Origin: Prevotella sp.
Lineage (GTDB): Bacteria > Bacteroidota > Bacteroidia > Bacteroidales > Bacteroidaceae
Reading direction: 5' to 3'
Assembly: GCA_017458225.1 (NCBI GenBank)
Contig: JAFTFX010000001.1
Span: 45,915-109,914 of the forward strand
Length of the DNA: 64,000 nucleotides
Shown: positions 1 to 64,000 of the stretch, piece by piece
Layout: every line of letters starts with the position of its first letter
Numbering within the stretch: position 1 is the stretch's first letter
Made by a program: the position numbers and the translations under genes
Notes under the pieces: generated by a model
The model's database searches: none
What the model was told of the DNA's origin: nothing
Seen by the model: only the letters and a program-made list of their open reading frames with translations

Positions 1-666
1 TTCACCGATTTGGAAGAGGTGCGCACGTTCCAGCCTGAGCTGGTCATCAACGCCGTCACGCTGAAGTACACCATCCCCGTGTTCCGCGAGCTGATACCCT
101 ATCTGCCCAAGGAGTGCATCATCAGCGATATAGCCTCGGTGAAGACCGACCTGAAGGAATTCTACGAGTCGACGGGTATGCGCTATGTGTCCACGCACCC
201 CATGTTCGGTCCTACGTTTGCCAACCTGCAGCAGCTCTCCGAGGAGAATGCCATCATCATCAGCGAGGGCGACTATATGGGGCGTATCTTCTTCAAGGAC
301 CTCTACCAGAAGCTGGGCCTGAACATCTACGAGTACACCTTTGAGGAGCACGACAAGACGGTGGCCTATTCGCTCTCCATCCCCTTCGTCTCGACCTTCG
401 TCTTTGCGGCCGTCATGAAGCATCAGGACGCGCCGGGCACCACCTTCAAGCGCCACATGCGCATTGCCAAGGGCGTGCTCAACGAGGACGACTACCTGCT
501 GCAAGAGATACTCTTCAACCCCTACACCCACGATCAAGTGTCGCAAATTCGCACCGAGCTGAAGGAACTCCTTGAGATTATCGACCACAAGGATGCCGAT
601 GGCATGAAGGGCTACTTGACGAAGATTCGCGACAATGTGCGCCGCGACATTGAGATTAAGAAGTGA
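1..666 (+). CDS. tyrA: prephenate dehydrogenase, 3' part (window cuts the start)
   Basis: The reading frame is open from base 1, so the true start and the NAD-binding glycine motif lie outside the window; 221 residues remain. The enzyme oxidatively decarboxylates prephenate to 4-hydroxyphenylpyruvate in tyrosine synthesis, in the cytoplasm. The HPMFGP motif (bases 196-213), preceded by SDIASVKTDL, is typical of the dehydrogenase core. The helical C-terminal half (AYSLSIPFVSTFVFAAV, then HMRIAKGVL) fits the TyrA dimerisation domain. The stop codon overlaps the GTG start of the next gene by 4 bp, which suggests translational coupling, although a transporter is not an obvious pathway partner. 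The family call is firm. Whether a chorismate mutase domain is attached cannot be seen. Confidence 0.88.
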   Translation, partial: FTDLEEVRTFQPELVINAVTLKYTIPVFRELIPYLPKECIISDIASVKTDLKEFYESTGMRYVSTHPMFGPTFANLQQLSEENAIIISEGDYMGRIFFKDLYQKLGLNIYEYTFEEHDKTVAYSLSIPFVSTFVFAAVMKHQDAPGTTFKRHMRIAKGVLNEDDYLLQEILFNPYTHDQVSQIRTELKELLEIIDHKDADGMKGYLTKIRDNVRRDIEIKK

Positions 667-1583
667 AGAGTGAGAACTTCCTGTACCACGTAGTGGCTTT
701 TGTGACTGTAGCCATCTGGGGCAGCACGTTCGTGTTTACGAAACTGCTGCTCCTCAATGGTTTGTCGCCTGCCCAGATTTTCACGCTTCGCTTCCTGATT
801 GCCTATGTGCTGCTGTCGGGCTATGAGCTTTTGTTCCTGCGCCGTCATCATCGCTGGTTGGCTGACAGCTGGCGCGACGAGCTGCTGATGCTGTTGCTGG
901 GCGTGACGGGCGGTTCACTCTATTTCCTGACCGAGAACGAAGCCCTGAACTACACCGCCACCACCAATGTCTCGCTTATTGTCTGTTCGTGTCCGCTGGT
1001 GGCAGCATTGCTCATAGGCCTGTTCTATCGGTCGCAGCGCATGCGCCCCCTGCAGATTGTCGGAACGCTGATGGCAGCCTGCGGCGTGGCTATGGTGGTG
1101 CTCAACGGCCATTTTGTGCTCCATCTGTCGCCGGTGGGCGACGCGCTGGCGCTGACGGCCAATGTCTGCTGGGCGGTCTATTCGCTGCTGATGATTCCAG
1201 CCAACAAGCGCTACAGTGCCGTGTTCGTCACACGCAAAGTGTTCTTCTACGGTCTTCTCACCATGATTCCCTATTATGTGTTGCGCCCTGCCGAACTGCC
1301 CCTCGCGTTGGGAGGCGAACTGAATCTTGCCGTACTGCTGCGTCCGCAGGTCGTGGGCAACCTCCTGTTCCTCGGCGTGGTGGCTTCGTGCATCTGCTTC
1401 CTGGTGTGGACATGGGTGATGGACAAGCTTGGAGCACTCATTGCCACCAACTATGTCTACGTCAATCCGCTCAGCACCATCGTTGTGGCCAGCTTGGTGC
1501 TCAACGAGCAGATCACGGCCTTCTTCCTGCTGGGTGCCCTGCTCATTCTGGCAGGAATGGCACTTGCCGACCGAAAACGATAG
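663..1583 (+). CDS. EamA/DMT-family inner-membrane transporter
   Basis: This is a 306-residue hydrophobic protein with about ten predicted membrane spans arranged as two EamA repeats (roughly residues 8-145 and 160-300). The first span carries AIWGSTFVFTKLLL, a typical EamA opening, and the second half has ATNYVYVNPLSTIVVASLVL, the usual end of such carriers. Family members export or exchange small metabolites such as amino acids. The substrate here cannot be told, and the link to tyrA is only by position. The start is GTG at 663, overlapping the tyrA stop, and a GTGA overlap of this kind is normal for coupled genes. Nothing is missing or truncated. Confidence 0.85.
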   Translation: MKSENFLYHVVAFVTVAIWGSTFVFTKLLLLNGLSPAQIFTLRFLIAYVLLSGYELLFLRRHHRWLADSWRDELLMLLLGVTGGSLYFLTENEALNYTATTNVSLIVCSCPLVAALLIGLFYRSQRMRPLQIVGTLMAACGVAMVVLNGHFVLHLSPVGDALALTANVCWAVYSLLMIPANKRYSAVFVTRKVFFYGLLTMIPYYVLRPAELPLALGGELNLAVLLRPQVVGNLLFLGVVASCICFLVWTWVMDKLGALIATNYVYVNPLSTIVVASLVLNEQITAFFLLGALLILAGMALADRKR

Positions 1584-1623
1584 AAAACACAGAATAATTT
1601 TCGTGTTTCTGTTTTTTTCTTTG

Positions 1624-1631
1624 TACCTTTG
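1624..1631 (+). promoter_or_regulatory. -7 promoter box (TAccTTTG)
   Basis: TACCTTTG matches the Bacteroidetes -7 consensus and lies 24 bp before the ATG of the TerB/J-domain gene. No clear TTTG -33 box is seen at the expected distance. The box rules out the more upstream TTG codon at 1629 as a start. Confidence 0.55.
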
Positions 1632-1655
1632 CGGCCAATTAACGTCAATTTGATT

Positions 1656-2429
1656 ATGAAAACATCAACTTGGATTGGAGGCTTCCTCGGCTGGATTGTT
1701 CTGGGGCCTATCGGTGCAGCCATCGGGGCATGGATAGGTTCAATGATAGGGGAAGACGACAACAACGGGTCTTTCAGTGGCAACAATGCCTATTCCACCA
1801 TAGGCGGCCCTGCAGAAGAGGGCAATCGCAACAGCTTCCTTATGTCGATGCTGGTGCTGGCCTCTTACATCATCAAGGCCGACGGCCGCATCATGCACTC
1901 CGAGATGGAACTGGTGCGCCAGTGGCTGCGTGCCAACTTCGGCGAGGTGGCCGTGCAGCAAGGCGACCAGATTCTTCGCCGTCTGTTCGAGGCCTCCAAG
2001 TTGCAAGGCGAGGCCAGATATCGCCAGAACATCAAGGATGCCTGTCTGCAAATCAGCATGAACATGGACTATAGCGAGCGTCTGCAGCTGCTGGGCTTCC
2101 TGGTGATGATTGCCCAGGCCGACGGAGTGGTCGATGCCACTGAAGTCGCTGCCCTGAAGGAGGTGGCCGAGTGGATGCAGGTGTCGGCCGACGAGATCGA
2201 CACCATGCTGAACCTGGGTCACGACGACCTGGAGTCGGCCTATAAGGTGCTGGGCGTTTCGCCCGAGGCTACCGACGACGACTTGCGCCGTGCCTATCGC
2301 CGTTTGGCCCTTGAGCACCATCCCGACCGTGTGGCTGCGCTGGGCGAAGACGTGCGCAGGGCTGCAGAAAAGAAGTTCCAAGAAATCAACGATGCCAAAG
2401 AGCGTATTTGGAAAGCCCGAGGACTGTAG
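1656..2429 (+). CDS. TerB-like and J-domain membrane-anchored co-chaperone (DjlA-like)
   Basis: The 257-residue protein has three parts. A glycine-rich hydrophobic N-terminus (about residues 4-30, WIGGFLGWIVLGPIGAAIGA) could anchor it in the inner membrane. A TerB-like helical domain follows (about 55-170), with ADGRIMHSEMELVRQWL and AQADGVVDATEVAALKEVAE as its two acidic helix-loop segments. A C-terminal J domain (about 190-257) contains the HPD tripeptide (HHPDRV). The order anchor-TerB-J is that of DjlA, a partner that stimulates DnaK. The ATG at 1656 was chosen because it follows the -7 promoter box. The 3' end overlaps queH by 38 bp. The DnaK partnership is inferred from the family. Confidence 0.85.
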   Translation: MKTSTWIGGFLGWIVLGPIGAAIGAWIGSMIGEDDNNGSFSGNNAYSTIGGPAEEGNRNSFLMSMLVLASYIIKADGRIMHSEMELVRQWLRANFGEVAVQQGDQILRRLFEASKLQGEARYRQNIKDACLQISMNMDYSERLQLLGFLVMIAQADGVVDATEVAALKEVAEWMQVSADEIDTMLNLGHDDLESAYKVLGVSPEATDDDLRRAYRRLALEHHPDRVAALGEDVRRAAEKKFQEINDAKERIWKARGL

Positions 2430-2970
2430 TGAAGTGCTGCTGCATGCCTGTTGCGCTCCCTGCTCATCTGCCATTGTTGAATGGCTGATGCAGCATGAGG
2501 TGCGTCCCACCATATTCTATTATAACCCCAACATCTGGCCGCTTGAGGAATACGAAATCCGCAAGCAGGAGAGCAAGCGCCATGCCGAATCGTTAGGCAT
2601 CCGCTGGATTGACGGCGACTACGACCACGAACAGTGGCGTTGCGACGTGAGCGGCATGGAGAACGAGCCTGAACGAGGGGCCCGCTGTGAGCTCTGCTTC
2701 CGCTTGCGGCTGCTGGCCACAGCACGGAAAGCCCAGGAGTTGGGCATCCGCTACTTCGCCACCACGCTGGCCTCCAGTCGCTGGAAAAGTCTGGAACAAA
2801 TCAGCCAAGCCGGTCTCGCTGCACAGGAAGCCGTGCCCGGAACGGAGTTCTGGGCGCAGAACTGGCGCAAGGGTGGCCTGCAAGACCGCCGCAACCAGTT
2901 GCTCCGTGAGTACAATTTCTACAACCAGCAATACTGCGGCTGCGAGTTCTCAGCACGCAGCAGGACCTGA
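2392..2970 (+). CDS. queH: epoxyqueuosine reductase QueH
   Basis: QueH reduces epoxyqueuosine to queuosine in tRNA, the last step of the Q-tRNA pathway, using iron-sulfur and other metal sites held by cysteines. Visible motifs are HACCAPCSS near the N-terminus, YNPNIWPLEEYEIRK, a CELCFRLRL motif in the middle and QYCGCEFS at the end. These supply the paired cysteines of the DUF208 family. The length of 192 residues is normal. The start is uncertain: ATG at 2392 lies inside the previous gene, while GTG at 2434 would begin directly at VLLHACCAPC. The neighbours do not belong to queuosine synthesis, so the call rests on the motifs alone. Confidence 0.87.
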   Translation: MPKSVFGKPEDCSEVLLHACCAPCSSAIVEWLMQHEVRPTIFYYNPNIWPLEEYEIRKQESKRHAESLGIRWIDGDYDHEQWRCDVSGMENEPERGARCELCFRLRLLATARKAQELGIRYFATTLASSRWKSLEQISQAGLAAQEAVPGTEFWAQNWRKGGLQDRRNQLLREYNFYNQQYCGCEFSARSRT

Positions 2971-3004
2971 TATTGTCATTCCTTGTGACTACAGAGTAAC
3001 GAGC

Positions 3005-3094
3005 TTTTGCTTGTAAGCAGATGATCGTTTGCTTGTAACTGAATGGCCTTTTGCTTGTAAGCGAATGGCCTTTTGCTTGTAAGCAAAAGCTGAA
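3005..3094. repeat. 22-bp-period intergenic tandem array (four units)
   Basis: The core TTGCTTGTAA begins at 3007, 3029, 3051 and 3073, exactly 22 bp apart. Each unit carries GCTTGTAAGC or a close variant. In the last unit this grows into a perfect inverted repeat, TTTTGCTT-gt-AAGCAAAA. There is no T-run, no variable spacer and no open reading frame. Between this array and the RNA promoter at 3284 lies AT-rich sequence in which nothing else was recognised. Confidence 0.7.
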
Positions 3095-3283
3095 AAGCAA
3101 TACACTTTGCACCAGAATCCCTATGCTGTTGTACCGCAAAAGCACCCATATCGTACTGCGATTAATACTCTTTTATAAGAATCCATACGTTTTTGTGCCA
3201 AACGATACGAATTTAATATGAATTTGTAAGAATCTGCATATTTTTTCTCATTCAAAATGATGGGGGATTGAAAAAAAATTTCT

Positions 3284-3291
3284 TACCTTTG
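3284..3291 (+). promoter_or_regulatory. -7 promoter box (TAccTTTG) for structured RNA
   Basis: A perfect TAnnTTTG box; transcription would start near 3298. The -33 box is weak (ATTG at 3267, too close). No protein-coding start lies within 390 bp downstream, and a long hairpin RNA begins about 70 bp later. Confidence 0.5.
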
Positions 3292-3297
3292 CACCGT

Positions 3298-3515
3298 GTT
3301 TCTATGCATGCGATGCGCCCATAAAGGCCAAACGTCGTAAGGAACACGACATTTTTGTTGCTCAAACCTCTGACACGAACTACCACCTCGAATCAAGAGT
3401 TATTATGGGCAAAACCTAATCCAGTTTGGAGTATGCGCTTAATGCGCAGACTTCCATAATGGATTAGAGGCTGTGGTAGGCCTGTGTCAGAGTATGGACG
3501 GGTCTGCGCTTTTTT
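3298..3515 (+). ncRNA. rod-shaped structured RNA, copy 1 (6S-like shape)
   Basis: A long hairpin can be drawn by hand. Bases 3368-3376 pair with 3484-3492 (9 bp), and 3380-3386 pair with 3473-3479 (7 bp). The loop between these helices is GAA on the 5' side and GCCU on the 3' side. Bases 3416-3423 pair with 3460-3467, and an apical stem pairs 3428-3438 with 3444-3455. A large one-sided bulge (3388-3414) contains AUGGGCAA, and its UUAUGGGC (3403-3410) can pair with GCCCAUAA at 3317-3324, giving a possible pseudoknot. UAUGG follows the closing helix directly. The one-sided bubble in a rod recalls 6S RNA, but a 6S identity is only one option. It could also be the leader of the secreted protein at 3693. 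A related RNA lies at 11600-11813. Confidence 0.6.
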
Positions 3516-3588
3516 GTGTTTATACACTTCTGCGCCAGTTTCCGCCACGACGATGAGGCAGAGAGAAGAACCATTTGATTAAGCGAGA

Positions 3589-3612
3589 GCAAAACAAGTG
3601 GGCTTGTTTTGC
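3589..3612. other. 10-bp hairpin before the secreted-protein gene
   Basis: GCAAAACAAG and CTTGTTTTGC form a perfect 10-bp inverted repeat around TGGG. There is no T-run after it, so it is not a standard terminator. It may be an untranslated-leader hairpin for the gene at 3693. Confidence 0.4.
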
Positions 3613-3692
3613 CGAGCGTGAAAATGGTCGAATGAAATTCAACGTATAACAACTACTAATAGCTCTAATTTTTAATCAAAACAAAAAAAGCA

Positions 3693-6428
3693 ATGAAAAA
3701 GAAACTACTCAATTCTATGAGAGTGCTCCTCGTCGCAGCAGGGCTGTGCGTGGGGGCAAGTGAATCATGGGCAGACTGGACTACGGTCTATTCCAATGAC
3801 TACACAAATGCGAGTACCTATGATGCTGGTTGGACCAATGGCAATTCTGGACGAATATCATGGGGACAATGGTCAAGACCTGACCTAGCGGAGTCTGTTA
3901 CAGATAAAACAGCTATGCGCGTATATATGAATAGTTCAAGCAACGGATCTTCTGCCACTTTCAATGGTTTGTCATCGGTTTCTGCCTATACCTCATCAGA
4001 ACAGTATAAGATAGAATTTGATTTTGGACTTACAAGAGGAACAAACCAAAACCCCTCATTTGTGATATACGCCAGTGATAATAGCACCGTTCTTGTCACT
4101 TTCCAGGCTACCACTTCTGCAGGAAAGAGAACATTCACTACAAAGGCAGGTAATGAAGGTACTTTCTACAGTGCGTCAGAAGTATACAATTCTTTTAACT
4201 TAACAGATAACTCTCCTGCTGTTTTCAACCATGTCGTTATTGAGGCTGATGGAACAAATGGAACAAAAATCACGGTGAGTAGTGATGGTGGTGGTACCGA
4301 AGCCAATGTCGTTGCCGAACATACTGTAGCTATTGATGCCAGTATGCTATATGTGGGAAAGATGGTCTACAATACGGGAAGATATAACTCTAACTTCGCT
4401 ATCGATAATCTGACCGTTAGCATCTACTCTGACACGGAGATTGTTCCTAACCCATCGGCAGCCATAACGGGTGTAGATGGATCTGATCGCACTGTGACAA
4501 TGACGCTTGGCACTGGTTCGTCGGAAGGTTCAGTTGTCAAATACTATACAGACGCGGATAACAAATCTGATCTTACGACCTATAGTGCACCGTTTACGGT
4601 TTCTTCTTCTTCAACCATATATTATTATACAGAATCTACTTCTGGTGCTACATCGGAAGTGCAAAGCATTGACGTAACCTGCGAGGCTCTTACACTCCAT
4701 GCTCCAACGTTTAGTCGAAATGGCAATACCGTGACTATCACTTCAGACCAATCAGATTTGGATGCTTCGCCGATAGCTACCATATATTATAAATACAACA
4801 GTGATAATTTTGCAGTTTACAACGATGCTCTAACCGTTACAGCCGATGCTACAATTACTGCATATACCGCTTACGACGGCTACACGCAGTCCTCTAATGT
4901 TACACGCGCCGTTGCTCTTCTTCCTACAGCAGGAGTTACCCAAATAGAGAACTCGCCATATACAACAGATTATTCTTCAAGTGCATTTAGTGACGAAACA
5001 ACAACCACAGATAAAGCTACATACGCAGCTTTAAATCTCACCAAGAACGAGACCACGACTCAATGGGGTACTAATGTTTATCTTCAGACCACTGGTTGGG
5101 GTATCAGAAATAATGGCGGATGGTACACCAATTCTGCATCTTCGGTATGGATTCTGATGAAGAGTATGAAAGCTGGCGATATCATCATTGCACAACTTTC
5201 AAAGGCTGCCAGTGGAACTGTGAATGCGACTTATTCCGAAAAGTATTCTCGTGATGGTTACCATGCATATATAGTTGATGCTGATGGTGACGTTGAACTT
5301 GGATTTACACGCGTAAGCAGTAAGGACAACAATTACTTCAGTGGTATATATGCCTACACACACAATGTAACAGGTACACAGGTTGGTGCTTTTGACAATA
5401 CTACCGAGTACATGGCTGCTACCAGTGAGAAGGTAACACTGAAACCTGGCGAGAGCTATCACTACAACTTCAAGAATTACAATTCAGGAGGCAATGGTAA
5501 CTGGAACAATTTCTTGCTGGCTGCCTACGACGGCAGCGACAATGTAAAAGCTGTTGTTCGTGCCGACAACTTCGAGGTGATAGACTGGAAAAACACGGGT
5601 TGCACTAATGACTTCAACTGGACGAACTTTGTCAGCAAGATGAATGGTGCCACCGTTGATATGACCGTTAGCTATTCTGCAAGCAATGTGCTCAGCATGG
5701 CTGCAACAATCACCACTAATGAGGAAACGCCGTCTACTTGGAGCTATTCCTACACTTCAGACTATACAGGTTCTGGTATTTCGTTGAGCGGTGATATCAA
5801 GATTGCTCTTTCTGTCGACCATGCTTGGTTGGATATTATTTCTGAGGGTAAGGGCAGCATTGCAACAACCATCACCTCTGCTGGTTGGGCAACTCTCTAC
5901 ACTCCGTATGCCCTTGACTTCTCTTCACTGAGCGAAGACCTGACAGCTTACACCGCCACCTGCTCTGAGAGCACTGTCACGCTGACGAAGGTGAACAATG
6001 TGCCTGCTAGCACTGGCGTAGTGCTGAAAGGTGCAGCCAACACCTACAACATTCCTGTGATTGCCAGCTCTGAGACCGCCAAGGGTCATCTGCTTGGCTC
6101 GGCTACAGAGGCTACAGCCTACGATGCCTACACGGGCTATACCCTCTACATGCTGAAGATGGTGGGCGAGAATGCTCAGTTCGTGCCTATGAAGAGCGGC
6201 AGTCTGGCTGCCGGCAAGGCATACCTGAAGATTGCAAGCGGCAATTCTTCGCTGGCCCGCAGCCTGAACGTGGTGTTCGCCGACGAGGCCACTGGCATCC
6301 AGACGGTGCAGAGTGAAGGAGTTGCAGTTGATGGCTACTACAACCTCAGCGGCCAGCGCGTGAGCCAGCCCACGAAGGGACTCTACATTGTGAACGGAAA
6401 GAAGGTTCTTGTCAATGACAAGCGGTAA
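3693..6428 (+). CDS. large secreted surface protein with C-terminal sorting-like tail
   Basis: This 911-residue protein begins with a signal peptide (KKKLLNSMRVLLVAAGLCVG, cleavage near ESWA-DW). Residues about 30-245 resemble a lectin-like beta-sandwich (SNDYTNASTYDAGW at its start). Residues about 250-405 hold two similar beta domains (KYYTDADNKSDLTTYSAPF and IYYKYNSDNFAVYNDALTV), of the kind often annotated as chitobiase/hexosaminidase C-terminal-like or FN3-like. Near the end is a module with TLYTPYALDFSSL, then YYNLSGQRVSQPTKGLYIVN-GKKV, a tail like type IX secretion sorting domains of Prevotella surface proteins. No catalytic motif was recognised, so adhesion or carbohydrate binding is only a guess. 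The last 550 bp are visibly more GC-rich than the AT-rich front. The ATG follows an A-rich leader. Confidence 0.75.
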   Translation: MKKKLLNSMRVLLVAAGLCVGASESWADWTTVYSNDYTNASTYDAGWTNGNSGRISWGQWSRPDLAESVTDKTAMRVYMNSSSNGSSATFNGLSSVSAYTSSEQYKIEFDFGLTRGTNQNPSFVIYASDNSTVLVTFQATTSAGKRTFTTKAGNEGTFYSASEVYNSFNLTDNSPAVFNHVVIEADGTNGTKITVSSDGGGTEANVVAEHTVAIDASMLYVGKMVYNTGRYNSNFAIDNLTVSIYSDTEIVPNPSAAITGVDGSDRTVTMTLGTGSSEGSVVKYYTDADNKSDLTTYSAPFTVSSSSTIYYYTESTSGATSEVQSIDVTCEALTLHAPTFSRNGNTVTITSDQSDLDASPIATIYYKYNSDNFAVYNDALTVTADATITAYTAYDGYTQSSNVTRAVALLPTAGVTQIENSPYTTDYSSSAFSDETTTTDKATYAALNLTKNETTTQWGTNVYLQTTGWGIRNNGGWYTNSASSVWILMKSMKAGDIIIAQLSKAASGTVNATYSEKYSRDGYHAYIVDADGDVELGFTRVSSKDNNYFSGIYAYTHNVTGTQVGAFDNTTEYMAATSEKVTLKPGESYHYNFKNYNSGGNGNWNNFLLAAYDGSDNVKAVVRADNFEVIDWKNTGCTNDFNWTNFVSKMNGATVDMTVSYSASNVLSMAATITTNEETPSTWSYSYTSDYTGSGISLSGDIKIALSVDHAWLDIISEGKGSIATTITSAGWATLYTPYALDFSSLSEDLTAYTATCSESTVTLTKVNNVPASTGVVLKGAANTYNIPVIASSETAKGHLLGSATEATAYDAYTGYTLYMLKMVGENAQFVPMKSGSLAAGKAYLKIASGNSSLARSLNVVFADEATGIQTVQSEGVAVDGYYNLSGQRVSQPTKGLYIVNGKKVLVNDKR

Positions 6429-6511
6429 ACCGAGCAATCGTGAACTAATTCATGAGTAATTCATGGACATTTATGGTAATTCATGTTTAACAACAAAAAA
6501 GAAACAGAACA

Positions 6512-6691
6512 ATGAAAAAGACATATCAGAATCCTGAAATGAAGATTGTAAAGGTGCAGATGGCACAGATGATTGCCGTATCCAACCCCGAAGGCTTCAA
6601 CGGAGGCCTCGGTGGTGACGGCGATGGTGGCAGTGGCGACGAAGGACTCAGCCGTCGTGGCGGCGGTTCCTTCTGGGACGACGAGGACTAA
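6512..6691 (+). CDS. 59-residue glycine/aspartate-rich small protein
   Basis: The frame begins MKKTYQNPEMKIVKVQMAQM and ends RRGGGSFWDDED. The N-terminal third is a lysine- and methionine-containing amphipathic segment. The middle is GGLGGDGDGGSGDEG, and the end is an acidic aromatic tail. There is no signal peptide. From memory, short Bacteroidales proteins that open MKKxYxxPxM and continue with a QMxAxS-like stretch are common and mostly unassigned; a precursor-peptide role is possible but not shown here. It starts 83 bp after the secreted protein and no promoter box separates them, so the two may be co-transcribed. A hydrophobic N-terminal half joined to a low-complexity tail argues for a real but unrecognised gene. 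Confidence 0.6.
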   Translation: MKKTYQNPEMKIVKVQMAQMIAVSNPEGFNGGLGGDGDGGSGDEGLSRRGGGSFWDDED

Positions 6692-6823
6692 CCTCCACGA
6701 TATACGAAATGTAGTTTTTAACTCATTTTGAGGCACCTTGCGTGCCCAATTAGTTTGTTAGCGGCTTGGCGGTGTCCGTGAGGATGGGAACGTCGGCCGG
6801 AAATAGAATTAATATAGTTGTAA

Positions 6824-6857
6824 GGTGGCGGCCCCTCCGTGAGGACAGACCGCCACC
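6824..6857 (+). terminator. GC-rich hairpin downstream of small protein
   Basis: GGTGGCGG (6824-6831) pairs with CCGCCACC (6850-6857). The loop holds a small TCC-GTGA-GGA hairpin, and a second TCCGTGAGGA occurs in the upstream spacer. There is no T-run, so termination would be atypical. Nothing coding was seen between 6692 and 6927. Confidence 0.4.
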
Positions 6858-6927
6858 GCTGTGTATGGTTGAAACTTCTCGTAATGTTGTTGGCTATGTG
6901 TAAAAAGTTTACTTTTCTGTAAATAAA

Positions 6928-6959
6928 TTTGCATATATGAAAAGAAATGCCTATTTTTG
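6928..6959 (+). promoter_or_regulatory. -33/-7 promoter of the HigA locus
   Basis: TTTG at 6928-6931 and TATTTTTG at 6952-6959 are separated by 20 bp, the optimal Bacteroidetes arrangement. Transcription should begin near 6966, just before the vestigial toxin frame. Confidence 0.75.
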
Positions 6960-6980
6960 CACCGAATCAATAGAGACCGA

Positions 6981-7040
6981 ATGATTATAGCTAATAAGGA
7001 ACTTTTAGACGACTTCGTGCAAAATCATGCACAAGATTAG
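6981..7040 (+). pseudogene. vestigial HigB-type toxin start (19 codons)
   Basis: The frame MIIANKELLDDFVQNHAQD ends at TAG. It resembles the first residues of HigB-type mRNA interferases, which often open M-x-I-I-(A/S)-K..LxxFxxKH. The remaining 70 or more residues of a toxin are absent, and no continuation is visible in other frames before the antitoxin ATG at 7054. The stop codon is embedded in the AGGAGG ribosome-binding site of higA. It could be a decayed toxin or a retained leader peptide that couples translation to higA. The similarity is short, so the assignment depends on the context. Confidence 0.55.
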
Positions 7041-7053
7041 GAGGATAAATAAA

Positions 7054-7446
7054 ATGGAAAAACTGACAACCCGCAAGCAATATGATGACGCAAAGGACAG
7101 GGTGGAACAGCTCATCACGGAGGCAACCCAAAAGGGAATGTTGGAACCCGACATGGACAATTCTTATACTCAAGAGATTGCATTGCTGAGCAAGCAGATG
7201 GCACTCTATGAGGACGAATACCTAAATATTCTTCCACTACGGCAGAAGTCTCCTCTCATCGCTTGCATCGAAGACTATTTCTATGCTCACGGCATGAAAC
7301 GGAAAGAAGGTGCAAAGCTTTTGGGAATCAATGAGTCGCAGTTCAGTCAGATTATGAGTGGGCAGCGTAGCATTTCCATGCCCTTCGCTAAGCGCCTTCG
7401 CTCCAAATTGGGTATTGATGCCAATCTTATTCTTGACTATGCATAG
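7054..7446 (+). CDS. higA: HigA-type antitoxin, XRE helix-turn-helix protein
   Basis: A 130-residue protein. Residues 1-60 are helical and charged (TTRKQYDDAKDRVEQLI; EIALLSKQMALYEDEYLNI). The C-terminal half (about 80-128) is an XRE-type helix-turn-helix: MKRKEGAKLLGINESQFSQI, then MSGQRSISMPFAKRLRSKLGI. Antitoxins of this type bind and neutralise HigB and repress their own promoter. The ATG at 7054 is set by a strong GGAGG 9 bases upstream. The toxin gene that normally precedes it is reduced to 19 codons, so this is an apparent orphan antitoxin. It might act only as a repressor, or protect against a related toxin elsewhere; both ideas are inference. Confidence 0.85.
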   Translation: MEKLTTRKQYDDAKDRVEQLITEATQKGMLEPDMDNSYTQEIALLSKQMALYEDEYLNILPLRQKSPLIACIEDYFYAHGMKRKEGAKLLGINESQFSQIMSGQRSISMPFAKRLRSKLGIDANLILDYA

Positions 7447-7494
7447 GAATCCTTGTGCTTTTTGCGATTTTTTTGCTCTTTAGAGTGTTTTTTC

Positions 7495-7525
7495 TTTGCA
7501 TTTCACTCGATTCTTCGTACCTTTG
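7495..7525 (+). promoter_or_regulatory. -33/-7 promoter of ffh
   Basis: TTTG at 7495-7498 and TACCTTTG at 7518-7525, with 19 bp between them. The boxes lie 36 bp before the ffh ATG. Confidence 0.75.
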
Positions 7526-7560
7526 CGCCCTGTTAATTGCAATTTGATAATATTATCTAT

Positions 7561-8907
7561 ATGTTTGAAAACCTATCGGAAAGACTTGAGCGGTCTTTCA
7601 AAATACTGAAAGGTGAGGGAAAAATCACCGAAATCAACGTAGCTGAAACTCTGAAAGACGTGCGCCGGGCCCTGCTCGATGCCGACGTGAACTATAAGGT
7701 GGCCAAGACGTTCACCGACACCGTGAAGCAGAAGGCTATGGGCATGAACGTGCTGACGGCCATCAAACCCAGTCAGCTGATGGTGAAGATTGTGCACGAC
7801 GAGCTGACTGAACTGATGGGCGGCAAGGCTACCGAGCTGAAACTGGAAAGCCATCCCGCCATCATCCTGATGTCGGGTCTGCAGGGCTCTGGTAAGACCA
7901 CGTTCACAGGTAAGCTGGCCAACCTGCTGAAGACGCGACAGCACAAGAAACCACTGCTGGTGGCCTGCGACGTGTATCGTCCTGCCGCCATCGAGCAGCT
8001 GAAGGTGGTGGGCCAGACCGTCGGCGTGGATGTCTACACCGAGGAGGGCAACAAGAACGTTGTCGAGATTGCTCAGAACGCCATCCGCAAGGCCAAGCAG
8101 GAGAGCTACAACGTGGTGATTGTAGATACCGCCGGTCGTCTGGCCGTCGACGAGCAGATGATGCAGGAGATCAAGAACCTGAAGGATGCCATACAGCCCG
8201 ACGAGACGCTGTTCGTGGTCGACTCGATGACGGGTCAGGATGCTGTGAACACGGCCAAGGAGTTCAACGACCGTTTGGACTTCGACGGTGTGGTGCTGAC
8301 CAAACTGGACGGTGACACCCGTGGTGGTGCTGCCCTCTCGATACGCACCGTGGTGACCAAGCCCATTAAGTTTGTCGGTACGGGCGAGAAGATGGAAGCC
8401 ATCGACGTGTTCCACCCGGAGCGTATGGCCGACCGCATCCTCGGCATGGGCGACGTGGTCTCACTCGTTGAGCGCGCCCAGATGCAGTTCGACGAAGAGG
8501 AGGCGAAGAAACTGGAGAAGAAGATCCGCAAGAACAAGTTCGACTTTGACGACTTCATGAACCAGATTCAGCAAATCAAGAAGATGGGCAACCTGAAAGA
8601 CCTGGCCGGCATGCTGCCTGGCGTGGGCAAGGCCATCAAGGATGTAGACATCGACGACAATGCCTTCAAGTCGATTGAGGCCATCATCCAGTCAATGACT
8701 CCGAAGGAGCGTCAGAACCCCGACATCATCAACCAGAGCCGTCGCCTGCGCATTGCCAAGGGCTCGGGCACGAAGATTGAAGACGTGAACCGCCTGATGA
8801 AGCAGTTCGACCAGACGCGCAAGATGATGAAGATGGTGACTGGCATGGACCGCTCGAAGATGGCTGCGGCCATGAAGAATATGAAGGGCGGCACGCCCAA
8901 GTTCTGA
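7561..8907 (+). CDS. ffh: signal recognition particle protein Ffh (SRP54)
   Basis: This 448-residue GTPase binds SRP RNA and signal sequences of nascent membrane proteins and docks with FtsY. The N-domain (1-90) is helical. The G domain has GLQGSGKTT (about 106-114), DTAGR (189-193) and TKLDGD (247-252). The M domain (about 300-448) is methionine-rich and ends MKMVTGMDRSKMAAAMKNMK. The ATG at 7561 (MFENLSERLERSF) is the family start; an earlier in-frame ATG at 7537 sits too close to the promoter. It is a single gene with its own promoter and a terminator at 8931-8962. Nothing unusual was seen. Confidence 0.97.
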   Translation: MFENLSERLERSFKILKGEGKITEINVAETLKDVRRALLDADVNYKVAKTFTDTVKQKAMGMNVLTAIKPSQLMVKIVHDELTELMGGKATELKLESHPAIILMSGLQGSGKTTFTGKLANLLKTRQHKKPLLVACDVYRPAAIEQLKVVGQTVGVDVYTEEGNKNVVEIAQNAIRKAKQESYNVVIVDTAGRLAVDEQMMQEIKNLKDAIQPDETLFVVDSMTGQDAVNTAKEFNDRLDFDGVVLTKLDGDTRGGAALSIRTVVTKPIKFVGTGEKMEAIDVFHPERMADRILGMGDVVSLVERAQMQFDEEEAKKLEKKIRKNKFDFDDFMNQIQQIKKMGNLKDLAGMLPGVGKAIKDVDIDDNAFKSIEAIIQSMTPKERQNPDIINQSRRLRIAKGSGTKIEDVNRLMKQFDQTRKMMKMVTGMDRSKMAAAMKNMKGGTPKF

Positions 8908-8930
8908 TTTATCCGAGACAATCCCCAAAG

Positions 8931-8962
8931 TGCCCCATCGTCCCCCTGTCGGCGATGGGGCA
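8931..8962 (+). terminator. terminator after ffh
   Basis: TGCCCCATCG pairs with CGATGGGGCA across a 12-base loop. Only a weak T-rich tail (ttctgtct) follows. Confidence 0.6.
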
Positions 8963-8993
8963 TTCTGTCTGGAGGGGAGCGATTCTAAAGAAC

Positions 8994-9067
8994 AGTGACT
9001 TATACTGATATAGGTAGACACATTTAATTGTTACTAAATGTGTCTACCTATATCAGTATAAGTCACT
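8994..9067. repeat. perfect 33-bp inverted repeat (long hairpin)
   Basis: Bases 8994-9026 and 9035-9067 are exact reverse complements separated by 8 bases. The arms begin AGTGACTTATACTG and include GGTAGACACATTTA. The right arm ends where the truncated ATPase frame becomes recognisable, so the hairpin marks the break. No transposase or obvious target duplication was seen. A MITE-like remnant is possible. Confidence 0.7.
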
Positions 9068-10013
9068 CTCATTTCCCGTGGGCAGAGTCGACTTCCTGCC
9101 GGTACGCCCCTGCTCATTCAAGGAGTTTGTGACTGCCATCGGCAAGGAGAGCCAGTTGGTTATGATGGACAGCCCGGAGGTGACCGTGGCTTTCCACGAG
9201 GAGTATATGTCGCTTTTCAACCAGTACTTCTTGGTGGGGGGCATGCCAGAGGCTGTCCAGCACTATGCCGACCGTCGCGACATCCTGTCCATGAACCACA
9301 TCTATGCCCGCCTGCTGCGTGCCTATATGGATGATGTGGAGAAATACACGAAGACCAGCAAGATGACGGATACCGTGCGGTTTATCATCCAAAACGGTTA
9401 GATGCAGGCAGGTGCCACCATCACGCTGGGCAACTTCTGCGGCTCGGCCTGCAAGTCACGCGAGGTGGGTGAGGCTTTCCGCCTGTTGCAGAAAGCCATG
9501 CTATTGGAGCTGGCCTATCCTACAACTTCGGCCATGCTGCCTGCCATACCCGAACACCAAAGGATGCCGAAACTTTTCTGGTTCGACACGGGCTTGGTGA
9601 ACTATGTGGGGAAGGTGCGAAAGGAGGTCATTGGCACCAATGCCATCCTGGACATGTGGAAAGGCCGTATCGCAGAGCAGGTGGTGGCGCAGGAACTGCT
9701 CACACTGAACACAGACATCAACCAGACGCGCACTTTCTGGACCAGGGGCAAAGGCACGCAGGGCGCTGAGGTCGACCTCCTATGGGTGGTCGATTCAGAA
9801 CTTATCCCCATCGAGGTGAAAGCTGGTCACAACTCCCATCTGCGCTCCCTCCACTCTTTCATGGACGATTCGCCCGTCAGCGTTTGGTCTGGCCCCTTCT
9901 CTGTCGACGATGTGGTGACGACCAACAAACGGAAGCCTTTCCGGCTGATTAATCTCCCGTTCTATCTGGTGGGGAATCTGGAGCAAATTGTCAGAAAGTA
10001 CCTTTTTGTTTAA
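9068..10013 (+). pseudogene. AAA-type ATPase with DUF4143 C-terminus, 5'-truncated with internal stop
   Basis: The frame opens at FPVGRVDFLPVRPCSFKEF, which matches the middle of AAA_14/DUF4143 ATPases, normally about 380-400 residues long. The Walker A and B front half is missing, cut off at the 33-bp hairpin. A TAG at 9399-9401 interrupts the frame after FIIQNG. The same frame then continues through KLFWFDTGLVNYV, WKGRIAEQVVAQELL and GTQGAEVDLLWVVDSELIPIEVK, the nuclease-like DUF4143 end. Two independent lesions make this a pseudogene. The intact family is predicted to couple an ATPase to a PD-(D/E)XK-like fold; its role is unclear. Confidence 0.85.
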
Positions 10014-10059
10014 TGGATTAAACAAAAACAGCCAAATATTTGTAAATTCCTTAAGCAAT

Positions 10060-10227
10060 TTTGCCGAGGACACCCGCAAACGCGAGACGGAAGACCTGCA
10101 AAAACTGCCCAAGCGCGTGCCCTGCCGCCAACGGCTCATCCTGACCTACGACGAAGAGGATACCATCACCGACCAGCATGGCACCATTGACATCATTCCC
10201 GTGTGGCGGTGGCTGCTGACGGAATAA
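10060..10227 (+). pseudogene. C-terminal fragment of a second AAA-type ATPase
   Basis: The stretch AEDTRKRETEDLQKLPKRV, ending TIDIIPVWRWLLTE, resembles the final 55 residues of Bacteroidales AAA_14/DUF4143-type ATPases, which end with a short beta hairpin and a P-x-W-K/R-W-L-L motif. It lies in a different frame from the pseudogene just upstream, so it is probably debris of another copy. No start codon with a usable leader is apparent. Bases 10228-10396 hold nothing recognisable. Confidence 0.55.
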
Positions 10228-10396
10228 CATGAAAGACCTGTGACAGGGATGTGCTACTTCGCCAAGAATGTGATGAAGTTCTTCAGGGAGCTTTGTCATG
10301 ACTTGATGGAATTATTGAGGTTTTTAACTTTGGTGGCCATTGCGAGTGCTGGACTGAGACCGGCCTGACGGATGGGAGCCAATTAATCAGTGAACA

Positions 10397-11563
10397 CTAA
10401 TTACATTGACCTACAATGGTATAATCATTGTATTCGGGAATCTTCTTTTTCATGTCGTTGAACAATTCTTGCTTATTTCTGGTGACGGGTTCTCCCGTCT
10501 CATAACGACCTGTACCAATAAGTTCCCTCGCGTAGACAGATGCTTTCACTATATAGGACATCACAAACTCAGAATCCTTTGAGTAGGTAATTACGTAGTC
10601 AGCATGGTAGGGGCTATCACTTTCGTTATAGAAAATTTTTTCTCCTCGTTTGGGCATCTCTTCCTTCTTTGCCTTACAATAGAATCTTTCGCCTTCAAAC
10701 ACAACTTCGCTTTTACTATTGCTAATCCATTCTCTCTGGTCTTTCTCAAGTGGCATTTTTCCATGGGGCGGTATGGCGATTATCTGCTGCTTTGCATAGA
10801 CTTTAGATACGGAGCTGTTACTCACACCACCGACATTAACTCCGTTGGCAAGCGTTCCTACTGCTCCCCCAATGCCTGTTGCTCCAGCTATGGCCCCCAA
10901 ATTGATACTGGCACCAGAGCCATTGCCTTTATTGATAGTCGTTTGTGAGTTGTCATAATACACTTTGGAAGAACCATCCTTCATAATCCTGAACGTGCTG
11001 CCTAAATCTATGTAAACAATCTGATCTGTCTTGTTGTATATCTGGACAAAGAAGTTGACGTATAATCCAAAAGTACGCATTCTGAGAACATTTTCTTCTG
11101 TAGGTTCTTGCCGAAACTCAACTGTCACATCCTCTGTTGACAAGACAGAATTCTCGCCGACTCCCAGAATACACAACCCCTTTTCTGCCTTTTTGTCCTT
11201 GTTTTTGATAGCTGTTCCATGCTCGTAGTCTCGATTATAACGGCTGATAATTTCGACGTTGTCGGCAGCGGGCGTAGCGGTGATGACTTTTTGCTTGACT
11301 CCTTCTTGAACCGTAGCTTTGGGTGAATTCGCAAACGTCTCTTTCTCTCCGTTCTCGTAGTTGATGGAGAGGATGTCTGATTTCAGTATGGAGTATGTGG
11401 GGCCGTTCTGGTTGGAGAATTTCTTGTACTTCACTTCCGTCACGCCAATCTCGGTGACTTTGCTCAGAATGGTGCTACCGTCGTGCTTCACGATGACATC
11501 TTGTGCAAACGCAGTCGTTGTGCCTGTGAAGAGTGCTAACGATAATAATGCTTTTAATCTCAT
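10397..11563 (-). CDS. secreted protein of unknown function
   Basis: About 388 residues, beginning MRLKALLSLALFTGTTTAFAQ, a clear signal peptide with cleavage after AFA. An in-frame ATG 9 bp upstream (11572) is an alternative start. The mature N-terminus (DVIVKHDGSTILSKVTEIG, then EVKYKKF and SILKSDILSINYENGE) is a small beta module often seen at the N-terminus of Bacteroidetes envelope proteins. Residues about 230-255 form a glycine-rich stretch (GAIAGATGIGGAVGTLANG) that could be membrane-associated. The rest is mixed alpha/beta with no recognised catalytic motif. The gene stands alone behind a long structured leader RNA (11600-11813). Localisation in the periplasm or outer membrane is inferred. 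Confidence 0.7.
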   Translation of the reverse strand: MRLKALLSLALFTGTTTAFAQDVIVKHDGSTILSKVTEIGVTEVKYKKFSNQNGPTYSILKSDILSINYENGEKETFANSPKATVQEGVKQKVITATPAADNVEIISRYNRDYEHGTAIKNKDKKAEKGLCILGVGENSVLSTEDVTVEFRQEPTEENVLRMRTFGLYVNFFVQIYNKTDQIVYIDLGSTFRIMKDGSSKVYYDNSQTTINKGNGSGASINLGAIAGATGIGGAVGTLANGVNVGGVSNSSVSKVYAKQQIIAIPPHGKMPLEKDQREWISNSKSEVVFEGERFYCKAKKEEMPKRGEKIFYNESDSPYHADYVITYSKDSEFVMSYIVKASVYARELIGTGRYETGEPVTRNKQELFNDMKKKIPEYNDYTIVGQCN

Positions 11564-11599
11564 TTTGCTCATTTATTTTTATTGGTTTGTACTAAATCC

Positions 11600-11813
11600 A
11601 TGTCCTCGCGGCGAGCCAATACTCACTTTTGGGCATAAGGAAAGCAGGCATTCACCATACGCACGTCAGGTTTGGAACATACCTTCAATCAACTATGGGA
11701 GTACCTGCACTTGGAGCGCAAGTCTCGTGTTGATTGATATTGCCCATTCACTTTTCCGAGGTTCCAATTCGACGTGCGAATGAGCAAATAAGATGTGTGT
11801 GCCTCATGCGAAG
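11600..11813 (-). ncRNA. rod-shaped structured RNA, copy 2 (leader or independent RNA)
   Basis: On the minus strand 11771-11778 pairs with 11660-11667 (8 bp) and 11761-11767 pairs with 11672-11678 (7 bp). The loop between them is GAA (11768-11770) opposite ACCU (11668-11671). CUCG follows the second helix (11757-11760), then AUGGGCAA (11740-11747) in a one-sided bulge, then a 9-bp helix UCAAUCAAC/GUUGAUUGA. UAUGG (11655-11659) follows the closing helix directly. The RNA at 3298-3515 has the same loop, CUCG, AUGGGCAA and UAUGG, with different but still pairing helices. Without a clear terminator, it may be the 5' leader of the secreted protein gene that starts about 40-90 bp downstream. Confidence 0.6.
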
Positions 11814-11820
11814 CACTGTG

Positions 11821-11828
11821 CAAAAGTA
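11821..11828 (-). promoter_or_regulatory. -7 promoter box (TActTTTG) for structured RNA/secreted protein
   Basis: On the minus strand TACTTTTG lies 20 bp after a CTTG that could serve as -33 box. Transcription would start near 11813, leaving a leader of about 240 bases before the secreted-protein start. Confidence 0.55.
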
Positions 11829-11879
11829 AGAAAAAGTAACGGAACGGGCAAGAAAAGGGAAAAGATTTTCTTCTTTCTC

Positions 11880-11902
11880 AGATAATATTCGTAATTTTGC
11901 AG
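11880..11902. repeat. left direct repeat of the toxin-antitoxin cassette, carrying a -7 box
   Basis: These 23 bases are identical to 12919-12941. The identity continues leftwards with 2 mismatches over 10 more bases. Inside lies TAATTTTG (11892-11899), a Bacteroidetes -7 box facing the DUF3791-DUF3990 operon. The second copy provides the same box to folD. The copies are 1039 bp apart. Confidence 0.75.
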
Positions 11903-11951
11903 GCAAATGTAGAAATCAATGTTATTGGGAACAAGACAAAATAGGGCAAGG

Positions 11952-12182
11952 ATGAAGAAGGAAAGTCGAATGATTTTCGCTTCTTCATGCGTGGAGTCGG
12001 CAGCACGTCAGAGAAATATCTCTACAACGGAGATGTACCTTCGGATGAAGCGTGTGGGACTTATGGATGGCTTTATTTTGAAATGCTATGAGGGCCTGCA
12101 TACCCAGAGCCGCCAGCATGTGACAGAGGATGTGCTTGGTGCTCTTGATATCTGGGAGGCTAAAAAGGGAGGTCAGCTATGA
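11952..12182 (+). CDS. DUF3791-like small protein, possible antitoxin (first copy)
   Basis: From ATG 11952 the product is 76 residues (MKKESRMIFASSCVESAARQ at the start). The end, LHTQSRQHVTEDVLGALDIWE, matches the usual DUF3791 pattern of a helical body followed by GYEVLHTQG-like sequence. An upstream in-frame ATG at 11919 would add 11 residues but lies only about 20 bp from the -7 box. The stop overlaps the ATG of the DUF3990 gene as ATGA, so translation is coupled. From memory, DUF3791 proteins are often found beside DUF3990 proteins in Bacteroidales and Firmicutes. A neutralising role is inferred from size, order and coupling, not shown. Confidence 0.65.
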   Translation: MKKESRMIFASSCVESAARQRNISTTEMYLRMKRVGLMDGFILKCYEGLHTQSRQHVTEDVLGALDIWEAKKGGQL

Positions 12183-12670
12183 GAACGGTTTTTCATGGTG
12201 CGGCGCAGGAAATTAAAGAACCACTGGTTCAAGTGGGACGTGATAATCTTGATTTTGGCAAGGGGTTCTATGTGACCGATATAAGAACTCAAGCCAGGAC
12301 TTGGGCAGTCATTAAAGCTCGCTACCAGATGGATGGCCAAGCTGTTATAAATGAATATCTCTTTGACTTCGGCCGTGCAGTCCAGGAGTTTCGTTATAAG
12401 ATATTTGAACGATACGACAGCGAGTGGCTCCATTTCATAGTAGATAGCCGCGACGGTCTGAAGGTGTGGAAAAACTATGACATTATAGAAGGTGGCGTGG
12501 CCAATGATCGTGTCATTGATACTGTAGAGGCGTTCAAGGCTGGGCAAATCAGCGAGGAGAAAGCCTTGGAGGAATTGTCGAAACACCAGCCAAACAATCA
12601 GATCTGCATATTGAGGCAGGGAGTGGTAGACAAGTATCTTAAATTCGTGAAATCGGTAATAACGGAGTAA
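12179..12670 (+). CDS. DUF3990 protein, predicted ADP-ribosyltransferase-like toxin
   Basis: A 163-residue protein. The N-terminus VFHGAAQEIKEPLVQ, followed by DFGKGFYVTDIRTQARTWA, carries the histidine-glycine and glycine-phenylalanine-tyrosine signature of DUF3990. I recall this family as grouped with ADP-ribosyltransferase-fold proteins. The middle segment FERYDSEWLHFIVDSR contains acidic residues that could act as the catalytic glutamate. The C-terminal third is helical (ISEEKALEELSKH; QICILRQGVVDKYLKFV). The gene is sandwiched between two DUF3791-like genes, with a 4-bp overlap upstream and 5 bp downstream. A toxin role is inferred from fold and operon form; the target is unknown. Confidence 0.7.
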   Translation: MRTVFHGAAQEIKEPLVQVGRDNLDFGKGFYVTDIRTQARTWAVIKARYQMDGQAVINEYLFDFGRAVQEFRYKIFERYDSEWLHFIVDSRDGLKVWKNYDIIEGGVANDRVIDTVEAFKAGQISEEKALEELSKHQPNNQICILRQGVVDKYLKFVKSVITE

Positions 12671-12675
12671 ATTCA

Positions 12676-12891
12676 ATGTTGAGCGACCTGTTGATGTGGA
12701 ACAAAATCGGGCGAATCGTAACGCTGTTGTCTGAACGTTTGGATATTTCGCCTGAAAGAGCCTTGGATCTGTTCTATACTTCAAAGACCAATGAGCGACT
12801 GCACGATCCGTCTACGCTCCTCTACACCTTTGGTGACCTTTATATTGTTGACGAGGTGATAAGGGAATTGCAGAAGCAAAATTTTCCTTAA
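12676..12891 (+). CDS. DUF3791-like small protein, possible antitoxin (second copy)
   Basis: A 71-residue helical protein. It contains LSERLDISPERALDLFYTSK and ends YTFGDLYIVDEVIRELQKQN. The pattern of an N-terminal helix pair, an NERLHDPSTLLY segment and a final VDEVIREL helix matches DUF3791 better than the first copy does. It starts 5 bp after the DUF3990 stop and is the last gene of the cassette; the right direct repeat begins 28 bp later. It may bind the DUF3990 protein. Why the operon keeps two divergent copies is unknown. Confidence 0.7.
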   Translation: MLSDLLMWNKIGRIVTLLSERLDISPERALDLFYTSKTNERLHDPSTLLYTFGDLYIVDEVIRELQKQNFP

Positions 12892-12918
12892 TTACCCATG
12901 ATTTCTTTCTTTTTTCTT

Positions 12919-12941
12919 AGATAATATTCGTAATTTTGCAG
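12919..12941. repeat. right direct repeat of the cassette, carrying the folD promoter
   Basis: Identical to 11880-11902. TAATTTTG at 12931-12938 is the -7 box of folD, whose ATG follows at 12970. Confidence 0.75.
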
Positions 12942-12969
12942 ATATAAACACGCAAGTCGTTAATGAATT

Positions 12970-13848
12970 ATGCAACTGATTGACGGAAAAGCAACGGCGG
13001 CGGCCATCAAGGCCGAGATTGCCGAGGAAGTGAAAGAAATAGTGGCTCGTGGCGGCAAGCAGCCCCATCTGGCTGCTGTGCTGGTGGGCCACGACGGCGG
13101 CTCGGAGACCTATGTAAAGAATAAGGTACTCGCGTGCGAGGCCTGTGGCTTCAAGAGTACGCTGATTCGCTATGAGGCCGATGTCACTGAGGAAGAGCTG
13201 CTGCAGTGCGTGTCGCGGCTGAATGACGACGACGATGTGGACGGCTTCATCGTGCAACTGCCCCTGCCGAAGCATATCGACGAGCAGAAAATCATTGAGG
13301 CCATCGACTATCGCAAGGATGTAGACGGCTTCCATCCCATCAACGTGGGGCGCATGGCCATCGGTCTGCCTTGCTTCATCTCAGCCACACCGCTGGGCAT
13401 CATCACGCTGCTGAAACGCTATGGCATTGAGACCAGCGGCAAGAAATGCGTCATTCTGGGGCGCTCGAACATTGTGGGCAAGCCCATGGCTCAGCTGATG
13501 ATGCAGAAACAGTATGGCGACTCGACGGTGACCGTGTGCCACTCGCGCTCGAAGACCCTGAAGGACGAGTGCCGCCAGGCCGACATTATCATTGCGGCAA
13601 TAGGCAGCCCTGAGTTCGTGACGGCCGACATGGTGAAGGAGGGGGCTGTCATCGTAGACGTAGGAACCACCCGTGTGCCCGATGCAACCCGCAAGAGCGG
13701 CTTCCGCCTCTGCGGCGACGTGAAGTTTGACGAGGTGGCACCCAAGTGTTCGTTCATCACTCCCGTGCCGGGTGGGGTAGGGCCCATGACCATCTGCTCG
13801 CTGATGAAGAACACGCTGGCTGCAGGCAAGAAGGAGTACTATAAGTGA
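12970..13848 (+). CDS. folD: methylenetetrahydrofolate dehydrogenase/cyclohydrolase FolD
   Basis: A 292-residue bifunctional cytoplasmic enzyme that interconverts methylene-, methenyl- and formyl-tetrahydrofolate with NADP(H). The catalytic-lysine motif is YVKNK (residues 48-52). The family signatures [23 protein letters not shown] and [10 protein letters not shown] (near the C-terminus) are all present. The length is standard. It has its own -7 box in the right cassette repeat. It is followed at 10 bp by a small TPR gene, across a run of AGTGAA-like repeats. No defect was seen. Confidence 0.97.
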
Positions 13849-13858
13849 AGAGTGAAAA

Positions 13859-14068
13859 GTGAAGAGTGAAGAATCGGCTTCCGCTGTAGAGTTGGCGGAA
13901 ACACTCTACCAGCAAGGAAATGACTATCGCAGGGCAGGCAACTTTGCCGAAGCCATCAACTGCTACATAGAGGCTGCCCGTATGGATCCGGAAAGTCCTG
14001 CCGTGGAGGCCAAGAAGATGCTCGATGACATCATGGCTTTCTACTGCAAGGATATGTACAATCCGTAA
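13859..14068 (+). CDS. small single-TPR protein
   Basis: A 69-residue protein. AETLYQQGNDYRRAGNFAEA and INCYIEAARMDP form one tetratricopeptide helix pair, followed by a helix (VEAKKMLDDIMAFYCKDMYN). The GTG start lies in a run of AGTGAAG-type repeats, so the exact start is uncertain. TPR modules hold protein partners, but no partner is evident. The gene sits between folD and the 2-oxoacid oxidoreductase promoter, and from memory a similar small TPR gene often precedes this operon in Bacteroidales. Confidence 0.65.
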   Translation: MKSEESASAVELAETLYQQGNDYRRAGNFAEAINCYIEAARMDPESPAVEAKKMLDDIMAFYCKDMYNP

Positions 14069-14084
14069 AAAAGCGGTGTTTTTC

Positions 14085-14115
14085 TTGTCAGTTAACTGAT
14101 TATTTGCTAACTTTG
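14085..14115 (+). promoter_or_regulatory. -33/-7 promoter of the 2-oxoacid:ferredoxin oxidoreductase operon
   Basis: TTG at 14085-14087 and TAACTTTG at 14108-14115, separated by 20 bp. The boxes lie 42 bp before the ferredoxin-subunit ATG. Confidence 0.7.
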
Positions 14116-14157
14116 CGCGTTGAAATTAAGTAAGCAAGAACAAACAAATACGATATT

Positions 14158-14388
14158 ATGGCAAAAATGAAAGGTGCTATCGTCATTGACACCACCCGTT
14201 GCAAGGGATGCGTGCTCTGCGTGGAAGCATGTCCGCAGAACGTCATCGCCCTGGCTGGGAAGGTCAATGTGCATGGCTATCCGTATGTGGAAGCAGTCAA
14301 GGAAGAAGCCTGCGTGGGCTGTGCCTCGTGTGGCATCGTCTGTCCTGACGGGTGTATAACGGTTTATCGTAAACGAGTGGAGGAATAA
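14158..14388 (+). CDS. 2-oxoacid:ferredoxin oxidoreductase, 4Fe-4S (delta) subunit
   Basis: A 76-residue ferredoxin with two motifs, CKGCVLCVEACP and CVGCASCGIVCP, each able to hold one [4Fe-4S] cluster. It carries electrons from the thiamine-dependent subunits to free ferredoxin. It is the first gene of a four-gene operon (delta, alpha, beta, gamma) with only 5 bp to the next gene. The substrate may be 2-oxoglutarate or branched-chain 2-oxoacids; the sequence read here does not decide which. The enzyme complex is cytoplasmic and oxygen-sensitive, as expected in an anaerobe. Confidence 0.93.
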   Translation: MAKMKGAIVIDTTRCKGCVLCVEACPQNVIALAGKVNVHGYPYVEAVKEEACVGCASCGIVCPDGCITVYRKRVEE

Positions 14389-14393
14389 GAGCT

Positions 14394-15485
14394 ATGGCAG
14401 AAGAAAAAGAGGTTGTATTGATGAAAGGCAACGAGGCTATAGCCCGTGCTGCCATTCGTTGTGGCGTGGATGGCTATTTCGGCTATCCCATCACCCCACA
14501 GAGCGAAGTGATTGAGACGCTGGCCGAGCTGAAGCCTTGGGAGACCACAGGTATGCAGGTGGTGCAGGCTGAGAGCGAACTGGCCAGTATCTATATGGTG
14601 TATGGCGCTGCCGGTGCTGGCAAGCGCGCTATGACCTCGTCGTCGAGCCCTGGCATCGCGCTGATGCAGGAGGGCATCACCTATATGGCTGGTGCCGAAC
14701 TGCCGGGCGTGTTTGTCAACGTGCAGCGTGGCGGTCCTGGTCTGGGCACCATTCAGCCCTCGCAGGGCGACTATTTCCAGGCAACCCGTGGCGGCGGCAA
14801 TGGCGACTATAACGTCATCGTGCTGGCTCCGGCCTCTGTGCAGGAGATGGCCGACTTCGTCGATCTGGCCTTCGAGTTGGCTTTCAAGTATCGCAATCCG
14901 GCCATGATTCTCAGTGACGGTGTGATTGGTCAGATGATGGAAAAGGTGGTGCTGCCGCCGTTCAAGCCCCGTCGTACGGACGAGGAGATTATCCGCGACT
15001 GCCCCTGGGCCTCTACTGGCAAAAAGAAAGGACAGACACGCCGCGTGATCACTTCGCTTGAGCTGAAGCCCGAGGAAATGGAGAAGCGCAATTTGGCCTT
15101 GCAGGAGAAATACAAGAAAATCAAGGAGAACGAGGTGCGCTATGAAACCCAACAGTGCGACGATGCCGAATACCTGATTGTAGCCTTCGGCTCAGCAGCC
15201 CGTATTGCAGAGAAAGCCATCGAGATTGCTCGTGAGGAAGGCCTGAAGGTAGGTCTGTTCCGCCCCATCACGCTGTGGCCGTTCCCTGAAAAAGAGATTG
15301 CACAGATGGCAAAGGGCAAGAAAGGCGTGCTTGTGGCCGAGATCAATGCCGGCCAGATGGTGCAGGACGTTCGTTTGGCCATCAACGGTGCAGTGCCTGT
15401 AGAGCAGTTCGGTCGTCTGGGAGGCATCGTGCCCGAGCCTGAGGAGATCGTTGGCGCACTCCGCACACGTCTCATGAAATCATAA
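14394..15485 (+). CDS. vorB: 2-oxoacid:ferredoxin oxidoreductase, alpha subunit (VorB/KorA type)
   Basis: A 363-residue subunit. MKGNEAIARAAIRCGVDGYF followed by GYPITPQSEVIE is the pyrimidine-binding opening of this family. TSSSSPGIALMQEG and NVQRGGPGLGTIQPSQGDYF are conserved in the alpha chains. The C-terminal part (EYLIVAFGSAARIAEKAIE; GLFRPITLWPFPEKEI) is the transketolase-C-like domain. Together with the beta chain it binds thiamine diphosphate and decarboxylates a 2-oxoacid to acyl-CoA. Annotation varies between 3-methyl-2-oxobutanoate and 2-oxoglutarate as substrate. An AT-rich repetitive spacer of 38 bp (ATTATTAATT-like) separates it from the beta gene. Confidence 0.93.
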   Translation: MAEEKEVVLMKGNEAIARAAIRCGVDGYFGYPITPQSEVIETLAELKPWETTGMQVVQAESELASIYMVYGAAGAGKRAMTSSSSPGIALMQEGITYMAGAELPGVFVNVQRGGPGLGTIQPSQGDYFQATRGGGNGDYNVIVLAPASVQEMADFVDLAFELAFKYRNPAMILSDGVIGQMMEKVVLPPFKPRRTDEEIIRDCPWASTGKKKGQTRRVITSLELKPEEMEKRNLALQEKYKKIKENEVRYETQQCDDAEYLIVAFGSAARIAEKAIEIAREEGLKVGLFRPITLWPFPEKEIAQMAKGKKGVLVAEINAGQMVQDVRLAINGAVPVEQFGRLGGIVPEPEEIVGALRTRLMKS

Positions 15486-15523
15486 TTACTAATTATTAAT
15501 TTCTGATTATTAATTAAAAGATT

Positions 15524-16294
15524 ATGGAAGCAAAAGATATCATTTCGCAAGAGAATCTGGTCTATAAGAAGCCTACTCTCCTGAACGACAATAACATGCA
15601 CTATTGCCCCGGCTGTTCGCATGGCGTGGTGCATAAGCTCGTGGCCGAAGTCATCGAGGAAATGGGCATGGAGGAAAAGGCCATTGGCGTAAGTCCCGTG
15701 GGCTGTGCCGTGTTTGCCTATAACTATATTGATATTGACTGGCAGGAAGCCGCCCACGGACGTGCTCCCGCTATTGCAACGGGCATTAAGCGCATGTGGC
15801 CCGACCGTCTGGTGTTTACCTATCAGGGCGACGGCGACTTGGCTTGTATCGGTACGTGTGAGACCATCCACGCCCTGAACCGTGGCGAGAACATTGTCAT
15901 CATCTTCGTTAACAATGCCATCTACGGCATGACGGGCGGACAGATGGCCCCCACGACGCTCATAGGCCAGAAAACCTCTACCTGCCCTTACGGTCGCGAT
16001 CCGCAACTGCACGGTTATCCTCTGAAGATGGCCGACATCGCTGCCCAGCTGGAAGGCACTTGCTACGTCACTCGCCAGTCGGTGGAGTCGGTGGCTTCGA
16101 TCAATAAGGCCAAGAAGGCTTTGAAGAAGGCTTTCCAGGCCTCGATGGACGGCAAGGGCTCAAGCCTTGTGGAGTTTGTGTCAACGTGTAACAGCGGATG
16201 GAAACTCACGCCCGTGAAAGCTAATGAGTGGATGAAGGAGAACATGTTCCCCTTCTATCCGAAAGGAGACCTCAAAGACACCACGAGTCTTTGA
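15524..16294 (+). CDS. 2-oxoacid:ferredoxin oxidoreductase, beta (thiamine diphosphate) subunit
   Basis: A 256-residue subunit. HYCPGCSHGVVHKLVAEV supplies the CPGC cysteines near the cofactor. GDGDLACIGTCETIHALNRG followed by NNAIYGMTGGQM is the GDG...N thiamine-diphosphate and magnesium motif. It works with the alpha subunit in the decarboxylation step and passes electrons to the ferredoxin subunit. The gene is third in the operon. The spacer to the gamma gene holds a short run of AGTGAAT repeats. The length is normal for KorB/VorA chains. Confidence 0.94.
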   Translation: MEAKDIISQENLVYKKPTLLNDNNMHYCPGCSHGVVHKLVAEVIEEMGMEEKAIGVSPVGCAVFAYNYIDIDWQEAAHGRAPAIATGIKRMWPDRLVFTYQGDGDLACIGTCETIHALNRGENIVIIFVNNAIYGMTGGQMAPTTLIGQKTSTCPYGRDPQLHGYPLKMADIAAQLEGTCYVTRQSVESVASINKAKKALKKAFQASMDGKGSSLVEFVSTCNSGWKLTPVKANEWMKENMFPFYPKGDLKDTTSL

Positions 16295-16326
16295 AGTGAA
16301 TAGTGAATAGTGAAAAGCGTATAGTT

Positions 16327-16872
16327 ATGAAGAAAGAAATCATCATAGCAGGATTCGGTGGCCAAGGCGTGCTCTCAATGGGTAAGATTCTGGCCTACTC
16401 GGGTCTGATGGAAGATAAAGAAGTGACGTGGATGCCTGCCTACGGCCCTGAACAGCGCGGCGGTACGGCTAACGTGACCGTGATAGTGAGCGACACTCGC
16501 ATTTCGTCGCCCATCCTCAGTAAGTACGACATTGCCATCGTGCTGAACCAGCCCTCGTTGGAGAAGTTCGAACCCAAACTGAAGCCCGGCGGCATTCTGA
16601 TCTACGACAGTTACGGCATCATCAACCCTCCGCAGCGCAAGGACATCACCATCTACAAGATTGACGCAATGGACAAGGCTGCCGAGATGAAGAACGGCAA
16701 GGTGTTCAACATGATTGTGCTGGGCGGACTGCTGAAGGTGGCCCCCGTAGTGGGCTTTGAAGGCGTGGAGAAAGCACTGAAGAAGACGCTGCCCGAGCGC
16801 CATCATAACCTGATTCCCCTGAATATGCAGGCATTGGAAGAAGGTGGAAAGATTATAGAAGAGGTGAAATAG
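16327..16872 (+). CDS. 2-oxoacid:ferredoxin oxidoreductase, gamma subunit
   Basis: A 181-residue subunit of the POR_gamma type. IIIAGFGGQGVLSMGKILAY is the family signature near the N-terminus, followed by YGPEQRGGTANVTVIVSD. The ATG at 16327 (MKKEIIIAGFGG) fits the family; an in-frame ATG at 16303 lies inside the repetitive AGTGAAT spacer and is less likely. The subunit completes the 2-oxoacid:ferredoxin oxidoreductase and probably shapes CoA binding. It is the last gene of the operon, 17 bp before the sensor gene. Confidence 0.93.
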   Translation: MKKEIIIAGFGGQGVLSMGKILAYSGLMEDKEVTWMPAYGPEQRGGTANVTVIVSDTRISSPILSKYDIAIVLNQPSLEKFEPKLKPGGILIYDSYGIINPPQRKDITIYKIDAMDKAAEMKNGKVFNMIVLGGLLKVAPVVGFEGVEKALKKTLPERHHNLIPLNMQALEEGGKIIEEVK

Positions 16873-16889
16873 AAACAAACGGAATCCGG

Positions 16890-19889
16890 ATGTACAAAAC
16901 GCTCATAGTAGCTCTTTTGGCAATAGCATCATCGCTTACGTCGAGTGCACAGCAGTTGCAGGCCACATTGTCGCATTATACGATAGAAAACGGCCTGTGC
17001 TCGAATACCATATCCCACTTGGCACAAGACGACTATGGCTATATCTGGATTTCAACATGGAACGGACTGTCGCGCTTCGACGGTTATGAGTTCTATAATT
17101 ATCAGACGGGTGCAGGCAGTCACATCCCCAATCTGCACAACCGCGTCAAAGACATCTCCATCGATAACATGCAGAATATCTGGATGCAGATGTACGACGG
17201 GCGCGTGTTTGTCGTGAAGCGTTCCATAGACACCATTATCAATCCCTTTGAAGAAATCAGCGGCAGCGAAGACTTCCGCACGAACGATCCCATCACCGTG
17301 ACCAGCATCGGCGAAGTCATTGTCAACGTGACCGATGTGGGACTCTACAAGATGAGTGTAGGGCAGGACCATATTCAGGCACAGCTGATTACAACCAATG
17401 GATTGCATGTGACCTCGATGGCCGAAGGCTATCAAAACGATATCTGGCTGGGCACAGACAAGGGTGTGCATCGCATGGATGTCTCTAACCTCACGGTAGA
17501 GCAGAAAGGCTATTTTCTGGACCAGGAAATCACCAAACTCTATTCGAACGGATATAATATCTTCGTCGGAACAAAGTCGGGCAAGATATTGTCGTTCTCG
17601 TATGGACAGAATCCTGCCGTCATACGAAGTGGTGGCAGCAGGATTACAGGTCTCTTTGTTGACAGTCACGGACTGGTGTGGTTCTCGGATGCCAATGCTG
17701 GTGTAGCACGCATCAAGCCAAACTCGATGGACGAGAAACGCTTCGTGCAACGTGTCGTCGTCCCCGATTATGACGGATTGGGGGCTGAGTTCAACGAAGC
17801 TAACGGCTATGTGTGGATGCGCATGTGTAAAGGCGGTTACGGCTACTACAACCGCGAGACTGACGAAGTGGAGTATTTCCATAACGACCCGTCGAACAGT
17901 TGGAACCTGTCGAACACGGTGAATGCTCGGTTGGAAATGAACGAGGGCGTCGTTTGGGAGTCAACCAGTCGCAGAGCCTTGGAGAAACTGGAAATCATGA
18001 GAAAAGTGATTGACCGTGTGCAAGTCTATCCGGGCGAAGAAAACTCCATGAACAACGAGGTGCGTGCCATGATCTACGATGCCAGCCGACAGCAGTTCAT
18101 CTTTGCCAACAAGTCGGGCACCATGTTCTTTGTCAACGCCGGACAGGTTGTACAGACGCTGAGCAAAGACAGAAACGGCAATCCCTTAGGCCGCATATAC
18201 GGCATCTCCCTCGACAGCAAAGGCAACTATTGGGTGAGCTGTAAGGGCGACGGCATTTACAGAATAACTCCTCAGGGCAGTGGTTTCGACATCAAGAACT
18301 ATCGTCATGACGACAACGACACTTGGTCGATAAACGATGACCGAGCCTATTGCACGGTCGAAGACAAGGATGGGAACATCTGGGTTGCCACCTATGGAGG
18401 CGGTGTCAACATCTTGACGAATCCGGATAAAGGAAAGTCGGGATTCCTGAACGTGAAGAACAGCATGCGTAAGTATCCCTACAACTCGCACAGAAAAGTA
18501 CGCACGTTGGCTCTTGACAGCGACGGAAACGTATGGGCAGGCACGACCGATGGCATTCTGGTGATGTCTTATCACGACAAGAAACTGCTCATCGAGCCCT
18601 TGGCAACCTCAAAGACAGACCCCGACAAGATACTGATGTCCAATGATATCGTGTGCATTGCTCAGGACCGGCATGGAGCGATGTGGGTAGGAACGAATGG
18701 CGGCGGCTTGGCACACACCGTGGGTAAAGATGCCAACGGTTGCTGGCTCTTTGAGAATTTCGGCTCAAGAGACGGATTGCCCAGCGAAGAAATCAAGAGC
18801 CTGGTATTTGATAATCGCGACAACGTGTGGTTCTCAACCGATCACGTGCTGTGTTCCTACGATGTAGACAAAAACATTTTCACCACGTTCTCCTATCTTG
18901 AAGGCGTCGATGAGACCATGTGTTCTGAGGGCTCGGCAGTGTGCTTCCCCAATGGCAATATCGTGTTCGGCACGGTGAACGGCTACTATGTGGTTGACCG
19001 CACAAAGCTGGTAACAGCAGCCGGTAACCTGCTGAAGCTGAGAATCACCGATTTCTGGCTGAACGATGAGTTGCAGACACCTCGCAAGAACAGTCCTATC
19101 AGCTATTATGTTCCTGACAGCAAGTCGGTGGAACTGCCTAACCACAGCGACATTTTCTCCTTCCGTTTTGCCTCGTTGAACTATCAGTTGCAGCATCGCG
19201 TACATTATCAATATATGTTGGAAGGCTATGACCATAACTGGCAGAATGCCGACCGCGACCGCATTGCTACCTATGGGAACATCCCTACGGGCAGCTATCG
19301 CTTCAAGGTGAAGGCTTTCCTGCTGGAGTCGCCTGAGAAGTACGACATGCGACAGATTGAAGTGGTGGTTCCGCCCTATTTCCTGCTGTCATCTAATGCT
19401 ATCTGGCTCTATATGATTATGGCCATTGTGCTCGGCATCTGGCTGATGTTCAAGCGCGAGAAACAGTTGGAGAAAGAAGAGAAACTGCGCATGCTGCGCG
19501 AGGGACCGCGACAGAAGAAGGTGCAGGTCGTCAACAATGACTTCATGATTTTCCTAAACGAATTCCTTGATATCCACTTCTCTGACCCGATGCTTTCGGT
19601 AGAAGAGATGGTGGCAGCCTCTGATCAGGACGAAGCCGAGTTTAACCTGACACTGCGCAAACTGACAGGACAAAGCCCCAAGGAATATGTTCATGAGTTC
19701 CGACTGAAGAAGGCTGTAGAGATGATTGAAACAACCGACATGTCGATTGCCGAAGTAGCTTTCAACTGCGGATTTGTAGATCCGGCCACCTTCAACCGGC
19801 AGTTCAGTCAGAAGACGGGCTTCACACCTTCAAAATATCGCGACCTGCATAAGAAAATCAAGGGAGTGGAATCTCCCCCTGACACTTAA
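16890..19889 (+). CDS. membrane sensor with propeller domains joined directly to an AraC-type regulator
   Basis: The 999-residue protein has a signal peptide (ending TSSAQ, about residue 21). A long periplasmic region of Reg_prop beta-propeller repeats follows (for example DDYGYIWISTWNGLSRFDG and DGNIWVATYGGGVNIL), then a Y_Y_Y domain (about 745-822; YQYMLEGYDHNWQNAD). One membrane span lies at about 834-855 (AIWLYMIMAIVLGIWLMF). The cytoplasmic part is short, with an AraC helix-turn-helix at about 884-990 (MSIAEVAFNCGFVDPATFNR; GFTPSKYRDLH). Hybrid two-component systems of this family also carry histidine kinase and receiver domains; both are absent, and the linker of about 30 residues leaves no room for them. 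It would act as a one-step membrane-bound transcription factor. The ligand is unknown. Confidence 0.88.
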   Translation: MYKTLIVALLAIASSLTSSAQQLQATLSHYTIENGLCSNTISHLAQDDYGYIWISTWNGLSRFDGYEFYNYQTGAGSHIPNLHNRVKDISIDNMQNIWMQMYDGRVFVVKRSIDTIINPFEEISGSEDFRTNDPITVTSIGEVIVNVTDVGLYKMSVGQDHIQAQLITTNGLHVTSMAEGYQNDIWLGTDKGVHRMDVSNLTVEQKGYFLDQEITKLYSNGYNIFVGTKSGKILSFSYGQNPAVIRSGGSRITGLFVDSHGLVWFSDANAGVARIKPNSMDEKRFVQRVVVPDYDGLGAEFNEANGYVWMRMCKGGYGYYNRETDEVEYFHNDPSNSWNLSNTVNARLEMNEGVVWESTSRRALEKLEIMRKVIDRVQVYPGEENSMNNEVRAMIYDASRQQFIFANKSGTMFFVNAGQVVQTLSKDRNGNPLGRIYGISLDSKGNYWVSCKGDGIYRITPQGSGFDIKNYRHDDNDTWSINDDRAYCTVEDKDGNIWVATYGGGVNILTNPDKGKSGFLNVKNSMRKYPYNSHRKVRTLALDSDGNVWAGTTDGILVMSYHDKKLLIEPLATSKTDPDKILMSNDIVCIAQDRHGAMWVGTNGGGLAHTVGKDANGCWLFENFGSRDGLPSEEIKSLVFDNRDNVWFSTDHVLCSYDVDKNIFTTFSYLEGVDETMCSEGSAVCFPNGNIVFGTVNGYYVVDRTKLVTAAGNLLKLRITDFWLNDELQTPRKNSPISYYVPDSKSVELPNHSDIFSFRFASLNYQLQHRVHYQYMLEGYDHNWQNADRDRIATYGNIPTGSYRFKVKAFLLESPEKYDMRQIEVVVPPYFLLSSNAIWLYMIMAIVLGIWLMFKREKQLEKEEKLRMLREGPRQKKVQVVNNDFMIFLNEFLDIHFSDPMLSVEEMVAASDQDEAEFNLTLRKLTGQSPKEYVHEFRLKKAVEMIETTDMSIAEVAFNCGFVDPATFNRQFSQKTGFTPSKYRDLHKKIKGVESPPDT

Positions 19890-19899
19890 ATATACTATT

Positions 19900-20118
19900 G
19901 GGGACGTGCTCGTTCGATCGGGATACTCATCAATTAACTTGTGAAAACCGGGCAGTCTTCTTTTGCCGATGGCGGGCCATTCGCTCGACGATAGTCGCTT
20001 CGCTCTGCGAAGAATCAGCGTAGCATTCACATGCCGATGGATTACAAAGGCGAAGAGCACCCATAACCTGTGATAAAGGAGTTTTCATCACATCACCAGT
20101 GCGTCCCCATTTTTCTTT
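19900..20118. other. candidate structured region upstream of ribE
   Basis: GGGGACG near 19900 can pair with CGTCCCC at 20112. GTGCTC-g-TTCG can pair with CGAA-GAGCAC, CTTCGC-TCT-GCGAAG forms a local hairpin, and TGTGAT/ATCACA encloses AAAGGAG. The region is GC-rich and has no convincing gene on either strand. The FMN riboswitch core was sought and not found. It may be a leader of ribE, a terminator region or an unrelated RNA; the strand is not certain. Confidence 0.35.
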
Positions 20119-20137
20119 TTCCTAATCAATAATTGAT

Positions 20138-20755
20138 ATGTTTTCTGGAATCATTGAAGAATTTGCAACGGTTGTAGCCATCAGGAAAGACCGGGAGAAT
20201 ATCGACTTTACGTTGACCTGCTCTTTTGTCTGCGAACTGACAATTGACCAAAGTGTTGCCCATAACGGCGTGTGCCTGACTGTTGTCAGTATTGAGCCGG
20301 CCACAGCCAATCGCCCGGCCTGTTATACGGTAACGGCGATGAAGGAAACGCTCGACCGTTCGAATCTCGGCCTGCTCAAAGTGGGCGATAAGGTCAATGT
20401 GGAGCGCTCCATGCTGATGAACGGTCGGCTGGACGGCCATATCGTGCAAGGACATGTAGACCAGACGGCCACCTGTGTTGATGTTCAGGATGCCGACGGC
20501 TCAACCTATTTTACGTTCAGCTACCCCTACGATGCCGAGATGGTACGCCACGGATATTTCACTGTCGACAAAGGTTCTGTAACGGTCAATGGTGTCAGCC
20601 TTACCGTCTGCCGTCCCACACGCGACACCTTCCAAGTGGCCATCATACCCTATACTTTTGAACATACCAATTTCTGTGATATCCACATTGGCACGGTTGT
20701 GAATATCGAGTTCGACATCATTGGCAAGTATATTGCCCGTATGCAGCAACTGTAA
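20138..20755 (+). CDS. ribE: riboflavin synthase (alpha chain)
   Basis: A 205-residue enzyme that dismutates two 6,7-dimethyl-8-ribityllumazine molecules to riboflavin. It consists of two homologous beta-barrel lumazine-binding repeats. MFSGIIEEFATV opens the first and RLDGHIVQGHVDQTA opens the second. GVCLTVVS and GVSLTVCR are the matching GxxLTV segments of each repeat. The length is standard. The gene stands between a structured region and mfd, with 12 bp to mfd. No FMN riboswitch was recognised in front. Confidence 0.95.
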   Translation: MFSGIIEEFATVVAIRKDRENIDFTLTCSFVCELTIDQSVAHNGVCLTVVSIEPATANRPACYTVTAMKETLDRSNLGLLKVGDKVNVERSMLMNGRLDGHIVQGHVDQTATCVDVQDADGSTYFTFSYPYDAEMVRHGYFTVDKGSVTVNGVSLTVCRPTRDTFQVAIIPYTFEHTNFCDIHIGTVVNIEFDIIGKYIARMQQL

Positions 20756-20767
20756 GCCCATCCAGGC

Positions 20768-23700
20768 ATGAAGATACAGGATCTGTCAACGCTCTATGCC
20801 CATCTGCCTCAGGTGGCAGCATTCGACAAACTGCTGCGGCAGAAGCATCCACAAGTGATTCGCCTGCGCGGACTGATAGCCTCCAGTGCCCCTTTGTTGC
20901 TGAGTGCCTTGTCGGCCAAGAGGGACGGGCTGATGCTGATTGTGATGAACGATGAGGAAGAGGCAGGTTATTTCTATCACGACCTGACGCAGCTGATGGG
21001 GGATGAGCAAGTGCTCTATTTCCCGTCGTCCTATCGTCGTGCCATCAAGTATGCGCAGAAAGATGCGGCTAACGAGATTCTGCGTACCGAAGTACTTGCC
21101 AAGTTGGATCAGGGAACGGTGCGCTACGTGGTCACTCATCCGGAGGCTGTTGCTGAAATGGTGGTCACCAAGAAAAACTTGGAGACACGCACCTTGTCCT
21201 TAGAGCAGGAGCAGACGATAAGCGTCGACGATGTCATCAGCCAGTTGCGCTCTTTGGGCTTTCGCGAGGTCGACTATGTCTATGAGCCCGGTCAGTTTGC
21301 TCTGCGTGGCAGCATTCTCGATGTGTTTTCCTTCAGTCATGAGTATCCTTTCCGCATTGATTTCTTTGGTGATGATATAGATTCTATCCGCACGTTTGAG
21401 GTTGAAGACCAGCTGTCGCGTGAGCGTTGCCGGCAGGTCAGCATCGTGCCGGAGCTATCTGCCGTTGAGGAGAAAGAATCCCTGTTCCGCTATCTGCCCA
21501 GCGATACCGTTTTGCTGTTCAAGAACTATCGGTATGTGCGCGAAATGATTGACCGCACCTATCAGGAAGGCTTCTCTTCCCAGGCCATGACGGAGCGTCT
21601 GGAGGTAGCTACCGAAATGGAACGTGAGGAGATAGAGCGCGAAATGCGCCGCGAGACACAGATCATAACAGGTTCGCAGTTCCTTGCAGACAGCGAGTCT
21701 TTCCGTCGCATCGAGCTGCAGAGTGCTCCCAACGACGAGGACAGCATATCAACGAAAACAGCCGAAGCGGCTAAGACTGGGCAAGCCACGATCAGGTTCA
21801 ACATCGTTCCGCAGCCCCTCTTCCATAAGAACTTCGAACTGCTGCAAAAGACTTTCGAGGACTATCAGCTGCAGGGCTATCACCTCTATATCTTGGCTGA
21901 CAGTCAGAAGCAGCAGGAGCGTCTGCATGAAATCCTGGCCTCTATGTCTGGGGAACAGTCAGATGCCGGTTCTGCTTCTTCCAAACAGTTTTTTGTTTCT
22001 GTCGACAAGACCCTTCATGAGGGCTTCGTCGACGAGGATCTGCGTGTCTGTTTCTTCACCGATCATCAGATTTTCGACCGTTTCCATAAGTACAACCTGA
22101 AGAGCGACAAGGCCCGTAGCGGCAAGGTCGCCCTGACGCTGAAGGAGATTCAGCAGTTCGAGATTGGCGACTATGTGGTTCATGTGGACCACGGCATCGG
22201 CAAGTTCATGGGACTTGTCCGCATGCCTATCACCACAGCCACCGGGCAACAGGCTTATCAGGAGATGATCAAGATACAGTATCAGCATGGCGACAGCATC
22301 TATGTGTCTATCCATTCGCTCTATAAGGTATCGAAATACAAGGCTCAGGACAACGGTCAGCCACCGCGTATGTCGTTCCTTGGCACAGGACAGTGGGAGC
22401 GACTGAAGGAGCGCACCAAGAAACACATCAAGGACATTGCGCGCGACCTGATTCGTCTCTACTCCAAGCGTCGCACGCAGCGCGGCTTCGCCTTCAGCCA
22501 CGACACCTACATGCAGCACGAGCTTGAGGCCTCGTTCCTCTATGAAGATACGCCAGACCAGTTGAAGGCCACGCAGGACGTGAAAGCCGATATGGAGACG
22601 GCACGGCCCATGGACCGTCTGGTCTGCGGCGATGTGGGCTTCGGTAAGACCGAGGTGGCCGTGCGTGCAGCCTTCAAGGCAGCTGTCGACGGCAAGCAGG
22701 TGGCCGTACTTGTGCCTACCACGGTGCTGGCCTATCAGCACTTCCGCACGTTCTCGGGCCGTTTGAAAGACATGCCCGTAAAGGTCGATTACCTCACTCG
22801 AGCCCGGACGGCGAAGCAGACCACTGCTCTCTTGAAAGAGCTTGAAGAAGGCAAGATAGACATTCTGATAGGCACCCAGAAACTCATTGGCAAGAATGTG
22901 AAGTTCAAGGACCTGGGCCTGCTAATCATCGACGAGGAACAGAAGTTCGGCGTTGCTGCCAAGGAGAAGCTGCGCCAGCTGAAGACCAATGTCGACACGC
23001 TCACCATGTCGGCCACTCCCATTCCGCGCACCCTGCAGTTCTCGCTCCTCGGGGCTCGCGACCTCAGCGTCATTCAGACACCACCGCCCAACCGCTATCC
23101 CATTCAGACCGAGATACACACGTTCTCTCCTGAGATTGTTGTCGATGCCGTCAACTTCGAGATGTCGCGCAACGGACAGGTGTACTTCGTCAACAACCGC
23201 ATCAGCGACCTGCCCCATTTGGCAGAGATGATTCAGAAGTATATTCCCGATGCACGCATTGCCGTCGGGCACGGACAGATGAAGCCCGAAGAGCTGGAGG
23301 ACATCGTGTTGGGATTTTCCAATTACGACTACGATGTGCTGCTGTCCACCACTATCGTAGAGAATGGCATCGATATTCCCAATGCCAACACCATTATCAT
23401 CAATGGTGCCCATAATTTCGGCCTCTCCGACTTGCATCAGATGCGCGGTCGTGTGGGTCGCGGCAACCGCAAGGCCTTCTGCTATCTGCTCGCTCCGCCG
23501 CTGTCCGCTCTTCCTGCTGACTCTCGCCGCCGCCTTGAGGCACTTGAGAACTTCAGCGGACTGGGTTCAGGCATCAATATCGCCATGCAAGACCTCGACA
23601 TCCGTGGAGCCGGCAACCTGCTTGGAGCCGAACAGAGCGGCTTCATCAGCGACTTGGGCTACGAGACCTACCAGAAAATCTTGAACGAGGCCATGGCGGA

Positions 23701-24277
23701 GCTGAGGAACGAGGAACAGACTCTCCCCCAGCCCCTCCCTGTGAGTGAGGGGAGTGGTCACTCTCAAGGCGACGGTGGAGCGAATGGTCTAACTACTCCT
23801 GGGCTGGGGGAGAGTCTACTTTTTGTCGCTGACTGCATCCTTGAAAGCGATCTGCAGATGTACTTCCCCGACCAGTATGTGCCCAGCGATTCTGAGCGTA
23901 TGCTGCTCTATCGCGAACTCGACCATATTCGCGACGATAAGGAACTGGAAGCCTATCGCAGCCGTCTGCAGGACCGCTTCGGCCCCATTCCCCATGTTGC
24001 TGAAGAGCTGTTGCAGGTGGTGCGCCTGCGCCGCATCGGCATGAATCTCGGTTGCGAGAAAATCCTGTTGAAGCAGGGCCGCATGTTCATGTTCTTCGTC
24101 AGCAACGACCGCAGTCCCTTCTATCAGAGCGCAGCCTTCGGACGATTGCTCGACTATGCTGCCGCCAACGTGCGCCGCTGCAATCTCCGCGAGCAGCAGG
24201 GCAAGCGTTCCATGGTTGTCAGCGACGTGCCCACCGTGGAAGAAGCCGTGCGTGTGCTTATGGTGATAAGTCGGTAG
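20768..24277 (+). CDS. mfd: transcription-repair coupling factor Mfd, with in-frame palindromic insertion
   Basis: This 1169-residue ATPase removes stalled RNA polymerase from damaged DNA and recruits UvrA. The order is a UvrB-like N-terminal part, an RNA polymerase-interacting CarD-like domain (IGDYVVHVDHGIGKFMGLV, about residues 465-485), then two helicase lobes with GDVGFGKTEVA, DEEQKFGV and MSATPIPRTL, the RecG-like TRG motif, and the C-terminal domain. Residues 985-1016 (bases 23720-23815) have no counterpart in the family. They encode TLPQPLPVSEGSGHSQ onwards and come from a palindromic element also present in pheT. The insertion sits in the variable linker between the helicase part and the C-terminal domain, so activity is probably kept. 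Start: ATG 13 bp after the ribE stop. Confidence 0.96.
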   Translation: MKIQDLSTLYAHLPQVAAFDKLLRQKHPQVIRLRGLIASSAPLLLSALSAKRDGLMLIVMNDEEEAGYFYHDLTQLMGDEQVLYFPSSYRRAIKYAQKDAANEILRTEVLAKLDQGTVRYVVTHPEAVAEMVVTKKNLETRTLSLEQEQTISVDDVISQLRSLGFREVDYVYEPGQFALRGSILDVFSFSHEYPFRIDFFGDDIDSIRTFEVEDQLSRERCRQVSIVPELSAVEEKESLFRYLPSDTVLLFKNYRYVREMIDRTYQEGFSSQAMTERLEVATEMEREEIEREMRRETQIITGSQFLADSESFRRIELQSAPNDEDSISTKTAEAAKTGQATIRFNIVPQPLFHKNFELLQKTFEDYQLQGYHLYILADSQKQQERLHEILASMSGEQSDAGSASSKQFFVSVDKTLHEGFVDEDLRVCFFTDHQIFDRFHKYNLKSDKARSGKVALTLKEIQQFEIGDYVVHVDHGIGKFMGLVRMPITTATGQQAYQEMIKIQYQHGDSIYVSIHSLYKVSKYKAQDNGQPPRMSFLGTGQWERLKERTKKHIKDIARDLIRLYSKRRTQRGFAFSHDTYMQHELEASFLYEDTPDQLKATQDVKADMETARPMDRLVCGDVGFGKTEVAVRAAFKAAVDGKQVAVLVPTTVLAYQHFRTFSGRLKDMPVKVDYLTRARTAKQTTALLKELEEGKIDILIGTQKLIGKNVKFKDLGLLIIDEEQKFGVAAKEKLRQLKTNVDTLTMSATPIPRTLQFSLLGARDLSVIQTPPPNRYPIQTEIHTFSPEIVVDAVNFEMSRNGQVYFVNNRISDLPHLAEMIQKYIPDARIAVGHGQMKPEELEDIVLGFSNYDYDVLLSTTIVENGIDIPNANTIIINGAHNFGLSDLHQMRGRVGRGNRKAFCYLLAPPLSALPADSRRRLEALENFSGLGSGINIAMQDLDIRGAGNLLGAEQSGFISDLGYETYQKILNEAMAELRNEEQTLPQPLPVSEGSGHSQGDGGANGLTTPGLGESLLFVADCILESDLQMYFPDQYVPSDSERMLLYRELDHIRDDKELEAYRSRLQDRFGPIPHVAEELLQVVRLRRIGMNLGCEKILLKQGRMFMFFVSNDRSPFYQSAAFGRLLDYAAANVRRCNLREQQGKRSMVVSDVPTVEEAVRVLMVISR
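23720..23815. mobile_element. in-frame palindromic insertion element, mfd copy
   Basis: The 96-bp element has perfect 15-bp terminal inverted repeats, ACTCTCCCCCAGCCC and GGGCTGGGGGAGAGT. An inner CCCCTC...GAGGGG palindrome follows the left end. The length is 32 codons with no stop. The central part resembles the pheT element (TCACTCTCA, GG-C, then CTACTCC), which has an additional inner palindrome at its right side. No protein to move it is encoded. Confidence 0.75.
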
Positions 24278-24433
24278 TCTGCCATTTTGTCTTTCTATTC
24301 TGTCAATTTGTCTTTCTTTTTCGTGTTGGCATTGTTGTTGCATAAATGTAAGTGAGCGCAGCCGAAAGGGAGCGCAAGAGAGAATAAACATTTTAACAAC
24401 AACAAATAAAACAAACATTAGGAGGACAAAATT

Positions 24434-24862
24434 ATGACACCAATGATGAGACGTAACGCAGCTTGGCTGCCCAGTGTTTTCAACGATTTCTTTGATACCG
24501 AATTCATGCCGAAGGCAAACGCCACCGCTCCGGCCATCAACGTGAAAGAGAGCGACAAGGGCTACACCGTAGAACTGGCTGCTCCGGGCATGACCAAAGA
24601 AGACTTCAATGTTCACATCAACGATGAGGGCAACCTGATCATCAAGATGGAACAGAAACAGGAGAAAAAGGAGGAGGACAAGTCTACTCGCTACCTGCGC
24701 CGCGAGTTCTCTTACACCAAGTTCGAGCAGACGCTGCTCTTGCCTGACGACGTGAAGAAGGATGGCATCTCGGCCCGTGTGGAGAACGGCGTGCTGACCG
24801 TCGAACTGCCCAAGGTGGTAGAAGAGAAGGTGAAGGTGAGCCGCCAGATCGAGATTGGATAA
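24434..24862 (+). CDS. small heat shock protein, Hsp20/alpha-crystallin family
   Basis: A 142-residue ATP-independent chaperone that holds unfolding proteins. The alpha-crystallin domain covers about residues 32-135 (APAINVKESDKGYTVELAAP; FNVHINDEGNLIIKM). The signature near its end is RVENGVLTVELPK, and the C-terminus is short. The start is fixed by GGAGGA 8 bases before ATG 24434. The 156-bp spacer after mfd carries two near repeats of TTTGTCTTTCT and no recognised -7 box, so heat-shock control could not be read. A strong terminator follows at 24922-24960. Confidence 0.94.
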   Translation: MTPMMRRNAAWLPSVFNDFFDTEFMPKANATAPAINVKESDKGYTVELAAPGMTKEDFNVHINDEGNLIIKMEQKQEKKEEDKSTRYLRREFSYTKFEQTLLLPDDVKKDGISARVENGVLTVELPKVVEEKVKVSRQIEIG

Positions 24863-24921
24863 GCAGTCTGAGTAAACGACTCTTTAAGTAAGAGAGAAAA
24901 ACTTCAAGAATGCTTTTTAGT

Positions 24922-24960
24922 AAGAAAGCCACAGATTCCCAAAAGATCTGTGGCTTTCTT
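24922..24960 (+). terminator. strong terminator, 15-bp perfect stem
   Basis: AAGAAAGCCACAGAT and ATCTGTGGCTTTCTT enclose a 9-base loop. The A-rich left and T-rich right arms let it work in both directions, between hsp20 (plus) and the aldo/keto reductase gene (minus). Confidence 0.8.
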
Positions 24961-24995
24961 CGTTATGATTATTCGCCTGTTGGCTTTTGTTGCGG

Positions 24996-26387
24996 TTATT
25001 CGCCAGCCGGCTTTCGCATGCCGTTGTTTTGTTTCAGCTCCTCAATCATCTGGTCGAGTTTGTGCAGTTCACGCGGAATGCGGATGTTCTGTGGGCAGTG
25101 GGGCTCGCACTGTCCGCAGCCTATGCAGTGGTCGGCCTGTCGCGAGCGAGGCACCGATCGGTCCAGGCTGATCAGGTATTTGCGGCGGTTCTCGCGGTAT
25201 TCCTTGTCGCCCCGGTCGCGCGGCAGGATGCCCTCGTTCTTACATTTATTATAATGTACGAAGATGCCGGGAATATCCACACCGTAGGGGCAGGGCATGC
25301 AGTACTTGCAGTCGTTGCAGGGTATGTTCTCCAGTCCGAAAATCTTCTTGGCCACATCGCCGTGCAGGTATTCCATCTCCTCGTCGCTCAGTGGCACGAG
25401 CGGACAGTAGCTCAGCAGGTTGTCTTTCAGGTGCTCCATATAGGTCATGCCGCTCAGCACGGTGAGTACGCCTTCGGGTGTACCGGCATAGCGGAAGGCC
25501 CATGAGGCCACGCTGCGCTGTGGGTCGCGCTGCTTCAGTTCGTTCACCAGATACTGCGGCAAGTTGGCCAGTCGGCCGCCGAGTAGCGGTTCCATGATGA
25601 CAGCAGGTATGCCGCGCTTCTGCAGCTCGTCGTACAGGTAGCGGGCATCGGTGTTTCGCTTGTTGATCTCGTCGGCGAAGTCCCAGTCCAGGTAGTTCAG
25701 TTCTATCTGCACAAAGTCCCAGTGATACTGGTCGTTCATGGAGAGCAGCCAGTCGAACACTTTGATATCGCCGTGATAGGAGAAGCCCAGGTTGCGTATG
25801 CGTCCGGCCTCGCGCTCCTTCAGCAGATAGTCTATGATGCCGTTGTCTATGTAGCGCTGGTTGAACTCGTCCATGCCGCCACCGCCCACGCTGTGCAGCA
25901 GGTAGTAGTCTATGTAGTCCACCTGCAGTTCCTTCAGCGAGTTGTGGTACATCTCAATCGACTTCTCTTTGCTCCAGAACTGGCGGTTGAAGTTCGACAG
26001 CTTGGTGGCCACCACATATTCGCTGCGCTTATGGCGGCTCAGGGCTATGCCTGTGCAGCGTTCCGACAGGCCTTTGCAGTAGACGGGCGACGTGTCGAAA
26101 TAGTTCAGGCCGTGCTCAATGGCATAGTCCACCTGTCGGTTGATCATGTCCTGGTCGAACTCGTCGGCATTGTCCACCTTCGTCGGCAGACGCATCATGC
26201 CGTAGCCCAGCAGCGATACGTCCTCGCCCTTCCGGTTTTTGCGATAGGTCATCTGGCCCGTGGGCGGCTCCACCTGTTTCTTGTATTCCTCGGCAGCCTT
26301 CTGTTCGGGCTTCTTGCCCGTGCAGGCAGCCACAAGGGTAGCGGCTGTGCCGGCTCCCATGTATTTTAGAAAAGAACGTCTATCCAT
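24996..26387 (-). CDS. aldo/keto reductase with 4Fe-4S C-terminus, Tat-type lipoprotein
   Basis: A 463-residue protein starting MDRRSFLKYMGAG, a twin-arginine motif (RRSFLK), followed by a lipobox-like LVAAC at about residue 23. It should be exported folded by Tat and lipidated. The aldo/keto reductase barrel (about 55-330) includes HGLNYFDTSPVYCKGLSE and DYIDYYLLHSVGGGG. The C-terminal region holds CNDCKYCMPCPYGVDIP and CIGCGQCEPHCPQNI, two cluster sites. ATG 26387 was chosen because the frame upstream lies inside the previous gene. It is the last gene of the tatA-tatC-polyferredoxin operon, 4 bp after its neighbour. The substrate is unknown. Confidence 0.87.
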   Translation of the reverse strand: MDRRSFLKYMGAGTAATLVAACTGKKPEQKAAEEYKKQVEPPTGQMTYRKNRKGEDVSLLGYGMMRLPTKVDNADEFDQDMINRQVDYAIEHGLNYFDTSPVYCKGLSERCTGIALSRHKRSEYVVATKLSNFNRQFWSKEKSIEMYHNSLKELQVDYIDYYLLHSVGGGGMDEFNQRYIDNGIIDYLLKEREAGRIRNLGFSYHGDIKVFDWLLSMNDQYHWDFVQIELNYLDWDFADEINKRNTDARYLYDELQKRGIPAVIMEPLLGGRLANLPQYLVNELKQRDPQRSVASWAFRYAGTPEGVLTVLSGMTYMEHLKDNLLSYCPLVPLSDEEMEYLHGDVAKKIFGLENIPCNDCKYCMPCPYGVDIPGIFVHYNKCKNEGILPRDRGDKEYRENRRKYLISLDRSVPRSRQADHCIGCGQCEPHCPQNIRIPRELHKLDQMIEELKQNNGMRKPAGE

Positions 26388-26391
26388 AATT

Positions 26392-27858
26392 TTATATCTT
26401 CTTGTGTACTTCGTGTCCCTCGACGATGATGGCCGAGAAGGGACGGGCAGGACATACATATTCGCAGGCACCGCAGCCTATGCAGGCCTGTTCGTTCACG
26501 GCCGGCACATAGGCCGACTCCTCATCGTCGGGGTCAGAGGGCACCATCTCGATAGCTCCGGCAGGGCAGTGACGGGCGCAGTTGCCACACTCCACACCGT
26601 CGGTCAGCGGCACGCAGTTCTCTTTGATCCATACCGCGTGGCCTATCTGTATGCTCGACTTTTCCTCGTGGTCGATGGGCTGTATGGCACCTGCCGGACA
26701 TACCTGTGAACAGCGCGTGCACTCGGGGCGGCAGTGGCCGCGCTCATAGCTCATCACGGGTTGCATCAGGTGCATCAGGTCGGTCGAGGGGCGCAGCACG
26801 TCGTTGGGACATTCGCTGATGCAGAGCTGGCAGCCCGTGCAGCGCAGGGCCATGTTCTGTGCCGAGAGCGAGCCCGGCGGTGTGAGTGGTGTCTGTCGTT
26901 TGGGTGCCACTTTCTCCGCCAGATCGGTATAGCCGCCGTCGAACACCTTGTCTTTCTCCTGTGCGATGGCTGCTGTAGCCAGTAGGGCAGAGGAGAGAAG
27001 GAAGGAACGCTTGGAGGGGTCGACAGGGGAGCTGGGTTTGCTAGTTGCAATGGAGTACTTCAGCGCCCCGAACTTGCAGCTCTCCAGACAATCGCCGCAC
27101 ACCACGCAGCGCGAGTAGTCCACCGTGTGGCTCTTGTAGTCGATGCAGGCGGCTTTGCAGTTCTTCGAGCAGAGCGAGCAGTTACGGCATTTGTTCTTGT
27201 CGAACTGAATCTTCAGCAGCGAGAAGCGCGACAGGAAAGAAAGAACAGTTCCTACAGGACAAATGGTGTTGCAGTAGGTGCGGCCACCCCGCCAGGCCAA
27301 GACAAACAGGGCGACTAGCGTCACGGCGGCGATGATGAGCACGGGCAGCGACTTCATCCATACGTCGACCGAGTAGAAAGCGTAGCTCTCGTAGTGTTCG
27401 GCAATGCCGGCCAGCACGTTGTTGCCCAGCTTCCAGAGAGGCTGGAACAGCATGGTTGCAATGCGGCCGAAGGCACTATAGGGAGCCAGCAACTGCACCA
27501 GCGAACTGGCTCCAGCCGCCAGGGCCACGATGAACACGCCGAGCATGCCGTAGCGCAGCCAGCGCTTCTCAGGCGAGTAGCTGTAGCGGTTCTTCTTCGC
27601 CTTCCTGCCCCACTGTGCAAAGATGTCCTGCAGGATGCCCAGCGGACAGATGACCGAGCAGTAGATGCGCCCGAAGACGAGCGTCAGCACGACGAGCAGG
27701 GCGATGACCACGACGTTCAGGGCCAGCACGGCTTCCAGTGCCTGCATCTTGGCCATCCACGCCAGCCAGTGATGGGCTGTTCCCGTGAAGTCGAGGAATA
27801 GCAACGACAGTCCGATGAAGACGATGGTTGCCAGGGTGATTCTGATTTTTTTTAGCAT
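26392..27858 (-). CDS. polyferredoxin membrane protein (NapH-like half joined to a NapG-like half)
   Basis: A 488-residue protein. The first 200 residues have about five membrane spans and two CxxxCP motifs (YCSVICPLG, YCNTICPVG), as in NapH. CRNCSLCSKNCKAAC and CVVCGDCLESC follow. SKRSFLLSSALLATAAIAQ (about residues 280-298) looks like a KR-type twin-arginine signal inside the protein. After it come CTGCQLCISECP, CTRCSQVCP, CGNCARHCP and CIGCGACEYVCP, a NapG-like cluster-rich domain. The protein may pass electrons from the membrane to the exported aldo/keto reductase. It lies 6 bp after tatC and 4 bp before the reductase gene. Confidence 0.87.
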   Translation of the reverse strand: MLKKIRITLATIVFIGLSLLFLDFTGTAHHWLAWMAKMQALEAVLALNVVVIALLVVLTLVFGRIYCSVICPLGILQDIFAQWGRKAKKNRYSYSPEKRWLRYGMLGVFIVALAAGASSLVQLLAPYSAFGRIATMLFQPLWKLGNNVLAGIAEHYESYAFYSVDVWMKSLPVLIIAAVTLVALFVLAWRGGRTYCNTICPVGTVLSFLSRFSLLKIQFDKNKCRNCSLCSKNCKAACIDYKSHTVDYSRCVVCGDCLESCKFGALKYSIATSKPSSPVDPSKRSFLLSSALLATAAIAQEKDKVFDGGYTDLAEKVAPKRQTPLTPPGSLSAQNMALRCTGCQLCISECPNDVLRPSTDLMHLMQPVMSYERGHCRPECTRCSQVCPAGAIQPIDHEEKSSIQIGHAVWIKENCVPLTDGVECGNCARHCPAGAIEMVPSDPDDEESAYVPAVNEQACIGCGACEYVCPARPFSAIIVEGHEVHKKI

Positions 27859-27864
27859 ATATGG

Positions 27865-28608
27865 TTATTTGTTTGGTTTCACTATCCAGATGCTCACTTC
27901 GTAGAGCAGCCAAATGGGCAGCGCCACTACGATGAGCGTGAAAGCATCGGTAGTGGGCGTGATGATGGCCGATACCATGAGGATGGCCACGATGGCATGC
28001 CGGCGATACTGTGACATAAGTTCCCGGTTGATGAGGCCCAATTTGCCTAAAATAGCGCAGACAACCGGCAGTTCGAACACCGCTCCCATTACGAAGCTCA
28101 TGCCGATGAGCGTGTCTATATAGCTCTGCAGCGTCAGCATGTTTGCCACATCGGGGCTTACCTGATAGGTGCCCAGAAAGCGTACCGTGAGCGGAAAGAT
28201 AATCAAATAGTCTACCAACGTGCCCAGCAGGAACATGGCATAGGCCGAAACGGCAATCCATTGGGCGGCGCGCCGCTCGTTCTGGTAGAGGCCCGGGGCG
28301 ATGAAACCGAAAAGTTGGTAGAGTACATAGGGCGAAGCCAGCAGCAATCCCGCGTAGACGGCCACGCGCATGTGGGTCATGAACTGTTCCGTCAGTCCTG
28401 TGTTCATCAGACTGATTTGGAAACCTTCGTCGATGCCCAGCAGCCTGTAGCTGATGAAATCGCTCGACCGTGGAGCCAGCACCACGCTGAACAGCCAGTC
28501 TTTCATGCAGAAAGCGGCGACGGCAGCCAGCACAACCACCAGCAGCGAGCGCAGAATGACGCTGCGCAACTCGTCGAGATGCTCCCAGAAGGTGGCCTGT
28601 TCGCTCAT
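27865..28608 (-). CDS. tatC: Sec-independent protein translocase TatC
   Basis: A 247-residue inner-membrane protein with six predicted spans. It is the receptor for twin-arginine signal peptides. The N-terminus has TFWEHLDELRSVILRSLLVV, with the conserved E-HL-ELR motif, and the loop SPYVLYQLFGFIAPGLYQNER matches the family signature. It overlaps tatA by 4 bp and is followed after 6 bp by the polyferredoxin gene. No tatB is present in the operon, as expected for a minimal TatAC system. Nothing is truncated. Confidence 0.96.
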   Translation of the reverse strand: MSEQATFWEHLDELRSVILRSLLVVVLAAVAAFCMKDWLFSVVLAPRSSDFISYRLLGIDEGFQISLMNTGLTEQFMTHMRVAVYAGLLLASPYVLYQLFGFIAPGLYQNERRAAQWIAVSAYAMFLLGTLVDYLIIFPLTVRFLGTYQVSPDVANMLTLQSYIDTLIGMSFVMGAVFELPVVCAILGKLGLINRELMSQYRRHAIVAILMVSAIITPTTDAFTLIVVALPIWLLYEVSIWIVKPNK

Positions 28609-28820
28609 GCCTCTGCCTTTGAGTCTGCTTCGGCCGGTGCTTTTGTCTCTTTCGTCAGCTCGTTGCCGCTCATGCCGTCCTTGAAGCTCTTCACGCCTTT
28701 GCCCAGTCCGTTCATCAATTCAGGAATCTTCTTTCCACCGAAAAGCAATAGTACCACAAGGGCGATGATGATAACCTCGTTGAGGCCGAGGCCACCAATT
28801 AATAATAGGTTTACGTACAT
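28605..28820 (-). CDS. tatA: Sec-independent protein translocase TatA
   Basis: A 71-residue protein with one N-terminal span (EVIIIALVVLLLFGG), then KKIPELMNGLGKGVKSFKDG, the standard amphipathic helix with the FGGKKIPEL hinge, and a charged tail. TatA forms the transport channel with TatC. It is the first gene of the minus-strand operon. The 340 bp upstream (28821-29160) hold a 22-bp-period array and the divergent pheT promoter. Confidence 0.95.
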   Translation of the reverse strand: MYVNLLLIGGLGLNEVIIIALVVLLLFGGKKIPELMNGLGKGVKSFKDGMSGNELTKETKAPAEADSKAEA

Positions 28821-28967
28821 ATTTATATTATAGTGATTGTCTTGTTTTAGAATTCTGCTTGCAAACTTACGGAAAAAAAGTGAGAAAACGTCGGTTTGGG
28901 CGAAAAAAATATTATCTCAAGTCTCGATTGATATGATTTTACGTGATGGACTATATTGAACTGTTTT

Positions 28968-29033
28968 ACAAACTCGTCGACTTTGTTGAACAAACTCGTC
29001 GACTTTGTTGGACAAACTCGTCGACTTTGTAAA
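28968..29033. repeat. 22-bp-period intergenic tandem array (three units)
   Basis: ACAAACTCGTCGACTTTG begins at 28968, 28990 and 29012, exactly 22 bp apart. Each unit contains the GTCGAC palindrome between ACAAA and TTTGT. The sequence is unrelated to the arrays at 3005 and 52810 but has the same period. It lies between the divergent tatA and pheT genes. No other feature was seen in this spacer apart from the pheT promoter. Confidence 0.75.
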
Positions 29034-29118
29034 ATGGTTGAAGTTGAAGGTCCAGCAGTTTAAACACTAACAAAAGTATAAAATCGCGAAATATTGCTTG
29101 TGTTTCGTGATTTTTTTG

Positions 29119-29126
29119 TAATTTTG
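29119..29126 (+). promoter_or_regulatory. -7 promoter box (TAATTTTG) of pheT
   Basis: A perfect -7 box 35 bp before the pheT ATG. A TTG at 29098-29100 lies 18 bp upstream and may serve as the -33 box. Confidence 0.65.
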
Positions 29127-29160
29127 CGGCCGAATTCGAATTTAAAATTGTTTTTTAGGA

Positions 29161-31728
29161 ATGAACATTTCTTATAAATGGCTGAAGGAGTATGTTGACT
29201 TCGAACTTACGCCGCAGCAGGTGTGCGACGCACTGACCTCTACGGGACTTGAAGTTGATGCTCTGGAGGAAGTACAGACCATTCGTGGTGGTCTGAAAGG
29301 GCTGTATGTGGGCAAGGTGCTCACTTGCGAGGCCCATCCCAACAGCGACCATCTGCACGTGACGACCGTCGACCTGGGCAAGGGCGAGCCTTCGCAGATA
29401 GTATGCGGTGCGCCCAACGTGGCTGCCGGTCAGAAGGTCATCGTGGCTGATCTGGGATGTGTGCTCTACGATGGCGATAATGAGTTCGTAATCAAGAAGT
29501 CGAAACTGCGCGGCGTGGAGTCGTGCGGCATGATTTGTGCCGAAGATGAAATTGGCGTGGGCACCAGCCACGATGGAATCATCGTGCTGCCCGACGATGC
29601 TGTGGTGGGTACTCCTGCTGCAGAGTATTACCATCTGGAGAGCGACTGGCTCATCGAGGTCGACATCACCGCCAACCGTGCCGACGGTCTTTCGCACTGG
29701 GGCGTGGCCCGCGACCTCTATGCCTGGCTGAAACAGCGCCAGGCCGAAGGGCTCATCAGCTACGAGCCCCGTCTGCATCGCCCCGTGGCCGACGGTTTCT
29801 CCGTCGACAATCACGACCTACCCATTGAGGTGGAGATTGAGAATACCGAGGCCTGTAAGCGCTATGCCTGCGTGAGCATCACCGACTGCGAGGTGAAAGA
29901 AAGCCCCGACTGGCTGAAGAACAAACTGACAACCATCGGCCTGCGTCCTATCAATAATATCGTGGACATCACGAACTATATCATGATGGCCTACGGTCAG
30001 CCCCTGCACTGCTTCGATGCCGACATGGTGAAGGGTCACAAGATTGTGGTGAAGACGATGCCCGAGGGTACGCCCTTCGTGACGCTCGACGGCGTGGAGC
30101 ACAAACTCTCCGACCGCGACCTGGCCATCTGCAACGCTGAGGAGCCCATGTGCATCGCCGGCGTGTTTGGCGGCAAGGGCAGCGGCACCTACGAGACCAC
30201 GAAGAACGTGGTGCTTGAGTCGGCCTACTTCCATCCCACGTGGATTCGCAAGTCGGCCCGTCGACATGGTCTGTCGACCGATGCGTCGTTCCGTTTCGAG
30301 CGAGGCATCGACCCCAATGGCGTCATCTATGCCCTGCAGCAGGCAGCACTGCTCTGCAAGGAACTGGCAGGTGGTAAGGTGTCGATGGACATTTGCGACG
30401 TATATCCTGAGAAAATGGAAAATGCGAAGGTTGACCTGAAATACAACTATGTTGACTCGCTCATCGGCAAACAGATTCCTGCCGAGACGGTGAAGAACAT
30501 CTGCCGGTCGCTGGAGATGAAGATCCTCAGCGAAAATGCTGAGGGACTGCAGCTTGAAGTGCCGGCCTATCGCGTGGACGTGCAGCGCCCCTGCGACGTG
30601 GTCGAGGACATCCTGCGCATCTACGGATATAATAATGTGGAGATTCCCACACAGTTGAAGTCGAGCCTTGTCATCAAAGGCGAGGAAGACCGCAAGCACA
30701 AGCTGCAGAACCTAGTGTCGGAGCAGCTGGTGGGTGCCGGCTTCAATGAGATCCTGAACAACTCGTTGACAAAGACGGCCTACTACAGACCCTCCCCCCA
30801 GCCCCTCCCTGTGAGGGAGGGGAGTTTGTACTCTCAGGACGGAAATGCAGTGGAAGGTCAGCCTACTCCCCTCCCTCACAGGGAGGGGTTGGGGGGAGAG
30901 TCCCTTGTTCGCATCATGAACCCCCTCAGCAGCGATCTCGGCGTGATGCGCCAGACGCTTCTCTACGGTGGACTGGAGAGCATTGAGCACAACGTGAAGC
31001 GCAAGGCGCAGAACCTGCGTTTCTTCGAGTTCGGCAACTGCTACTTCTTCGACCCCGAGCGGCAGAACGAGGACAACCCCATGCAGGCCTACAAGGAAGA
31101 GAACTACCTGGGCCTTTGGGTGACAGGCAAGCGCGTGGAAGGCTCATGGGCTCACCCCAACGAGGACAGCACCTACTATGAACTGGCTGCCTACGTGCAG
31201 AACATTCTGCAGCGCATCGGCCTGAAGCAAGGCATGCTGGTGACGAAGAAGTTGGAGAATCCTAACTTCTCGGCTGGCCTCTTGATGGAGAACCGCGGCG
31301 GCAAGAAGCTCATCGAGGTGGGCATCCTCTCGAAGAAACTGCTGAAGCAGTTCGACCTGCAGCAGCCCGTCTACTTTGCCGAATTGAACTGGACGCAGCT
31401 GATGAAGGCCACGAAGAAGAACGAGATTACCTACACCGAAATCTCAAAGCATCCGGCCGTCAGCCGCGACCTCGCCCTGCTGGTCGACAACGCTGTAGAG
31501 TTCGCCCAGATTGAGCAGATAGCCCGTCAGACGGAGAAGAAGCTGCTGAAGCGCGTGGAACTCTTCGATGTCTACGAGGGCGACAAACTGCCTCAGGGCA
31601 AGAAGTCGTATGCCGTCAACTTCATCCTGCAAGACACGGAGAAGACCATGAACGACAAGCAGATTGATGCCGTGATGCAGAAGCTCATCGCTAACCTGAA
31701 GAAGCAGTTGGGCGCAGAGCTGAGGTAA
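29161..31728 (+). CDS. pheT: phenylalanyl-tRNA synthetase beta chain, with in-frame palindromic insertion
   Basis: An 855-residue subunit that with PheS charges tRNA-Phe. Domain order: a tRNA-binding OB fold (residues about 40-155, VTTVDLGKGEPSQIVCGAPN), B3/B4 editing domain, B5 domain, the catalytic-like core, and a C-terminal anticodon-binding domain (AVSRDLALLVDNAVEF). Family members in this phylum are near 820 residues. The excess is explained by residues about 543-581 (bases 30788-30902), read as RPSPQPLPVREGSLYSQ and so on, in place of the short loop between LTKTAYY and VRIMNPLSSDLG. The insertion copies the palindromic element found in mfd and keeps the frame. The gene has its own promoter. 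Confidence 0.96.
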   Translation: MNISYKWLKEYVDFELTPQQVCDALTSTGLEVDALEEVQTIRGGLKGLYVGKVLTCEAHPNSDHLHVTTVDLGKGEPSQIVCGAPNVAAGQKVIVADLGCVLYDGDNEFVIKKSKLRGVESCGMICAEDEIGVGTSHDGIIVLPDDAVVGTPAAEYYHLESDWLIEVDITANRADGLSHWGVARDLYAWLKQRQAEGLISYEPRLHRPVADGFSVDNHDLPIEVEIENTEACKRYACVSITDCEVKESPDWLKNKLTTIGLRPINNIVDITNYIMMAYGQPLHCFDADMVKGHKIVVKTMPEGTPFVTLDGVEHKLSDRDLAICNAEEPMCIAGVFGGKGSGTYETTKNVVLESAYFHPTWIRKSARRHGLSTDASFRFERGIDPNGVIYALQQAALLCKELAGGKVSMDICDVYPEKMENAKVDLKYNYVDSLIGKQIPAETVKNICRSLEMKILSENAEGLQLEVPAYRVDVQRPCDVVEDILRIYGYNNVEIPTQLKSSLVIKGEEDRKHKLQNLVSEQLVGAGFNEILNNSLTKTAYYRPSPQPLPVREGSLYSQDGNAVEGQPTPLPHREGLGGESLVRIMNPLSSDLGVMRQTLLYGGLESIEHNVKRKAQNLRFFEFGNCYFFDPERQNEDNPMQAYKEENYLGLWVTGKRVEGSWAHPNEDSTYYELAAYVQNILQRIGLKQGMLVTKKLENPNFSAGLLMENRGGKKLIEVGILSKKLLKQFDLQQPVYFAELNWTQLMKATKKNEITYTEISKHPAVSRDLALLVDNAVEFAQIEQIARQTEKKLLKRVELFDVYEGDKLPQGKKSYAVNFILQDTEKTMNDKQIDAVMQKLIANLKKQLGAELR
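30788..30902. mobile_element. in-frame palindromic insertion element, pheT copy
   Basis: The 115-bp element has 38-bp terminal inverted repeats with 2 mismatches (30788-30825 and 30865-30902). Each arm itself contains the palindrome CCCCTCCCT-gtg-AGGGAGGGG or its complement. It is read in the same frame as the mfd copy, both giving PQPLPVxEGSxxSQ. Compared with this copy the mfd copy lacks about 19 bp, mainly the right inner palindrome. Confidence 0.8.
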
Positions 31729-31731
31729 CTA

Positions 31732-31821
31732 TCAGAGTATTCAGATTATTCTGAGTAATCTGAGTATTCTGAATAATCCGAGTATTCAGAGTAATCTGAG
31801 TATTCCGACCAATTCGAATAA
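31732..31821. repeat. 9-bp-period tandem array (ten units)
   Basis: Ten consecutive 9-bp units with the pattern TCnGAnTAw fill the space between pheT and the YebC gene. Several adjacent units are near palindromes of one another. No hairpin plus T-run was identified, so it is not a normal terminator, though it occupies the place of one. Confidence 0.75.
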
Positions 31822-31848
31822 TTAAATAACGAAAAATAAAATAAACCA

Positions 31849-32580
31849 ATGGGAAGAGCATTTGAATATCGTAAAGCTACGAAGCTGAAGAGATGGGGCC
31901 ACATGGCCAAGACATTTACCAAGATTGGCAAGCAGATCGCTATTGCCGTGAAGGCAGGCGGACCTGAGCCAGAGAACAACCCTGCACTGCGTGCCTGCAT
32001 TGCCAACGCCAAGCGCGAGAACATGCCGAAGGACAACATTGAGCGTGCCATCAAGAACGCTATGGGCAAGGACCAGAGCGACTACAAGGAAGTGACCTAC
32101 GAGGGATATGGCCCTCACGGAGTGGCTATCTTCGTAGAGACACTGACTGACAACACCACCCGTACTGTGGGCGATGTTCGCTCGGTGTTCAACAAGTTCA
32201 ATGGCAATCTGGGCACACAGGGCTCGCTGTCGTTCCTCTTCGACCACAAGGCCGTGTTCACCTTCAAGAAGAAGGACGGTCTGGATATGGACGAGATGAT
32301 CCTTGACCTCATTGACTACGGTGTGGAAGATGAGTACGACGAGGACGAGGAGGAGCAGAGCATCACCATCTATGGCGACCCCTCATCGTTCAGTGCCATC
32401 CAGAAGCACTTGGAGGAGAATGGCTTTGAGGTGACAGGTGCTGAGTTCACTCGCATCCCCAACGACCTGAAAGACGTTACGGCCGAGCAGCGCGAGGCTA
32501 TCGACAAGATGGTGGAGCGCCTGGAGGACTTCGACGACGTGCAGACCGTCTACACCAACATGAAGCCCGAGGAGGAGTAA
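31849..32580 (+). CDS. YebC/PmpR-family regulatory protein
   Basis: A 243-residue protein. The N-terminus reads MGRAFEYRKATKLKRWGHMA, then KTFTKIGKQIAIAVKAGGP and KRENMPKDNIERAIKNA, all typical of the TACO1/YebC family. The acidic segment DEYDEDEEEQ lies in the middle. Members bind DNA as regulators or assist ribosomes at proline-rich stretches; which applies here cannot be told. Length and domain order are normal. A 9-bp repeat array separates it from pheT. Confidence 0.93.
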   Translation: MGRAFEYRKATKLKRWGHMAKTFTKIGKQIAIAVKAGGPEPENNPALRACIANAKRENMPKDNIERAIKNAMGKDQSDYKEVTYEGYGPHGVAIFVETLTDNTTRTVGDVRSVFNKFNGNLGTQGSLSFLFDHKAVFTFKKKDGLDMDEMILDLIDYGVEDEYDEDEEEQSITIYGDPSSFSAIQKHLEENGFEVTGAEFTRIPNDLKDVTAEQREAIDKMVERLEDFDDVQTVYTNMKPEEE

Positions 32581-32725
32581 TCGGAAAGAGAGCCTTTTGG
32601 CATTCGTTATAGCTATGTCGCAGATATCTTATGTATTTGCGGCATAGTTTTTTGTGTTTAGTTGAATTGTTTTGTAATTTAGTCAAAATTAACGATTCAT
32701 TAGCTGATTTTTTACTTTTGTTGTT

Positions 32726-32733
32726 TAATTTTG
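32726..32733 (+). promoter_or_regulatory. -7 promoter box (TAATTTTG) of the paired lipoprotein genes
   Basis: The box lies 104 bp before the first lipoprotein ATG, in an AT-rich spacer, and implies a 5' leader of about 95 bases that includes a GC-rich stretch (GGCGCTGTCGGCCAAACGGC). A clear -33 box is not seen. Confidence 0.6.
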
Positions 32734-32836
32734 CACTATTAAACAATGGCGCTGTCGGCCAAACGGCCCAGTCGGTTGCGCCATCAGAATTTATTGGGCC
32801 AAAAACAAACAAAATAACCTTTTAAAACAAACAATT

Positions 32837-33292
32837 ATGAAAAAGTTATTTCTTCTCGCAGGCATGGCCTTTGTGCTCGCTTCGTGTACTACAACCATCA
32901 AGACGGCTAAAACTGCCGACGCTCCCGCAACACTGTTGTCTGCAACAATCGCTGACCTGGAAGTAAGCCCCAAGCGTGTAGTGGTTAACTATAAGCCCAC
33001 ATCAGAGGAGCAGCGCGGTGGTCTGGAGAACGCTAAGCATGCTGCTGAACAGAAAGCTTTGGAACAGGGTAATGACGATGTGCTGGTAAATGCCGAGTAC
33101 ACTATTAAGATGACGAATAACTGGATTTTCGGTAAGTCTATCGATTTGATCACCGTCAGTGGTCATCCCGCAAAATATAAGAACTATCGTTCGGTGAACG
33201 ATTCAGTATGGTGCAACCCCTTCTTCCGTGCTGGCTATCAGAACGGTGTAAAGACCACAAGCGGCGGTTTCCTGAAAGGTCTGCTTAAATAA
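32837..33292 (+). CDS. lipoprotein of unknown function, paralogue of the next gene
   Basis: A 151-residue protein with a lipoprotein signal (MKKLFLLAGMAFVLASC, lipobox LASC with cysteine at 17). Mature part: TTTIKTAKTADAPATLLSAT, IADLEVSPKRVVVNY, NDDVLVNAEYTIKM, ISV-like VSGHPAKYKNYRSVNDSVW. The same order of motifs appears in the following gene (TAKTADA, VADLTVSEQRV, ADVLLDPLY, SVSGRPAFYKNFRTLNDSVW), so the two are tandem duplicates. No enzyme motif was recognised. It probably sits in the periplasmic or outer face of the envelope. Confidence 0.75.
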   Translation: MKKLFLLAGMAFVLASCTTTIKTAKTADAPATLLSATIADLEVSPKRVVVNYKPTSEEQRGGLENAKHAAEQKALEQGNDDVLVNAEYTIKMTNNWIFGKSIDLITVSGHPAKYKNYRSVNDSVWCNPFFRAGYQNGVKTTSGGFLKGLLK

Positions 33293-33311
33293 GTAAAGGA
33301 GGTCAACGACT

Positions 33312-34331
33312 ATGAAGAAAGCACTTTCGCTTTTCTTGCTCGCAGTACTGATGATGCTTTCGTCTTGCTCAACGCTGATGAAGACAGCCAAGACGGCAGA
33401 TGCATCTTCAGATATCAAGAGCGTTACCGTGGCCGACCTGACAGTGAGTGAACAGCGAGTGACAGCAACCATCGACCACGTGAGCAAAGACTTGCGCCGC
33501 GGTGGAGAGAACAACGTGAAACGCGCCGTAGAGGCCAAGGCACTGGAGATGGGCGGCAATGCCGACGTGTTGCTTGACCCGCTCTATGTGGTGTCGAAGA
33601 AGCGTGGACTGTTTGGTTCGAAAATCAGTTCTATCTCCGTGAGTGGACGTCCGGCATTCTACAAGAATTTCCGTACGCTCAATGACTCGGTGTGGAACAA
33701 CCCCGCATTCCGTGGCTTAGCGCCTATTGTCATCAAGAAGTCTGCTTCCAGTTATGGCAAGTATGGCTCATTAACGCCGCAGATGCTGGGTGCTAAAGAG
33801 AAGACACCCGCTTTCCGCAAAAAGGGTTGGCACGGCTATTATGACCTGTATTATGGAATGGGACAAGACGATGGCTCTATCTATCACAGCATCAACTCTT
33901 CGTTCATGATGACAGCCTCCTTCGGCTATCAGTTCGGTCCTTATTTCTATCTGGGACTGGGAACGGGTTACGGCTCATTCTCGTTAAAAGACGTTGATGA
34001 CAGCTATAAGATTGTTCCCGTTTTCTATAACTTGCGTTTCAATACCTCACGAGAGGCCAATACATGGTTTATCGATCTGAAATTTGGAACAGCTGTTCCT
34101 ACAGGCGATATTGTGAAGGATTTGGAAAATACCAGTGCTCCATTGTTCGTCAGTCCGACAATAGGTTACAGCTGGGGCAATCTGGACTTGGGCGTATATG
34201 CACTGCACCATGAGTATAGTGGTGAACGTTCTGGTTCTTACTGGTCGCCTTGGTGGGGGTTTAATTGGTATACCAATAAAATTGATTGGAACATCAGTAC
34301 TTATGGTATCAGGCTGGGACTGCGGTTCTAA
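33312..34331 (+). CDS. lipoprotein-type domain joined to an outer-membrane beta-barrel
   Basis: A 339-residue protein with lipobox LSSC (cysteine about 19). Residues 20-140 copy the preceding lipoprotein. From about 165 to the end the sequence alternates polar and aromatic residues (SFMMTASFGYQFGPYFYLGL, FYNLRFNT, WFIDLKFGTAVPTG, TYGIRLGLRF) and ends in phenylalanine, as outer-membrane barrels do. It appears to be a fusion of the duplicated lipoprotein domain with a small barrel. Together with its neighbour, 19 bp upstream, it may form one envelope assembly. Function is unknown. Confidence 0.75.
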   Translation: MKKALSLFLLAVLMMLSSCSTLMKTAKTADASSDIKSVTVADLTVSEQRVTATIDHVSKDLRRGGENNVKRAVEAKALEMGGNADVLLDPLYVVSKKRGLFGSKISSISVSGRPAFYKNFRTLNDSVWNNPAFRGLAPIVIKKSASSYGKYGSLTPQMLGAKEKTPAFRKKGWHGYYDLYYGMGQDDGSIYHSINSSFMMTASFGYQFGPYFYLGLGTGYGSFSLKDVDDSYKIVPVFYNLRFNTSREANTWFIDLKFGTAVPTGDIVKDLENTSAPLFVSPTIGYSWGNLDLGVYALHHEYSGERSGSYWSPWWGFNWYTNKIDWNISTYGIRLGLRF

Positions 34332-34410
34332 GTATTGTGCACACACACTAATTTAAGGTTCAGGGATGGCGGAAAGACCATCCCTGAAACCTATTAATAA
34401 ATAAGTATAT

Positions 34411-34683
34411 ATGGCAACAAAGCATATACAGTATGAAACGGTGGGCACGTGCTCGAAGCTTATTGACGTGACCGCCGACGAGAATGATGTGATTCAGCAG
34501 GTGTTCTTTCTGGGTGGCTGTAACGGCAACCTGCAGGGCATCAGCCAACTGGTGAGAGGACAGAAGATTGACGATGTCATCAAGAAAATCGACGGCGTGC
34601 GCTGTGGGGCGAAGAACACTTCGTGCCCCGATCAGTTATGCCGCGCATTGGAAAGGCTGAAGAATGCTCCGTTGGAAGGCTGA
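34411..34683 (+). CDS. TSCPD-domain protein (TIGR03905 family)
   Basis: A 90-residue protein. It contains TVGTCSKLIDV, VFFLGGCNGNLQGISQLVRG and GVRCGAKNTSCPDQLCRAL. The TSCPD motif with paired cysteines is also found at the end of some ribonucleotide reductases. The small stand-alone form is widespread in anaerobes and has no firm function. The cysteines may bind metal or form a redox pair. It is convergent with the lipoprotein gene at 34685, whose stop is 2 bp away. Confidence 0.85.
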   Translation: MATKHIQYETVGTCSKLIDVTADENDVIQQVFFLGGCNGNLQGISQLVRGQKIDDVIKKIDGVRCGAKNTSCPDQLCRALERLKNAPLEG

Positions 34684-34684
34684 A

Positions 34685-35074
34685 TTATTGGTAGTCTTCC
34701 TTGGTCATTGTGCTCTCAAACAGCACTTTCCCAGGATGCTGCTCTGAATAGTAGGTGTACTTGAAGGTGTAGCCAGCCTCCTTGAAGATGCGGGTGGAGG
34801 TCTCGTTCTTCAGTTTCTGCAGGAGCAAGTCGCGCATGGCAGTGGTATTCATAGTGCTGTCGTTGTCCATGCTGCCCATGAAGGTGTAGTTGTAGTGCAG
34901 GGTGTGGGTCTCCATCTCGAAGGCACAACTGTCCATCATGATGCACTCGTGAACCTGCATGGGGCAGTTCTTGTCAGAATATTCCTGCATGACGCGCTGG
35001 GCGCGCTCTTCCAGCGACTCTTGGCAGGCTGTCAGCAAGAGTATTGCTGTTGTAAATAGAAGGATTTTTCTCAT
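34685..35074 (-). CDS. small lipoprotein of unknown function
   Basis: A 129-residue protein. MRKILLFTTAILLLTAC is a lipoprotein signal (LTAC, cysteine at 17). The mature part is helical and acidic at first (ESLEERAQRVMQEYSD) and then beta-rich (CAFEMETHTLHYNYTFMG; YTFKYTYYSEQHPGKVLFES). There are no recognised motifs. ATG 35074 was preferred to an in-frame ATG at 35104 because only it gives a signal peptide directly. A -7 box on the minus strand lies 20 bp upstream. Confidence 0.7.
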   Translation of the reverse strand: MRKILLFTTAILLLTACQESLEERAQRVMQEYSDKNCPMQVHECIMMDSCAFEMETHTLHYNYTFMGSMDNDSTMNTTAMRDLLLQKLKNETSTRIFKEAGYTFKYTYYSEQHPGKVLFESTMTKEDYQ

Positions 35075-35093
35075 ATTGAATGAATTTTTGCCG

Positions 35094-35101
35094 CAAATGT
35101 A
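35094..35101 (-). promoter_or_regulatory. -7 box (TACATTTG) of the small lipoprotein
   Basis: On the minus strand the box lies 20 bp before the ATG at 35074. It is divergent from the lepA promoter. Confidence 0.6.
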
Positions 35102-35143
35102 CATAAAAAAAGCTAAAATGAAGCGAATTTGACTGATTTTTTG

Positions 35144-35151
35144 TATTTTTG
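35144..35151 (+). promoter_or_regulatory. -7 box (TATTTTTG) of lepA
   Basis: The box lies 23 bp before the lepA ATG. A convincing -33 box was not identified. Confidence 0.6.
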
Positions 35152-35174
35152 CAACTTAAAGCAGATAAGAACGC

Positions 35175-36992
35175 ATGAACAATATAAGAAATTTCTGTAT
35201 CATTGCCCATATTGATCACGGTAAGTCGACACTTGCCGACCGATTGTTGGAACGTACCAAGACCATTCAAGTGACTGAGGGACAGATGCTTGATGATATG
35301 GACTTGGAACGCGAGCGCGGCATCACCATCAAGAGCCACGCCATCCAGATGGAGTATGAATATAGAGGTGAGGGGCGAGAGGTAACTGGCGAGAAGCCGA
35401 GCGATGGCAAGTATGTCTTGAACTTGATAGACACGCCGGGACATGTAGACTTTTCCTACGAGGTGAGCCGTTCGATTGCGGCTTGCGAGGGAGCGTTGCT
35501 GGTGGTCGATGCCACACAGGGTGTGCAGGCGCAGACCATTTCGAATCTCTACATGGCTATTGATAATAATCTGGAGATTATCCCCGTCATCAATAAGATT
35601 GACATGCCGTCGGCCATGCCCGACGAGGTTGAGGACGAGATTATCGACCTCATAGGCTGCAAGCGTGAGGAGATTATCCGCGCATCGGGCAAAACGGGCG
35701 AGGGCGTCGACGATATTCTGAATGCAGTTGTAGAGCGCATTCCGCATCCCGAGGGGGATGAGAATGCTCCGTTGCAGGCCCTGATTTTCGACTCGGTGTT
35801 CAACTCGTTCCGTGGCATCATTGCCTATTTCAAGGTGCTGAACGGAAAGATTGCCAAGGGCGACAAAGTGAAATTCTTCAACACCGGCATGGAGTACGAG
35901 GCCGACGAGGTGGGCGTGCTGAAGATGGACATGATTCCCCACAAGGAGCTCGGCACGGGCGAGGTGGGCTACATCATCAGCGGTATCAAGGATGCCAAGG
36001 AGGTGAAGGTGGGCGATACGATTACCCATGTGGCACGTCCCTGCGACAAAGCCATTGCGGGCTTCCAGGAAGTGAAGCCGATGGTGTTTGCTGGTGTCTA
36101 TCCCATTGATCCGACGGATTATGAGAACCTGCGTGCCTCGTTGGAAAAACTGCAACTGAACGATGCTTCGCTGACCTTTATGCCTGAGACCTCGATAGCT
36201 CTGGGATTCGGCTTCCGTTGTGGTTTCTTGGGATTGCTGCACATGGAGATTGTGCAGGAACGTCTGGACCGTGAGTTCAATATGGATGTGATCACGACAG
36301 TGCCCAACGTTACCTATATGTGCTACACGAAGCAAGGCGAGGAAAAAGAGGTGCACAACCCCTCGGGCATGCCCGATACGGTGATGATCGACCATATCGA
36401 GGAACCCTATATCCGTGCCAGCATCATTACGGCGGCCGACTTCATCGGGCCAATTATGACGCTCTGCCTGGACAAGCGCGGCGAGCTGATAGACCAGCAA
36501 TACGTGAGCGGCAACCGCGTAGAGTTGCATTTCATGCTGCCCTTGGGAGAAATCGTGATTGACTTCTATGACAAACTGAAATCGATATCAAAAGGCTATG
36601 CCTCGTTCGACTACCATATAGACTCGTTCCGTCCGTCGAAGCTTGTCAAGCTCGACATACTGCTGAATGGCGAACCTGTCGATGCCCTGTCGACATTGAC
36701 CCATCAAGACAATGCTGTGACGTTCGGTCGCCGCATGTGTGAAAAGCTGAAGGAACTGATTCCGCGTCAGCAGTTCGACATTGCCATTCAGGCAGCCATC
36801 GGCGCGAAGATCATTGCACGCGAAACGGTGAAGCAGGTGCGCAAGGACGTGCTGGCCAAGTGTTATGGCGGCGACGTGAGTCGTAAGCGAAAACTGCTGG
36901 AGAAGCAGAAGCGAGGCAAGAAACGCATGAAGCAGATAGGCAACGTAGAGGTGCCGCAGAAAGCCTTCCTGGCAGTGCTGAAACTGGACTAA
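35175..36992 (+). CDS. lepA: elongation factor 4 (LepA), with short in-frame insertion
   Basis: A 605-residue GTPase that acts on the ribosome during initiation or elongation stress. G1 is [10 protein letters not shown]2 is near [11 protein letters not shown]3 is DTPGHVDF and G4 is NKIDMPSA. The C-terminal domain is typical ([20 protein letters not shown]). Residues about 63-76 (bases 35361-35402) hold [13 protein letters not shown] between MEYEY and [13 protein letters not shown], where relatives have a short turn. The inserted DNA is purine-rich and low in complexity (GAGGTGAGGGGCGAGAGG). The frame is kept, and the insertion lies between two beta strands of the G domain. It is followed by a Crp-type gene after 14 bp. 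Confidence 0.96.
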
Positions 36993-37006
36993 AATTCTTA
37001 AGCAAT

Positions 37007-37609
37007 ATGGCAAACCTAAGTTTAACAAAGCGCGATGTGGCCCGCGAACTGGCCCGCAGATATAGTACGATGACCCATGACGAGCTCGACATTCTGGAGA
37101 GTGTGCTCGTGCCCATGAAGTTTGCAAAAGGTCAGAAAATCCTGAATGAGGGCGAAGTGTGTACGAACATTTACTGGATCGTGAAGGGATTGGTTAGGCA
37201 GTATTACTATAAGAACAATAAGGAGCTGACAGAATATATGGCAGTGGAAAATACCATCATGATGAGTATTGAGAGCCTGTTCAAGGAGAAACCCTCTACG
37301 CAGATGATGCAGGCACTTGAGCCCACACTGATCTATGCACTGCCTAAGGCGGAACTGGAGGCTGTTGCCATGCGCAGCGTGAACATACAGATTCTCTATC
37401 GTAAGATTCTGGAGGAATCGCTGATCATCAGTCAGCAGCGTGCTGATATGATTCGTTTCGAGTCAGCCCGGGACCGTTATCAGCGTTTGGTGAAGAGCAA
37501 TCCGCAGTTGGTGTTGCGTGCCCCGTTGGTCTATATTGCAAACTATCTGCAGATGACCCCGGAGACGCTGAGCCGCGTGAGAACAGCCGCTTTGATGGAA
37601 GGAAAATAG
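37007..37609 (+). CDS. Crp/Fnr-family transcriptional regulator
   Basis: A 200-residue protein. The cyclic-nucleotide-binding-like domain covers about residues 22-120 (ILNEGEVCTNIYWIVKGLVR). A dimerisation helix follows (about 128-155), and a short winged helix ends the protein (VYIANYLQMTPETLSRVRTA). The glycine-glutamate and arginine residues that bind cAMP in Crp are not conserved, so the ligand is unknown. Bacteroidales have many such regulators of this length. The gene is 14 bp after lepA and probably shares its transcript. The terminator is at 37648. Confidence 0.88.
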   Translation: MANLSLTKRDVARELARRYSTMTHDELDILESVLVPMKFAKGQKILNEGEVCTNIYWIVKGLVRQYYYKNNKELTEYMAVENTIMMSIESLFKEKPSTQMMQALEPTLIYALPKAELEAVAMRSVNIQILYRKILEESLIISQQRADMIRFESARDRYQRLVKSNPQLVLRAPLVYIANYLQMTPETLSRVRTAALMEGK

Positions 37610-37647
37610 GAATGCCAGAAAATAAATATCAGCGGCTATAAGCCACT

Positions 37648-37686
37648 AAAAGAAACAGCCACACGGGAAGTGCGGCTGTTTCTTTT
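37648..37686. terminator. bidirectional terminator, 13-bp perfect stem
   Basis: AAAAGAAACAGCC and GGCTGTTTCTTTT enclose 13 bases. The A/T-rich ends allow it to end both the Crp-type gene (plus) and rng (minus), which converge here. Confidence 0.8.
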
Positions 37687-37703
37687 GGTAGGTGATGAAG
37701 GCG

Positions 37704-39281
37704 TTACTTGCTCACTTCGTTCTCCTCCTGCATGTCGATGAACTGGCGGTTCTGGTCGTAGAACTCGTACTGCAGGAAGGCAAGTTTCTGGCTGCTGATG
37801 ATACGGATGCCGAAACCGTATTTCATCTGCCAGCGGCGCTTCAGTGAGAATACTCCTTGATTGATGAATGCTGCAACGTAAGGATGAACGTGCAGTGAGA
37901 ATCGACGAATGCCAATCTTGTTGACGAGACGGTCAATCTTGCTCTCTAACTGGTCTGTAAACAGGATGCTTGACTTGATTTTGCCTGTGCCGTGACAAGT
38001 GGGGCAGTTCTCCTCGACGGCGACATCCATGGCTGGACGTACGCGCTGACGGGTAATCTGCATGAGCCCGAACTTGCTCAGCGGCAGGATGTTGTGGCGT
38101 GCGCGGTCTTTCTTCATGTTTTCGCACATGCGCTCATACAGCAGCTGGCGATCCTCGGCAAGGTTCATGTCGATGAAGTCGACGACAATGATGCCTCCCA
38201 TGTCGCGCAGACGCAACTGGCGTGCCAGTTCGTCGGCAGCACCAAGGTTGGTCTCCAGTGCATTGGCTTCCTGTCCGTTTTCTTTCTTGATGCGCGTTCC
38301 ACTGTTCACGTCGACGACGTGCATGGCCTCGGTGTGTTCGATGATGAGGTAAGCTCCACGCTTGTAGTTGACGGTGCGTCCGAATCCCGACTTGATTTGC
38401 TTGGTAACGCTGAAATTGTCGAAAATGGGCACGTTACCATTGTAAAGTTTCACGATGTCGGCCTTTTCAGGGGCTATCAGTGCGACATAGTCGTGAATCT
38501 GATTGAAGATGTCGGGATCGTTGACGTGAATACCGTCGTAGGTGGGGTTGAACAGATCGCGAATCAAAGCGACGCTGCGACTCTGCTCTTCGAACACAAG
38601 TTGTGGGCGCTCTGTCGTCTTTTGGACGCGCGTGATGGCATCTTCCCACCGTTTTAAAAGCACTTTCAGTTCCTGGTCGAGCTCGGCAGCACGCTTCCCT
38701 TCAGCAACAGTACGTACAATGACTCCGAAGTTTTTCGGCTTCATGCTTTGCACCAGCTGTTTCAGACGACTGCGCTCTTCGCCCTTCTTAATCTTTGAAC
38801 TGACAGACACTTTGTCGCCAAATGGGATGAGCACCATGTAGCGGCCGGCAAAACTCAGGTCGCAAGTCAGTCGGGGACCCTTGGTGTTGATGGGCTCCTT
38901 GACGACTTGTACCAGTACCTCTTGTCCCACCTTCAGCATGTTCTGAATTGTTCCCTCCTTAGGAAGGTCGGGCTGTCGGGTGGCTTTCTGAATGGGGTAG
39001 AGCTTTTTTCGGTCGCTGGATACTTGTTTCAAGTATTTCTCATAAGAGCTGAATTGAAGTCCCAAGTCAAGATAGTGCAAGAATGCGTCGCGCTCAGAGC
39101 CGACATCCACGAAGCAGGCATTGAGTCCGGGCATGAGCTTACGGACTTTTCCGATGTAGATGTTGCCCACGGCATAGGAGGCAGAACGCGGCTCGTTCTG
39201 ATATTCCACCAACTGCTTGTCTTCAAGCAGGGCGATGGAAATCTCCTTAGGCTGAACATCGATGATTACTTCGCTTGTCAT
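37704..39281 (-). CDS. rng: ribonuclease G/E family protein
   Basis: A 525-residue endoribonuclease for rRNA maturation and mRNA decay. It starts MTSEVIIDVQPKEISIALLE, then an S1 domain (about 40-130), and the catalytic region has GIIVVDFIDMNLAEDRQLLY, whose aspartates hold magnesium. CPTCHGTG is the zinc-link motif. The length matches RNase G rather than RNase E, as there is no long C-terminal scaffold. ATG 39281 was chosen from the family; an in-frame ATG at 39308 adds nine residues. It is convergent with the Crp-type gene and lies downstream of a 29-residue basic peptide. Confidence 0.94.
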   Translation of the reverse strand: MTSEVIIDVQPKEISIALLEDKQLVEYQNEPRSASYAVGNIYIGKVRKLMPGLNACFVDVGSERDAFLHYLDLGLQFSSYEKYLKQVSSDRKKLYPIQKATRQPDLPKEGTIQNMLKVGQEVLVQVVKEPINTKGPRLTCDLSFAGRYMVLIPFGDKVSVSSKIKKGEERSRLKQLVQSMKPKNFGVIVRTVAEGKRAAELDQELKVLLKRWEDAITRVQKTTERPQLVFEEQSRSVALIRDLFNPTYDGIHVNDPDIFNQIHDYVALIAPEKADIVKLYNGNVPIFDNFSVTKQIKSGFGRTVNYKRGAYLIIEHTEAMHVVDVNSGTRIKKENGQEANALETNLGAADELARQLRLRDMGGIIVVDFIDMNLAEDRQLLYERMCENMKKDRARHNILPLSKFGLMQITRQRVRPAMDVAVEENCPTCHGTGKIKSSILFTDQLESKIDRLVNKIGIRRFSLHVHPYVAAFINQGVFSLKRRWQMKYGFGIRIISSQKLAFLQYEFYDQNRQFIDMQEENEVSK

Positions 39282-39387
39282 TTTTGGATTACTTGAATTG
39301 GTTTTCAAACAAAAAAGGGTGCACCCCGCATGTCGTGATGCTGTGGTACACTCCTTTCATTCTTTTTTCGTTCAGACATGCAAGTGC

Positions 39388-39477
39388 TTACTTGCTCTTA
39401 TGTCTGTTCTTACGCAGACGCTTCTTGCGCTTGTGCGTAGCCATCTTGTGGCCCTTCTTTTTCTTTCCGTTAGGCAT
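39388..39477 (-). CDS. 29-residue highly basic peptide
   Basis: The frame begins MPNGKKKKGHKMATHKRKK and ends RLRKNRHKSK. About half the residues are lysine or arginine. It lies between HU and rng and is read on the same strand. From memory, Bacteroidetes genomes often have a short basic peptide of this kind in this position. Its charge suggests binding to RNA, DNA or ribosomes; that is inference. The run of A-rich codons after the start is not typical of random sequence. It is easily missed because of its length. Confidence 0.6.
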   Translation of the reverse strand: MPNGKKKKGHKMATHKRKKRLRKNRHKSK

Positions 39478-39519
39478 AATTTGAAAATTTGTTTGTTGTG
39501 AAATTTATTTTGATTGTTA

Positions 39520-39813
39520 TTATCCGATAATTTCGATGGGATCCATGCGCTCAATGAAACTCTTGGCAGGCTTGAATGCCGGAAGATCGTGAGCCTCGAT
39601 CACCAATGTCGTGTTCTTCGAAATGTTGCGAGCGGTCTTCTGTGCTCTGTGCTTGACAATAAATGTTCCGAAACCACGCAGATAAACGTTCTCTTTGTTG
39701 TTGGCAAGGCTGTTGCGAATTTCTTCCATAAAGGCTTCAACAGTAATGGCAACTTCCTTCTTGTTGAGGCCTGTTTGCTCAGCGATATTGGTGACAATTT
39801 CTGCTTTCGTCAT
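39520..39813 (-). CDS. HU/IHF-family DNA-binding protein
   Basis: A 97-residue histone-like protein. MTKAEIVTNIAEQTGLNKKE begins the helical half. The beta-arm has RGFGTFIVKHRAQKTARNIS, followed by the final FKPAKSFIERMD. HU-type proteins bend DNA and help pack the chromosome. The GFGTF motif and length are normal. The promoter (TATCTTTG on the minus strand) is at 39860-39867. Confidence 0.95.
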   Translation of the reverse strand: MTKAEIVTNIAEQTGLNKKEVAITVEAFMEEIRNSLANNKENVYLRGFGTFIVKHRAQKTARNISKNTTLVIEAHDLPAFKPAKSFIERMDPIEIIG

Positions 39814-39859
39814 ATTGCGATTTACCTGATAATTTGTGTATATTACTTTTTTCGGACTG

Positions 39860-39867
39860 CAAAGATA
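39860..39867 (-). promoter_or_regulatory. -7 box (TATCTTTG) of the HU gene
   Basis: On the minus strand, 46 bp before the HU ATG. It probably also serves the basic peptide. Confidence 0.6.
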
Positions 39868-39941
39868 CTGTTTTTCAATTAGATACGGAAATTTTGAACG
39901 TATTTTTTTGATATTTTATCAACTTATTGGCCATTTATTGG

Positions 39942-40643
39942 CTATTTTTCGTCAAAATAGTTGGTCAGTTCCTCTTTACAACTTCCAGAATCGTTTGGCA
40001 GGTCTTTTAAAATTCTTCCGCTCTCAAGCAGAGTAATGCGCGTTGATATGTCGATGGTGTGTTGAAGATTATGTGAGCTGATGAGGATGGTTGCACCCGT
40101 CTCTGCATGGTAGTCGGTAATAAGACTCTTGAGGTGGTTTTGGCTGGAAGGGTCCAGAAAGTTGAACGGTTCGTCTAGTATGACTACTTGCGGATGGCTT
40201 ACCATGGCAGAAATGATGCCTACTTTCTGTTTGTTGCCGGCTGACAGGTTGCGAATCAGCTTCTTTTGGCCGAACACTTCGCCGCCAGCAAACTTTTCAA
40301 AATAAGTGAGCCGGGAAAGCATTTCTTGCTGGCTGATGCCTGAAATTTTTCCTAAGAAGGCAAAATATTCATCGGGTGTCAGATAGTCAATCAGAAATCC
40401 GTCGTCGAGATAGGCTCCGGTGGTCAGTTTCCAGTCTTCGCTTTCAGCTGGATTAATGCCGTTGATGGTGAGTTGGCCGTTGTCAGGCTTCAGCAGGTCG
40501 AGCATGATGCGAAAAAGCGTGGTCTTGCCGGCACCATTGTTGCCGACAAGACCAAGAATATCACCATCGTTGATTGCAAGCGAAGGAATATCGCAGGCAA
40601 TGGTCTCTCCAAATTGTTTCTTGAGATTCGATATGCTAATCAT
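39942..40643 (-). CDS. ABC transporter ATP-binding protein, orphan
   Basis: A 233-residue ATPase. Walker A GNNGAGKTTLFRI, signature LSAGNKQKVGI and Walker B VVILDEPFNFLDP are intact, and SSHNLQHTIDISTRI carries the H-loop. It resembles ATPases of drug, antibiotic-peptide or YtrB-type exporters. No permease gene is adjacent; secA lies upstream and HU downstream, so the partner is elsewhere. The spacer before it (40644-40708) is built from repeats of CCAGTCTC/TTTTTCAATT-like words. Confidence 0.87.
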   Translation of the reverse strand: MISISNLKKQFGETIACDIPSLAINDGDILGLVGNNGAGKTTLFRIMLDLLKPDNGQLTINGINPAESEDWKLTTGAYLDDGFLIDYLTPDEYFAFLGKISGISQQEMLSRLTYFEKFAGGEVFGQKKLIRNLSAGNKQKVGIISAMVSHPQVVILDEPFNFLDPSSQNHLKSLITDYHAETGATILISSHNLQHTIDISTRITLLESGRILKDLPNDSGSCKEELTNYFDEK

Positions 40644-40708
40644 AATTCTCCAGTCTCAATTTTCCAGTCTCTTTTTTCAATTGTCCATTCTCAATGGGTT
40701 TTTCTCTA

Positions 40709-43700
40709 TTATACCAGCCCCTTTCCGTGGCAGTTCTTGAACTTCTTTCCGCTACCGCAGGGACAGGGATCATTGCGTCCGGGCAGCTTGTCTCTCACGA
40801 TAGGGGTGCGAGGCTGCTGGGCACGGGTGTCGTTTTGTGCGGCAGCACGCTGTCCTTCGTCCACGAGGCGCTCCTCCTGCGGCTGGGAGCCAGCCTTCTG
40901 CTCAGTGTACTGCTGACGGTCGGTGTGCTCTTCAGGAGCGGCCTCCTGCACTTGGTGTATCTCGGGAATAGCTGCGCGGTTCAGAATGCTGACAGTGCGG
41001 TTGTTCATGGTGTTCACCATTTCATCGAACAGCTTGACACTCTCCAATTTGAAGATAAGGAGCGGGTCCTTCTGTTCATAGCTGGCGTTCTGTACGGAAT
41101 GGCGCAATTCGTCGAGTTCGCGCAGATTCTCTTTCCATGCCTCGTCGATGATGTGGAGCAGCGTTTGCTTCTCAAACTGCTTGACAACCGACTTGCATTC
41201 TGTGTCGTAGGCCTCTTGCAGGTTGCAGGCAATGTTGTACATGTGGCGACCGTCAGTGATGGGCACCATGATGCGTTCGTACATTTGGCCTTGTGTTTCG
41301 TAGACCTGCTTGATGACGGGCCATGCCACTTCCTGAATGCGGTCGGTCTTGCGATTGAAGTTGGCCAGTGCAGCTTGGAAAGCATTCTCGGCCAGGTTCT
41401 CGCGATTGCGTCCATTTGTAAACTGCTCTTCGGTGAAGGGAACTTCCATTGCAAACAGGCGGATAAACTCTTCCTTACAGCCTTCGTAGTCGTTGTTCTC
41501 AATGATTCTGGAAACACGATCCCAGATGACGTTGGCAATATCCATGCCGATACGCTCGCCCATCAAGGCGTGGCGACGCTTCTCATAGACCACCTTGCGT
41601 TGTTTGTTCATCACGTCATCGTATTCCAGCAGGCGCTTACGCACACCGAAGTGATTCTCCTCAACCTTCTTCTGGGCGCGCTCAATGCTCTTTGAAATCA
41701 TGGGATGCTCAATCATCTCGCCTTCCTTGAAGCCCAAACGGTCCATCACAGAGGCAATGCGCTCGCTGGCGAATAGACGCATCAGTTTGTCTTCCAGCGA
41801 AACGTAGAATACAGAACTGCCTGGGTCACCCTGACGACCGGCGCGACCACGCAGCTGACGGTCTACTCGGCGGCTCTCATGACGCTCGGTACCAATGATG
41901 GCCAAACCACCGGCAGCTTTCACTTCGGGTGAAAGTTTAATATCCGTACCACGGCCAGCCATGTTGGTTGCGATAGTGACAGCGCCCATACCGTTGCTGT
42001 CCTGTTGACCTGCCAGTGCCACAATGTCGGCCTCTTTCTGGTGTAGTTTTGCATTCAGCACCTGATGGGGAATGCCTTCGCGGCGGCCGGTTTCGGGATC
42101 CACATACATGTCAAGCATGCGTGAGAGCAATTCAGATATTTCAACCGAAGTGGTACCGATAAGCGTAGGACGGCCTGACTTGCGCATCTTTACGACCTCC
42201 TCAATGACAGCCTTGTATTTTTCGCGAGCTGTCTTATACACACGGTCATCCATGTCGTTACGGATAACAGGCTTGTTGGTGGGAATTTCAACCACATCGA
42301 GTTTATAGATATCCCAGAACTCGCCAGCCTCGGTTGAAGCAGTACCGGTCATACCAGCCAGCTTATGGTACATGCGGAAGTAGTTCTGCAGGGTGATGGT
42401 GGCAAAAGTCTGCGTGGCAGCTTCTACCTTTACATGTTCCTTGGCTTCCACGGCCTGATGCAGACCGTCGCTCCAACGGCGGCCTTCCATAATACGGCCT
42501 GTCTGCTCGTCGACAATCTTCACCTCACCGTCGATGACTACGTATTCGTCGTCCTTGTTGAACATGCAGTATGCTTTCAACAACTGCTGAAGTGTGTGTA
42601 CACGCTCGCTCTGCACGGCATAGTGAGCCATCAGCTCGTCTTTTTTCTCCACACGTTGCTCATCGGTGAGTGTTCTGTCACCTTCGAGAGCTGAGAGCTG
42701 ACCGGCAATGTCGGGAAGAACGAAGAGTTGCGCATCGTTTACCTGATTGGCCAGCCATGCCGTGCCTTTGTCCGTCAAATCGCATGAGTTCAGTTTCTCG
42801 TCGACAACGAAGAACAGAGGTTCTACTGCCTCTGGCATTCGGCGATTGTTGTTCTCCATGTAGATCTCTTCGGTCTTCAGCATGCCCGACTTGATACCAT
42901 CTTCTGACAGATATTTGATGAGGGGCTTGTTCTTTGGAAGAGCCTTGTGAGAACGGTAGAGAGCCAGAAAACCTTCATCGAGCAGCTCCTGACCGGCTTT
43001 CTTGTCACCGCTGTCGGTGAGGCGCTGTCCTTCAGTAATCTTTTGTTTGGCATCAGCCAAGTATTGAGTGGCCAGTTGGCGCTGAACAGCAACGAGACGT
43101 TCCACCAATGGCTGATACTCTTCGAACATCTGAACATCGCCCTTAGGTACAGGTCCACTAATAATAAGTGGTGTACGGGCATCGTCGATAAGCACAGAGT
43201 CGACCTCGTCGACGATGGCGTAGTTATGGGCGCGCTGCACTAAGTCGGCAGGCGAGATAGCCATGTTGTCGCGCAGGTAGTCGAAACCGAACTCGTTGTT
43301 GGTACCGAAAGTAATGTCGGCCATATAAGCACGGCGACGTGCTTCAGAGTTTGGCTGGTGCTTGTCTATACAGTCGACGCTAAGGCCGTGGAACATGTAG
43401 AGCGGTCCCATCCACTCAGAGTCACGTTTGGCCAGATAGTCGTTCACGGTCACCACATGTACGCCGTTGCCTGTCAAGGCGTTTAGGAATACAGGGAGGG
43501 TGGCAACCAGCGTCTTACCTTCACCTGTGGCCATTTCAGCAATCTTGCCTTGATGGAGCACCGTGCCGCCAAAAAGCTGTACATCGTAATGAACCATTTC
43601 CCACTTCAAGTCATTGCCACCTGCAGTCCAGTGGTTGTGATAGATGGCCTTGTCGCCATCAATGGTGATAAAGTCCTTGCGGGGGTCGCCAGCCAACTCG

Positions 43701-44107
43701 CGGTCGAAGTCGTTTGCCGTAACAATTGTCTCTTCGTTCTCGGCAAAACGGCGGGCAGTGTCCTTAACGATGGCAAACACTTCGGGCATCACCTCGTTGA
43801 GGGCCTGCTCGTAGACTTCGAGGGCATCTTTCTCCAGTTTGTCAATCTTGGCAAAGATGTCGGCACGTTCGTCCAGAGGCGTTGACTCGATGGTTGCCTT
43901 CAGCCTTTCAATTTCATTTTTCTGTTGTTTGGCTGCAGCCTGTACTTGCTGGCGAATTTCCTGTGTACGCTTGCGCAAATTGTCGTTGCTCAACTTCGTG
44001 ATTTCAGGATATGCGGCCTTTACTTTCTCTACAAAGGGCTGAATGAGCTTCATGTCGCGTGACGATTTGTCACCGAACAAAGCTTTTAGAATCTTATTGA
44101 AATTCAT
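40709..44107 (-). CDS. secA: preprotein translocase ATPase SecA
   Basis: A 1132-residue motor that drives proteins through SecYEG. The Walker A is [14 protein letters not shown], the B motif is [16 protein letters not shown], and [10 protein letters not shown] and [20 protein letters not shown] mark the second helicase lobe. The C-terminal zinc motif is [14 protein letters not shown]. The length exceeds the 900 residues of enterobacterial SecA, as usual in Bacteroidetes; the extra residues lie around 330-440 and before the zinc motif. The minus-strand -7 box is at 44150-44157. No defect was seen. Confidence 0.97.
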
Positions 44108-44149
44108 TATCTTATATATTTATATTCTTGTTGATGATGAAATTGCGTG

Positions 44150-44157
44150 CAAAGTTA
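44150..44157 (-). promoter_or_regulatory. -7 box (TAACTTTG) of secA
   Basis: On the minus strand, 42 bp before the secA ATG. Confidence 0.6.
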
Positions 44158-44218
44158 GTGCTTTTTTTACACAAATGAGCATAAAAGCCCCATTAATTTA
44201 ACAATAACTAAGCACAGT

Positions 44219-45793
44219 TTAAAATAGAGGGGCTACAGAACAGGCATTCGGAGCCCTGATGCGTATTGCTTTGGAAATGGTTGGTGCAATACGGTCGGTG
44301 GTGACAGGGGTGACTATTTGCTCAGCCTTTGTGCCGGCTCCATAGAAGATGATAGGGAATGGGATGAAGGAAGCACGTGAAATTTCGTTTTCCTGCGTGT
44401 CCTCGTTCAATAATTTCCATCCGGGTGCAGTCTCAATGACCAGATCACCGCATAGTTCGGCATTGAATCCATTTCTGATCTTCCGTAGATGTTCGTTGTT
44501 ATCGGTTATCAGCTGAAGCGATGTGTACACATTGCGTACACCAGACATCATAGCCAGAAATTCCTGGGCACGACTGGTTGCTTCAGCAAGGCTGATTTTC
44601 TTTGTCTCTAACAGCTGGTGATTCAGGTATATCTGATTGCGGAAATAGGCTTCCACATATTTCCCTTGTCCCCAGATAGCCCCAAAGTACATGTTCAGCA
44701 GGTTGGCGGTACGGCTCAAATAGAAAGTCCCTGAAGGAATGCGGTACTTCTGGTAGTCGGCCACTTCTTCGTTTCCGTAGCCGGTGCTGGTCAGCACGTA
44801 TAAAACTTTCCCCTTTCCTATGCGTTCTTCAAAATACTTGATGAGCTTGCCGATTTCATGGTCAATTCGGACGTAGGTGTCCTGCAGCTCCATCTGACAT
44901 TCTGTCACTGTCAGGTGATTATAGGTACCGGCATAGTAGGTCAGACTCAACAGGTCGGTCACGCGGTCGTTGCCCATGCCGCAGCTTGCCACGCATTGTT
45001 GTGCCATTTGGGTGACATCTTCATTGACCAAGGCACTGAGTTTGTATTCTTGGTAGCGGCGGTCGCCTTTGAAGGCATGTTTGAACGGCTGTTGGGGGCC
45101 AGTCTGCATGAAGTAGCTGAAATTGCCAACCAAGTCGTTGACAGGTTGCCACGTGATGTCCTGAATTTTACGGCTGGGAGCCTGCAAGGTGTTGTAAGCG
45201 TTGGCCCATGCAGGGAAAGTGGTAAAATAATATTGTGAAGAACACCAGTTGCCGCTGATGTCATCCAGCCAGAAAGCACCATCGGCAGCATGACCGGCGG
45301 AGAGTACGGCTGCATCGCGGAAAGGCGCTATGGCATAGACAATGCCGCGTCCAGCAGTGCTCACTTTCAGCTCGTCGCCAAGTGTGGAAGTGCAAAGTTG
45401 TTTGGGGGAGGTAGCTTCTTTTGTGTTGAGTCCTGGATGTTTACTGTCATCGACACAATAAACGGGACGCAGTGTCTCGCGGTTCAGCCAGCGCTCGCCT
45501 GTTATTTTATTATAATAAGGTGTAACTCCAGATGCTAAAGCGGCCATTGCTGATGCTCGGTCGATGGGCGAGAAAGGATAAGATGCATTTGTATAGACAG
45601 TACCTTGGCTGAGGAGAAGCCTGAACCCATTGTCGGAATAGAGCGGAAGAAATGCCTCCAGGTAGTCGCTGTTTAGCTGGTCGATAGTGATGCTGACTAC
45701 CAATTGAGGTGCGTTGCGCAATTCCTGTGCAGATGTTTCTGCCTTGAATCCCAGGACGGCAAGAAGGGTGATGTAGAGATACTTATTTGTCAT
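44219..45793 (-). CDS. alkaline phosphatase-superfamily protein, probably catalytically altered
   Basis: A 524-residue exported protein (MTNKYLYITLLAVLGFKAET, signal peptide). VVSITIDQLNSDYLEAFLPL matches the start of PafA-type phosphatases and keeps the first metal-binding aspartate. The nucleophile region, normally Y-x-P-T-x-T-x-x-G-H, reads YPFSPIDRASAMAALASG, without a clear threonine nucleophile or GH. The usual T-x-D-H-G reads TSTGYGNEEV, without the aspartate-histidine pair. The ATG at 45793 overlaps the 3' end of the DUF4105 gene by 11 bp, so the two are coupled. It may be a pseudoenzyme or use altered chemistry. ATG 45793 gives a normal signal peptide. Confidence 0.75.
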   Translation of the reverse strand: MTNKYLYITLLAVLGFKAETSAQELRNAPQLVVSITIDQLNSDYLEAFLPLYSDNGFRLLLSQGTVYTNASYPFSPIDRASAMAALASGVTPYYNKITGERWLNRETLRPVYCVDDSKHPGLNTKEATSPKQLCTSTLGDELKVSTAGRGIVYAIAPFRDAAVLSAGHAADGAFWLDDISGNWCSSQYYFTTFPAWANAYNTLQAPSRKIQDITWQPVNDLVGNFSYFMQTGPQQPFKHAFKGDRRYQEYKLSALVNEDVTQMAQQCVASCGMGNDRVTDLLSLTYYAGTYNHLTVTECQMELQDTYVRIDHEIGKLIKYFEERIGKGKVLYVLTSTGYGNEEVADYQKYRIPSGTFYLSRTANLLNMYFGAIWGQGKYVEAYFRNQIYLNHQLLETKKISLAEATSRAQEFLAMMSGVRNVYTSLQLITDNNEHLRKIRNGFNAELCGDLVIETAPGWKLLNEDTQENEISRASFIPFPIIFYGAGTKAEQIVTPVTTDRIAPTISKAIRIRAPNACSVAPLF

Positions 45794-46958
45794 TTTTCTT
45801 GTGAATCCAATAACGTAACAGCAAACATAATGCCACGATTTCTGTTCCCTCGGCATAATCCTGCAAGAACCCTCCTAAGAAGAACAGCAAAATACTGATT
45901 AGAAGCACTTGCCAATAATGGGTGCCCTTTCGTTTGGCAACAGCTGGTATGAAAGCAAGTGAAAGAGGGTTAAAGAGTAAAATCTGCAAGTTGGTACTCG
46001 TAGTGGGGTGTTCAGAGAAAAACATGATGAACAGCAGACACCCGATGATTCCTGTGGAGAGCATGAAAAGAATGTCAACCCAGATCATGCACTGCTTCTT
46101 TTTCCATTCAAGAGCTGTTATGAATAACGTGACAGACAGAAGGAATAAGGCACAGAGAGTAGGGGAGAGTGGGAATCCTTCCTCAATGGCTTGTATGCCG
46201 GGCTTGACCAGAGTGCGCCTTTCCTTAACCAACGACTTGTATTCCCCGTTGGCATATACCTGTGCATGGTCAATGTTATGCATCAGGTTCATCGGCAAGA
46301 ACTCTTGTTGGTGGGAATCTGTTTTGCTATCGGCCTTGAATCCTAGCAGTAAGTCATTGCCGAAGGTGGCCCAAGGATGATGACCGGTAAGTTGGTGAAT
46401 CATTTCCCTGTAGCTGGGCTTAGTGTCCTCGTTTAAATTCGGTGTGATGGTTCCGTCTAAGTTGCGGATGATAATGTCGCGTGGGCGAGTAGAGCAATTG
46501 TCGTAGAAGAAGTTGTAGCGATAGACACGGTTCTCAGGGCGAAGATTGAGTGACAGTGCAAGGGCGATGCGGTCTTTCTCTACGTCGGTCAGGTTCAGTA
46601 CTTGTTCGTAGACAGCACTGCCCCAGCTCTTATAGTAGTCGCAGAAAGGCTTAAAGGGAACAATACCTAATTCGTAGTCGGTCTTGCCGAGTACAAATCG
46701 TGCCACAAAGTGGGGCGCATTGAAATTAAAGACACCCCAGTTGAAAACGAGGTCTTGTCCTGTCCGAAGATTGTGGTATCTAAGGGCCGTATGGCCGTAT
46801 AAGCTGTATATCTCTTCGTGGGGTGTACACGTAATCAAACCGATTTCCACACTGTCGGTCTTGTAAGAGTCGTCGTCAGCTGCTGTGGCGATGCTGGTAG
46901 TAAATAAGGCACAAAATGTCAGCCAAAATGTCCTAAAAAAGATTTCTAATTGTTTCAC
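45783..46958 (-). CDS. DUF4105 envelope protein
   Basis: A 391-residue protein. A signal peptide (ending TSIATA) precedes the DUF4105 domain, with CTPHEEIYSLYGHTALRYHN and FFYDNCSTRPRDIIIRN as its conserved histidine and cysteine segments. These resemble thiol peptidase-like (NlpC-like) active sites, but activity is unproven. Residues about 265-388 hold four membrane spans. It is first in a two-gene operon with the phosphatase-like gene. The promoter is on the minus strand at 46973-46980, divergent from the outer-membrane protein gene. Confidence 0.85.
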   Translation of the reverse strand: MKQLEIFFRTFWLTFCALFTTSIATAADDDSYKTDSVEIGLITCTPHEEIYSLYGHTALRYHNLRTGQDLVFNWGVFNFNAPHFVARFVLGKTDYELGIVPFKPFCDYYKSWGSAVYEQVLNLTDVEKDRIALALSLNLRPENRVYRYNFFYDNCSTRPRDIIIRNLDGTITPNLNEDTKPSYREMIHQLTGHHPWATFGNDLLLGFKADSKTDSHQQEFLPMNLMHNIDHAQVYANGEYKSLVKERRTLVKPGIQAIEEGFPLSPTLCALFLLSVTLFITALEWKKKQCMIWVDILFMLSTGIIGCLLFIMFFSEHPTTSTNLQILLFNPLSLAFIPAVAKRKGTHYWQVLLISILLFFLGGFLQDYAEGTEIVALCLLLRYWIHKKNDK

Positions 46959-46972
46959 GATGCAAAATTAAT

Positions 46973-46980
46973 CTATATTT
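46973..46980 (-). promoter_or_regulatory. -7 box (TAATTTTG) of the DUF4105 operon
   Basis: On the minus strand, 14 bp before the ATG. It is divergent from the box at 47016. Confidence 0.55.
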
Positions 46981-47015
46981 TCCACTTTCAGTGCGATTAG
47001 TTCGATTTTTTTTAA

Positions 47016-47023
47016 TAATTTTG
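47016..47023 (+). promoter_or_regulatory. -7 box (TAATTTTG) of the outer-membrane protein operon
   Basis: The box lies 22 bp before ATG 47046. Confidence 0.6.
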
Positions 47024-47045
47024 CACGCTGATAAAAAATCATATA

Positions 47046-48326
47046 ATGAGCAAAAGAATCTTTTGTGGCGTTTTGGCTTTGGGCCTTATTGTGAGTGCCT
47101 ATGGCCAAACCAGTTTAAGTTCTCCCTATAGCCAGCATGGTATCGGATGCCTGGCCGACCAATCGCAGGGCTTTAGCCGCGGTATGAATGGTGCGGGTAT
47201 CGGCTTGCGACAAGGAAATATTGTGAATACGTTGAATCCTGCGTCATACGCTTGTGTCGACTCGTTGACGATGATCTTCGATATGGGTGTTTCCGGTTCG
47301 CTTACGAATTACAAGGAAACAGTTGGTGGCGTAACGAAAAGCCTGAACACCAAGAATGCCAGTTTTGACTATGTGGTTGGTGCATTTCGCCTGCGCCGCA
47401 ATATAGGCATGGCCTTCGGATTACTTCCTTATTCGAATATCGGTTATAAATATATTGCTGCTACCTATCTTGACAAAACAAATGGAGTCATGACTGAGAC
47501 TCATGAGGGTAGCGGTGGTCTGCATGAAGTCTTTCTGGGTGCAGGATGGCAAGTCCTCGATGAATTGTCTGTGGGCATGAATTTTGGCTATATATGGGGC
47601 TCCATGGATAAAAGCGTGACAAGCAGTAGTACGACCTATATCAATTCGCTTGCGCGCACTTATTCAGTGACGGTGAATAGCTATAAGTTGGACTTCGGCG
47701 TGCAGTGGCAGACCAGTCTCAGCAAGCTGGATGCACTGACTGTCGGCGCAACGGTGGGTATTGGCCATAAACTGGGTGCCAATCCTGTTCATAGTTTGAT
47801 CAACGTTAGTAATTCTGTAACAACCAGTGATACTATCAGCAACGGCCTTTCCCTGCCGATGACATACGGACTGGGCGTTGCATGGAGACATGGAATGAAT
47901 CTGGTTGTTGATGCGGATTTCGTGATGCAGAATTGGGGCAGCCTGGACTTCCCTGGCATAGGAACTGATGGTAAGTATGCCATGCAGAGTAATATTCTGA
48001 AAAATCGCTATCAGGTAAATGTCGGTGCAGATTTTGTGCCCGATCCTTTAGCACGGAAGTTGTTGAAGAGGGTGCATTACAAACTTGGCGGCGGATTTTC
48101 TACACCTTATTATAATATAGGTGGCAAGGAGGGGCCCAAAGACATCAGCGTGTCAGCAGGCTTCGGCATTCCTTTGCAAAACTCATACAACAACCGCTCG
48201 ATGTTGAATGTAAGTGCCCAATGGGTGCGTACTGCTGCTACAGGCATGATTACGGAGAATACGTTTCGCATCAACTTAGGCCTCACGTTTAATGAGCGAT
48301 GGTTCGCCAAGTGGAAAATTAATTAA
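47046..48326 (+). CDS. outer-membrane beta-barrel protein, unassigned
   Basis: A 426-residue protein with a signal peptide (MSKRIFCGVLALGLIVSAYG). The mature part starts TSLSSPYSQHGIGCLADQSQ, then RGMNGAGIGLRQGNIVNTLN-PASY, a pattern shared with FadL/PorP-like Bacteroidales barrels. Long stretches of alternating beta strands follow (DYVVGAFRLRRNIGMAFGLL; VSAGFGIPLQNSYNN), ending RINLGLTF. No ligand is known. The next gene, lptC, starts in the TAATG overlap at its stop, so the barrel and lptC are coupled. This position beside lptC is suggestive of an envelope biogenesis role. Confidence 0.83.
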   Translation: MSKRIFCGVLALGLIVSAYGQTSLSSPYSQHGIGCLADQSQGFSRGMNGAGIGLRQGNIVNTLNPASYACVDSLTMIFDMGVSGSLTNYKETVGGVTKSLNTKNASFDYVVGAFRLRRNIGMAFGLLPYSNIGYKYIAATYLDKTNGVMTETHEGSGGLHEVFLGAGWQVLDELSVGMNFGYIWGSMDKSVTSSSTTYINSLARTYSVTVNSYKLDFGVQWQTSLSKLDALTVGATVGIGHKLGANPVHSLINVSNSVTTSDTISNGLSLPMTYGLGVAWRHGMNLVVDADFVMQNWGSLDFPGIGTDGKYAMQSNILKNRYQVNVGADFVPDPLARKLLKRVHYKLGGGFSTPYYNIGGKEGPKDISVSAGFGIPLQNSYNNRSMLNVSAQWVRTAATGMITENTFRINLGLTFNERWFAKWKIN

Positions 48327-49003
48327 TGGCAGTGTCTGATTTCCGATTTCTCTCAATACCGTTTACTTGGGTGGGCATGATGCTTGCCCTTCCTTTGTTT
48401 ATGGCATGCAGCGAGGTTCATGAACATTTGGCACCTGCTGTCAATCCTGAAGACTCGGTGGCAATGATGACCTCTTATGGCGTAAACACACTGGTGAGCG
48501 ACTCGGGCGTTATCAAATATCGAATTGTTACAGAGCGATGGGAGGTCAACTCGGCACGTCAGCCGTCTCGTTGGGAGTTCATGAAAGGTGTGTTCTTCGA
48601 ACAATTCGATGAGAAATTTCATGTTCAAGCCTATGTTCAGGCCGATACGGCATGGTATTACGATCAGCAGCGTCTGTGGAAACTGCGTGGAAGGGTGAAT
48701 GTGCGTACGATTGACGGTTTGATTTACAATAGTGACGAGTTGTATTGGGATGGCATGAGGCATGAAATCTATTCCTATGCATATTCACGTCTGGTGACTC
48801 CAGAGCGTACTTTGGAAGGAACCTATTTCCGCAGTGATGAAAACATGACCCACTATACCGTCACAAATTCGAAAGGCTCTTTCGTGAGTGAAGATATTGA
48901 TGGCAATCATGCCAATGAGAATGCGACAGCTGAATCTCAAGATACGACAGCTACGCCACCTGTTGTCCGTCCGGTTTCCAGAAGACATGCCGCTTCGAAA
49001 TAG
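48326..49003 (+). CDS. lptC: LPS export ABC transporter periplasmic protein LptC
   Basis: A 225-residue protein. An N-terminal hydrophobic segment (VGMMLALPLFMACS) anchors it or marks it as a lipoprotein (FMAC). The LptC beta-jellyroll covers about residues 45-185 (TLVSDSGVIKYRIVTERWEV; WKLRGRVNVRTIDGLIYNSD; RTLEGTYFRSDENMTHY). It links LptF/G in the inner membrane to LptA. The C-terminal 30 residues are a low-complexity tail. It overlaps the barrel gene by one base and is followed by the CorC-type gene after 17 bp. Confidence 0.88.
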   Translation: MAVSDFRFLSIPFTWVGMMLALPLFMACSEVHEHLAPAVNPEDSVAMMTSYGVNTLVSDSGVIKYRIVTERWEVNSARQPSRWEFMKGVFFEQFDEKFHVQAYVQADTAWYYDQQRLWKLRGRVNVRTIDGLIYNSDELYWDGMRHEIYSYAYSRLVTPERTLEGTYFRSDENMTHYTVTNSKGSFVSEDIDGNHANENATAESQDTTATPPVVRPVSRRHAASK

Positions 49004-49020
49004 TACTAATCAGATTTAAC

Positions 49021-50277
49021 ATGACAGCTTCCATCATAGGACTTCTCATTTCAATGCTTTTCTCTGCCTTCTTTTCGGGCATGGAGATTGCATTTGTGTC
49101 CAGCAATCGCTTGAGGGCGGAGATGGATCGTGAGAAGAACGGACTGTCACAGCGTGCCATTGATTTGTTCTATCAGCATCCTAATAATTTCGTGTCAACG
49201 ATGTTGGTCGGCAACAATATCTCGCTGGTTGTCTACGGCATTTTATTTGCTCAGATTTTTGATGCCACGTTGTTCTCCGGTCTTGTTGATGGGGCACGTG
49301 TCACAGCCGATACCCTCCTCTCCACATTGGTCGTGCTGTTTACCGGCGAGTTTCTTCCCAAGACCTTGTTCAAAAGCAATCCCAACACCATGCTGACCAT
49401 CTTTGCGCTGCCGGCATGGCTCTGCTATGTTGTTCTTTATCCCATATCGCGTTTTGCAGCACTTCTTTCCAAAGGAATGTTGCGGCTCGTTGGGGTAAGG
49501 GTTGGCAAGGAGGCCGACGACAAGGAGTTTACCAGAGTGGATTTGGACTACCTTGTTCAGTCGAGCATTGATAATGCAGAAGATGACGACGATATTGAAG
49601 AGGAAGTCCGCATTTTCCAGAATGCGCTTGACTTCAGCGATACGAAAGTGCGCGACTGCATGATTCCCAGAACCGAGATCGACGCAGTAGAGGATACTTG
49701 CGATATAGAGCAGTTGAAACAGCGTTTCATCGAAAGCGGACACTCTAAGATAGTGGTCTATCACGAAGATATCGATCATGTTGTGGGCTACATTCATTCG
49801 TCGGAAATGTTCCGTAATCCAAAAGACTGGACAAAGAACCTGCGCACCATGATTTTTGTGCCTGAAACCATGGCCGCCAGCAAGATGATGCAGATGTTCC
49901 TGTCGCAGAAAAAGTCGCTTGGTGTTGTTGTCGACGAGTTTGGCGGAACGAGCGGACTCGTTGCCCTTGAAGATATCGTTGAGGAGATTTTCGGTGACAT
50001 TGAAGATGAGCACGACTCAACGAATTATGTTGCAAAGAAGCTGGACAGTGGCGAGTATCTGTTGTCTGCCCGTCTTGAAATAGAAAAAGTCAATGAACTG
50101 TTCGACCTTGACTTGCCTGAGAGCGACGAGTACATGACGGTTGGCGGATTGATTCTGCATGAATATCAGAGTTTCCCCAAACTCAACGAAGTTGTAAAAA
50201 TTGGCTCTTTTGAGTTCAAAATAGTGAAAAATACGGCAACAAAAATTGAACTTGTACGGTTAAAAGTCAGTGATTAA
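49021..50277 (+). CDS. CNNM/CorC-HlyC-family membrane protein
   Basis: A 418-residue protein. A DUF21 membrane domain (about residues 1-170; MLFSAFFSGMEIAFVSSNRL) is followed by a CBS pair (about 200-325; CMIPRTEIDAVEDTC; SLGVVVDEFGGTSGLVALED) and a CorC_HlyC domain at the end (EYLLSARLEIEKVNELFDL). Relatives are linked to magnesium or cobalt homeostasis, and the hemolysin name is historical. The inner-membrane location is clear. The metal is not known. It is probably transcribed with lptC. Confidence 0.92.
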   Translation: MTASIIGLLISMLFSAFFSGMEIAFVSSNRLRAEMDREKNGLSQRAIDLFYQHPNNFVSTMLVGNNISLVVYGILFAQIFDATLFSGLVDGARVTADTLLSTLVVLFTGEFLPKTLFKSNPNTMLTIFALPAWLCYVVLYPISRFAALLSKGMLRLVGVRVGKEADDKEFTRVDLDYLVQSSIDNAEDDDDIEEEVRIFQNALDFSDTKVRDCMIPRTEIDAVEDTCDIEQLKQRFIESGHSKIVVYHEDIDHVVGYIHSSEMFRNPKDWTKNLRTMIFVPETMAASKMMQMFLSQKKSLGVVVDEFGGTSGLVALEDIVEEIFGDIEDEHDSTNYVAKKLDSGEYLLSARLEIEKVNELFDLDLPESDEYMTVGGLILHEYQSFPKLNEVVKIGSFEFKIVKNTATKIELVRLKVSD

Positions 50278-50321
50278 GGTATTTTTTTGAAGAAAAATGC
50301 AGTTAATTCACATTTAATTAG

Positions 50322-50329
50322 TAATTTTG
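50322..50329 (+). promoter_or_regulatory. -7 box (TAATTTTG) of the periplasmic isomerase gene
   Basis: The box lies 50 bp before ATG 50380. No good -33 box is present. Confidence 0.55.
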
Positions 50330-50379
50330 TCGGCTGAATTTGAAATTTAAGAATTAAAAACAAAAAATAAAAGCAACAA

Positions 50380-52518
50380 ATGGCAGCAATTGGAAAAATT
50401 AGAAGCTGGGGCCCCACACTGGTATTGGTGATCGGTCTGGCCCTGTTTGCCTTCATCGCTGAGGAGCTGTTCCGCTCTTGCCAGGCAACGAGCAACGAGC
50501 AGCGTCAGCAGGTAGGTTCTGTGTTAGGTGAGAAAATCTCTGTACAGGATTTTCAGGCACTTGTCGATGAGTATCAGGAAGTTCTGAAGATTACTCAAGG
50601 TCGTGACAATTTCTCTGAGGAAGAACTGAATCGTCTGAAGGATCAGGTTTGGAACGAGTATGTTCAGAACACCATCATTGCGAAAGAGTGTGATAAGCTG
50701 GGACTGACCGTGACCGACGAAGAGTTGCAGAACATCTTGATGGAAGGAACTAATCCTACTCTGCTTCGCACTCCGTTTGTCAATCAGCAGACCAACCGCT
50801 TCGATGTGACCATCTTGACAAAGTTCTTGAACGATTACAAGAACGTTCAGACCCAGAACCCGCAGATGGCCGAGCAGTATCAGTCGCTGTACAAGTACTG
50901 GAAGTATGTAGAGAAGAATCTTCGCACACAGACTCTGGCCATGAAGTATCAGAACCTGTTGGTCGGCTGTCTGCTCTCGAACCCTGTTTCTGCTGAAGCA
51001 TCTTATGATGATCAGACCATGGAGAGCAGCATCATCCTGGCTTCTGTCCCCTATGCAGATGTCAATGATAATGACGTGAAAGTTGAAGATGCCGACCTGA
51101 AGGCAAAGTATAACGAGGAGAAGGAAATGTACAAGCAGGACGTGGAGACACGCGATATCAAGTATGTTTCGTTCCAGGTACTTCCTTCCGATGCCGACCG
51201 TCAGGCTTTGATGAGCACCATGCTGGAGGCTCAGAAGAGCCTGCAAGAGGGTGTCGCTCCTGTCGATGTGAACCGCAAGGCTCAGTCGCAGGTGGCCTAT
51301 GCCGGTCTTTCGGTTACTCGTGCCGCTCTTCCTTCTGACATTGCCGCAAAGGTCGACTCAATGGCTGTTGGCGAGACATCGGCTCCCTTCGAGACCCGTT
51401 CCGACAATACCCTGAATGTTGTGAAGCTGTTGGCAAAGAGCCAGATGCCCGACTCCGTTGAGTATCGTATGATTCAGGTTGGCGGCGCTTCTTTGGAGGC
51501 AGCCCGTGCAACGGCAGACAGCATCTATCAGGCTTTGAAGGGTGGTGCCGTCTTTGATTCTATTGCCCGTAAGTATGGACAGGACGGCGAGAAGCAGTGG
51601 ATGACCTCTGCCATGTATCAGAGTTCTCCCGTTCTCGATGCCGATTCCAAGAATTACATCACGGCTATCAACCAGCTGGGTGCTGGCGAGCTGAAGAATC
51701 TGGAGCTGACTCAGGGCAACCTGATTCTGCAGGTTACTGCTCGCAAGGCAATGGTCGAGAAATACGACGTGGCTATCGTTAAGCACACCATCGACTTCTC
51801 CAAGGAGACCTACTCGAAGGCATATAACGACTTCAGCCAGTATGTCAGCGAGAGCAAGACCATCGAAGCTCTTGAGCAGAATGCACCGAAGTATGGCTTC
51901 CGCGTGCTGGAGCGTGCCGACATGGCCAACTATGAGCATAATGTTGCAGGCGTTCGTGGCACTCGCGAGGCTATGAAGTGGATCTTCGATTCTAAGGAGA
52001 ACGAGGTGTCGCCCCTCTATGAGTGCGGTAATAACGATCACCTGCTGGTTGTTGCACTGACCAAGATTCACCCTGTAGGCTATCGCGACTGGGAGAGCCT
52101 GAAGGATGCTCTGACCCAGAAGGTGATGAACGACAAGAAGTTTGACGTGATTGCAGCCAAGTATGCTTCGGCCAAGAGCATCAGCGATGCTGCCGGCCTG
52201 GGCGCACATGTCGACACTGTTCCCCAGATCACTTTCTCTGCTCCTGTCTATGTTCAGACCACAGCAGCCAGCGAGCCTGCCTTGAGCGGTGCCGTTGCAG
52301 CTACGGCTAAGGATGCCTTCAGCCAGAAGTTGGTGAAGGGCAACCGTGGTGCTTACCTGTTCCAGGTTGTTGACCAGAAGCGTCGCGAAGGTTCAGAGCT
52401 CGATGTCAAGAGTCAGGAGCAGATGCTGAAGCAGCGCAGCATGCAGGCTGCCGGTCGCTTCATGCAGGAACTCTACGAGAAGGCCAAGGTGGTTGACAAC
52501 CGCTACCTGTTCTTCTAA
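50380..52518 (+). CDS. periplasmic peptidyl-prolyl isomerase, SurA/PpiD type
   Basis: A 712-residue protein. One N-terminal span (PTLVLVIGLALFAFIAEELF) anchors it, followed by a SurA-N-like chaperone region (about 45-200). A parvulin-type region lies near 340-460 (MIQVGGASLEAARATADSIY; GGAVFDSIARKYGQDGEKQW), and a second repeat may lie after it. The C-terminal part is helical. PpiD-like proteins help fold outer-membrane proteins leaving SecYEG. The catalytic histidines of parvulin could not be confirmed. A strong terminator is at 52566-52597. Confidence 0.88.
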   Translation: MAAIGKIRSWGPTLVLVIGLALFAFIAEELFRSCQATSNEQRQQVGSVLGEKISVQDFQALVDEYQEVLKITQGRDNFSEEELNRLKDQVWNEYVQNTIIAKECDKLGLTVTDEELQNILMEGTNPTLLRTPFVNQQTNRFDVTILTKFLNDYKNVQTQNPQMAEQYQSLYKYWKYVEKNLRTQTLAMKYQNLLVGCLLSNPVSAEASYDDQTMESSIILASVPYADVNDNDVKVEDADLKAKYNEEKEMYKQDVETRDIKYVSFQVLPSDADRQALMSTMLEAQKSLQEGVAPVDVNRKAQSQVAYAGLSVTRAALPSDIAAKVDSMAVGETSAPFETRSDNTLNVVKLLAKSQMPDSVEYRMIQVGGASLEAARATADSIYQALKGGAVFDSIARKYGQDGEKQWMTSAMYQSSPVLDADSKNYITAINQLGAGELKNLELTQGNLILQVTARKAMVEKYDVAIVKHTIDFSKETYSKAYNDFSQYVSESKTIEALEQNAPKYGFRVLERADMANYEHNVAGVRGTREAMKWIFDSKENEVSPLYECGNNDHLLVVALTKIHPVGYRDWESLKDALTQKVMNDKKFDVIAAKYASAKSISDAAGLGAHVDTVPQITFSAPVYVQTTAASEPALSGAVAATAKDAFSQKLVKGNRGAYLFQVVDQKRREGSELDVKSQEQMLKQRSMQAAGRFMQELYEKAKVVDNRYLFF

Positions 52519-52565
52519 GCCGTTCTTCTCTTAGAATATCTAAGCAGACAAATTTTAAAATACAG

Positions 52566-52597
52566 AGGCTCACTCCCAATAGTCAGGGAGTGAGCCT
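52566..52597 (+). terminator. strong terminator, 12-bp perfect stem
   Basis: AGGCTCACTCCC and GGGAGTGAGCCT enclose 8 bases and are followed by TTTTTC. It ends the isomerase transcript. Confidence 0.85.
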
Positions 52598-52647
52598 TTT
52601 TCGTCTCCTTGATATATTTCCCAATAACGAAAAAAGTTTTTCCCAAT

Positions 52648-52736
52648 TTTGCATACACTGCTGTCACTACGACCGTAACAGCCAGATATACTGAGTATCA
52701 GCATGATGTATGTATAGTGACAGCAGTGTATGCAAA
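52648..52736. repeat. 22-bp inverted repeat (long hairpin)
   Basis: Bases 52648-52669 and 52715-52736 are exact reverse complements, with arms containing CACTGCTGTCACTA. The loop of 45 bases holds the palindrome ATACTgAGTAT. No gene is convincing in either strand. It is followed at 52737-52809 by unremarkable AT-rich sequence. Confidence 0.65.
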
Positions 52737-52809
52737 TTTCGGCAAAACATAATCTGCTTAGTTGCTCTGTGAGATAAGTCAACCTCGTAGGTTGTGAACG
52801 TAAACCGCT

Positions 52810-52964
52810 GCTGCAATAAGCGTCATGTTCTGCTCTGGTTTGCGTCATTTCCCGCTCTGATTAATATCTTTTTTCGCTCTGATTTGCTATTAACTGTAGC
52901 GAGATTTGACGTAAATCACAGCGAGGCCCAATATTAATTGCAGCAAGATTCGGTATTCATTCCC
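52810..52964. repeat. 22-bp-period array with inverted second half
   Basis: Forward units start at 52810, 52832, 52854 and 52876 (GCTCTGATT-like cores, the first one degenerate). Three inverted units have GCGAG/GCAAG at 52899, 52921 and 52943, again 22 bp apart. AAATCACAGCGAG in the second half is close to the complement of the first-half core. Bases 52965-53051 show nothing further. Confidence 0.7.
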
Positions 52965-53051
52965 AAAAGATTTTGGCAGCTAAGTGCATTGAAATGTACG
53001 TGATAAAGGTAGAACAAAAAAAACAAACAGCTAAGGAATTCAGAGAAAAAG

Positions 53052-53083
53052 TTTGGAGTTAACACTATTTTTGTCTACATTTG
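53052..53083 (+). promoter_or_regulatory. -33/-7 promoter of the DPP-IV-type peptidase
   Basis: TTTG at 53052-53055 and TACATTTG at 53076-53083, with 20 bp between. The gene starts 28 bp later. Confidence 0.75.
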
Positions 53084-53111
53084 CATTCCAAAAAATATTT
53101 TGTGAATAAGT

Positions 53112-55331
53112 ATGATTAGAGTGGAATCTATAAAACGCATGTGGCTTGTAGCCTGCGTGGTGTTGTTTTGTAATCATGTGATGCTTGCTGGTGGAGAACT
53201 CAGTTTGAAAGACATCACTCGCGGAGAATTTCGTGGCGAGCAAATGTCTGCTGTCACCCCCTTGTCCGACGGCGAGTCGTATGCTTGTATTTCTGCTGAT
53301 GGCAAGCAAATCGTAAGATATTCGTTCCGTACGGGCAAGCAGACTGGCATCCTGTTTGATGCTGCCACGGCTCGCGGCTCGAAGATTGACAGGGTTGAAG
53401 GCTATGTGATGAGTCCCGACGGCAAGAACCTGCTTGTACAGACGAAGACGGCTCCCATCTACCGCCGATCGTTTGCTGCTACTTATTATATATATAATAT
53501 AGGTAACAACAAACTGGAGCCGCTGAGTAATGGCGGACCGCAGCAGACACCAGTATGGAGCCCCGACGGCACGCAGGTTGCCTTTGTTCGTGACAACAAT
53601 ATCTATCTGGTGAAGCTGCTGTATGGCAATGCTGAAAGTCAGGTGACCAAAGATGGAAAGAAGAACGAAGTGATTAACGGTATTCCCGACTGGGTGAACG
53701 AGGAGGAGTTCTCTTTCAACTCGTCGATGGTCTTCACGGCCGATTCCCGTCAGATTGTATGGGTGCGCTACGATGAGTCGAAAGTGAAAGAATACGCCAT
53801 GCCGATGTTCAAGGGATTGAATCCAGCTCGCGAGGAAAATGCCGTCTATCCCGGTGCTTACAAATACAAATATCCGAAGGCAGGCGAAGACAACTCGCAG
53901 GTGAAACTGATGAGCTTCGACATCAAGAGCCATCAGACCCGTGAGATTGCCCTCCCCCTGGATGCCGACGGCTATATTCCGCGCATCAAGGCAACGAGCG
54001 ACGCTTCTAAGGTGGCTGTGTTCACGCTGAACCGCCATCAGGACTGTCTGCGTGTCTACATGGCCAATCCGCTGAGTACGGTTTGCCAGATGGTGATTGA
54101 GGACAAGGTGGACAAGTACATCAATGAGAATGTTTTTGCCAATGTGTTGCTGACCGACCAGCATCTGGTGTTGACCAGTGAGCGTAGCGGTTACAACAGT
54201 ATTTATCTTTACACCCTGAACGGACAACTGCAGCGCACGGTGACGCAGGGCATCGTCACCAGCGTGTATGGCTATGATGAGGCTACCGGCGATCTGTATT
54301 TTGCCGCTCTGCCCAATGGCCCCTTGAACCAGAAAGTCTTTGTGTCTCACAAGAACGGAAAGACCGACTGTCTGACACCGAAGGACGGATGGCATACGGC
54401 AGTCTTTGCCAAGGATTTGAAGTCGTTCCTCTCCACTTGGAGCGACCTTCAGACCCCGGCTGTGACCACGCTTTGCGCAGTCAGCGGCAAAGTGCTGTCC
54501 ACTTTGGTTGACAACAGAAAGCTGGTTGAGAAACTGTCTTCCTACGATTTAGGCACGAAAGAACTCTTTTCGTTCACCACTTCAGAGAATGTGGAGTTGA
54601 ACGGCTGGATGGTGAAGCCTGCCGATTTCAATCCCAACAAGAAATATCCCGTCATCATGTATCAATACGGGGGCCCCGGCTCGCAGGAGGTGGTCAATTC
54701 CTGGAACATCGGTATGAGCCGTCAGGGCGGCATTCTGGAACAGTATATGGCCCAGCAGGGCTACATCGTGGTGTGCGTTGACAACCGTGGCACGGGTGGT
54801 CGTGGTGCAGAATTTGAAAAATGCACCTATCTGCACTTAGGCGAACTGGAAGCGCGCGACCAGGTTGAGACCGCACTGTGGCTGGGCCGGCAGTCGTTTG
54901 TCGATGCCAAGCACATCGGCATGTGGGGCTGGTCGTATGGCGGCTGGAACACGTTGATGTCCATGAGCGAGGGTAGGGCAGTCTTTGCCGCAGGCGTGGC
55001 CATTGCCCCTCCCACCTGCTGGCGTTATTACGACACCGTCTACACCGAGCGTTTCATGCGCACTCCGAAGGAGAACGAGGCAGGCTATGATGCCGTCTGT
55101 CCGATAGCACGCGCCTCTCAGCTGAGCGGTGCCTTGCTGCTCTGTCACGGCATGGCCGACGATAATGTGCACTATCAGAACACCGCCGAATATGTTGAGG
55201 CACTGGTGCAGGCCGACAAAGACTTCCGTCAGCTGGTCTATACCAACCGCAATCACAGCATCTATGGTGGCAACACGCGCAACCATCTGTTCCGCCAGTG
55301 CATGAATTTCTTCAACGAGCATCTGAAATAA
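53112..55331 (+). CDS. dipeptidyl-peptidase IV-type S9 serine peptidase
   Basis: A 739-residue exported protein (signal peptide around WLVACVVLFCNHVMLAGG). A beta-propeller (about 40-480) precedes the alpha/beta-hydrolase domain. The catalytic serine is S608 in GWSYGG, the aspartate is D683/D684 in HGMADDNVHY, and the histidine is H715 in NRNHSIYGG. A DWVNEEEF segment, with the paired glutamates that bind the N-terminus of substrates in DPP-IV, is present near residue 195. It releases dipeptides from peptide N-termini, often after proline. The enzyme is periplasmic or surface-bound. It stands before the GH105 gene with a 22-bp gap. Confidence 0.93.
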   Translation: MIRVESIKRMWLVACVVLFCNHVMLAGGELSLKDITRGEFRGEQMSAVTPLSDGESYACISADGKQIVRYSFRTGKQTGILFDAATARGSKIDRVEGYVMSPDGKNLLVQTKTAPIYRRSFAATYYIYNIGNNKLEPLSNGGPQQTPVWSPDGTQVAFVRDNNIYLVKLLYGNAESQVTKDGKKNEVINGIPDWVNEEEFSFNSSMVFTADSRQIVWVRYDESKVKEYAMPMFKGLNPAREENAVYPGAYKYKYPKAGEDNSQVKLMSFDIKSHQTREIALPLDADGYIPRIKATSDASKVAVFTLNRHQDCLRVYMANPLSTVCQMVIEDKVDKYINENVFANVLLTDQHLVLTSERSGYNSIYLYTLNGQLQRTVTQGIVTSVYGYDEATGDLYFAALPNGPLNQKVFVSHKNGKTDCLTPKDGWHTAVFAKDLKSFLSTWSDLQTPAVTTLCAVSGKVLSTLVDNRKLVEKLSSYDLGTKELFSFTTSENVELNGWMVKPADFNPNKKYPVIMYQYGGPGSQEVVNSWNIGMSRQGGILEQYMAQQGYIVVCVDNRGTGGRGAEFEKCTYLHLGELEARDQVETALWLGRQSFVDAKHIGMWGWSYGGWNTLMSMSEGRAVFAAGVAIAPPTCWRYYDTVYTERFMRTPKENEAGYDAVCPIARASQLSGALLLCHGMADDNVHYQNTAEYVEALVQADKDFRQLVYTNRNHSIYGGNTRNHLFRQCMNFFNEHLK

Positions 55332-55353
55332 CCATCAATATCCAATTACCAAG

Positions 55354-57672
55354 ATGAAGAAACTATCACTATTACTACTCTCTCTGCTTCTCGTGTCGGC
55401 AACGGCCGATGCCCGCATGAAAAAGAAGCGTCCTGAGCCCAAGCCCGAACTGTCGACGATAGAGATGATCGTCAAGGTCAACGACTACTGGCAGCAGCAC
55501 CACAGTCCGCAGGTCCGTTCGTTTTGGGACGAGGCCGCCTATCATACTGGCAACATGGAGGCCTATCGCCTGTTGGAGGTGGCACGCTGGAAAAACTACA
55601 GCGAGGACTGGGCGCGCCACAACAAATGGATGGGCGCTCAGGGGAAAGACCCTTCGAAATGGCGCTATAAGACCTACGGCGAAGGCCACGACTTCGTGCT
55701 CTTCGGCGACTGGCAGATCTGCTTCCAGACCTATCTTGACCTTTATGAGCTGAATCCCGATCCTTTCAAGATCAAGCGGGCCATTGAGGTGATGGACACC
55801 GAGGTGCGTTCTCAGGAGACTGACTTCTGGTGGTGGGCCGATGCGCTCTACATGGTGATGCCCGTGATGACCAAGCTCTATAAGACAACGGGCGAAGTGA
55901 AATATCTGGATAAGCTCTACGACAATTTCAAGTGGGCCGATGCGCTGATGTACGACAAAGACGAACAGCTGTACTATCGCGATGCCAAGTATATCTATCC
56001 CAAGGTGAAGACAGCCTGCAATGGCGGTAAGAGCTTCTGGGCGCGCGGTGACGGCTGGGTGCTGGCAGGCTTGGCCAAGGTACTGGCCGACATGCCGCAG
56101 GACTATAAGAACCGCCCGTTCTTCGAGCAGCGCTTCTGCCAACTGGCCGAGGGCGTTGCCCGTGTGCAGCGTCCTGGAGGCTATTGGAGCCGCTCCATGC
56201 TCTGCGAAGACGACGCTCCCGGCCCCGAAACCTCCGGCACCGCCTTCTTTACCTATGGCATGCTGTGGGGCGTGAACCACGGCCTGTTGGACCGTGCCAC
56301 CTTCGAGCCCGTCATCACAAAGGCATGGGACTATCTGACCCAGACTGCCCTGCAGGACGATGGCAGCGTGGGCTTCGTCCAGCCTATTGGCGAGAAGCCC
56401 GATCCCACGAAAACTGTCGATGCCCACTCGCAGGCCAACTTCGGCGTAGGAGCCTTCCTGCTGGCCGCCTGCGAGAAGGTAAGGTTCGACGATGCCTCCA
56501 CCTATGTTGACAACAGCCGCACGGTGACCGTGTCTGTCACCAACGAGAGCAACGAGTTCCGTCAAGAGGTCATCGAGATAGATGCCCGTCAGCTCTATGC
56601 CCGACTGGGCATTCAGGGTGGTCGCCAGTTCATCGTCTATGACGAGGGCGGTCTTGAAGTTCCCTACCAGCTCAGTTCTACGGGTAAGGTGCTTCTTGAT
56701 GCAGGCGTTCGTCCGCAGGGCATGCTGACGTTCCGCTTCAAAAAGGGAACCCCCAAGAACTATCCTACCGTGTGCTATGGCCGCGTCTATCAGGAACGCA
56801 AGGACGACTATGCATGGGAGAACGACCGCACGGCCTATCGCGTCTATGGTCCGGCCTTGCAGCAGACGGGCGAGCGCTCTTTTGGCACCGATGTTTGGTC
56901 GAAGAACACCCCTGAGCTGGTTGTCGAACAGCGCTATTGGATTGAGGATGTGGTGATGATGCCTGCCGTTGAGAAACTGCGTCGGGAGAACCGCCAGCGT
57001 GGCGACTCGCTCTACAGGTTGAACTCCTACCATAACGACCACGGACGCGGCATGGATCTCTATAAGGTGGGGGCCACGCTGGGGTGTGGCACGCCAGCCT
57101 TGATGGTCGACGGACAGTTGCAGTATCCCTATTGTTTCAAAAGCTGCGAAGTGACCGACAATGGTCCGCTGCGTACAGCCGTCCGACTGACCTACCATCC
57201 TGCCAAGGTGGGTGGCGATACTGCCGTTGTGGAACATCGCTGTATAGAACTGGACAAGGGCTCTAATTTCAATAAGGTGACCGTCGCCTACGAAGGTCTG
57301 ACCAGACCCGTAGATTTCGCAACCGGCGTGGTGCTCCATTCCGAAGAGAAAGGCAACCAGATTTGCGAGAAAGACTACGTGCTCTATGCCGATCCCACCG
57401 ACAATCCCCGTGTCAACAACTGCCAATTGTTCGTAGGCGCACTCTTCCCACAGGGTGTCGACGAGACGCGCCCGTTACTGTTCGCCCAGTCGCAAGGCGG
57501 CAACGATGGCCATGCTCTTGGCATCAAGAAAAACTATCAGGGTGCAGCCTATACCTATTACTTCGGATCGGCCTGGTCGAAACACGATGTCCGCACGATG
57601 GCGGAATGGCAGGAACGTGCCCGATGGACACTGCGCTCCTTACAACAGCCACTGAAAGTGGATTGGAAGTGA
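55354..57672 (+). CDS. GH105-like glycoside hydrolase joined to a DUF4861 domain
   Basis: A 772-residue exported protein (MKKLSLLLLSLLLVSATADA signal). The GH88/GH105 six-hairpin barrel lies at about 40-370 (TDFWWWADALYMVMPVMTKL; ARGDGWVLAGLAKVLADMPQ; PETSGTAFFTYGMLWGVNHG). GH105 enzymes hydrolyse unsaturated sugars left by pectin lyases. Residues about 375-772 match the DUF4861 type (NDRTAYRVYGPALQQTG; NSYHNDHGRGMDLYKVGATLG; EDKGS-like ELDKGSNFNKV), often found with pectin-degrading enzymes. There are no SusC/SusD genes nearby, so it stands alone. Its transcript may be shared with the peptidase. The terminator at 57727 overlaps the mutA promoter. Confidence 0.85.
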   Translation: MKKLSLLLLSLLLVSATADARMKKKRPEPKPELSTIEMIVKVNDYWQQHHSPQVRSFWDEAAYHTGNMEAYRLLEVARWKNYSEDWARHNKWMGAQGKDPSKWRYKTYGEGHDFVLFGDWQICFQTYLDLYELNPDPFKIKRAIEVMDTEVRSQETDFWWWADALYMVMPVMTKLYKTTGEVKYLDKLYDNFKWADALMYDKDEQLYYRDAKYIYPKVKTACNGGKSFWARGDGWVLAGLAKVLADMPQDYKNRPFFEQRFCQLAEGVARVQRPGGYWSRSMLCEDDAPGPETSGTAFFTYGMLWGVNHGLLDRATFEPVITKAWDYLTQTALQDDGSVGFVQPIGEKPDPTKTVDAHSQANFGVGAFLLAACEKVRFDDASTYVDNSRTVTVSVTNESNEFRQEVIEIDARQLYARLGIQGGRQFIVYDEGGLEVPYQLSSTGKVLLDAGVRPQGMLTFRFKKGTPKNYPTVCYGRVYQERKDDYAWENDRTAYRVYGPALQQTGERSFGTDVWSKNTPELVVEQRYWIEDVVMMPAVEKLRRENRQRGDSLYRLNSYHNDHGRGMDLYKVGATLGCGTPALMVDGQLQYPYCFKSCEVTDNGPLRTAVRLTYHPAKVGGDTAVVEHRCIELDKGSNFNKVTVAYEGLTRPVDFATGVVLHSEEKGNQICEKDYVLYADPTDNPRVNNCQLFVGALFPQGVDETRPLLFAQSQGGNDGHALGIKKNYQGAAYTYYFGSAWSKHDVRTMAEWQERARWTLRSLQQPLKVDWK

Positions 57673-57726
57673 CGTTAAAAACTTCTAAACCACAGGCTAC
57701 AAAGTCTAACATTTGTAAAAATACAG

Positions 57727-57756
57727 AAAGAGTTAGGGGGTTGCTCCTAACTCTTT
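57727..57756 (+). terminator. terminator of the GH105 gene, overlapping the mutA promoter
   Basis: AAAGAGTTAGG and CCTAACTCTTT form an 11-bp stem with an 8-base loop, then TTG. The mutA -7 box (57759-57766) begins 3 bp after the stem. Confidence 0.75.
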
Positions 57757-57758
57757 TG

Positions 57759-57766
57759 TATCTTTG
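57759..57766 (+). promoter_or_regulatory. -7 box (TATCTTTG) of mutA-mutB
   Basis: A perfect -7 box 40 bp before the mutA ATG. The -33 region falls inside the terminator stem-loop (TTG at 57741-57743, spacing 15). Confidence 0.6.
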
Positions 57767-57806
57767 TGCGTTAATAACTTTAAAACAATACATTTTTATC
57801 AACACT

Positions 57807-59648
57807 ATGGCAAACAGAGAAAAACTCTTTACCGAGTTTACTGCGCCCACCCGTCAGGAATGGTTGGACAAGATTGAAGTCGACTTGAAGGGAGCCGATT
57901 TCCAGAAACGCTTGGTATGGAGAACAAATGAAGGATTTAATGTGCAGCCTTTCTATCGCCGTGAAGACCTTGAGGGACTGAAGACACCCGACGCACTGCC
58001 GGGCGAGTTCCCCTTTGTGCGTGGCAACAAGAAAGGCTCTAATGAGTGGTATGTTCGTCAGAACATCCAGGTAGACGATCCCATTGAGGCCAACAAGAAG
58101 GCACTCGATATTCTGAACAAGGGCATCGACTCGCTGGGATTCCATATTCCCGGCAGTATGGTGAGCGCAGAGACTGTCGAGACACTGCTGAAAGACATCT
58201 ATTGCGACATCATCGAACTGAACTTCAGTACCTGTCAGCGTCACTCGCTCGAACTGGCCCAGTTGCTCGTGGCCTATTTTGAGAAGAAAGGCTATGACAA
58301 GGAGAAAGTGGTGGGCTCTATTGAGTGGGACCCCATGCAGAAGCTGTTGATGAAGGGCAAGGATGTTACTCCCATTCTGGCTTTTGGCCCACAGCTTGTA
58401 GAGACGCTGAAGAACTATCCCAACTTCCGCTGCATCGCTGTCAGCAGTGACGCGCTCAACAATGCCGGTGCCTACATCGTTCAAGAGCTGGGCTATGCGC
58501 TGGCTTGGGGCAATGAGTACCTGCAGCAGCTCGTGGATGCCGGTGTCGACGTAGACTTGGCAGCCAAGAGCATCAAGTTCAACATGGGTGTCAGTGAGAA
58601 CTATTTCATCGAACTGGCTAAGTTCCGTGCAGCCCGTCTGCTTTGGGCCCAGATTGTGAAGCAGTATGAGCCTAAGTGTGACTGTGCCTGCCAGATGGTG
58701 GTCAACGCCACGACTTCCACTTATAATCAGACCCTCTTTGATAGCTATGTGAACCTGTTGCGTTCGCAGACCGAGGCCATGAGTGCTGCCTTGGGTGGCA
58801 TCCACTCGATGGTGGTCACACCGTTCGATGTGGCCTACGAGGCACCTACCGATTTCTCTGAGCGTATTGCCCGTAACCAGCAGCTGTTGCTGAAGGAAGA
58901 GTGCCACTTCGGCCAGATTGTCGACCCAGGTGCTGGCTCCTACTATGTGGAGCATCTCACCAATGTGCTGGCCGAGGAGGCTTGGAAGATTTTCCTGCGT
59001 GTAGAGGACGAAGGCGGCTTCCTCGCTGCCATCAAGGTCGGCACCGTGCAGGACGATATCAATGCCACCAATCAGAAACGTCATGGCGATGCTGCCAAGC
59101 GCAAGGAGTTCCTGCTGGGCACCAACCAGTTCCCCAACTTCACCGAGAAGAGCGAGGGCAAGAAACCTGTCGCCAGTCCAGTTTGTTGTGACACTGTCGC
59201 AACATACAAAAAGCTGGAGACCACCCGTCTGGCTGCCGACTTCGAAGACCTGCGCATCCATACTGAAGAAACGAAGGTGCCCGTGGCCTTCATGCTGACG
59301 ATTGGTAATCTGGCCATGCGTCAGGCCCGTGCCCAGTTCTCGTGCAACTTCCTTGCCTGTGCCGGCTATAAGGTCATCGACAACCTCGGCTTCAAGACTG
59401 TTGAGGAAGGCATCGACGCAGCCCTTGAGGCCAAGGCCGACATCGTGGTCATCTGCTCCAGCGATGACGAGTATGCTGAGTATGCCATCCCTGCCTTCAG
59501 GTATTTGAACGGGCGCGCCATGTTCGTAGTGGCTGGTGCTCCTGCCTGCATGGAGGATCTGAAGGCTGCCGGCATCGAGAACTTCGTCCACGTGAAGTGC
59601 AACGTGCTGGAAACTTTGAAAGAATATAATCAGAAACTTGGTATCTAA
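57807..59648 (+). CDS. mutA: methylmalonyl-CoA mutase small subunit
   Basis: A 613-residue subunit. MANREKLFTEFTAPTRQEWL followed by KIEVDLKGADFQKRLVW is the family start. The barrel region includes FGVSENYFIEL-type sequence (NMGVSENYFIELAKFRAARLL) and DPGAGSYYVEHLTNVLAEEA. The C-terminal B12-like domain lacks the DxHxxG motif, as expected for the non-catalytic subunit. With MutB it converts succinyl-CoA to methylmalonyl-CoA in the propionate pathway. The ATG at 57807 was chosen because the frame upstream lies inside the GH105 gene and the promoter sits between. MutB follows after 16 bp. Confidence 0.95.
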   Translation: MANREKLFTEFTAPTRQEWLDKIEVDLKGADFQKRLVWRTNEGFNVQPFYRREDLEGLKTPDALPGEFPFVRGNKKGSNEWYVRQNIQVDDPIEANKKALDILNKGIDSLGFHIPGSMVSAETVETLLKDIYCDIIELNFSTCQRHSLELAQLLVAYFEKKGYDKEKVVGSIEWDPMQKLLMKGKDVTPILAFGPQLVETLKNYPNFRCIAVSSDALNNAGAYIVQELGYALAWGNEYLQQLVDAGVDVDLAAKSIKFNMGVSENYFIELAKFRAARLLWAQIVKQYEPKCDCACQMVVNATTSTYNQTLFDSYVNLLRSQTEAMSAALGGIHSMVVTPFDVAYEAPTDFSERIARNQQLLLKEECHFGQIVDPGAGSYYVEHLTNVLAEEAWKIFLRVEDEGGFLAAIKVGTVQDDINATNQKRHGDAAKRKEFLLGTNQFPNFTEKSEGKKPVASPVCCDTVATYKKLETTRLAADFEDLRIHTEETKVPVAFMLTIGNLAMRQARAQFSCNFLACAGYKVIDNLGFKTVEEGIDAALEAKADIVVICSSDDEYAEYAIPAFRYLNGRAMFVVAGAPACMEDLKAAGIENFVHVKCNVLETLKEYNQKLGI

Positions 59649-59664
59649 AAGAATAGGAGATTGA

Positions 59665-61833
59665 ATGATGCGTAAACAATTTAAAGATATTGATATCTAC
59701 GCCGGCATCAAGGCTCAAGACGGTGCCAAGTGGATTAGCGACAATCATATTGAGGCAAACTGGAAGACACCCGAGCATATCGAGGTGCGTCCCGTTTATA
59801 CGAAAGAAGACCTGGAGGGCATGGAGCACCTCGACTTCACGGCAGGCATACCGCCTTATCTGCGTGGCCCGTACTCCATGATGTACCCCTTCAAGCCTTG
59901 GACAATTCGCCAGTATGCCGGCTTCTCAACGGCTGAGGAGTCGAATGCGTTCTATCGCCGTAACCTCGCCTCAGGTCAGAAAGGTCTTTCCGTAGCTTTC
60001 GACCTGCCGACACACCGTGGCTACGACCCCGACAATGCCCGTGTGGTGGGCGATGTGGGCAAGGCTGGTGTGTCTATCTGCAACGAGGAGAACATGAAGG
60101 TGCTGTTCTCGGGCATCCCCTTGAACAAGATGTCGGTCTCCATGACCATGAACGGTGCCGTGCTGCCCATCCTGGCTTTCTACATCGTGGCCGGTCTGGA
60201 GCAAGGTGCACAGCTGGAAGAGATGGCAGGAACCATTCAGAACGATATTCTGAAGGAGTTCATGGTGCGCAACACCTATATCTATCCGCCTGCATTCTCT
60301 ATGAAGATCATTGCCGATATCTTCGAGTACACCTCGCAGAAGATGCCGAAGTTCAACAGTATCTCTATCTCTGGCTATCACATGCAGGAGGCAGGTGCAA
60401 CCGCCGATATTGAGTTGGCCTACACGCTGGCCGACGGTATGGACTACCTGCGCACGGGTGTCAACGCCGGTATCGATGTCGATGCTTTCGCACCCCGTCT
60501 GTCGTTCTTCTGGGCCATCGGTATGAACCACTTCATGGAGATAGCCAAGATGCGCGCAGGCCGTCTGCTCTGGGCGAAGATTGTGAAGTCGTTTGGTGCC
60601 AAGAACCCCAAGTCGCTGGCTCTGCGCACGCACTCGCAGACCTCTGGCTGGTCGCTCACCGAGCAGGACCCCTTCAACAATGTGGGACGTACCTGTATCG
60701 AGGCTATGGCTGCCGTGCTGGGTCACACCCAGTCGCTGCACACCAATGCCCTTGACGAGGCCATCGCCCTGCCTACCGACTTCTCGGCGCGTATTGCCCG
60801 TAACACGCAGATCTATATTCAGAATGAGACGAAGGTATGCAAGCAGATTGACCCGTGGGCCGGCTCCTACTATGTGGAGACCCTGACCAACGAGTTGGTT
60901 CACAAGGCTTGGGAACACATTCAGGAAATTGAAAAGCTGGGCGGTATGGCTAAGGCCATCGAGACAGGTCTGCCCAAGATGCGTATTGAGGAGGCTGCTG
61001 CCCGTACACAGGCACGCATCGACTCTGGCGCACAGACCATCGTCGGCATCAACAAGTATCGTCTGGAACATGAAGACCCCATTGATATTCTGGAGATTGA
61101 CAACTCTGCCGTGCGTAAGCAGCAGGAGGAGAGCCTTAAGCAGGTGCGCTCTACGCGCGACGAAGCCGCTTGTCAGGCAGCCTTGAAGGCCATTACCGAC
61201 TGCGTGCGCGACTTCAAGGAAGGCCGCAAGAGCGAGAACAACCTGCTGGATCTGGCCGTAAAGGCTGCCCAGCTGCGCTGCACACTCGGTGAGATCAGTG
61301 ATGCCTGCGAGGAAATCGTGGGTCGTTATAAAGCAGTAATCAGAACCATTTCAGGCGTGTATAGTTCAGAAAGTAAGAATGACAGTCAGTTTGCCGAGGC
61401 TTGCCGACTGACCGATGAGTTTGCGAAGAAAGAAGGTCGTCGTCCGCGTATCTTCGTTGCGAAGATGGGACAGGACGGTCACGACCGTGGTGCAAAGGTT
61501 GTGGCAACGGGTTATGCCGACTGCGGCTTCGACGTTGATATGGGGCCGCTCTTCCAGACACCTGAGGAGGCTGCTCGTGAGGCTGTTGAGAACGATGTTC
61601 ACATCGTGGGCGCATCGTCGCTGGCTGCCGGTCATAAGACGCTCATTCCTCAGCTCATCGAGGAGTTGAAGAAGCTGGGACGCGAGGACATCATGGTCAC
61701 CTGTGGTGGCGTGATTCCTGCTCAGGACTACGACTTCCTCTACAAGGCTGGTGTGGCTGCTATCTTCGGTCCTGGTACTCCCGTGCCTTACTCAGCCGTC
61801 GTGATGATGAAACTGCTGATGGGCGAAGAATAG
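59665..61833 (+). CDS. mutB: methylmalonyl-CoA mutase large (B12-binding) subunit
   Basis: A 722-residue catalytic subunit. The N-terminal barrel has [40 protein letters not shown] and [12 protein letters not shown], the CoA-entry segments. [20 protein letters not shown] follows, then [17 protein letters not shown]. The cobalamin domain (about 590-722) has [18 protein letters not shown], the DxHxxG motif with the lower axial histidine. [14 protein letters not shown] and [11 protein letters not shown] complete it. An ATG at 59668 is equally possible. The terminator is at 61862-61906. Confidence 0.97.
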
Positions 61834-61861
61834 CACTCTATAAAAGCAGAAGAGGTGGCAT

Positions 61862-61906
61862 AACACTCCAAGTTTTTCGGAAACACTCCGGAACGCTTGG
61901 AGTGTT
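61862..61906 (+). terminator. terminator of mutAB
   Basis: AACACTCCAAG and CTTGGAGTGTT form an 11-bp stem and a TTTTCTT tail follows. The stem runs into the first codons of the Rpn-like remnant. Confidence 0.7.
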
Positions 61907-62178
61907 TTCTTGACAATCCAGAAATCAGCAAGGCTATCCGCCTTGTTGAGGAGTCAGCCTACACCCGTGCACAACTTCTAGGCTATGATATGTTCTGGGA
62001 CAGAGTGAGTCGCGATAAAACAATGGCCGATGAGTTGAGGGAAACAAAGGAGCAACTTGCAAGAACTGAAGCTAAACTGATTGAAACTGCCCGCCGAATG
62101 AAGGCAATGAACGTGATGACTATCGAGCAGATTGCTGAGGCTACTGGCCTGACTGCCGAGGAAATCAACGCGCTATAA
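61897..62178 (+). pseudogene. C-terminal remnant of an Rpn-type PD-(D/E)XK nuclease/transposase-like protein
   Basis: The 93-residue frame has DNPEISKAIRLVEESAYTRA, then GYDMFWDRVSRDKTMADELR, a coiled-coil region (ETKEQLARTEAKLIETARRM) and a final MTIEQIAEATGLTAEEINAL, all typical of the C-terminal end of Bacteroidales Rpn-family proteins. The nuclease core of about 200 residues is absent. The only start is TTG inside the mutB terminator. It is probably a truncated remnant. The parent family is linked to recombination and mobile DNA, but this fragment cannot act as a nuclease. Confidence 0.65.
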
Positions 62179-62261
62179 ACACAATATGGTAAGCAAATAA
62201 AGTGGGGAGTCTGTGGCTGGCGTTTCAGTGCAGGCTTCCCACTTTTTAACTTCTACAAAAA

Positions 62262-62355
62262 CAGAAAAAGGTAGCAACTGACTTCACAGTTGGTTGCTAC
62301 CACTACTCGTTTTGAATAGATTTTTGTTGGAACTATGATCCTCACGGATAATAGT
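62262..62355 (-). ncRNA. possible small RNA with terminator hairpin
   Basis: On the minus strand, a hairpin ACTATTATCC-GTGA-GGATCATAGT (62332-62355, one mismatch, GNRA loop) lies behind a -7 box TAATTTTG (62357-62364). About 30 bases later a terminator follows (62270-62301; GGTAGC...GCTACC with an inner AACTG/CAGTT and a U-run). The -33 box is missing and the predicted start falls inside the first hairpin, so the 5' end is doubtful. Confidence 0.4.
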
Positions 62356-62424
62356 CCAAAATTACAATATTACTAACTTTAGACAGCGGATGATGAATTC
62401 GCCTGTTTTATAGGAACATACAAT

Positions 62425-62643
62425 AAAAAGAGGCGTGGAGCTGAAACTCCCACATCTCTGTCTTGAGGTCCTGGAAAACCAATACATAAAGATCTAGTGC
62501 ATCAGTCCCACGCAACGCGTGAGAAAAACACTATGCAATCTTGTATGTATGTTTGAAATTTTCCAGGTTCCAAGACACAAGATAAGCATACTTGCTTCTC
62601 AAATATATCCCACAAAAGCAGACAACAGACATTAGCCTACTGT
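62425..62643 (-). ncRNA. rod-shaped structured RNA, copy 3 (more distant)
   Basis: On the minus strand 62572-62578 pairs with 62460-62466 (7 bp), and 62560-62568 pairs with 62471-62479 (9 bp). The loop between is GAA opposite ACCU, as in the RNAs at 3298 and 11600. The rod goes on with 62545-62551/62483-62489, then ATCT/AGAT and CACTA/TAGTG. The tip is CACGC-gtt-GCGTG. A terminator (62431-62459 with a U-run) follows. A perfect -33/-7 pair precedes it. AUGGGCAA and UAUGG are absent, so membership in the same family rests on the loop and shape. No gene lies downstream on this strand. Confidence 0.6.
62431..62459 (-). terminator. terminator of the structured RNA
   Basis: On the minus strand GAG-AU-GUGGGAG pairs with CUC-CAC-GC-CUC, with loop UUUCAG, and is followed by UUUUUAUU. 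Confidence 0.65.
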
Positions 62644-62649
62644 CCGATG

Positions 62650-62680
62650 CAAAGTTATGTATTTTTTTTCATCCGGCAAA
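62650..62680 (-). promoter_or_regulatory. -33/-7 promoter of the structured RNA
   Basis: On the minus strand TTTG (62680-62677) and TAACTTTG (62657-62650) are 19 bp apart, the consensus spacing. Confidence 0.75.
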
Positions 62681-62757
62681 ATTTTTCGGAGTTAAAATTG
62701 ATATATGCTCTTTATTAGCTCTTAAAAAGAGTTTTTATGCTGGTTTTGGATTAATTA

Positions 62758-62789
62758 TTTGCGATTTTGCTTCCTTCTTTGTACCTTTG
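62758..62789 (+). promoter_or_regulatory. -33/-7 promoter of map
   Basis: TTTG at 62758-62761 and TACCTTTG at 62782-62789, with 20 bp between. The ATG is 20 bp later. It excludes an in-frame start at 62759. Confidence 0.75.
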
Positions 62790-62809
62790 CACGCATTATT
62801 ATATTTCTT

Positions 62810-63673
62810 ATGGCACAGAACAAGAAACGTCGTTGGCACTGCCTGCACGGGCAGGAGCCTACGGAGATGGATAAACAAGTGATGTACTGGGAGAACAAGG
62901 GAAAACTTGTTCCCACACGTGAACTCATCAAGACCCCTGAGCAGATAGAGGGCATTCGCAAGGCCGGCGTGGTGAACACGGGTGTGCTTGACGAGGTGGC
63001 CAAGCAGATACATATAGGTATGTCGACCCTTGAGATCGACCAGATATGCCGCAAGTACTGCGAGGAGCACAACGCCATTCCTGCCTGTTTGAACTACGAG
63101 GGCTTCCCCATGAGCGTCTGCACCAGCATCAACGAGGTGGTGTGTCACGGCATTCCCAAGGAGGAAGACGTGCTTCAGGAGGGCGACATCATCAACGTAG
63201 ACTTCACCACCATCCTTGATGGCTACTATGCCGATGCTTCGCGCATGTTCATCATGGGCAAAACCACACCCGAGAAGGAACAGCTGGTGCGCGTGGCCAA
63301 GGAGTGCTTGGAGATCGGCATGGAGGCTGCCAAGCCCTACGGGTTTGTGGGCGACATAGGTCATGCCATTGAGAAGCACTGCAAGAAGTATGGCTACGGC
63401 ATCGTGCGCGATCTGGCCGGTCACGGTGTGGGATTACAGTTCCATGAAGATCCTGAGGTGGATCACTACGGCCATCGCGGCACGGGCATGTTGCTGGTGC
63501 CCGGCATGGTCTTTACGATTGAGCCGATGATCAATATGGGCACTTGGAAAGTCTTCATCGATGCCGATGATCCCTATGGTTGGGAAGTCATCACCGAAGA
63601 CGAGAAGCCATCGGCACAGTGGGAGCACACCCTGCTGATGACCGAACACGGCGTGGAGGTGCTGACCTACTAA
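62810..63673 (+). CDS. map: type I methionine aminopeptidase
   Basis: A 287-residue cytoplasmic enzyme that removes the initiator methionine. The metal ligands are visible: aspartates in NVDFTTILDGYYADASRMF, histidine in GHGVGLQFHEDP, and glutamates in FTIEPM and WEHTLL. The N-terminal extension of about 45 residues (NKKRRWHCLHGQEPTEMDKQ) is longer than in the E. coli enzyme, and its single WHCLHG motif may bind a metal or the ribosome; that is inference. The start ATG 62810 follows the promoter closely. Upstream is AT-rich DNA with the divergent structured RNA promoter. Confidence 0.95.
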   Translation: MAQNKKRRWHCLHGQEPTEMDKQVMYWENKGKLVPTRELIKTPEQIEGIRKAGVVNTGVLDEVAKQIHIGMSTLEIDQICRKYCEEHNAIPACLNYEGFPMSVCTSINEVVCHGIPKEEDVLQEGDIINVDFTTILDGYYADASRMFIMGKTTPEKEQLVRVAKECLEIGMEAAKPYGFVGDIGHAIEKHCKKYGYGIVRDLAGHGVGLQFHEDPEVDHYGHRGTGMLLVPGMVFTIEPMINMGTWKVFIDADDPYGWEVITEDEKPSAQWEHTLLMTEHGVEVLTY

Positions 63674-63727
63674 CACTGCAACTATTTTGTCCTGTATCTT
63701 TTTATAGTGCAGATAAAGTGTTTAAAT

Positions 63728-63773
63728 ACGGAACTGTCATTGATTTTTCTACAAAATTGTTTGGCAGTTCCGT
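63728..63773 (+). terminator. terminator of map
   Basis: ACGGAACTG and CAGTTCCGT enclose 28 bases, with TTTTTATT behind. The next promoter begins inside its loop. Confidence 0.65.
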
Positions 63774-63791
63774 TTTTATTGTCTATTTTTG
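63760..63791 (+). promoter_or_regulatory. -33/-7 promoter reading out of the window
   Basis: TTTG at 63760-63763 and TATTTTTG at 63784-63791, with 20 bp between, overlapping the map terminator. No gene starts before 64000; bases 63792-64000 hold no frame with a usable start. The downstream transcript is a leader or an RNA that continues beyond the window. Confidence 0.6.
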
Positions 63792-64000
63792 CCGCGTTCT
63801 TCCTTTGGGGGATGGACTGAACTTTTCAGAAACAGTTTTATTAATCAAATAATGATAAATATCCTAAAATCCGCAGATAATTTTTCAACGGTCTAGTCTT
63901 GCCGTCATTTGAGACATGCCTGTCTGTTTTTTTTGCCATACAAGCGCGTAATCCGACGGGACATGAACTAGTTCCCCCTTACCCCGTAAGGTCGAGAGGC

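Follow-up and report, generated by a model that had tools for sequence, protein, structure and literature searches.

How a palindromic element of 117 bp comes to lie in frame within the gene for the beta subunit of phenylalanyl-tRNA synthetase, and what may have carried it there, is the question raised by pheT in the window studied here, i.e. the whole 64,000-nucleotide stretch from a Prevotella assembly (2.24 Mb, about 75% complete). The gene (29161..31728, forward strand) is an open reading frame of 855 codons including the insert, and solved PheT chains match the protein on both sides of it. The compact element (30787..30903), defined by its sequence and its inverted arms, occupies residues 543-581 approximately and is open in frame, with the translation RPSPQPLPVREGSLYSQDGNAVEGQPTPLPHREGLGGES. 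It comprises a left arm (30788..30825, forward strand), made up of an outer C-rich tail, a two-base spacer and a hairpin in a register suited to a triplex; an interior of 39 bases (30826..30864) that is like the interiors of other compact copies (SQG...A...EL in the peptide); and a right arm (30865..30902, reverse strand) that is an inverted copy of the left with mismatches at 2 of the 38 positions. The hairpin CCCCTCCCT-GTG-AGGGAGGGG is present in each arm. A first-pass annotation of this DNA had described inverted ends of 38 bp with two mismatches, each of them palindromic, and that description holds, the coordinates being correct to within 1-2 bases.

The palindrome is real and not a product of chance, since its core, CCCTCCCTNNNAGGGAGGG, occurs 69 times in the genome when up to 2 mismatches are allowed, as against no occurrences of the reversed control pattern. 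A seed-based search of the window for 38-bp inverted repeats with no more than 3 mismatches found two, namely the pheT insert and an unrelated hairpin near position 9000, while none appeared in 5 shuffles. That hairpin (8993-9068) is perfect, with arms of about 32-36 bp (GTGACTTATACTGATATAGGTAGACAC...) that have no relation to arms of the pheT type. A further arm pair lies roughly 130-280 bases to the left of window position 1 (G000:C34:45639-45781, or L113:3039-3183, G000 being the window's own assembly).

Within the window, a second copy of the element lies in the gene for the transcription-repair coupling factor, mfd (20768..24277, forward strand; an open reading frame of 1169 codons including the insert, with solved Mfd chains matching on both sides). 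This copy (23719..23816) is also in frame, and its translation, TLPQPLPVSEGSGHSQ..., is in the same frame as that of the pheT copy, bearing out the earlier suggestion that the two share a peptide. At 98 bp as against 117 bp it is 19 bp shorter and has lost the inner right hairpin; it is thus a reduced form, as had been proposed. Alignment to the E. coli protein breaks off at residue 1009 and resumes at 1029, and in the single relative compared (L045) the site is empty.

For pheT the comparison with relatives can be made much more fully. All 80 of the PheT relatives compared span the insertion site and none of them carries the arm peptide there; the earlier view of the insert as a dispersed, inserted element is upheld. 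The same comparison identifies the site as a variable loop, at which two relatives (L015 and L017) carry different inserts, unrelated to this one; alignment to E. coli PheT is interrupted between residues 514 and 531. When the 80 loci (1.43 Mb) were searched for arms with a strict regular expression, in a pattern that was possibly faulty, none was found, and a simpler arm pattern found one related palindrome only, in L055. Among named assemblies, the best matches to this PheT come from Prevotella, in several cases of rumen origin.

Elsewhere in the genome the element is abundant. Used as a DNA query, the pheT insert gives 108 matches in its own assembly at E ≤ 0.001 (both strands and both arms being counted), and it matches 17 of 60 genomes searched, the window's own included, all 17 of which are among the 36 belonging to the same genus. 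Curation yielded at least 42 places where the element occurs, a few of them diverged or consisting of single arms. Open frames were measured from one stop to the next, with a minimum of 100 codons, and the longest one overlapping a copy contains the whole of it at 28 of the 42 places, though some of these (e.g. L115 and L118) may represent extensions upstream and not coding sequence; at the remaining 14 the overlap is partial and frequently falls where a gene begins. Insertion in frame thus occurs in unrelated protein-coding genes, the hosts recognised by profile including topoisomerase, GcvT, RNB exoribonuclease, DnaG and DapF, together with LeuRS, CTP synthase, ArgG, ArgC and glutamate synthase.

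The dominant reading of the copies is (K/R)TLPQPLPVREGS...STPLPHREGxGES. The first-pass annotation had remarked on a common frame, and it is true that the right arm is mostly read as STPLPHREG, but two other frames, giving YSPPSQGG and PSLTGRG, are also used. In one frame of the left arm the TGA of CCCTGTGAGGG acts as a stop; L114, the copy translated in this frame, has CTGCGAGG in its place. Two reasons for the shared frame had been put forward, selection for a readable orientation or a mechanism inserting in multiples of three, and the second of these is not supported: the spans of the 42 places, whose edges were set by hand, fill all three classes modulo 3 (11, 15 and 16). Because other frames and other lengths do occur, in-frame retention looks like selection acting on tolerated copies, to judge from the sequences, and such copies may persist because most frames through the arms are free of stops and the insertion sites lie in variable loops.

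The arm itself is of a recognisable kind. It consists of a hairpin with a purine tail, so as to present a pyrimidine block, a purine block and a third block, also of purines, in mirror symmetry with the second, which is the arrangement of the published BoxC/PIT intrastrand-triplex motif. Over the 43 exact-core hairpins in the stretches fetched from the window's assembly, taken without selection by tail, the tail on the better side mirrors the purine block in 39, with 7-8 of 8 triads being allowed ones; 7 is reached by 1 of the 43 tails on the opposite side and by 4.0% of better-side tails after shuffling. In principle, then, the arm could fold as an intrastrand triplex. The likeness to BoxC/PIT extends to high copy number, to the occurrence of inverted pairs and to local variability, as described in the relevant parts of the published survey (PMC4666352). 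It differs in that, according to the portion of the survey dealing with E. coli K-12, the copies there are always intergenic and mobility functions were never found around them (PMC4666352), whereas many of the Prevotella copies are in coding sequence and a nuclease gene is found between arms of this type.

This last point is central to the interpretation proposed here, and the evidence for it comes from outside the window. In the window's own assembly a gene of the DUF559 family (Vsr-like nucleases) is enclosed by arms that barely differ from those in pheT (L119:3008-3488), and within the genus 70 of the 120 genomes searched contain DUF559. An inverted-repeat score of at least 30 in the 350-base flanks, a threshold chosen after the first 30 DUF559 loci had been looked at, was reached by 75 of 91 DUF559 loci, or 74 of 88 distinct ones (L152 being the same as L227, L155 as L228 and L166 as L255), several of which represent one site in different species and are therefore not independent; the other 14 fall below it. 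These loci are L119 together with 90 from a longer list, mostly the stronger matches. No control window out of 135 reached the threshold (maximum 28), these being korB, pyrG and pheT loci less four that bear arms or DUF559 (L167, L182, L197 and L199), and lying inside genes, so that they do not match an intergenic context. Random pairing of the left flank of one DUF559 locus with the right flank of another gave scores of 30 or more in 106 of 600 cases. The arms vary from element to element but match within an element.

Several further observations tie the nuclease gene to the arms. The DUF559 gene on contig 61 of genome G134 has exactly the arm variant that is amplified in G134 and in G094. 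Over the 120 genomes the numbers of DUF559 matches and of palindromes are correlated (rho 0.51, p 3.5e-9; 0.49 with genome size ranked out; phylogeny uncorrected), and all 12 genomes with at least 20 palindromes have two or more DUF559 matches, compared with 26 of the other 108. The two do not always coincide, in that 22 of the 70 genomes with DUF559 hold no palindromes of the pheT arm type. At the starts of argG and argC there are MITE-type copies in the window's assembly and DUF559 copies in other species. The korA/korB junction carries arm, DUF559 and arm in four species (L137, L140, L141 and L145), and among the 30 korB loci listed in a separate search 28 are without this arrangement, the two filled ones being the species of L137 and L145. 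On contig 11 of the window's assembly a DUF559 gene forms an in-frame fusion with a SpoU methylase gene, the whole lying between inverted arms (L143:1435-2412).

As regards the protein, a profile built from 20 DUF559 sequences matches the structures 3hrl (5.1e-32) and 3r3p, annotated "Mobile intron protein" (1.1e-6), and so relates the family to a solved endonuclease-like protein, 3r3p being what we take to be I-Bth0305I. There are 18 invariant columns among the 20 sequences, including E45, D73, E84, D86, H90 and D99. In the published work, passages on Caulobacter DUF559 describe a Vsr-like repair role (PMC12907096), fusions of DUF559 to SPOUT methyltransferases have been noted (PMC1829167), and YcjD has been assigned to the PD-(D/E)XK proteins, in the neighbourhood of Vsr (PMC1189080). 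No paper joining DUF559 to triplex-type repeats was found in the open PMC literature.

That the element consists of such arms, which may or may not enclose a DUF559 gene, is well supported. The pheT insert is, we think, probably a compact, non-autonomous copy of a nuclease-encoding mobile element with triplex-type ends, which its nuclease spreads by cutting. The insertion, the structure of the arms, their association with the nuclease and the in-frame copies are shown by the sequences. The element ends in a pair of inverted arms, each made up of a hairpin and a purine tail, and full copies have a single DUF559 gene between arms of this kind, the nuclease sometimes being in frame inside a host protein. 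We infer that the nuclease is active and would nick or break the target DNA, whereupon repair might copy the arm pair into the break, compact copies presumably being served in trans.

The most serious competitor to this scheme, although an unlikely one, holds that the arms spread through errors of replication or repair at triplex-forming DNA, that DUF559 is a second selfish gene colonising arm pairs through arm homology, and that the interior is replaceable cargo. Comparison of G094 and G134, which are 81-94% identical over shared stretches, supplies some of the grounds for it: at one site the arms are kept and the interior is replaced, and at one site G134 has arm, DUF559 and arm where G094 has a different arm family and no DUF559. 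More generally, some sites are filled in one of these two genomes only, with the counterpart often occupied by a different repeat. Palindromes are present in 16 of the 50 genomes with no DUF559 match, three of which (G022, G032 and G124) hold at least 10, and the published survey, in the part concerned, ties the triplex motif to local instability (PMC4666352). What this scheme leaves unexplained, unless the nuclease also spreads arms, is the match of arm variants to the resident copy of the nuclease, as well as the correlation between the counts of DUF559 and of palindromes.

A conventional transposase that has so far escaped detection, with DUF559 as a frequent passenger, seems improbable: the assemblies are incomplete and movement is an indirect conclusion, which leaves it some room, but in the DUF559 loci examined there is little between the arms besides the nuclease, and no other gene was seen there. 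Slightly more improbable again is a REPIN-like element moved by a RAYT (a Y1 transposase), as might be suggested by a dispersed pair of inverted palindromes with a spacer and by one weak Y1_Tnp match in the window's assembly; this gene has no arms of the pheT type beside it, and RAYT and palindrome counts are uncorrelated over the 120 genomes (rho 0.14, p 0.13), so that this origin was rejected. The flank score is 16 at this locus, L009, and 20, 17, 248 and 33 at four other RAYT loci; two of the five thus have inverted flanks, of other sequence, showing that such flanks are not unique to DUF559, and the two genomes concerned hold no pheT-type palindromes. In L009:1248-2655 (contig 19) the weak Y1_Tnp gene is followed by a different inverted repeat (CTCTCCGCAGGACTCAGAC...); the flanks scoring 248 belong to a RAYT gene on contig 95 of G002 (L389). 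Hardly any credence can be given to a peptide conserved for function, since, although common to PheT, Mfd and others, it is absent from all 80 PheT relatives and recurs in unrelated proteins and in other frames.

Returning to the nuclease-encoding element, the way in which its arms are paired deserves separate comment. Neighbouring hairpins less than 1 kb apart face inward in 30 of 32 cases in G094 and in all 10 in G134, at spacings of 52-689 bases; for this count a palindrome that had been entered for both strands was removed from each genome (G094 C110 and G134 C24). The CTP synthases of the window's assembly and of G074 have both arms, in the same two loops, and the segment between them is native, being present without arms in the 28 others of the 30 loci listed. 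The arm pair in DapF likewise brackets native sequence, as judged against solved homologues, and at several gene starts the bracket takes in the start codon. We know of no precedent for arm pairs that bracket native sequence. No target-site duplication was seen at filled sites or in the comparison of G094 with G134, where the flanks have diverged. A second family of inverted repeats, which is AT-rich (TTCACTCTTCACTTTTAACTC...), was seen at L262:2976-3158 in G094 and is absent from the same place in G134 (L263); in relatives the loops of CTP synthase and of PheT contain similar peptides, NSQLSTLNSQL and NSSFFTLHSSL.

DUF559 domains are also found inside larger open frames, in LeuRS (L229, L230 and L289) and MetH (L309), in an AAA ATPase of two species, at a shared site (L228 and L231), in DegT-type aminotransferases (L234 and L236) and in an epimerase (L235). 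The flanks score above the threshold for L228, L230, L231, L234 and L309 and below it for L229 (28), L235 (20), L236 (18) and L289 (16). No intein or intron domain was found in these cases among Pfam matches at 1e-8. In LeuRS a short copy in the window's assembly and the DUF559 domain in G067 are at the same residue, with arms of different families.

A more far-reaching reading, which we put forward tentatively as possible rather than probable, is that these are a class of bacterial mobile element not previously described, with one DUF559 gene between inverted triplex-forming arms, that BoxC/PIT repeats are its widespread non-autonomous remains, and that the arm is a mobile single-strand unit. 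The nuclease would nick the two target strands some distance apart and the same folded arm would enter each nick. If true, this would account for inward-facing arm pairs bracketing native sequence (as in CTP synthase and DapF), for compact copies, where the nicks coincide, and for nuclease insertions that are in frame in LeuRS and MetH without splicing. It is made slightly less likely by the difference in LeuRS arm families between the window's assembly and G067 and by the failure of several in-frame nucleases in the flank test.

Beyond the genus, a DUF559 match is present in 109 of 198 Bacteroidota genomes, and 18 of the 29 new loci listed pass the flank test. From 56 plasmid records 8 loci were chosen, of which 5 pass (three from cyanobacteria, one from Deinococcus and one from Sphingomonas; that from Azospirillum fails). 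For ycjD, the DUF559 gene of E. coli K-12, the flank score is 18, with a BoxC-type arm on one side only. The K-12 version of the region fabI-ycjD-sapF (L316:5163-5830) is covered to at least 80% in 3330 of 5426 E. coli genomes; it has ycjD and the BoxC-type arm where two other strains have an efflux operon, an operon that has been reported between fabI and sapF in E. coli (PMC12817139, in the passage on this region). As both of the strains examined that lack ycjD have this operon, an exact junction could not be read, and ycjD was rejected as a clean empty site.

Set against known systems, the element resembles the palindromic elements of Rickettsia, which, in the account consulted for them, are of about 100-150 bp and lie in frame in unrelated genes with a shared peptide (PMC10969869), as here; going by description only, the Prevotella elements differ in having triplex-type arms, relatives with a nuclease gene, and pairs that bracket native sequence. 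REPINs moved by RAYTs similarly have two inverted palindromes and a spacer, but no link to a RAYT was found for the Prevotella element. Homing endonucleases share a nuclease fold related by profile (3r3p) and insertion in conserved genes; the difference is that the in-frame cases here have no intein or intron Pfam domain and that the element is dispersed, with small copies consisting of arms only. Palindromic inserts in frame in essential proteins have here a second example beside Rickettsia, extending in LeuRS and MetH to a whole nuclease domain, and the repeated presence of a nuclease gene between matching arms suggests what may spread a long-known family of repeats, a suggestion that is directly testable.
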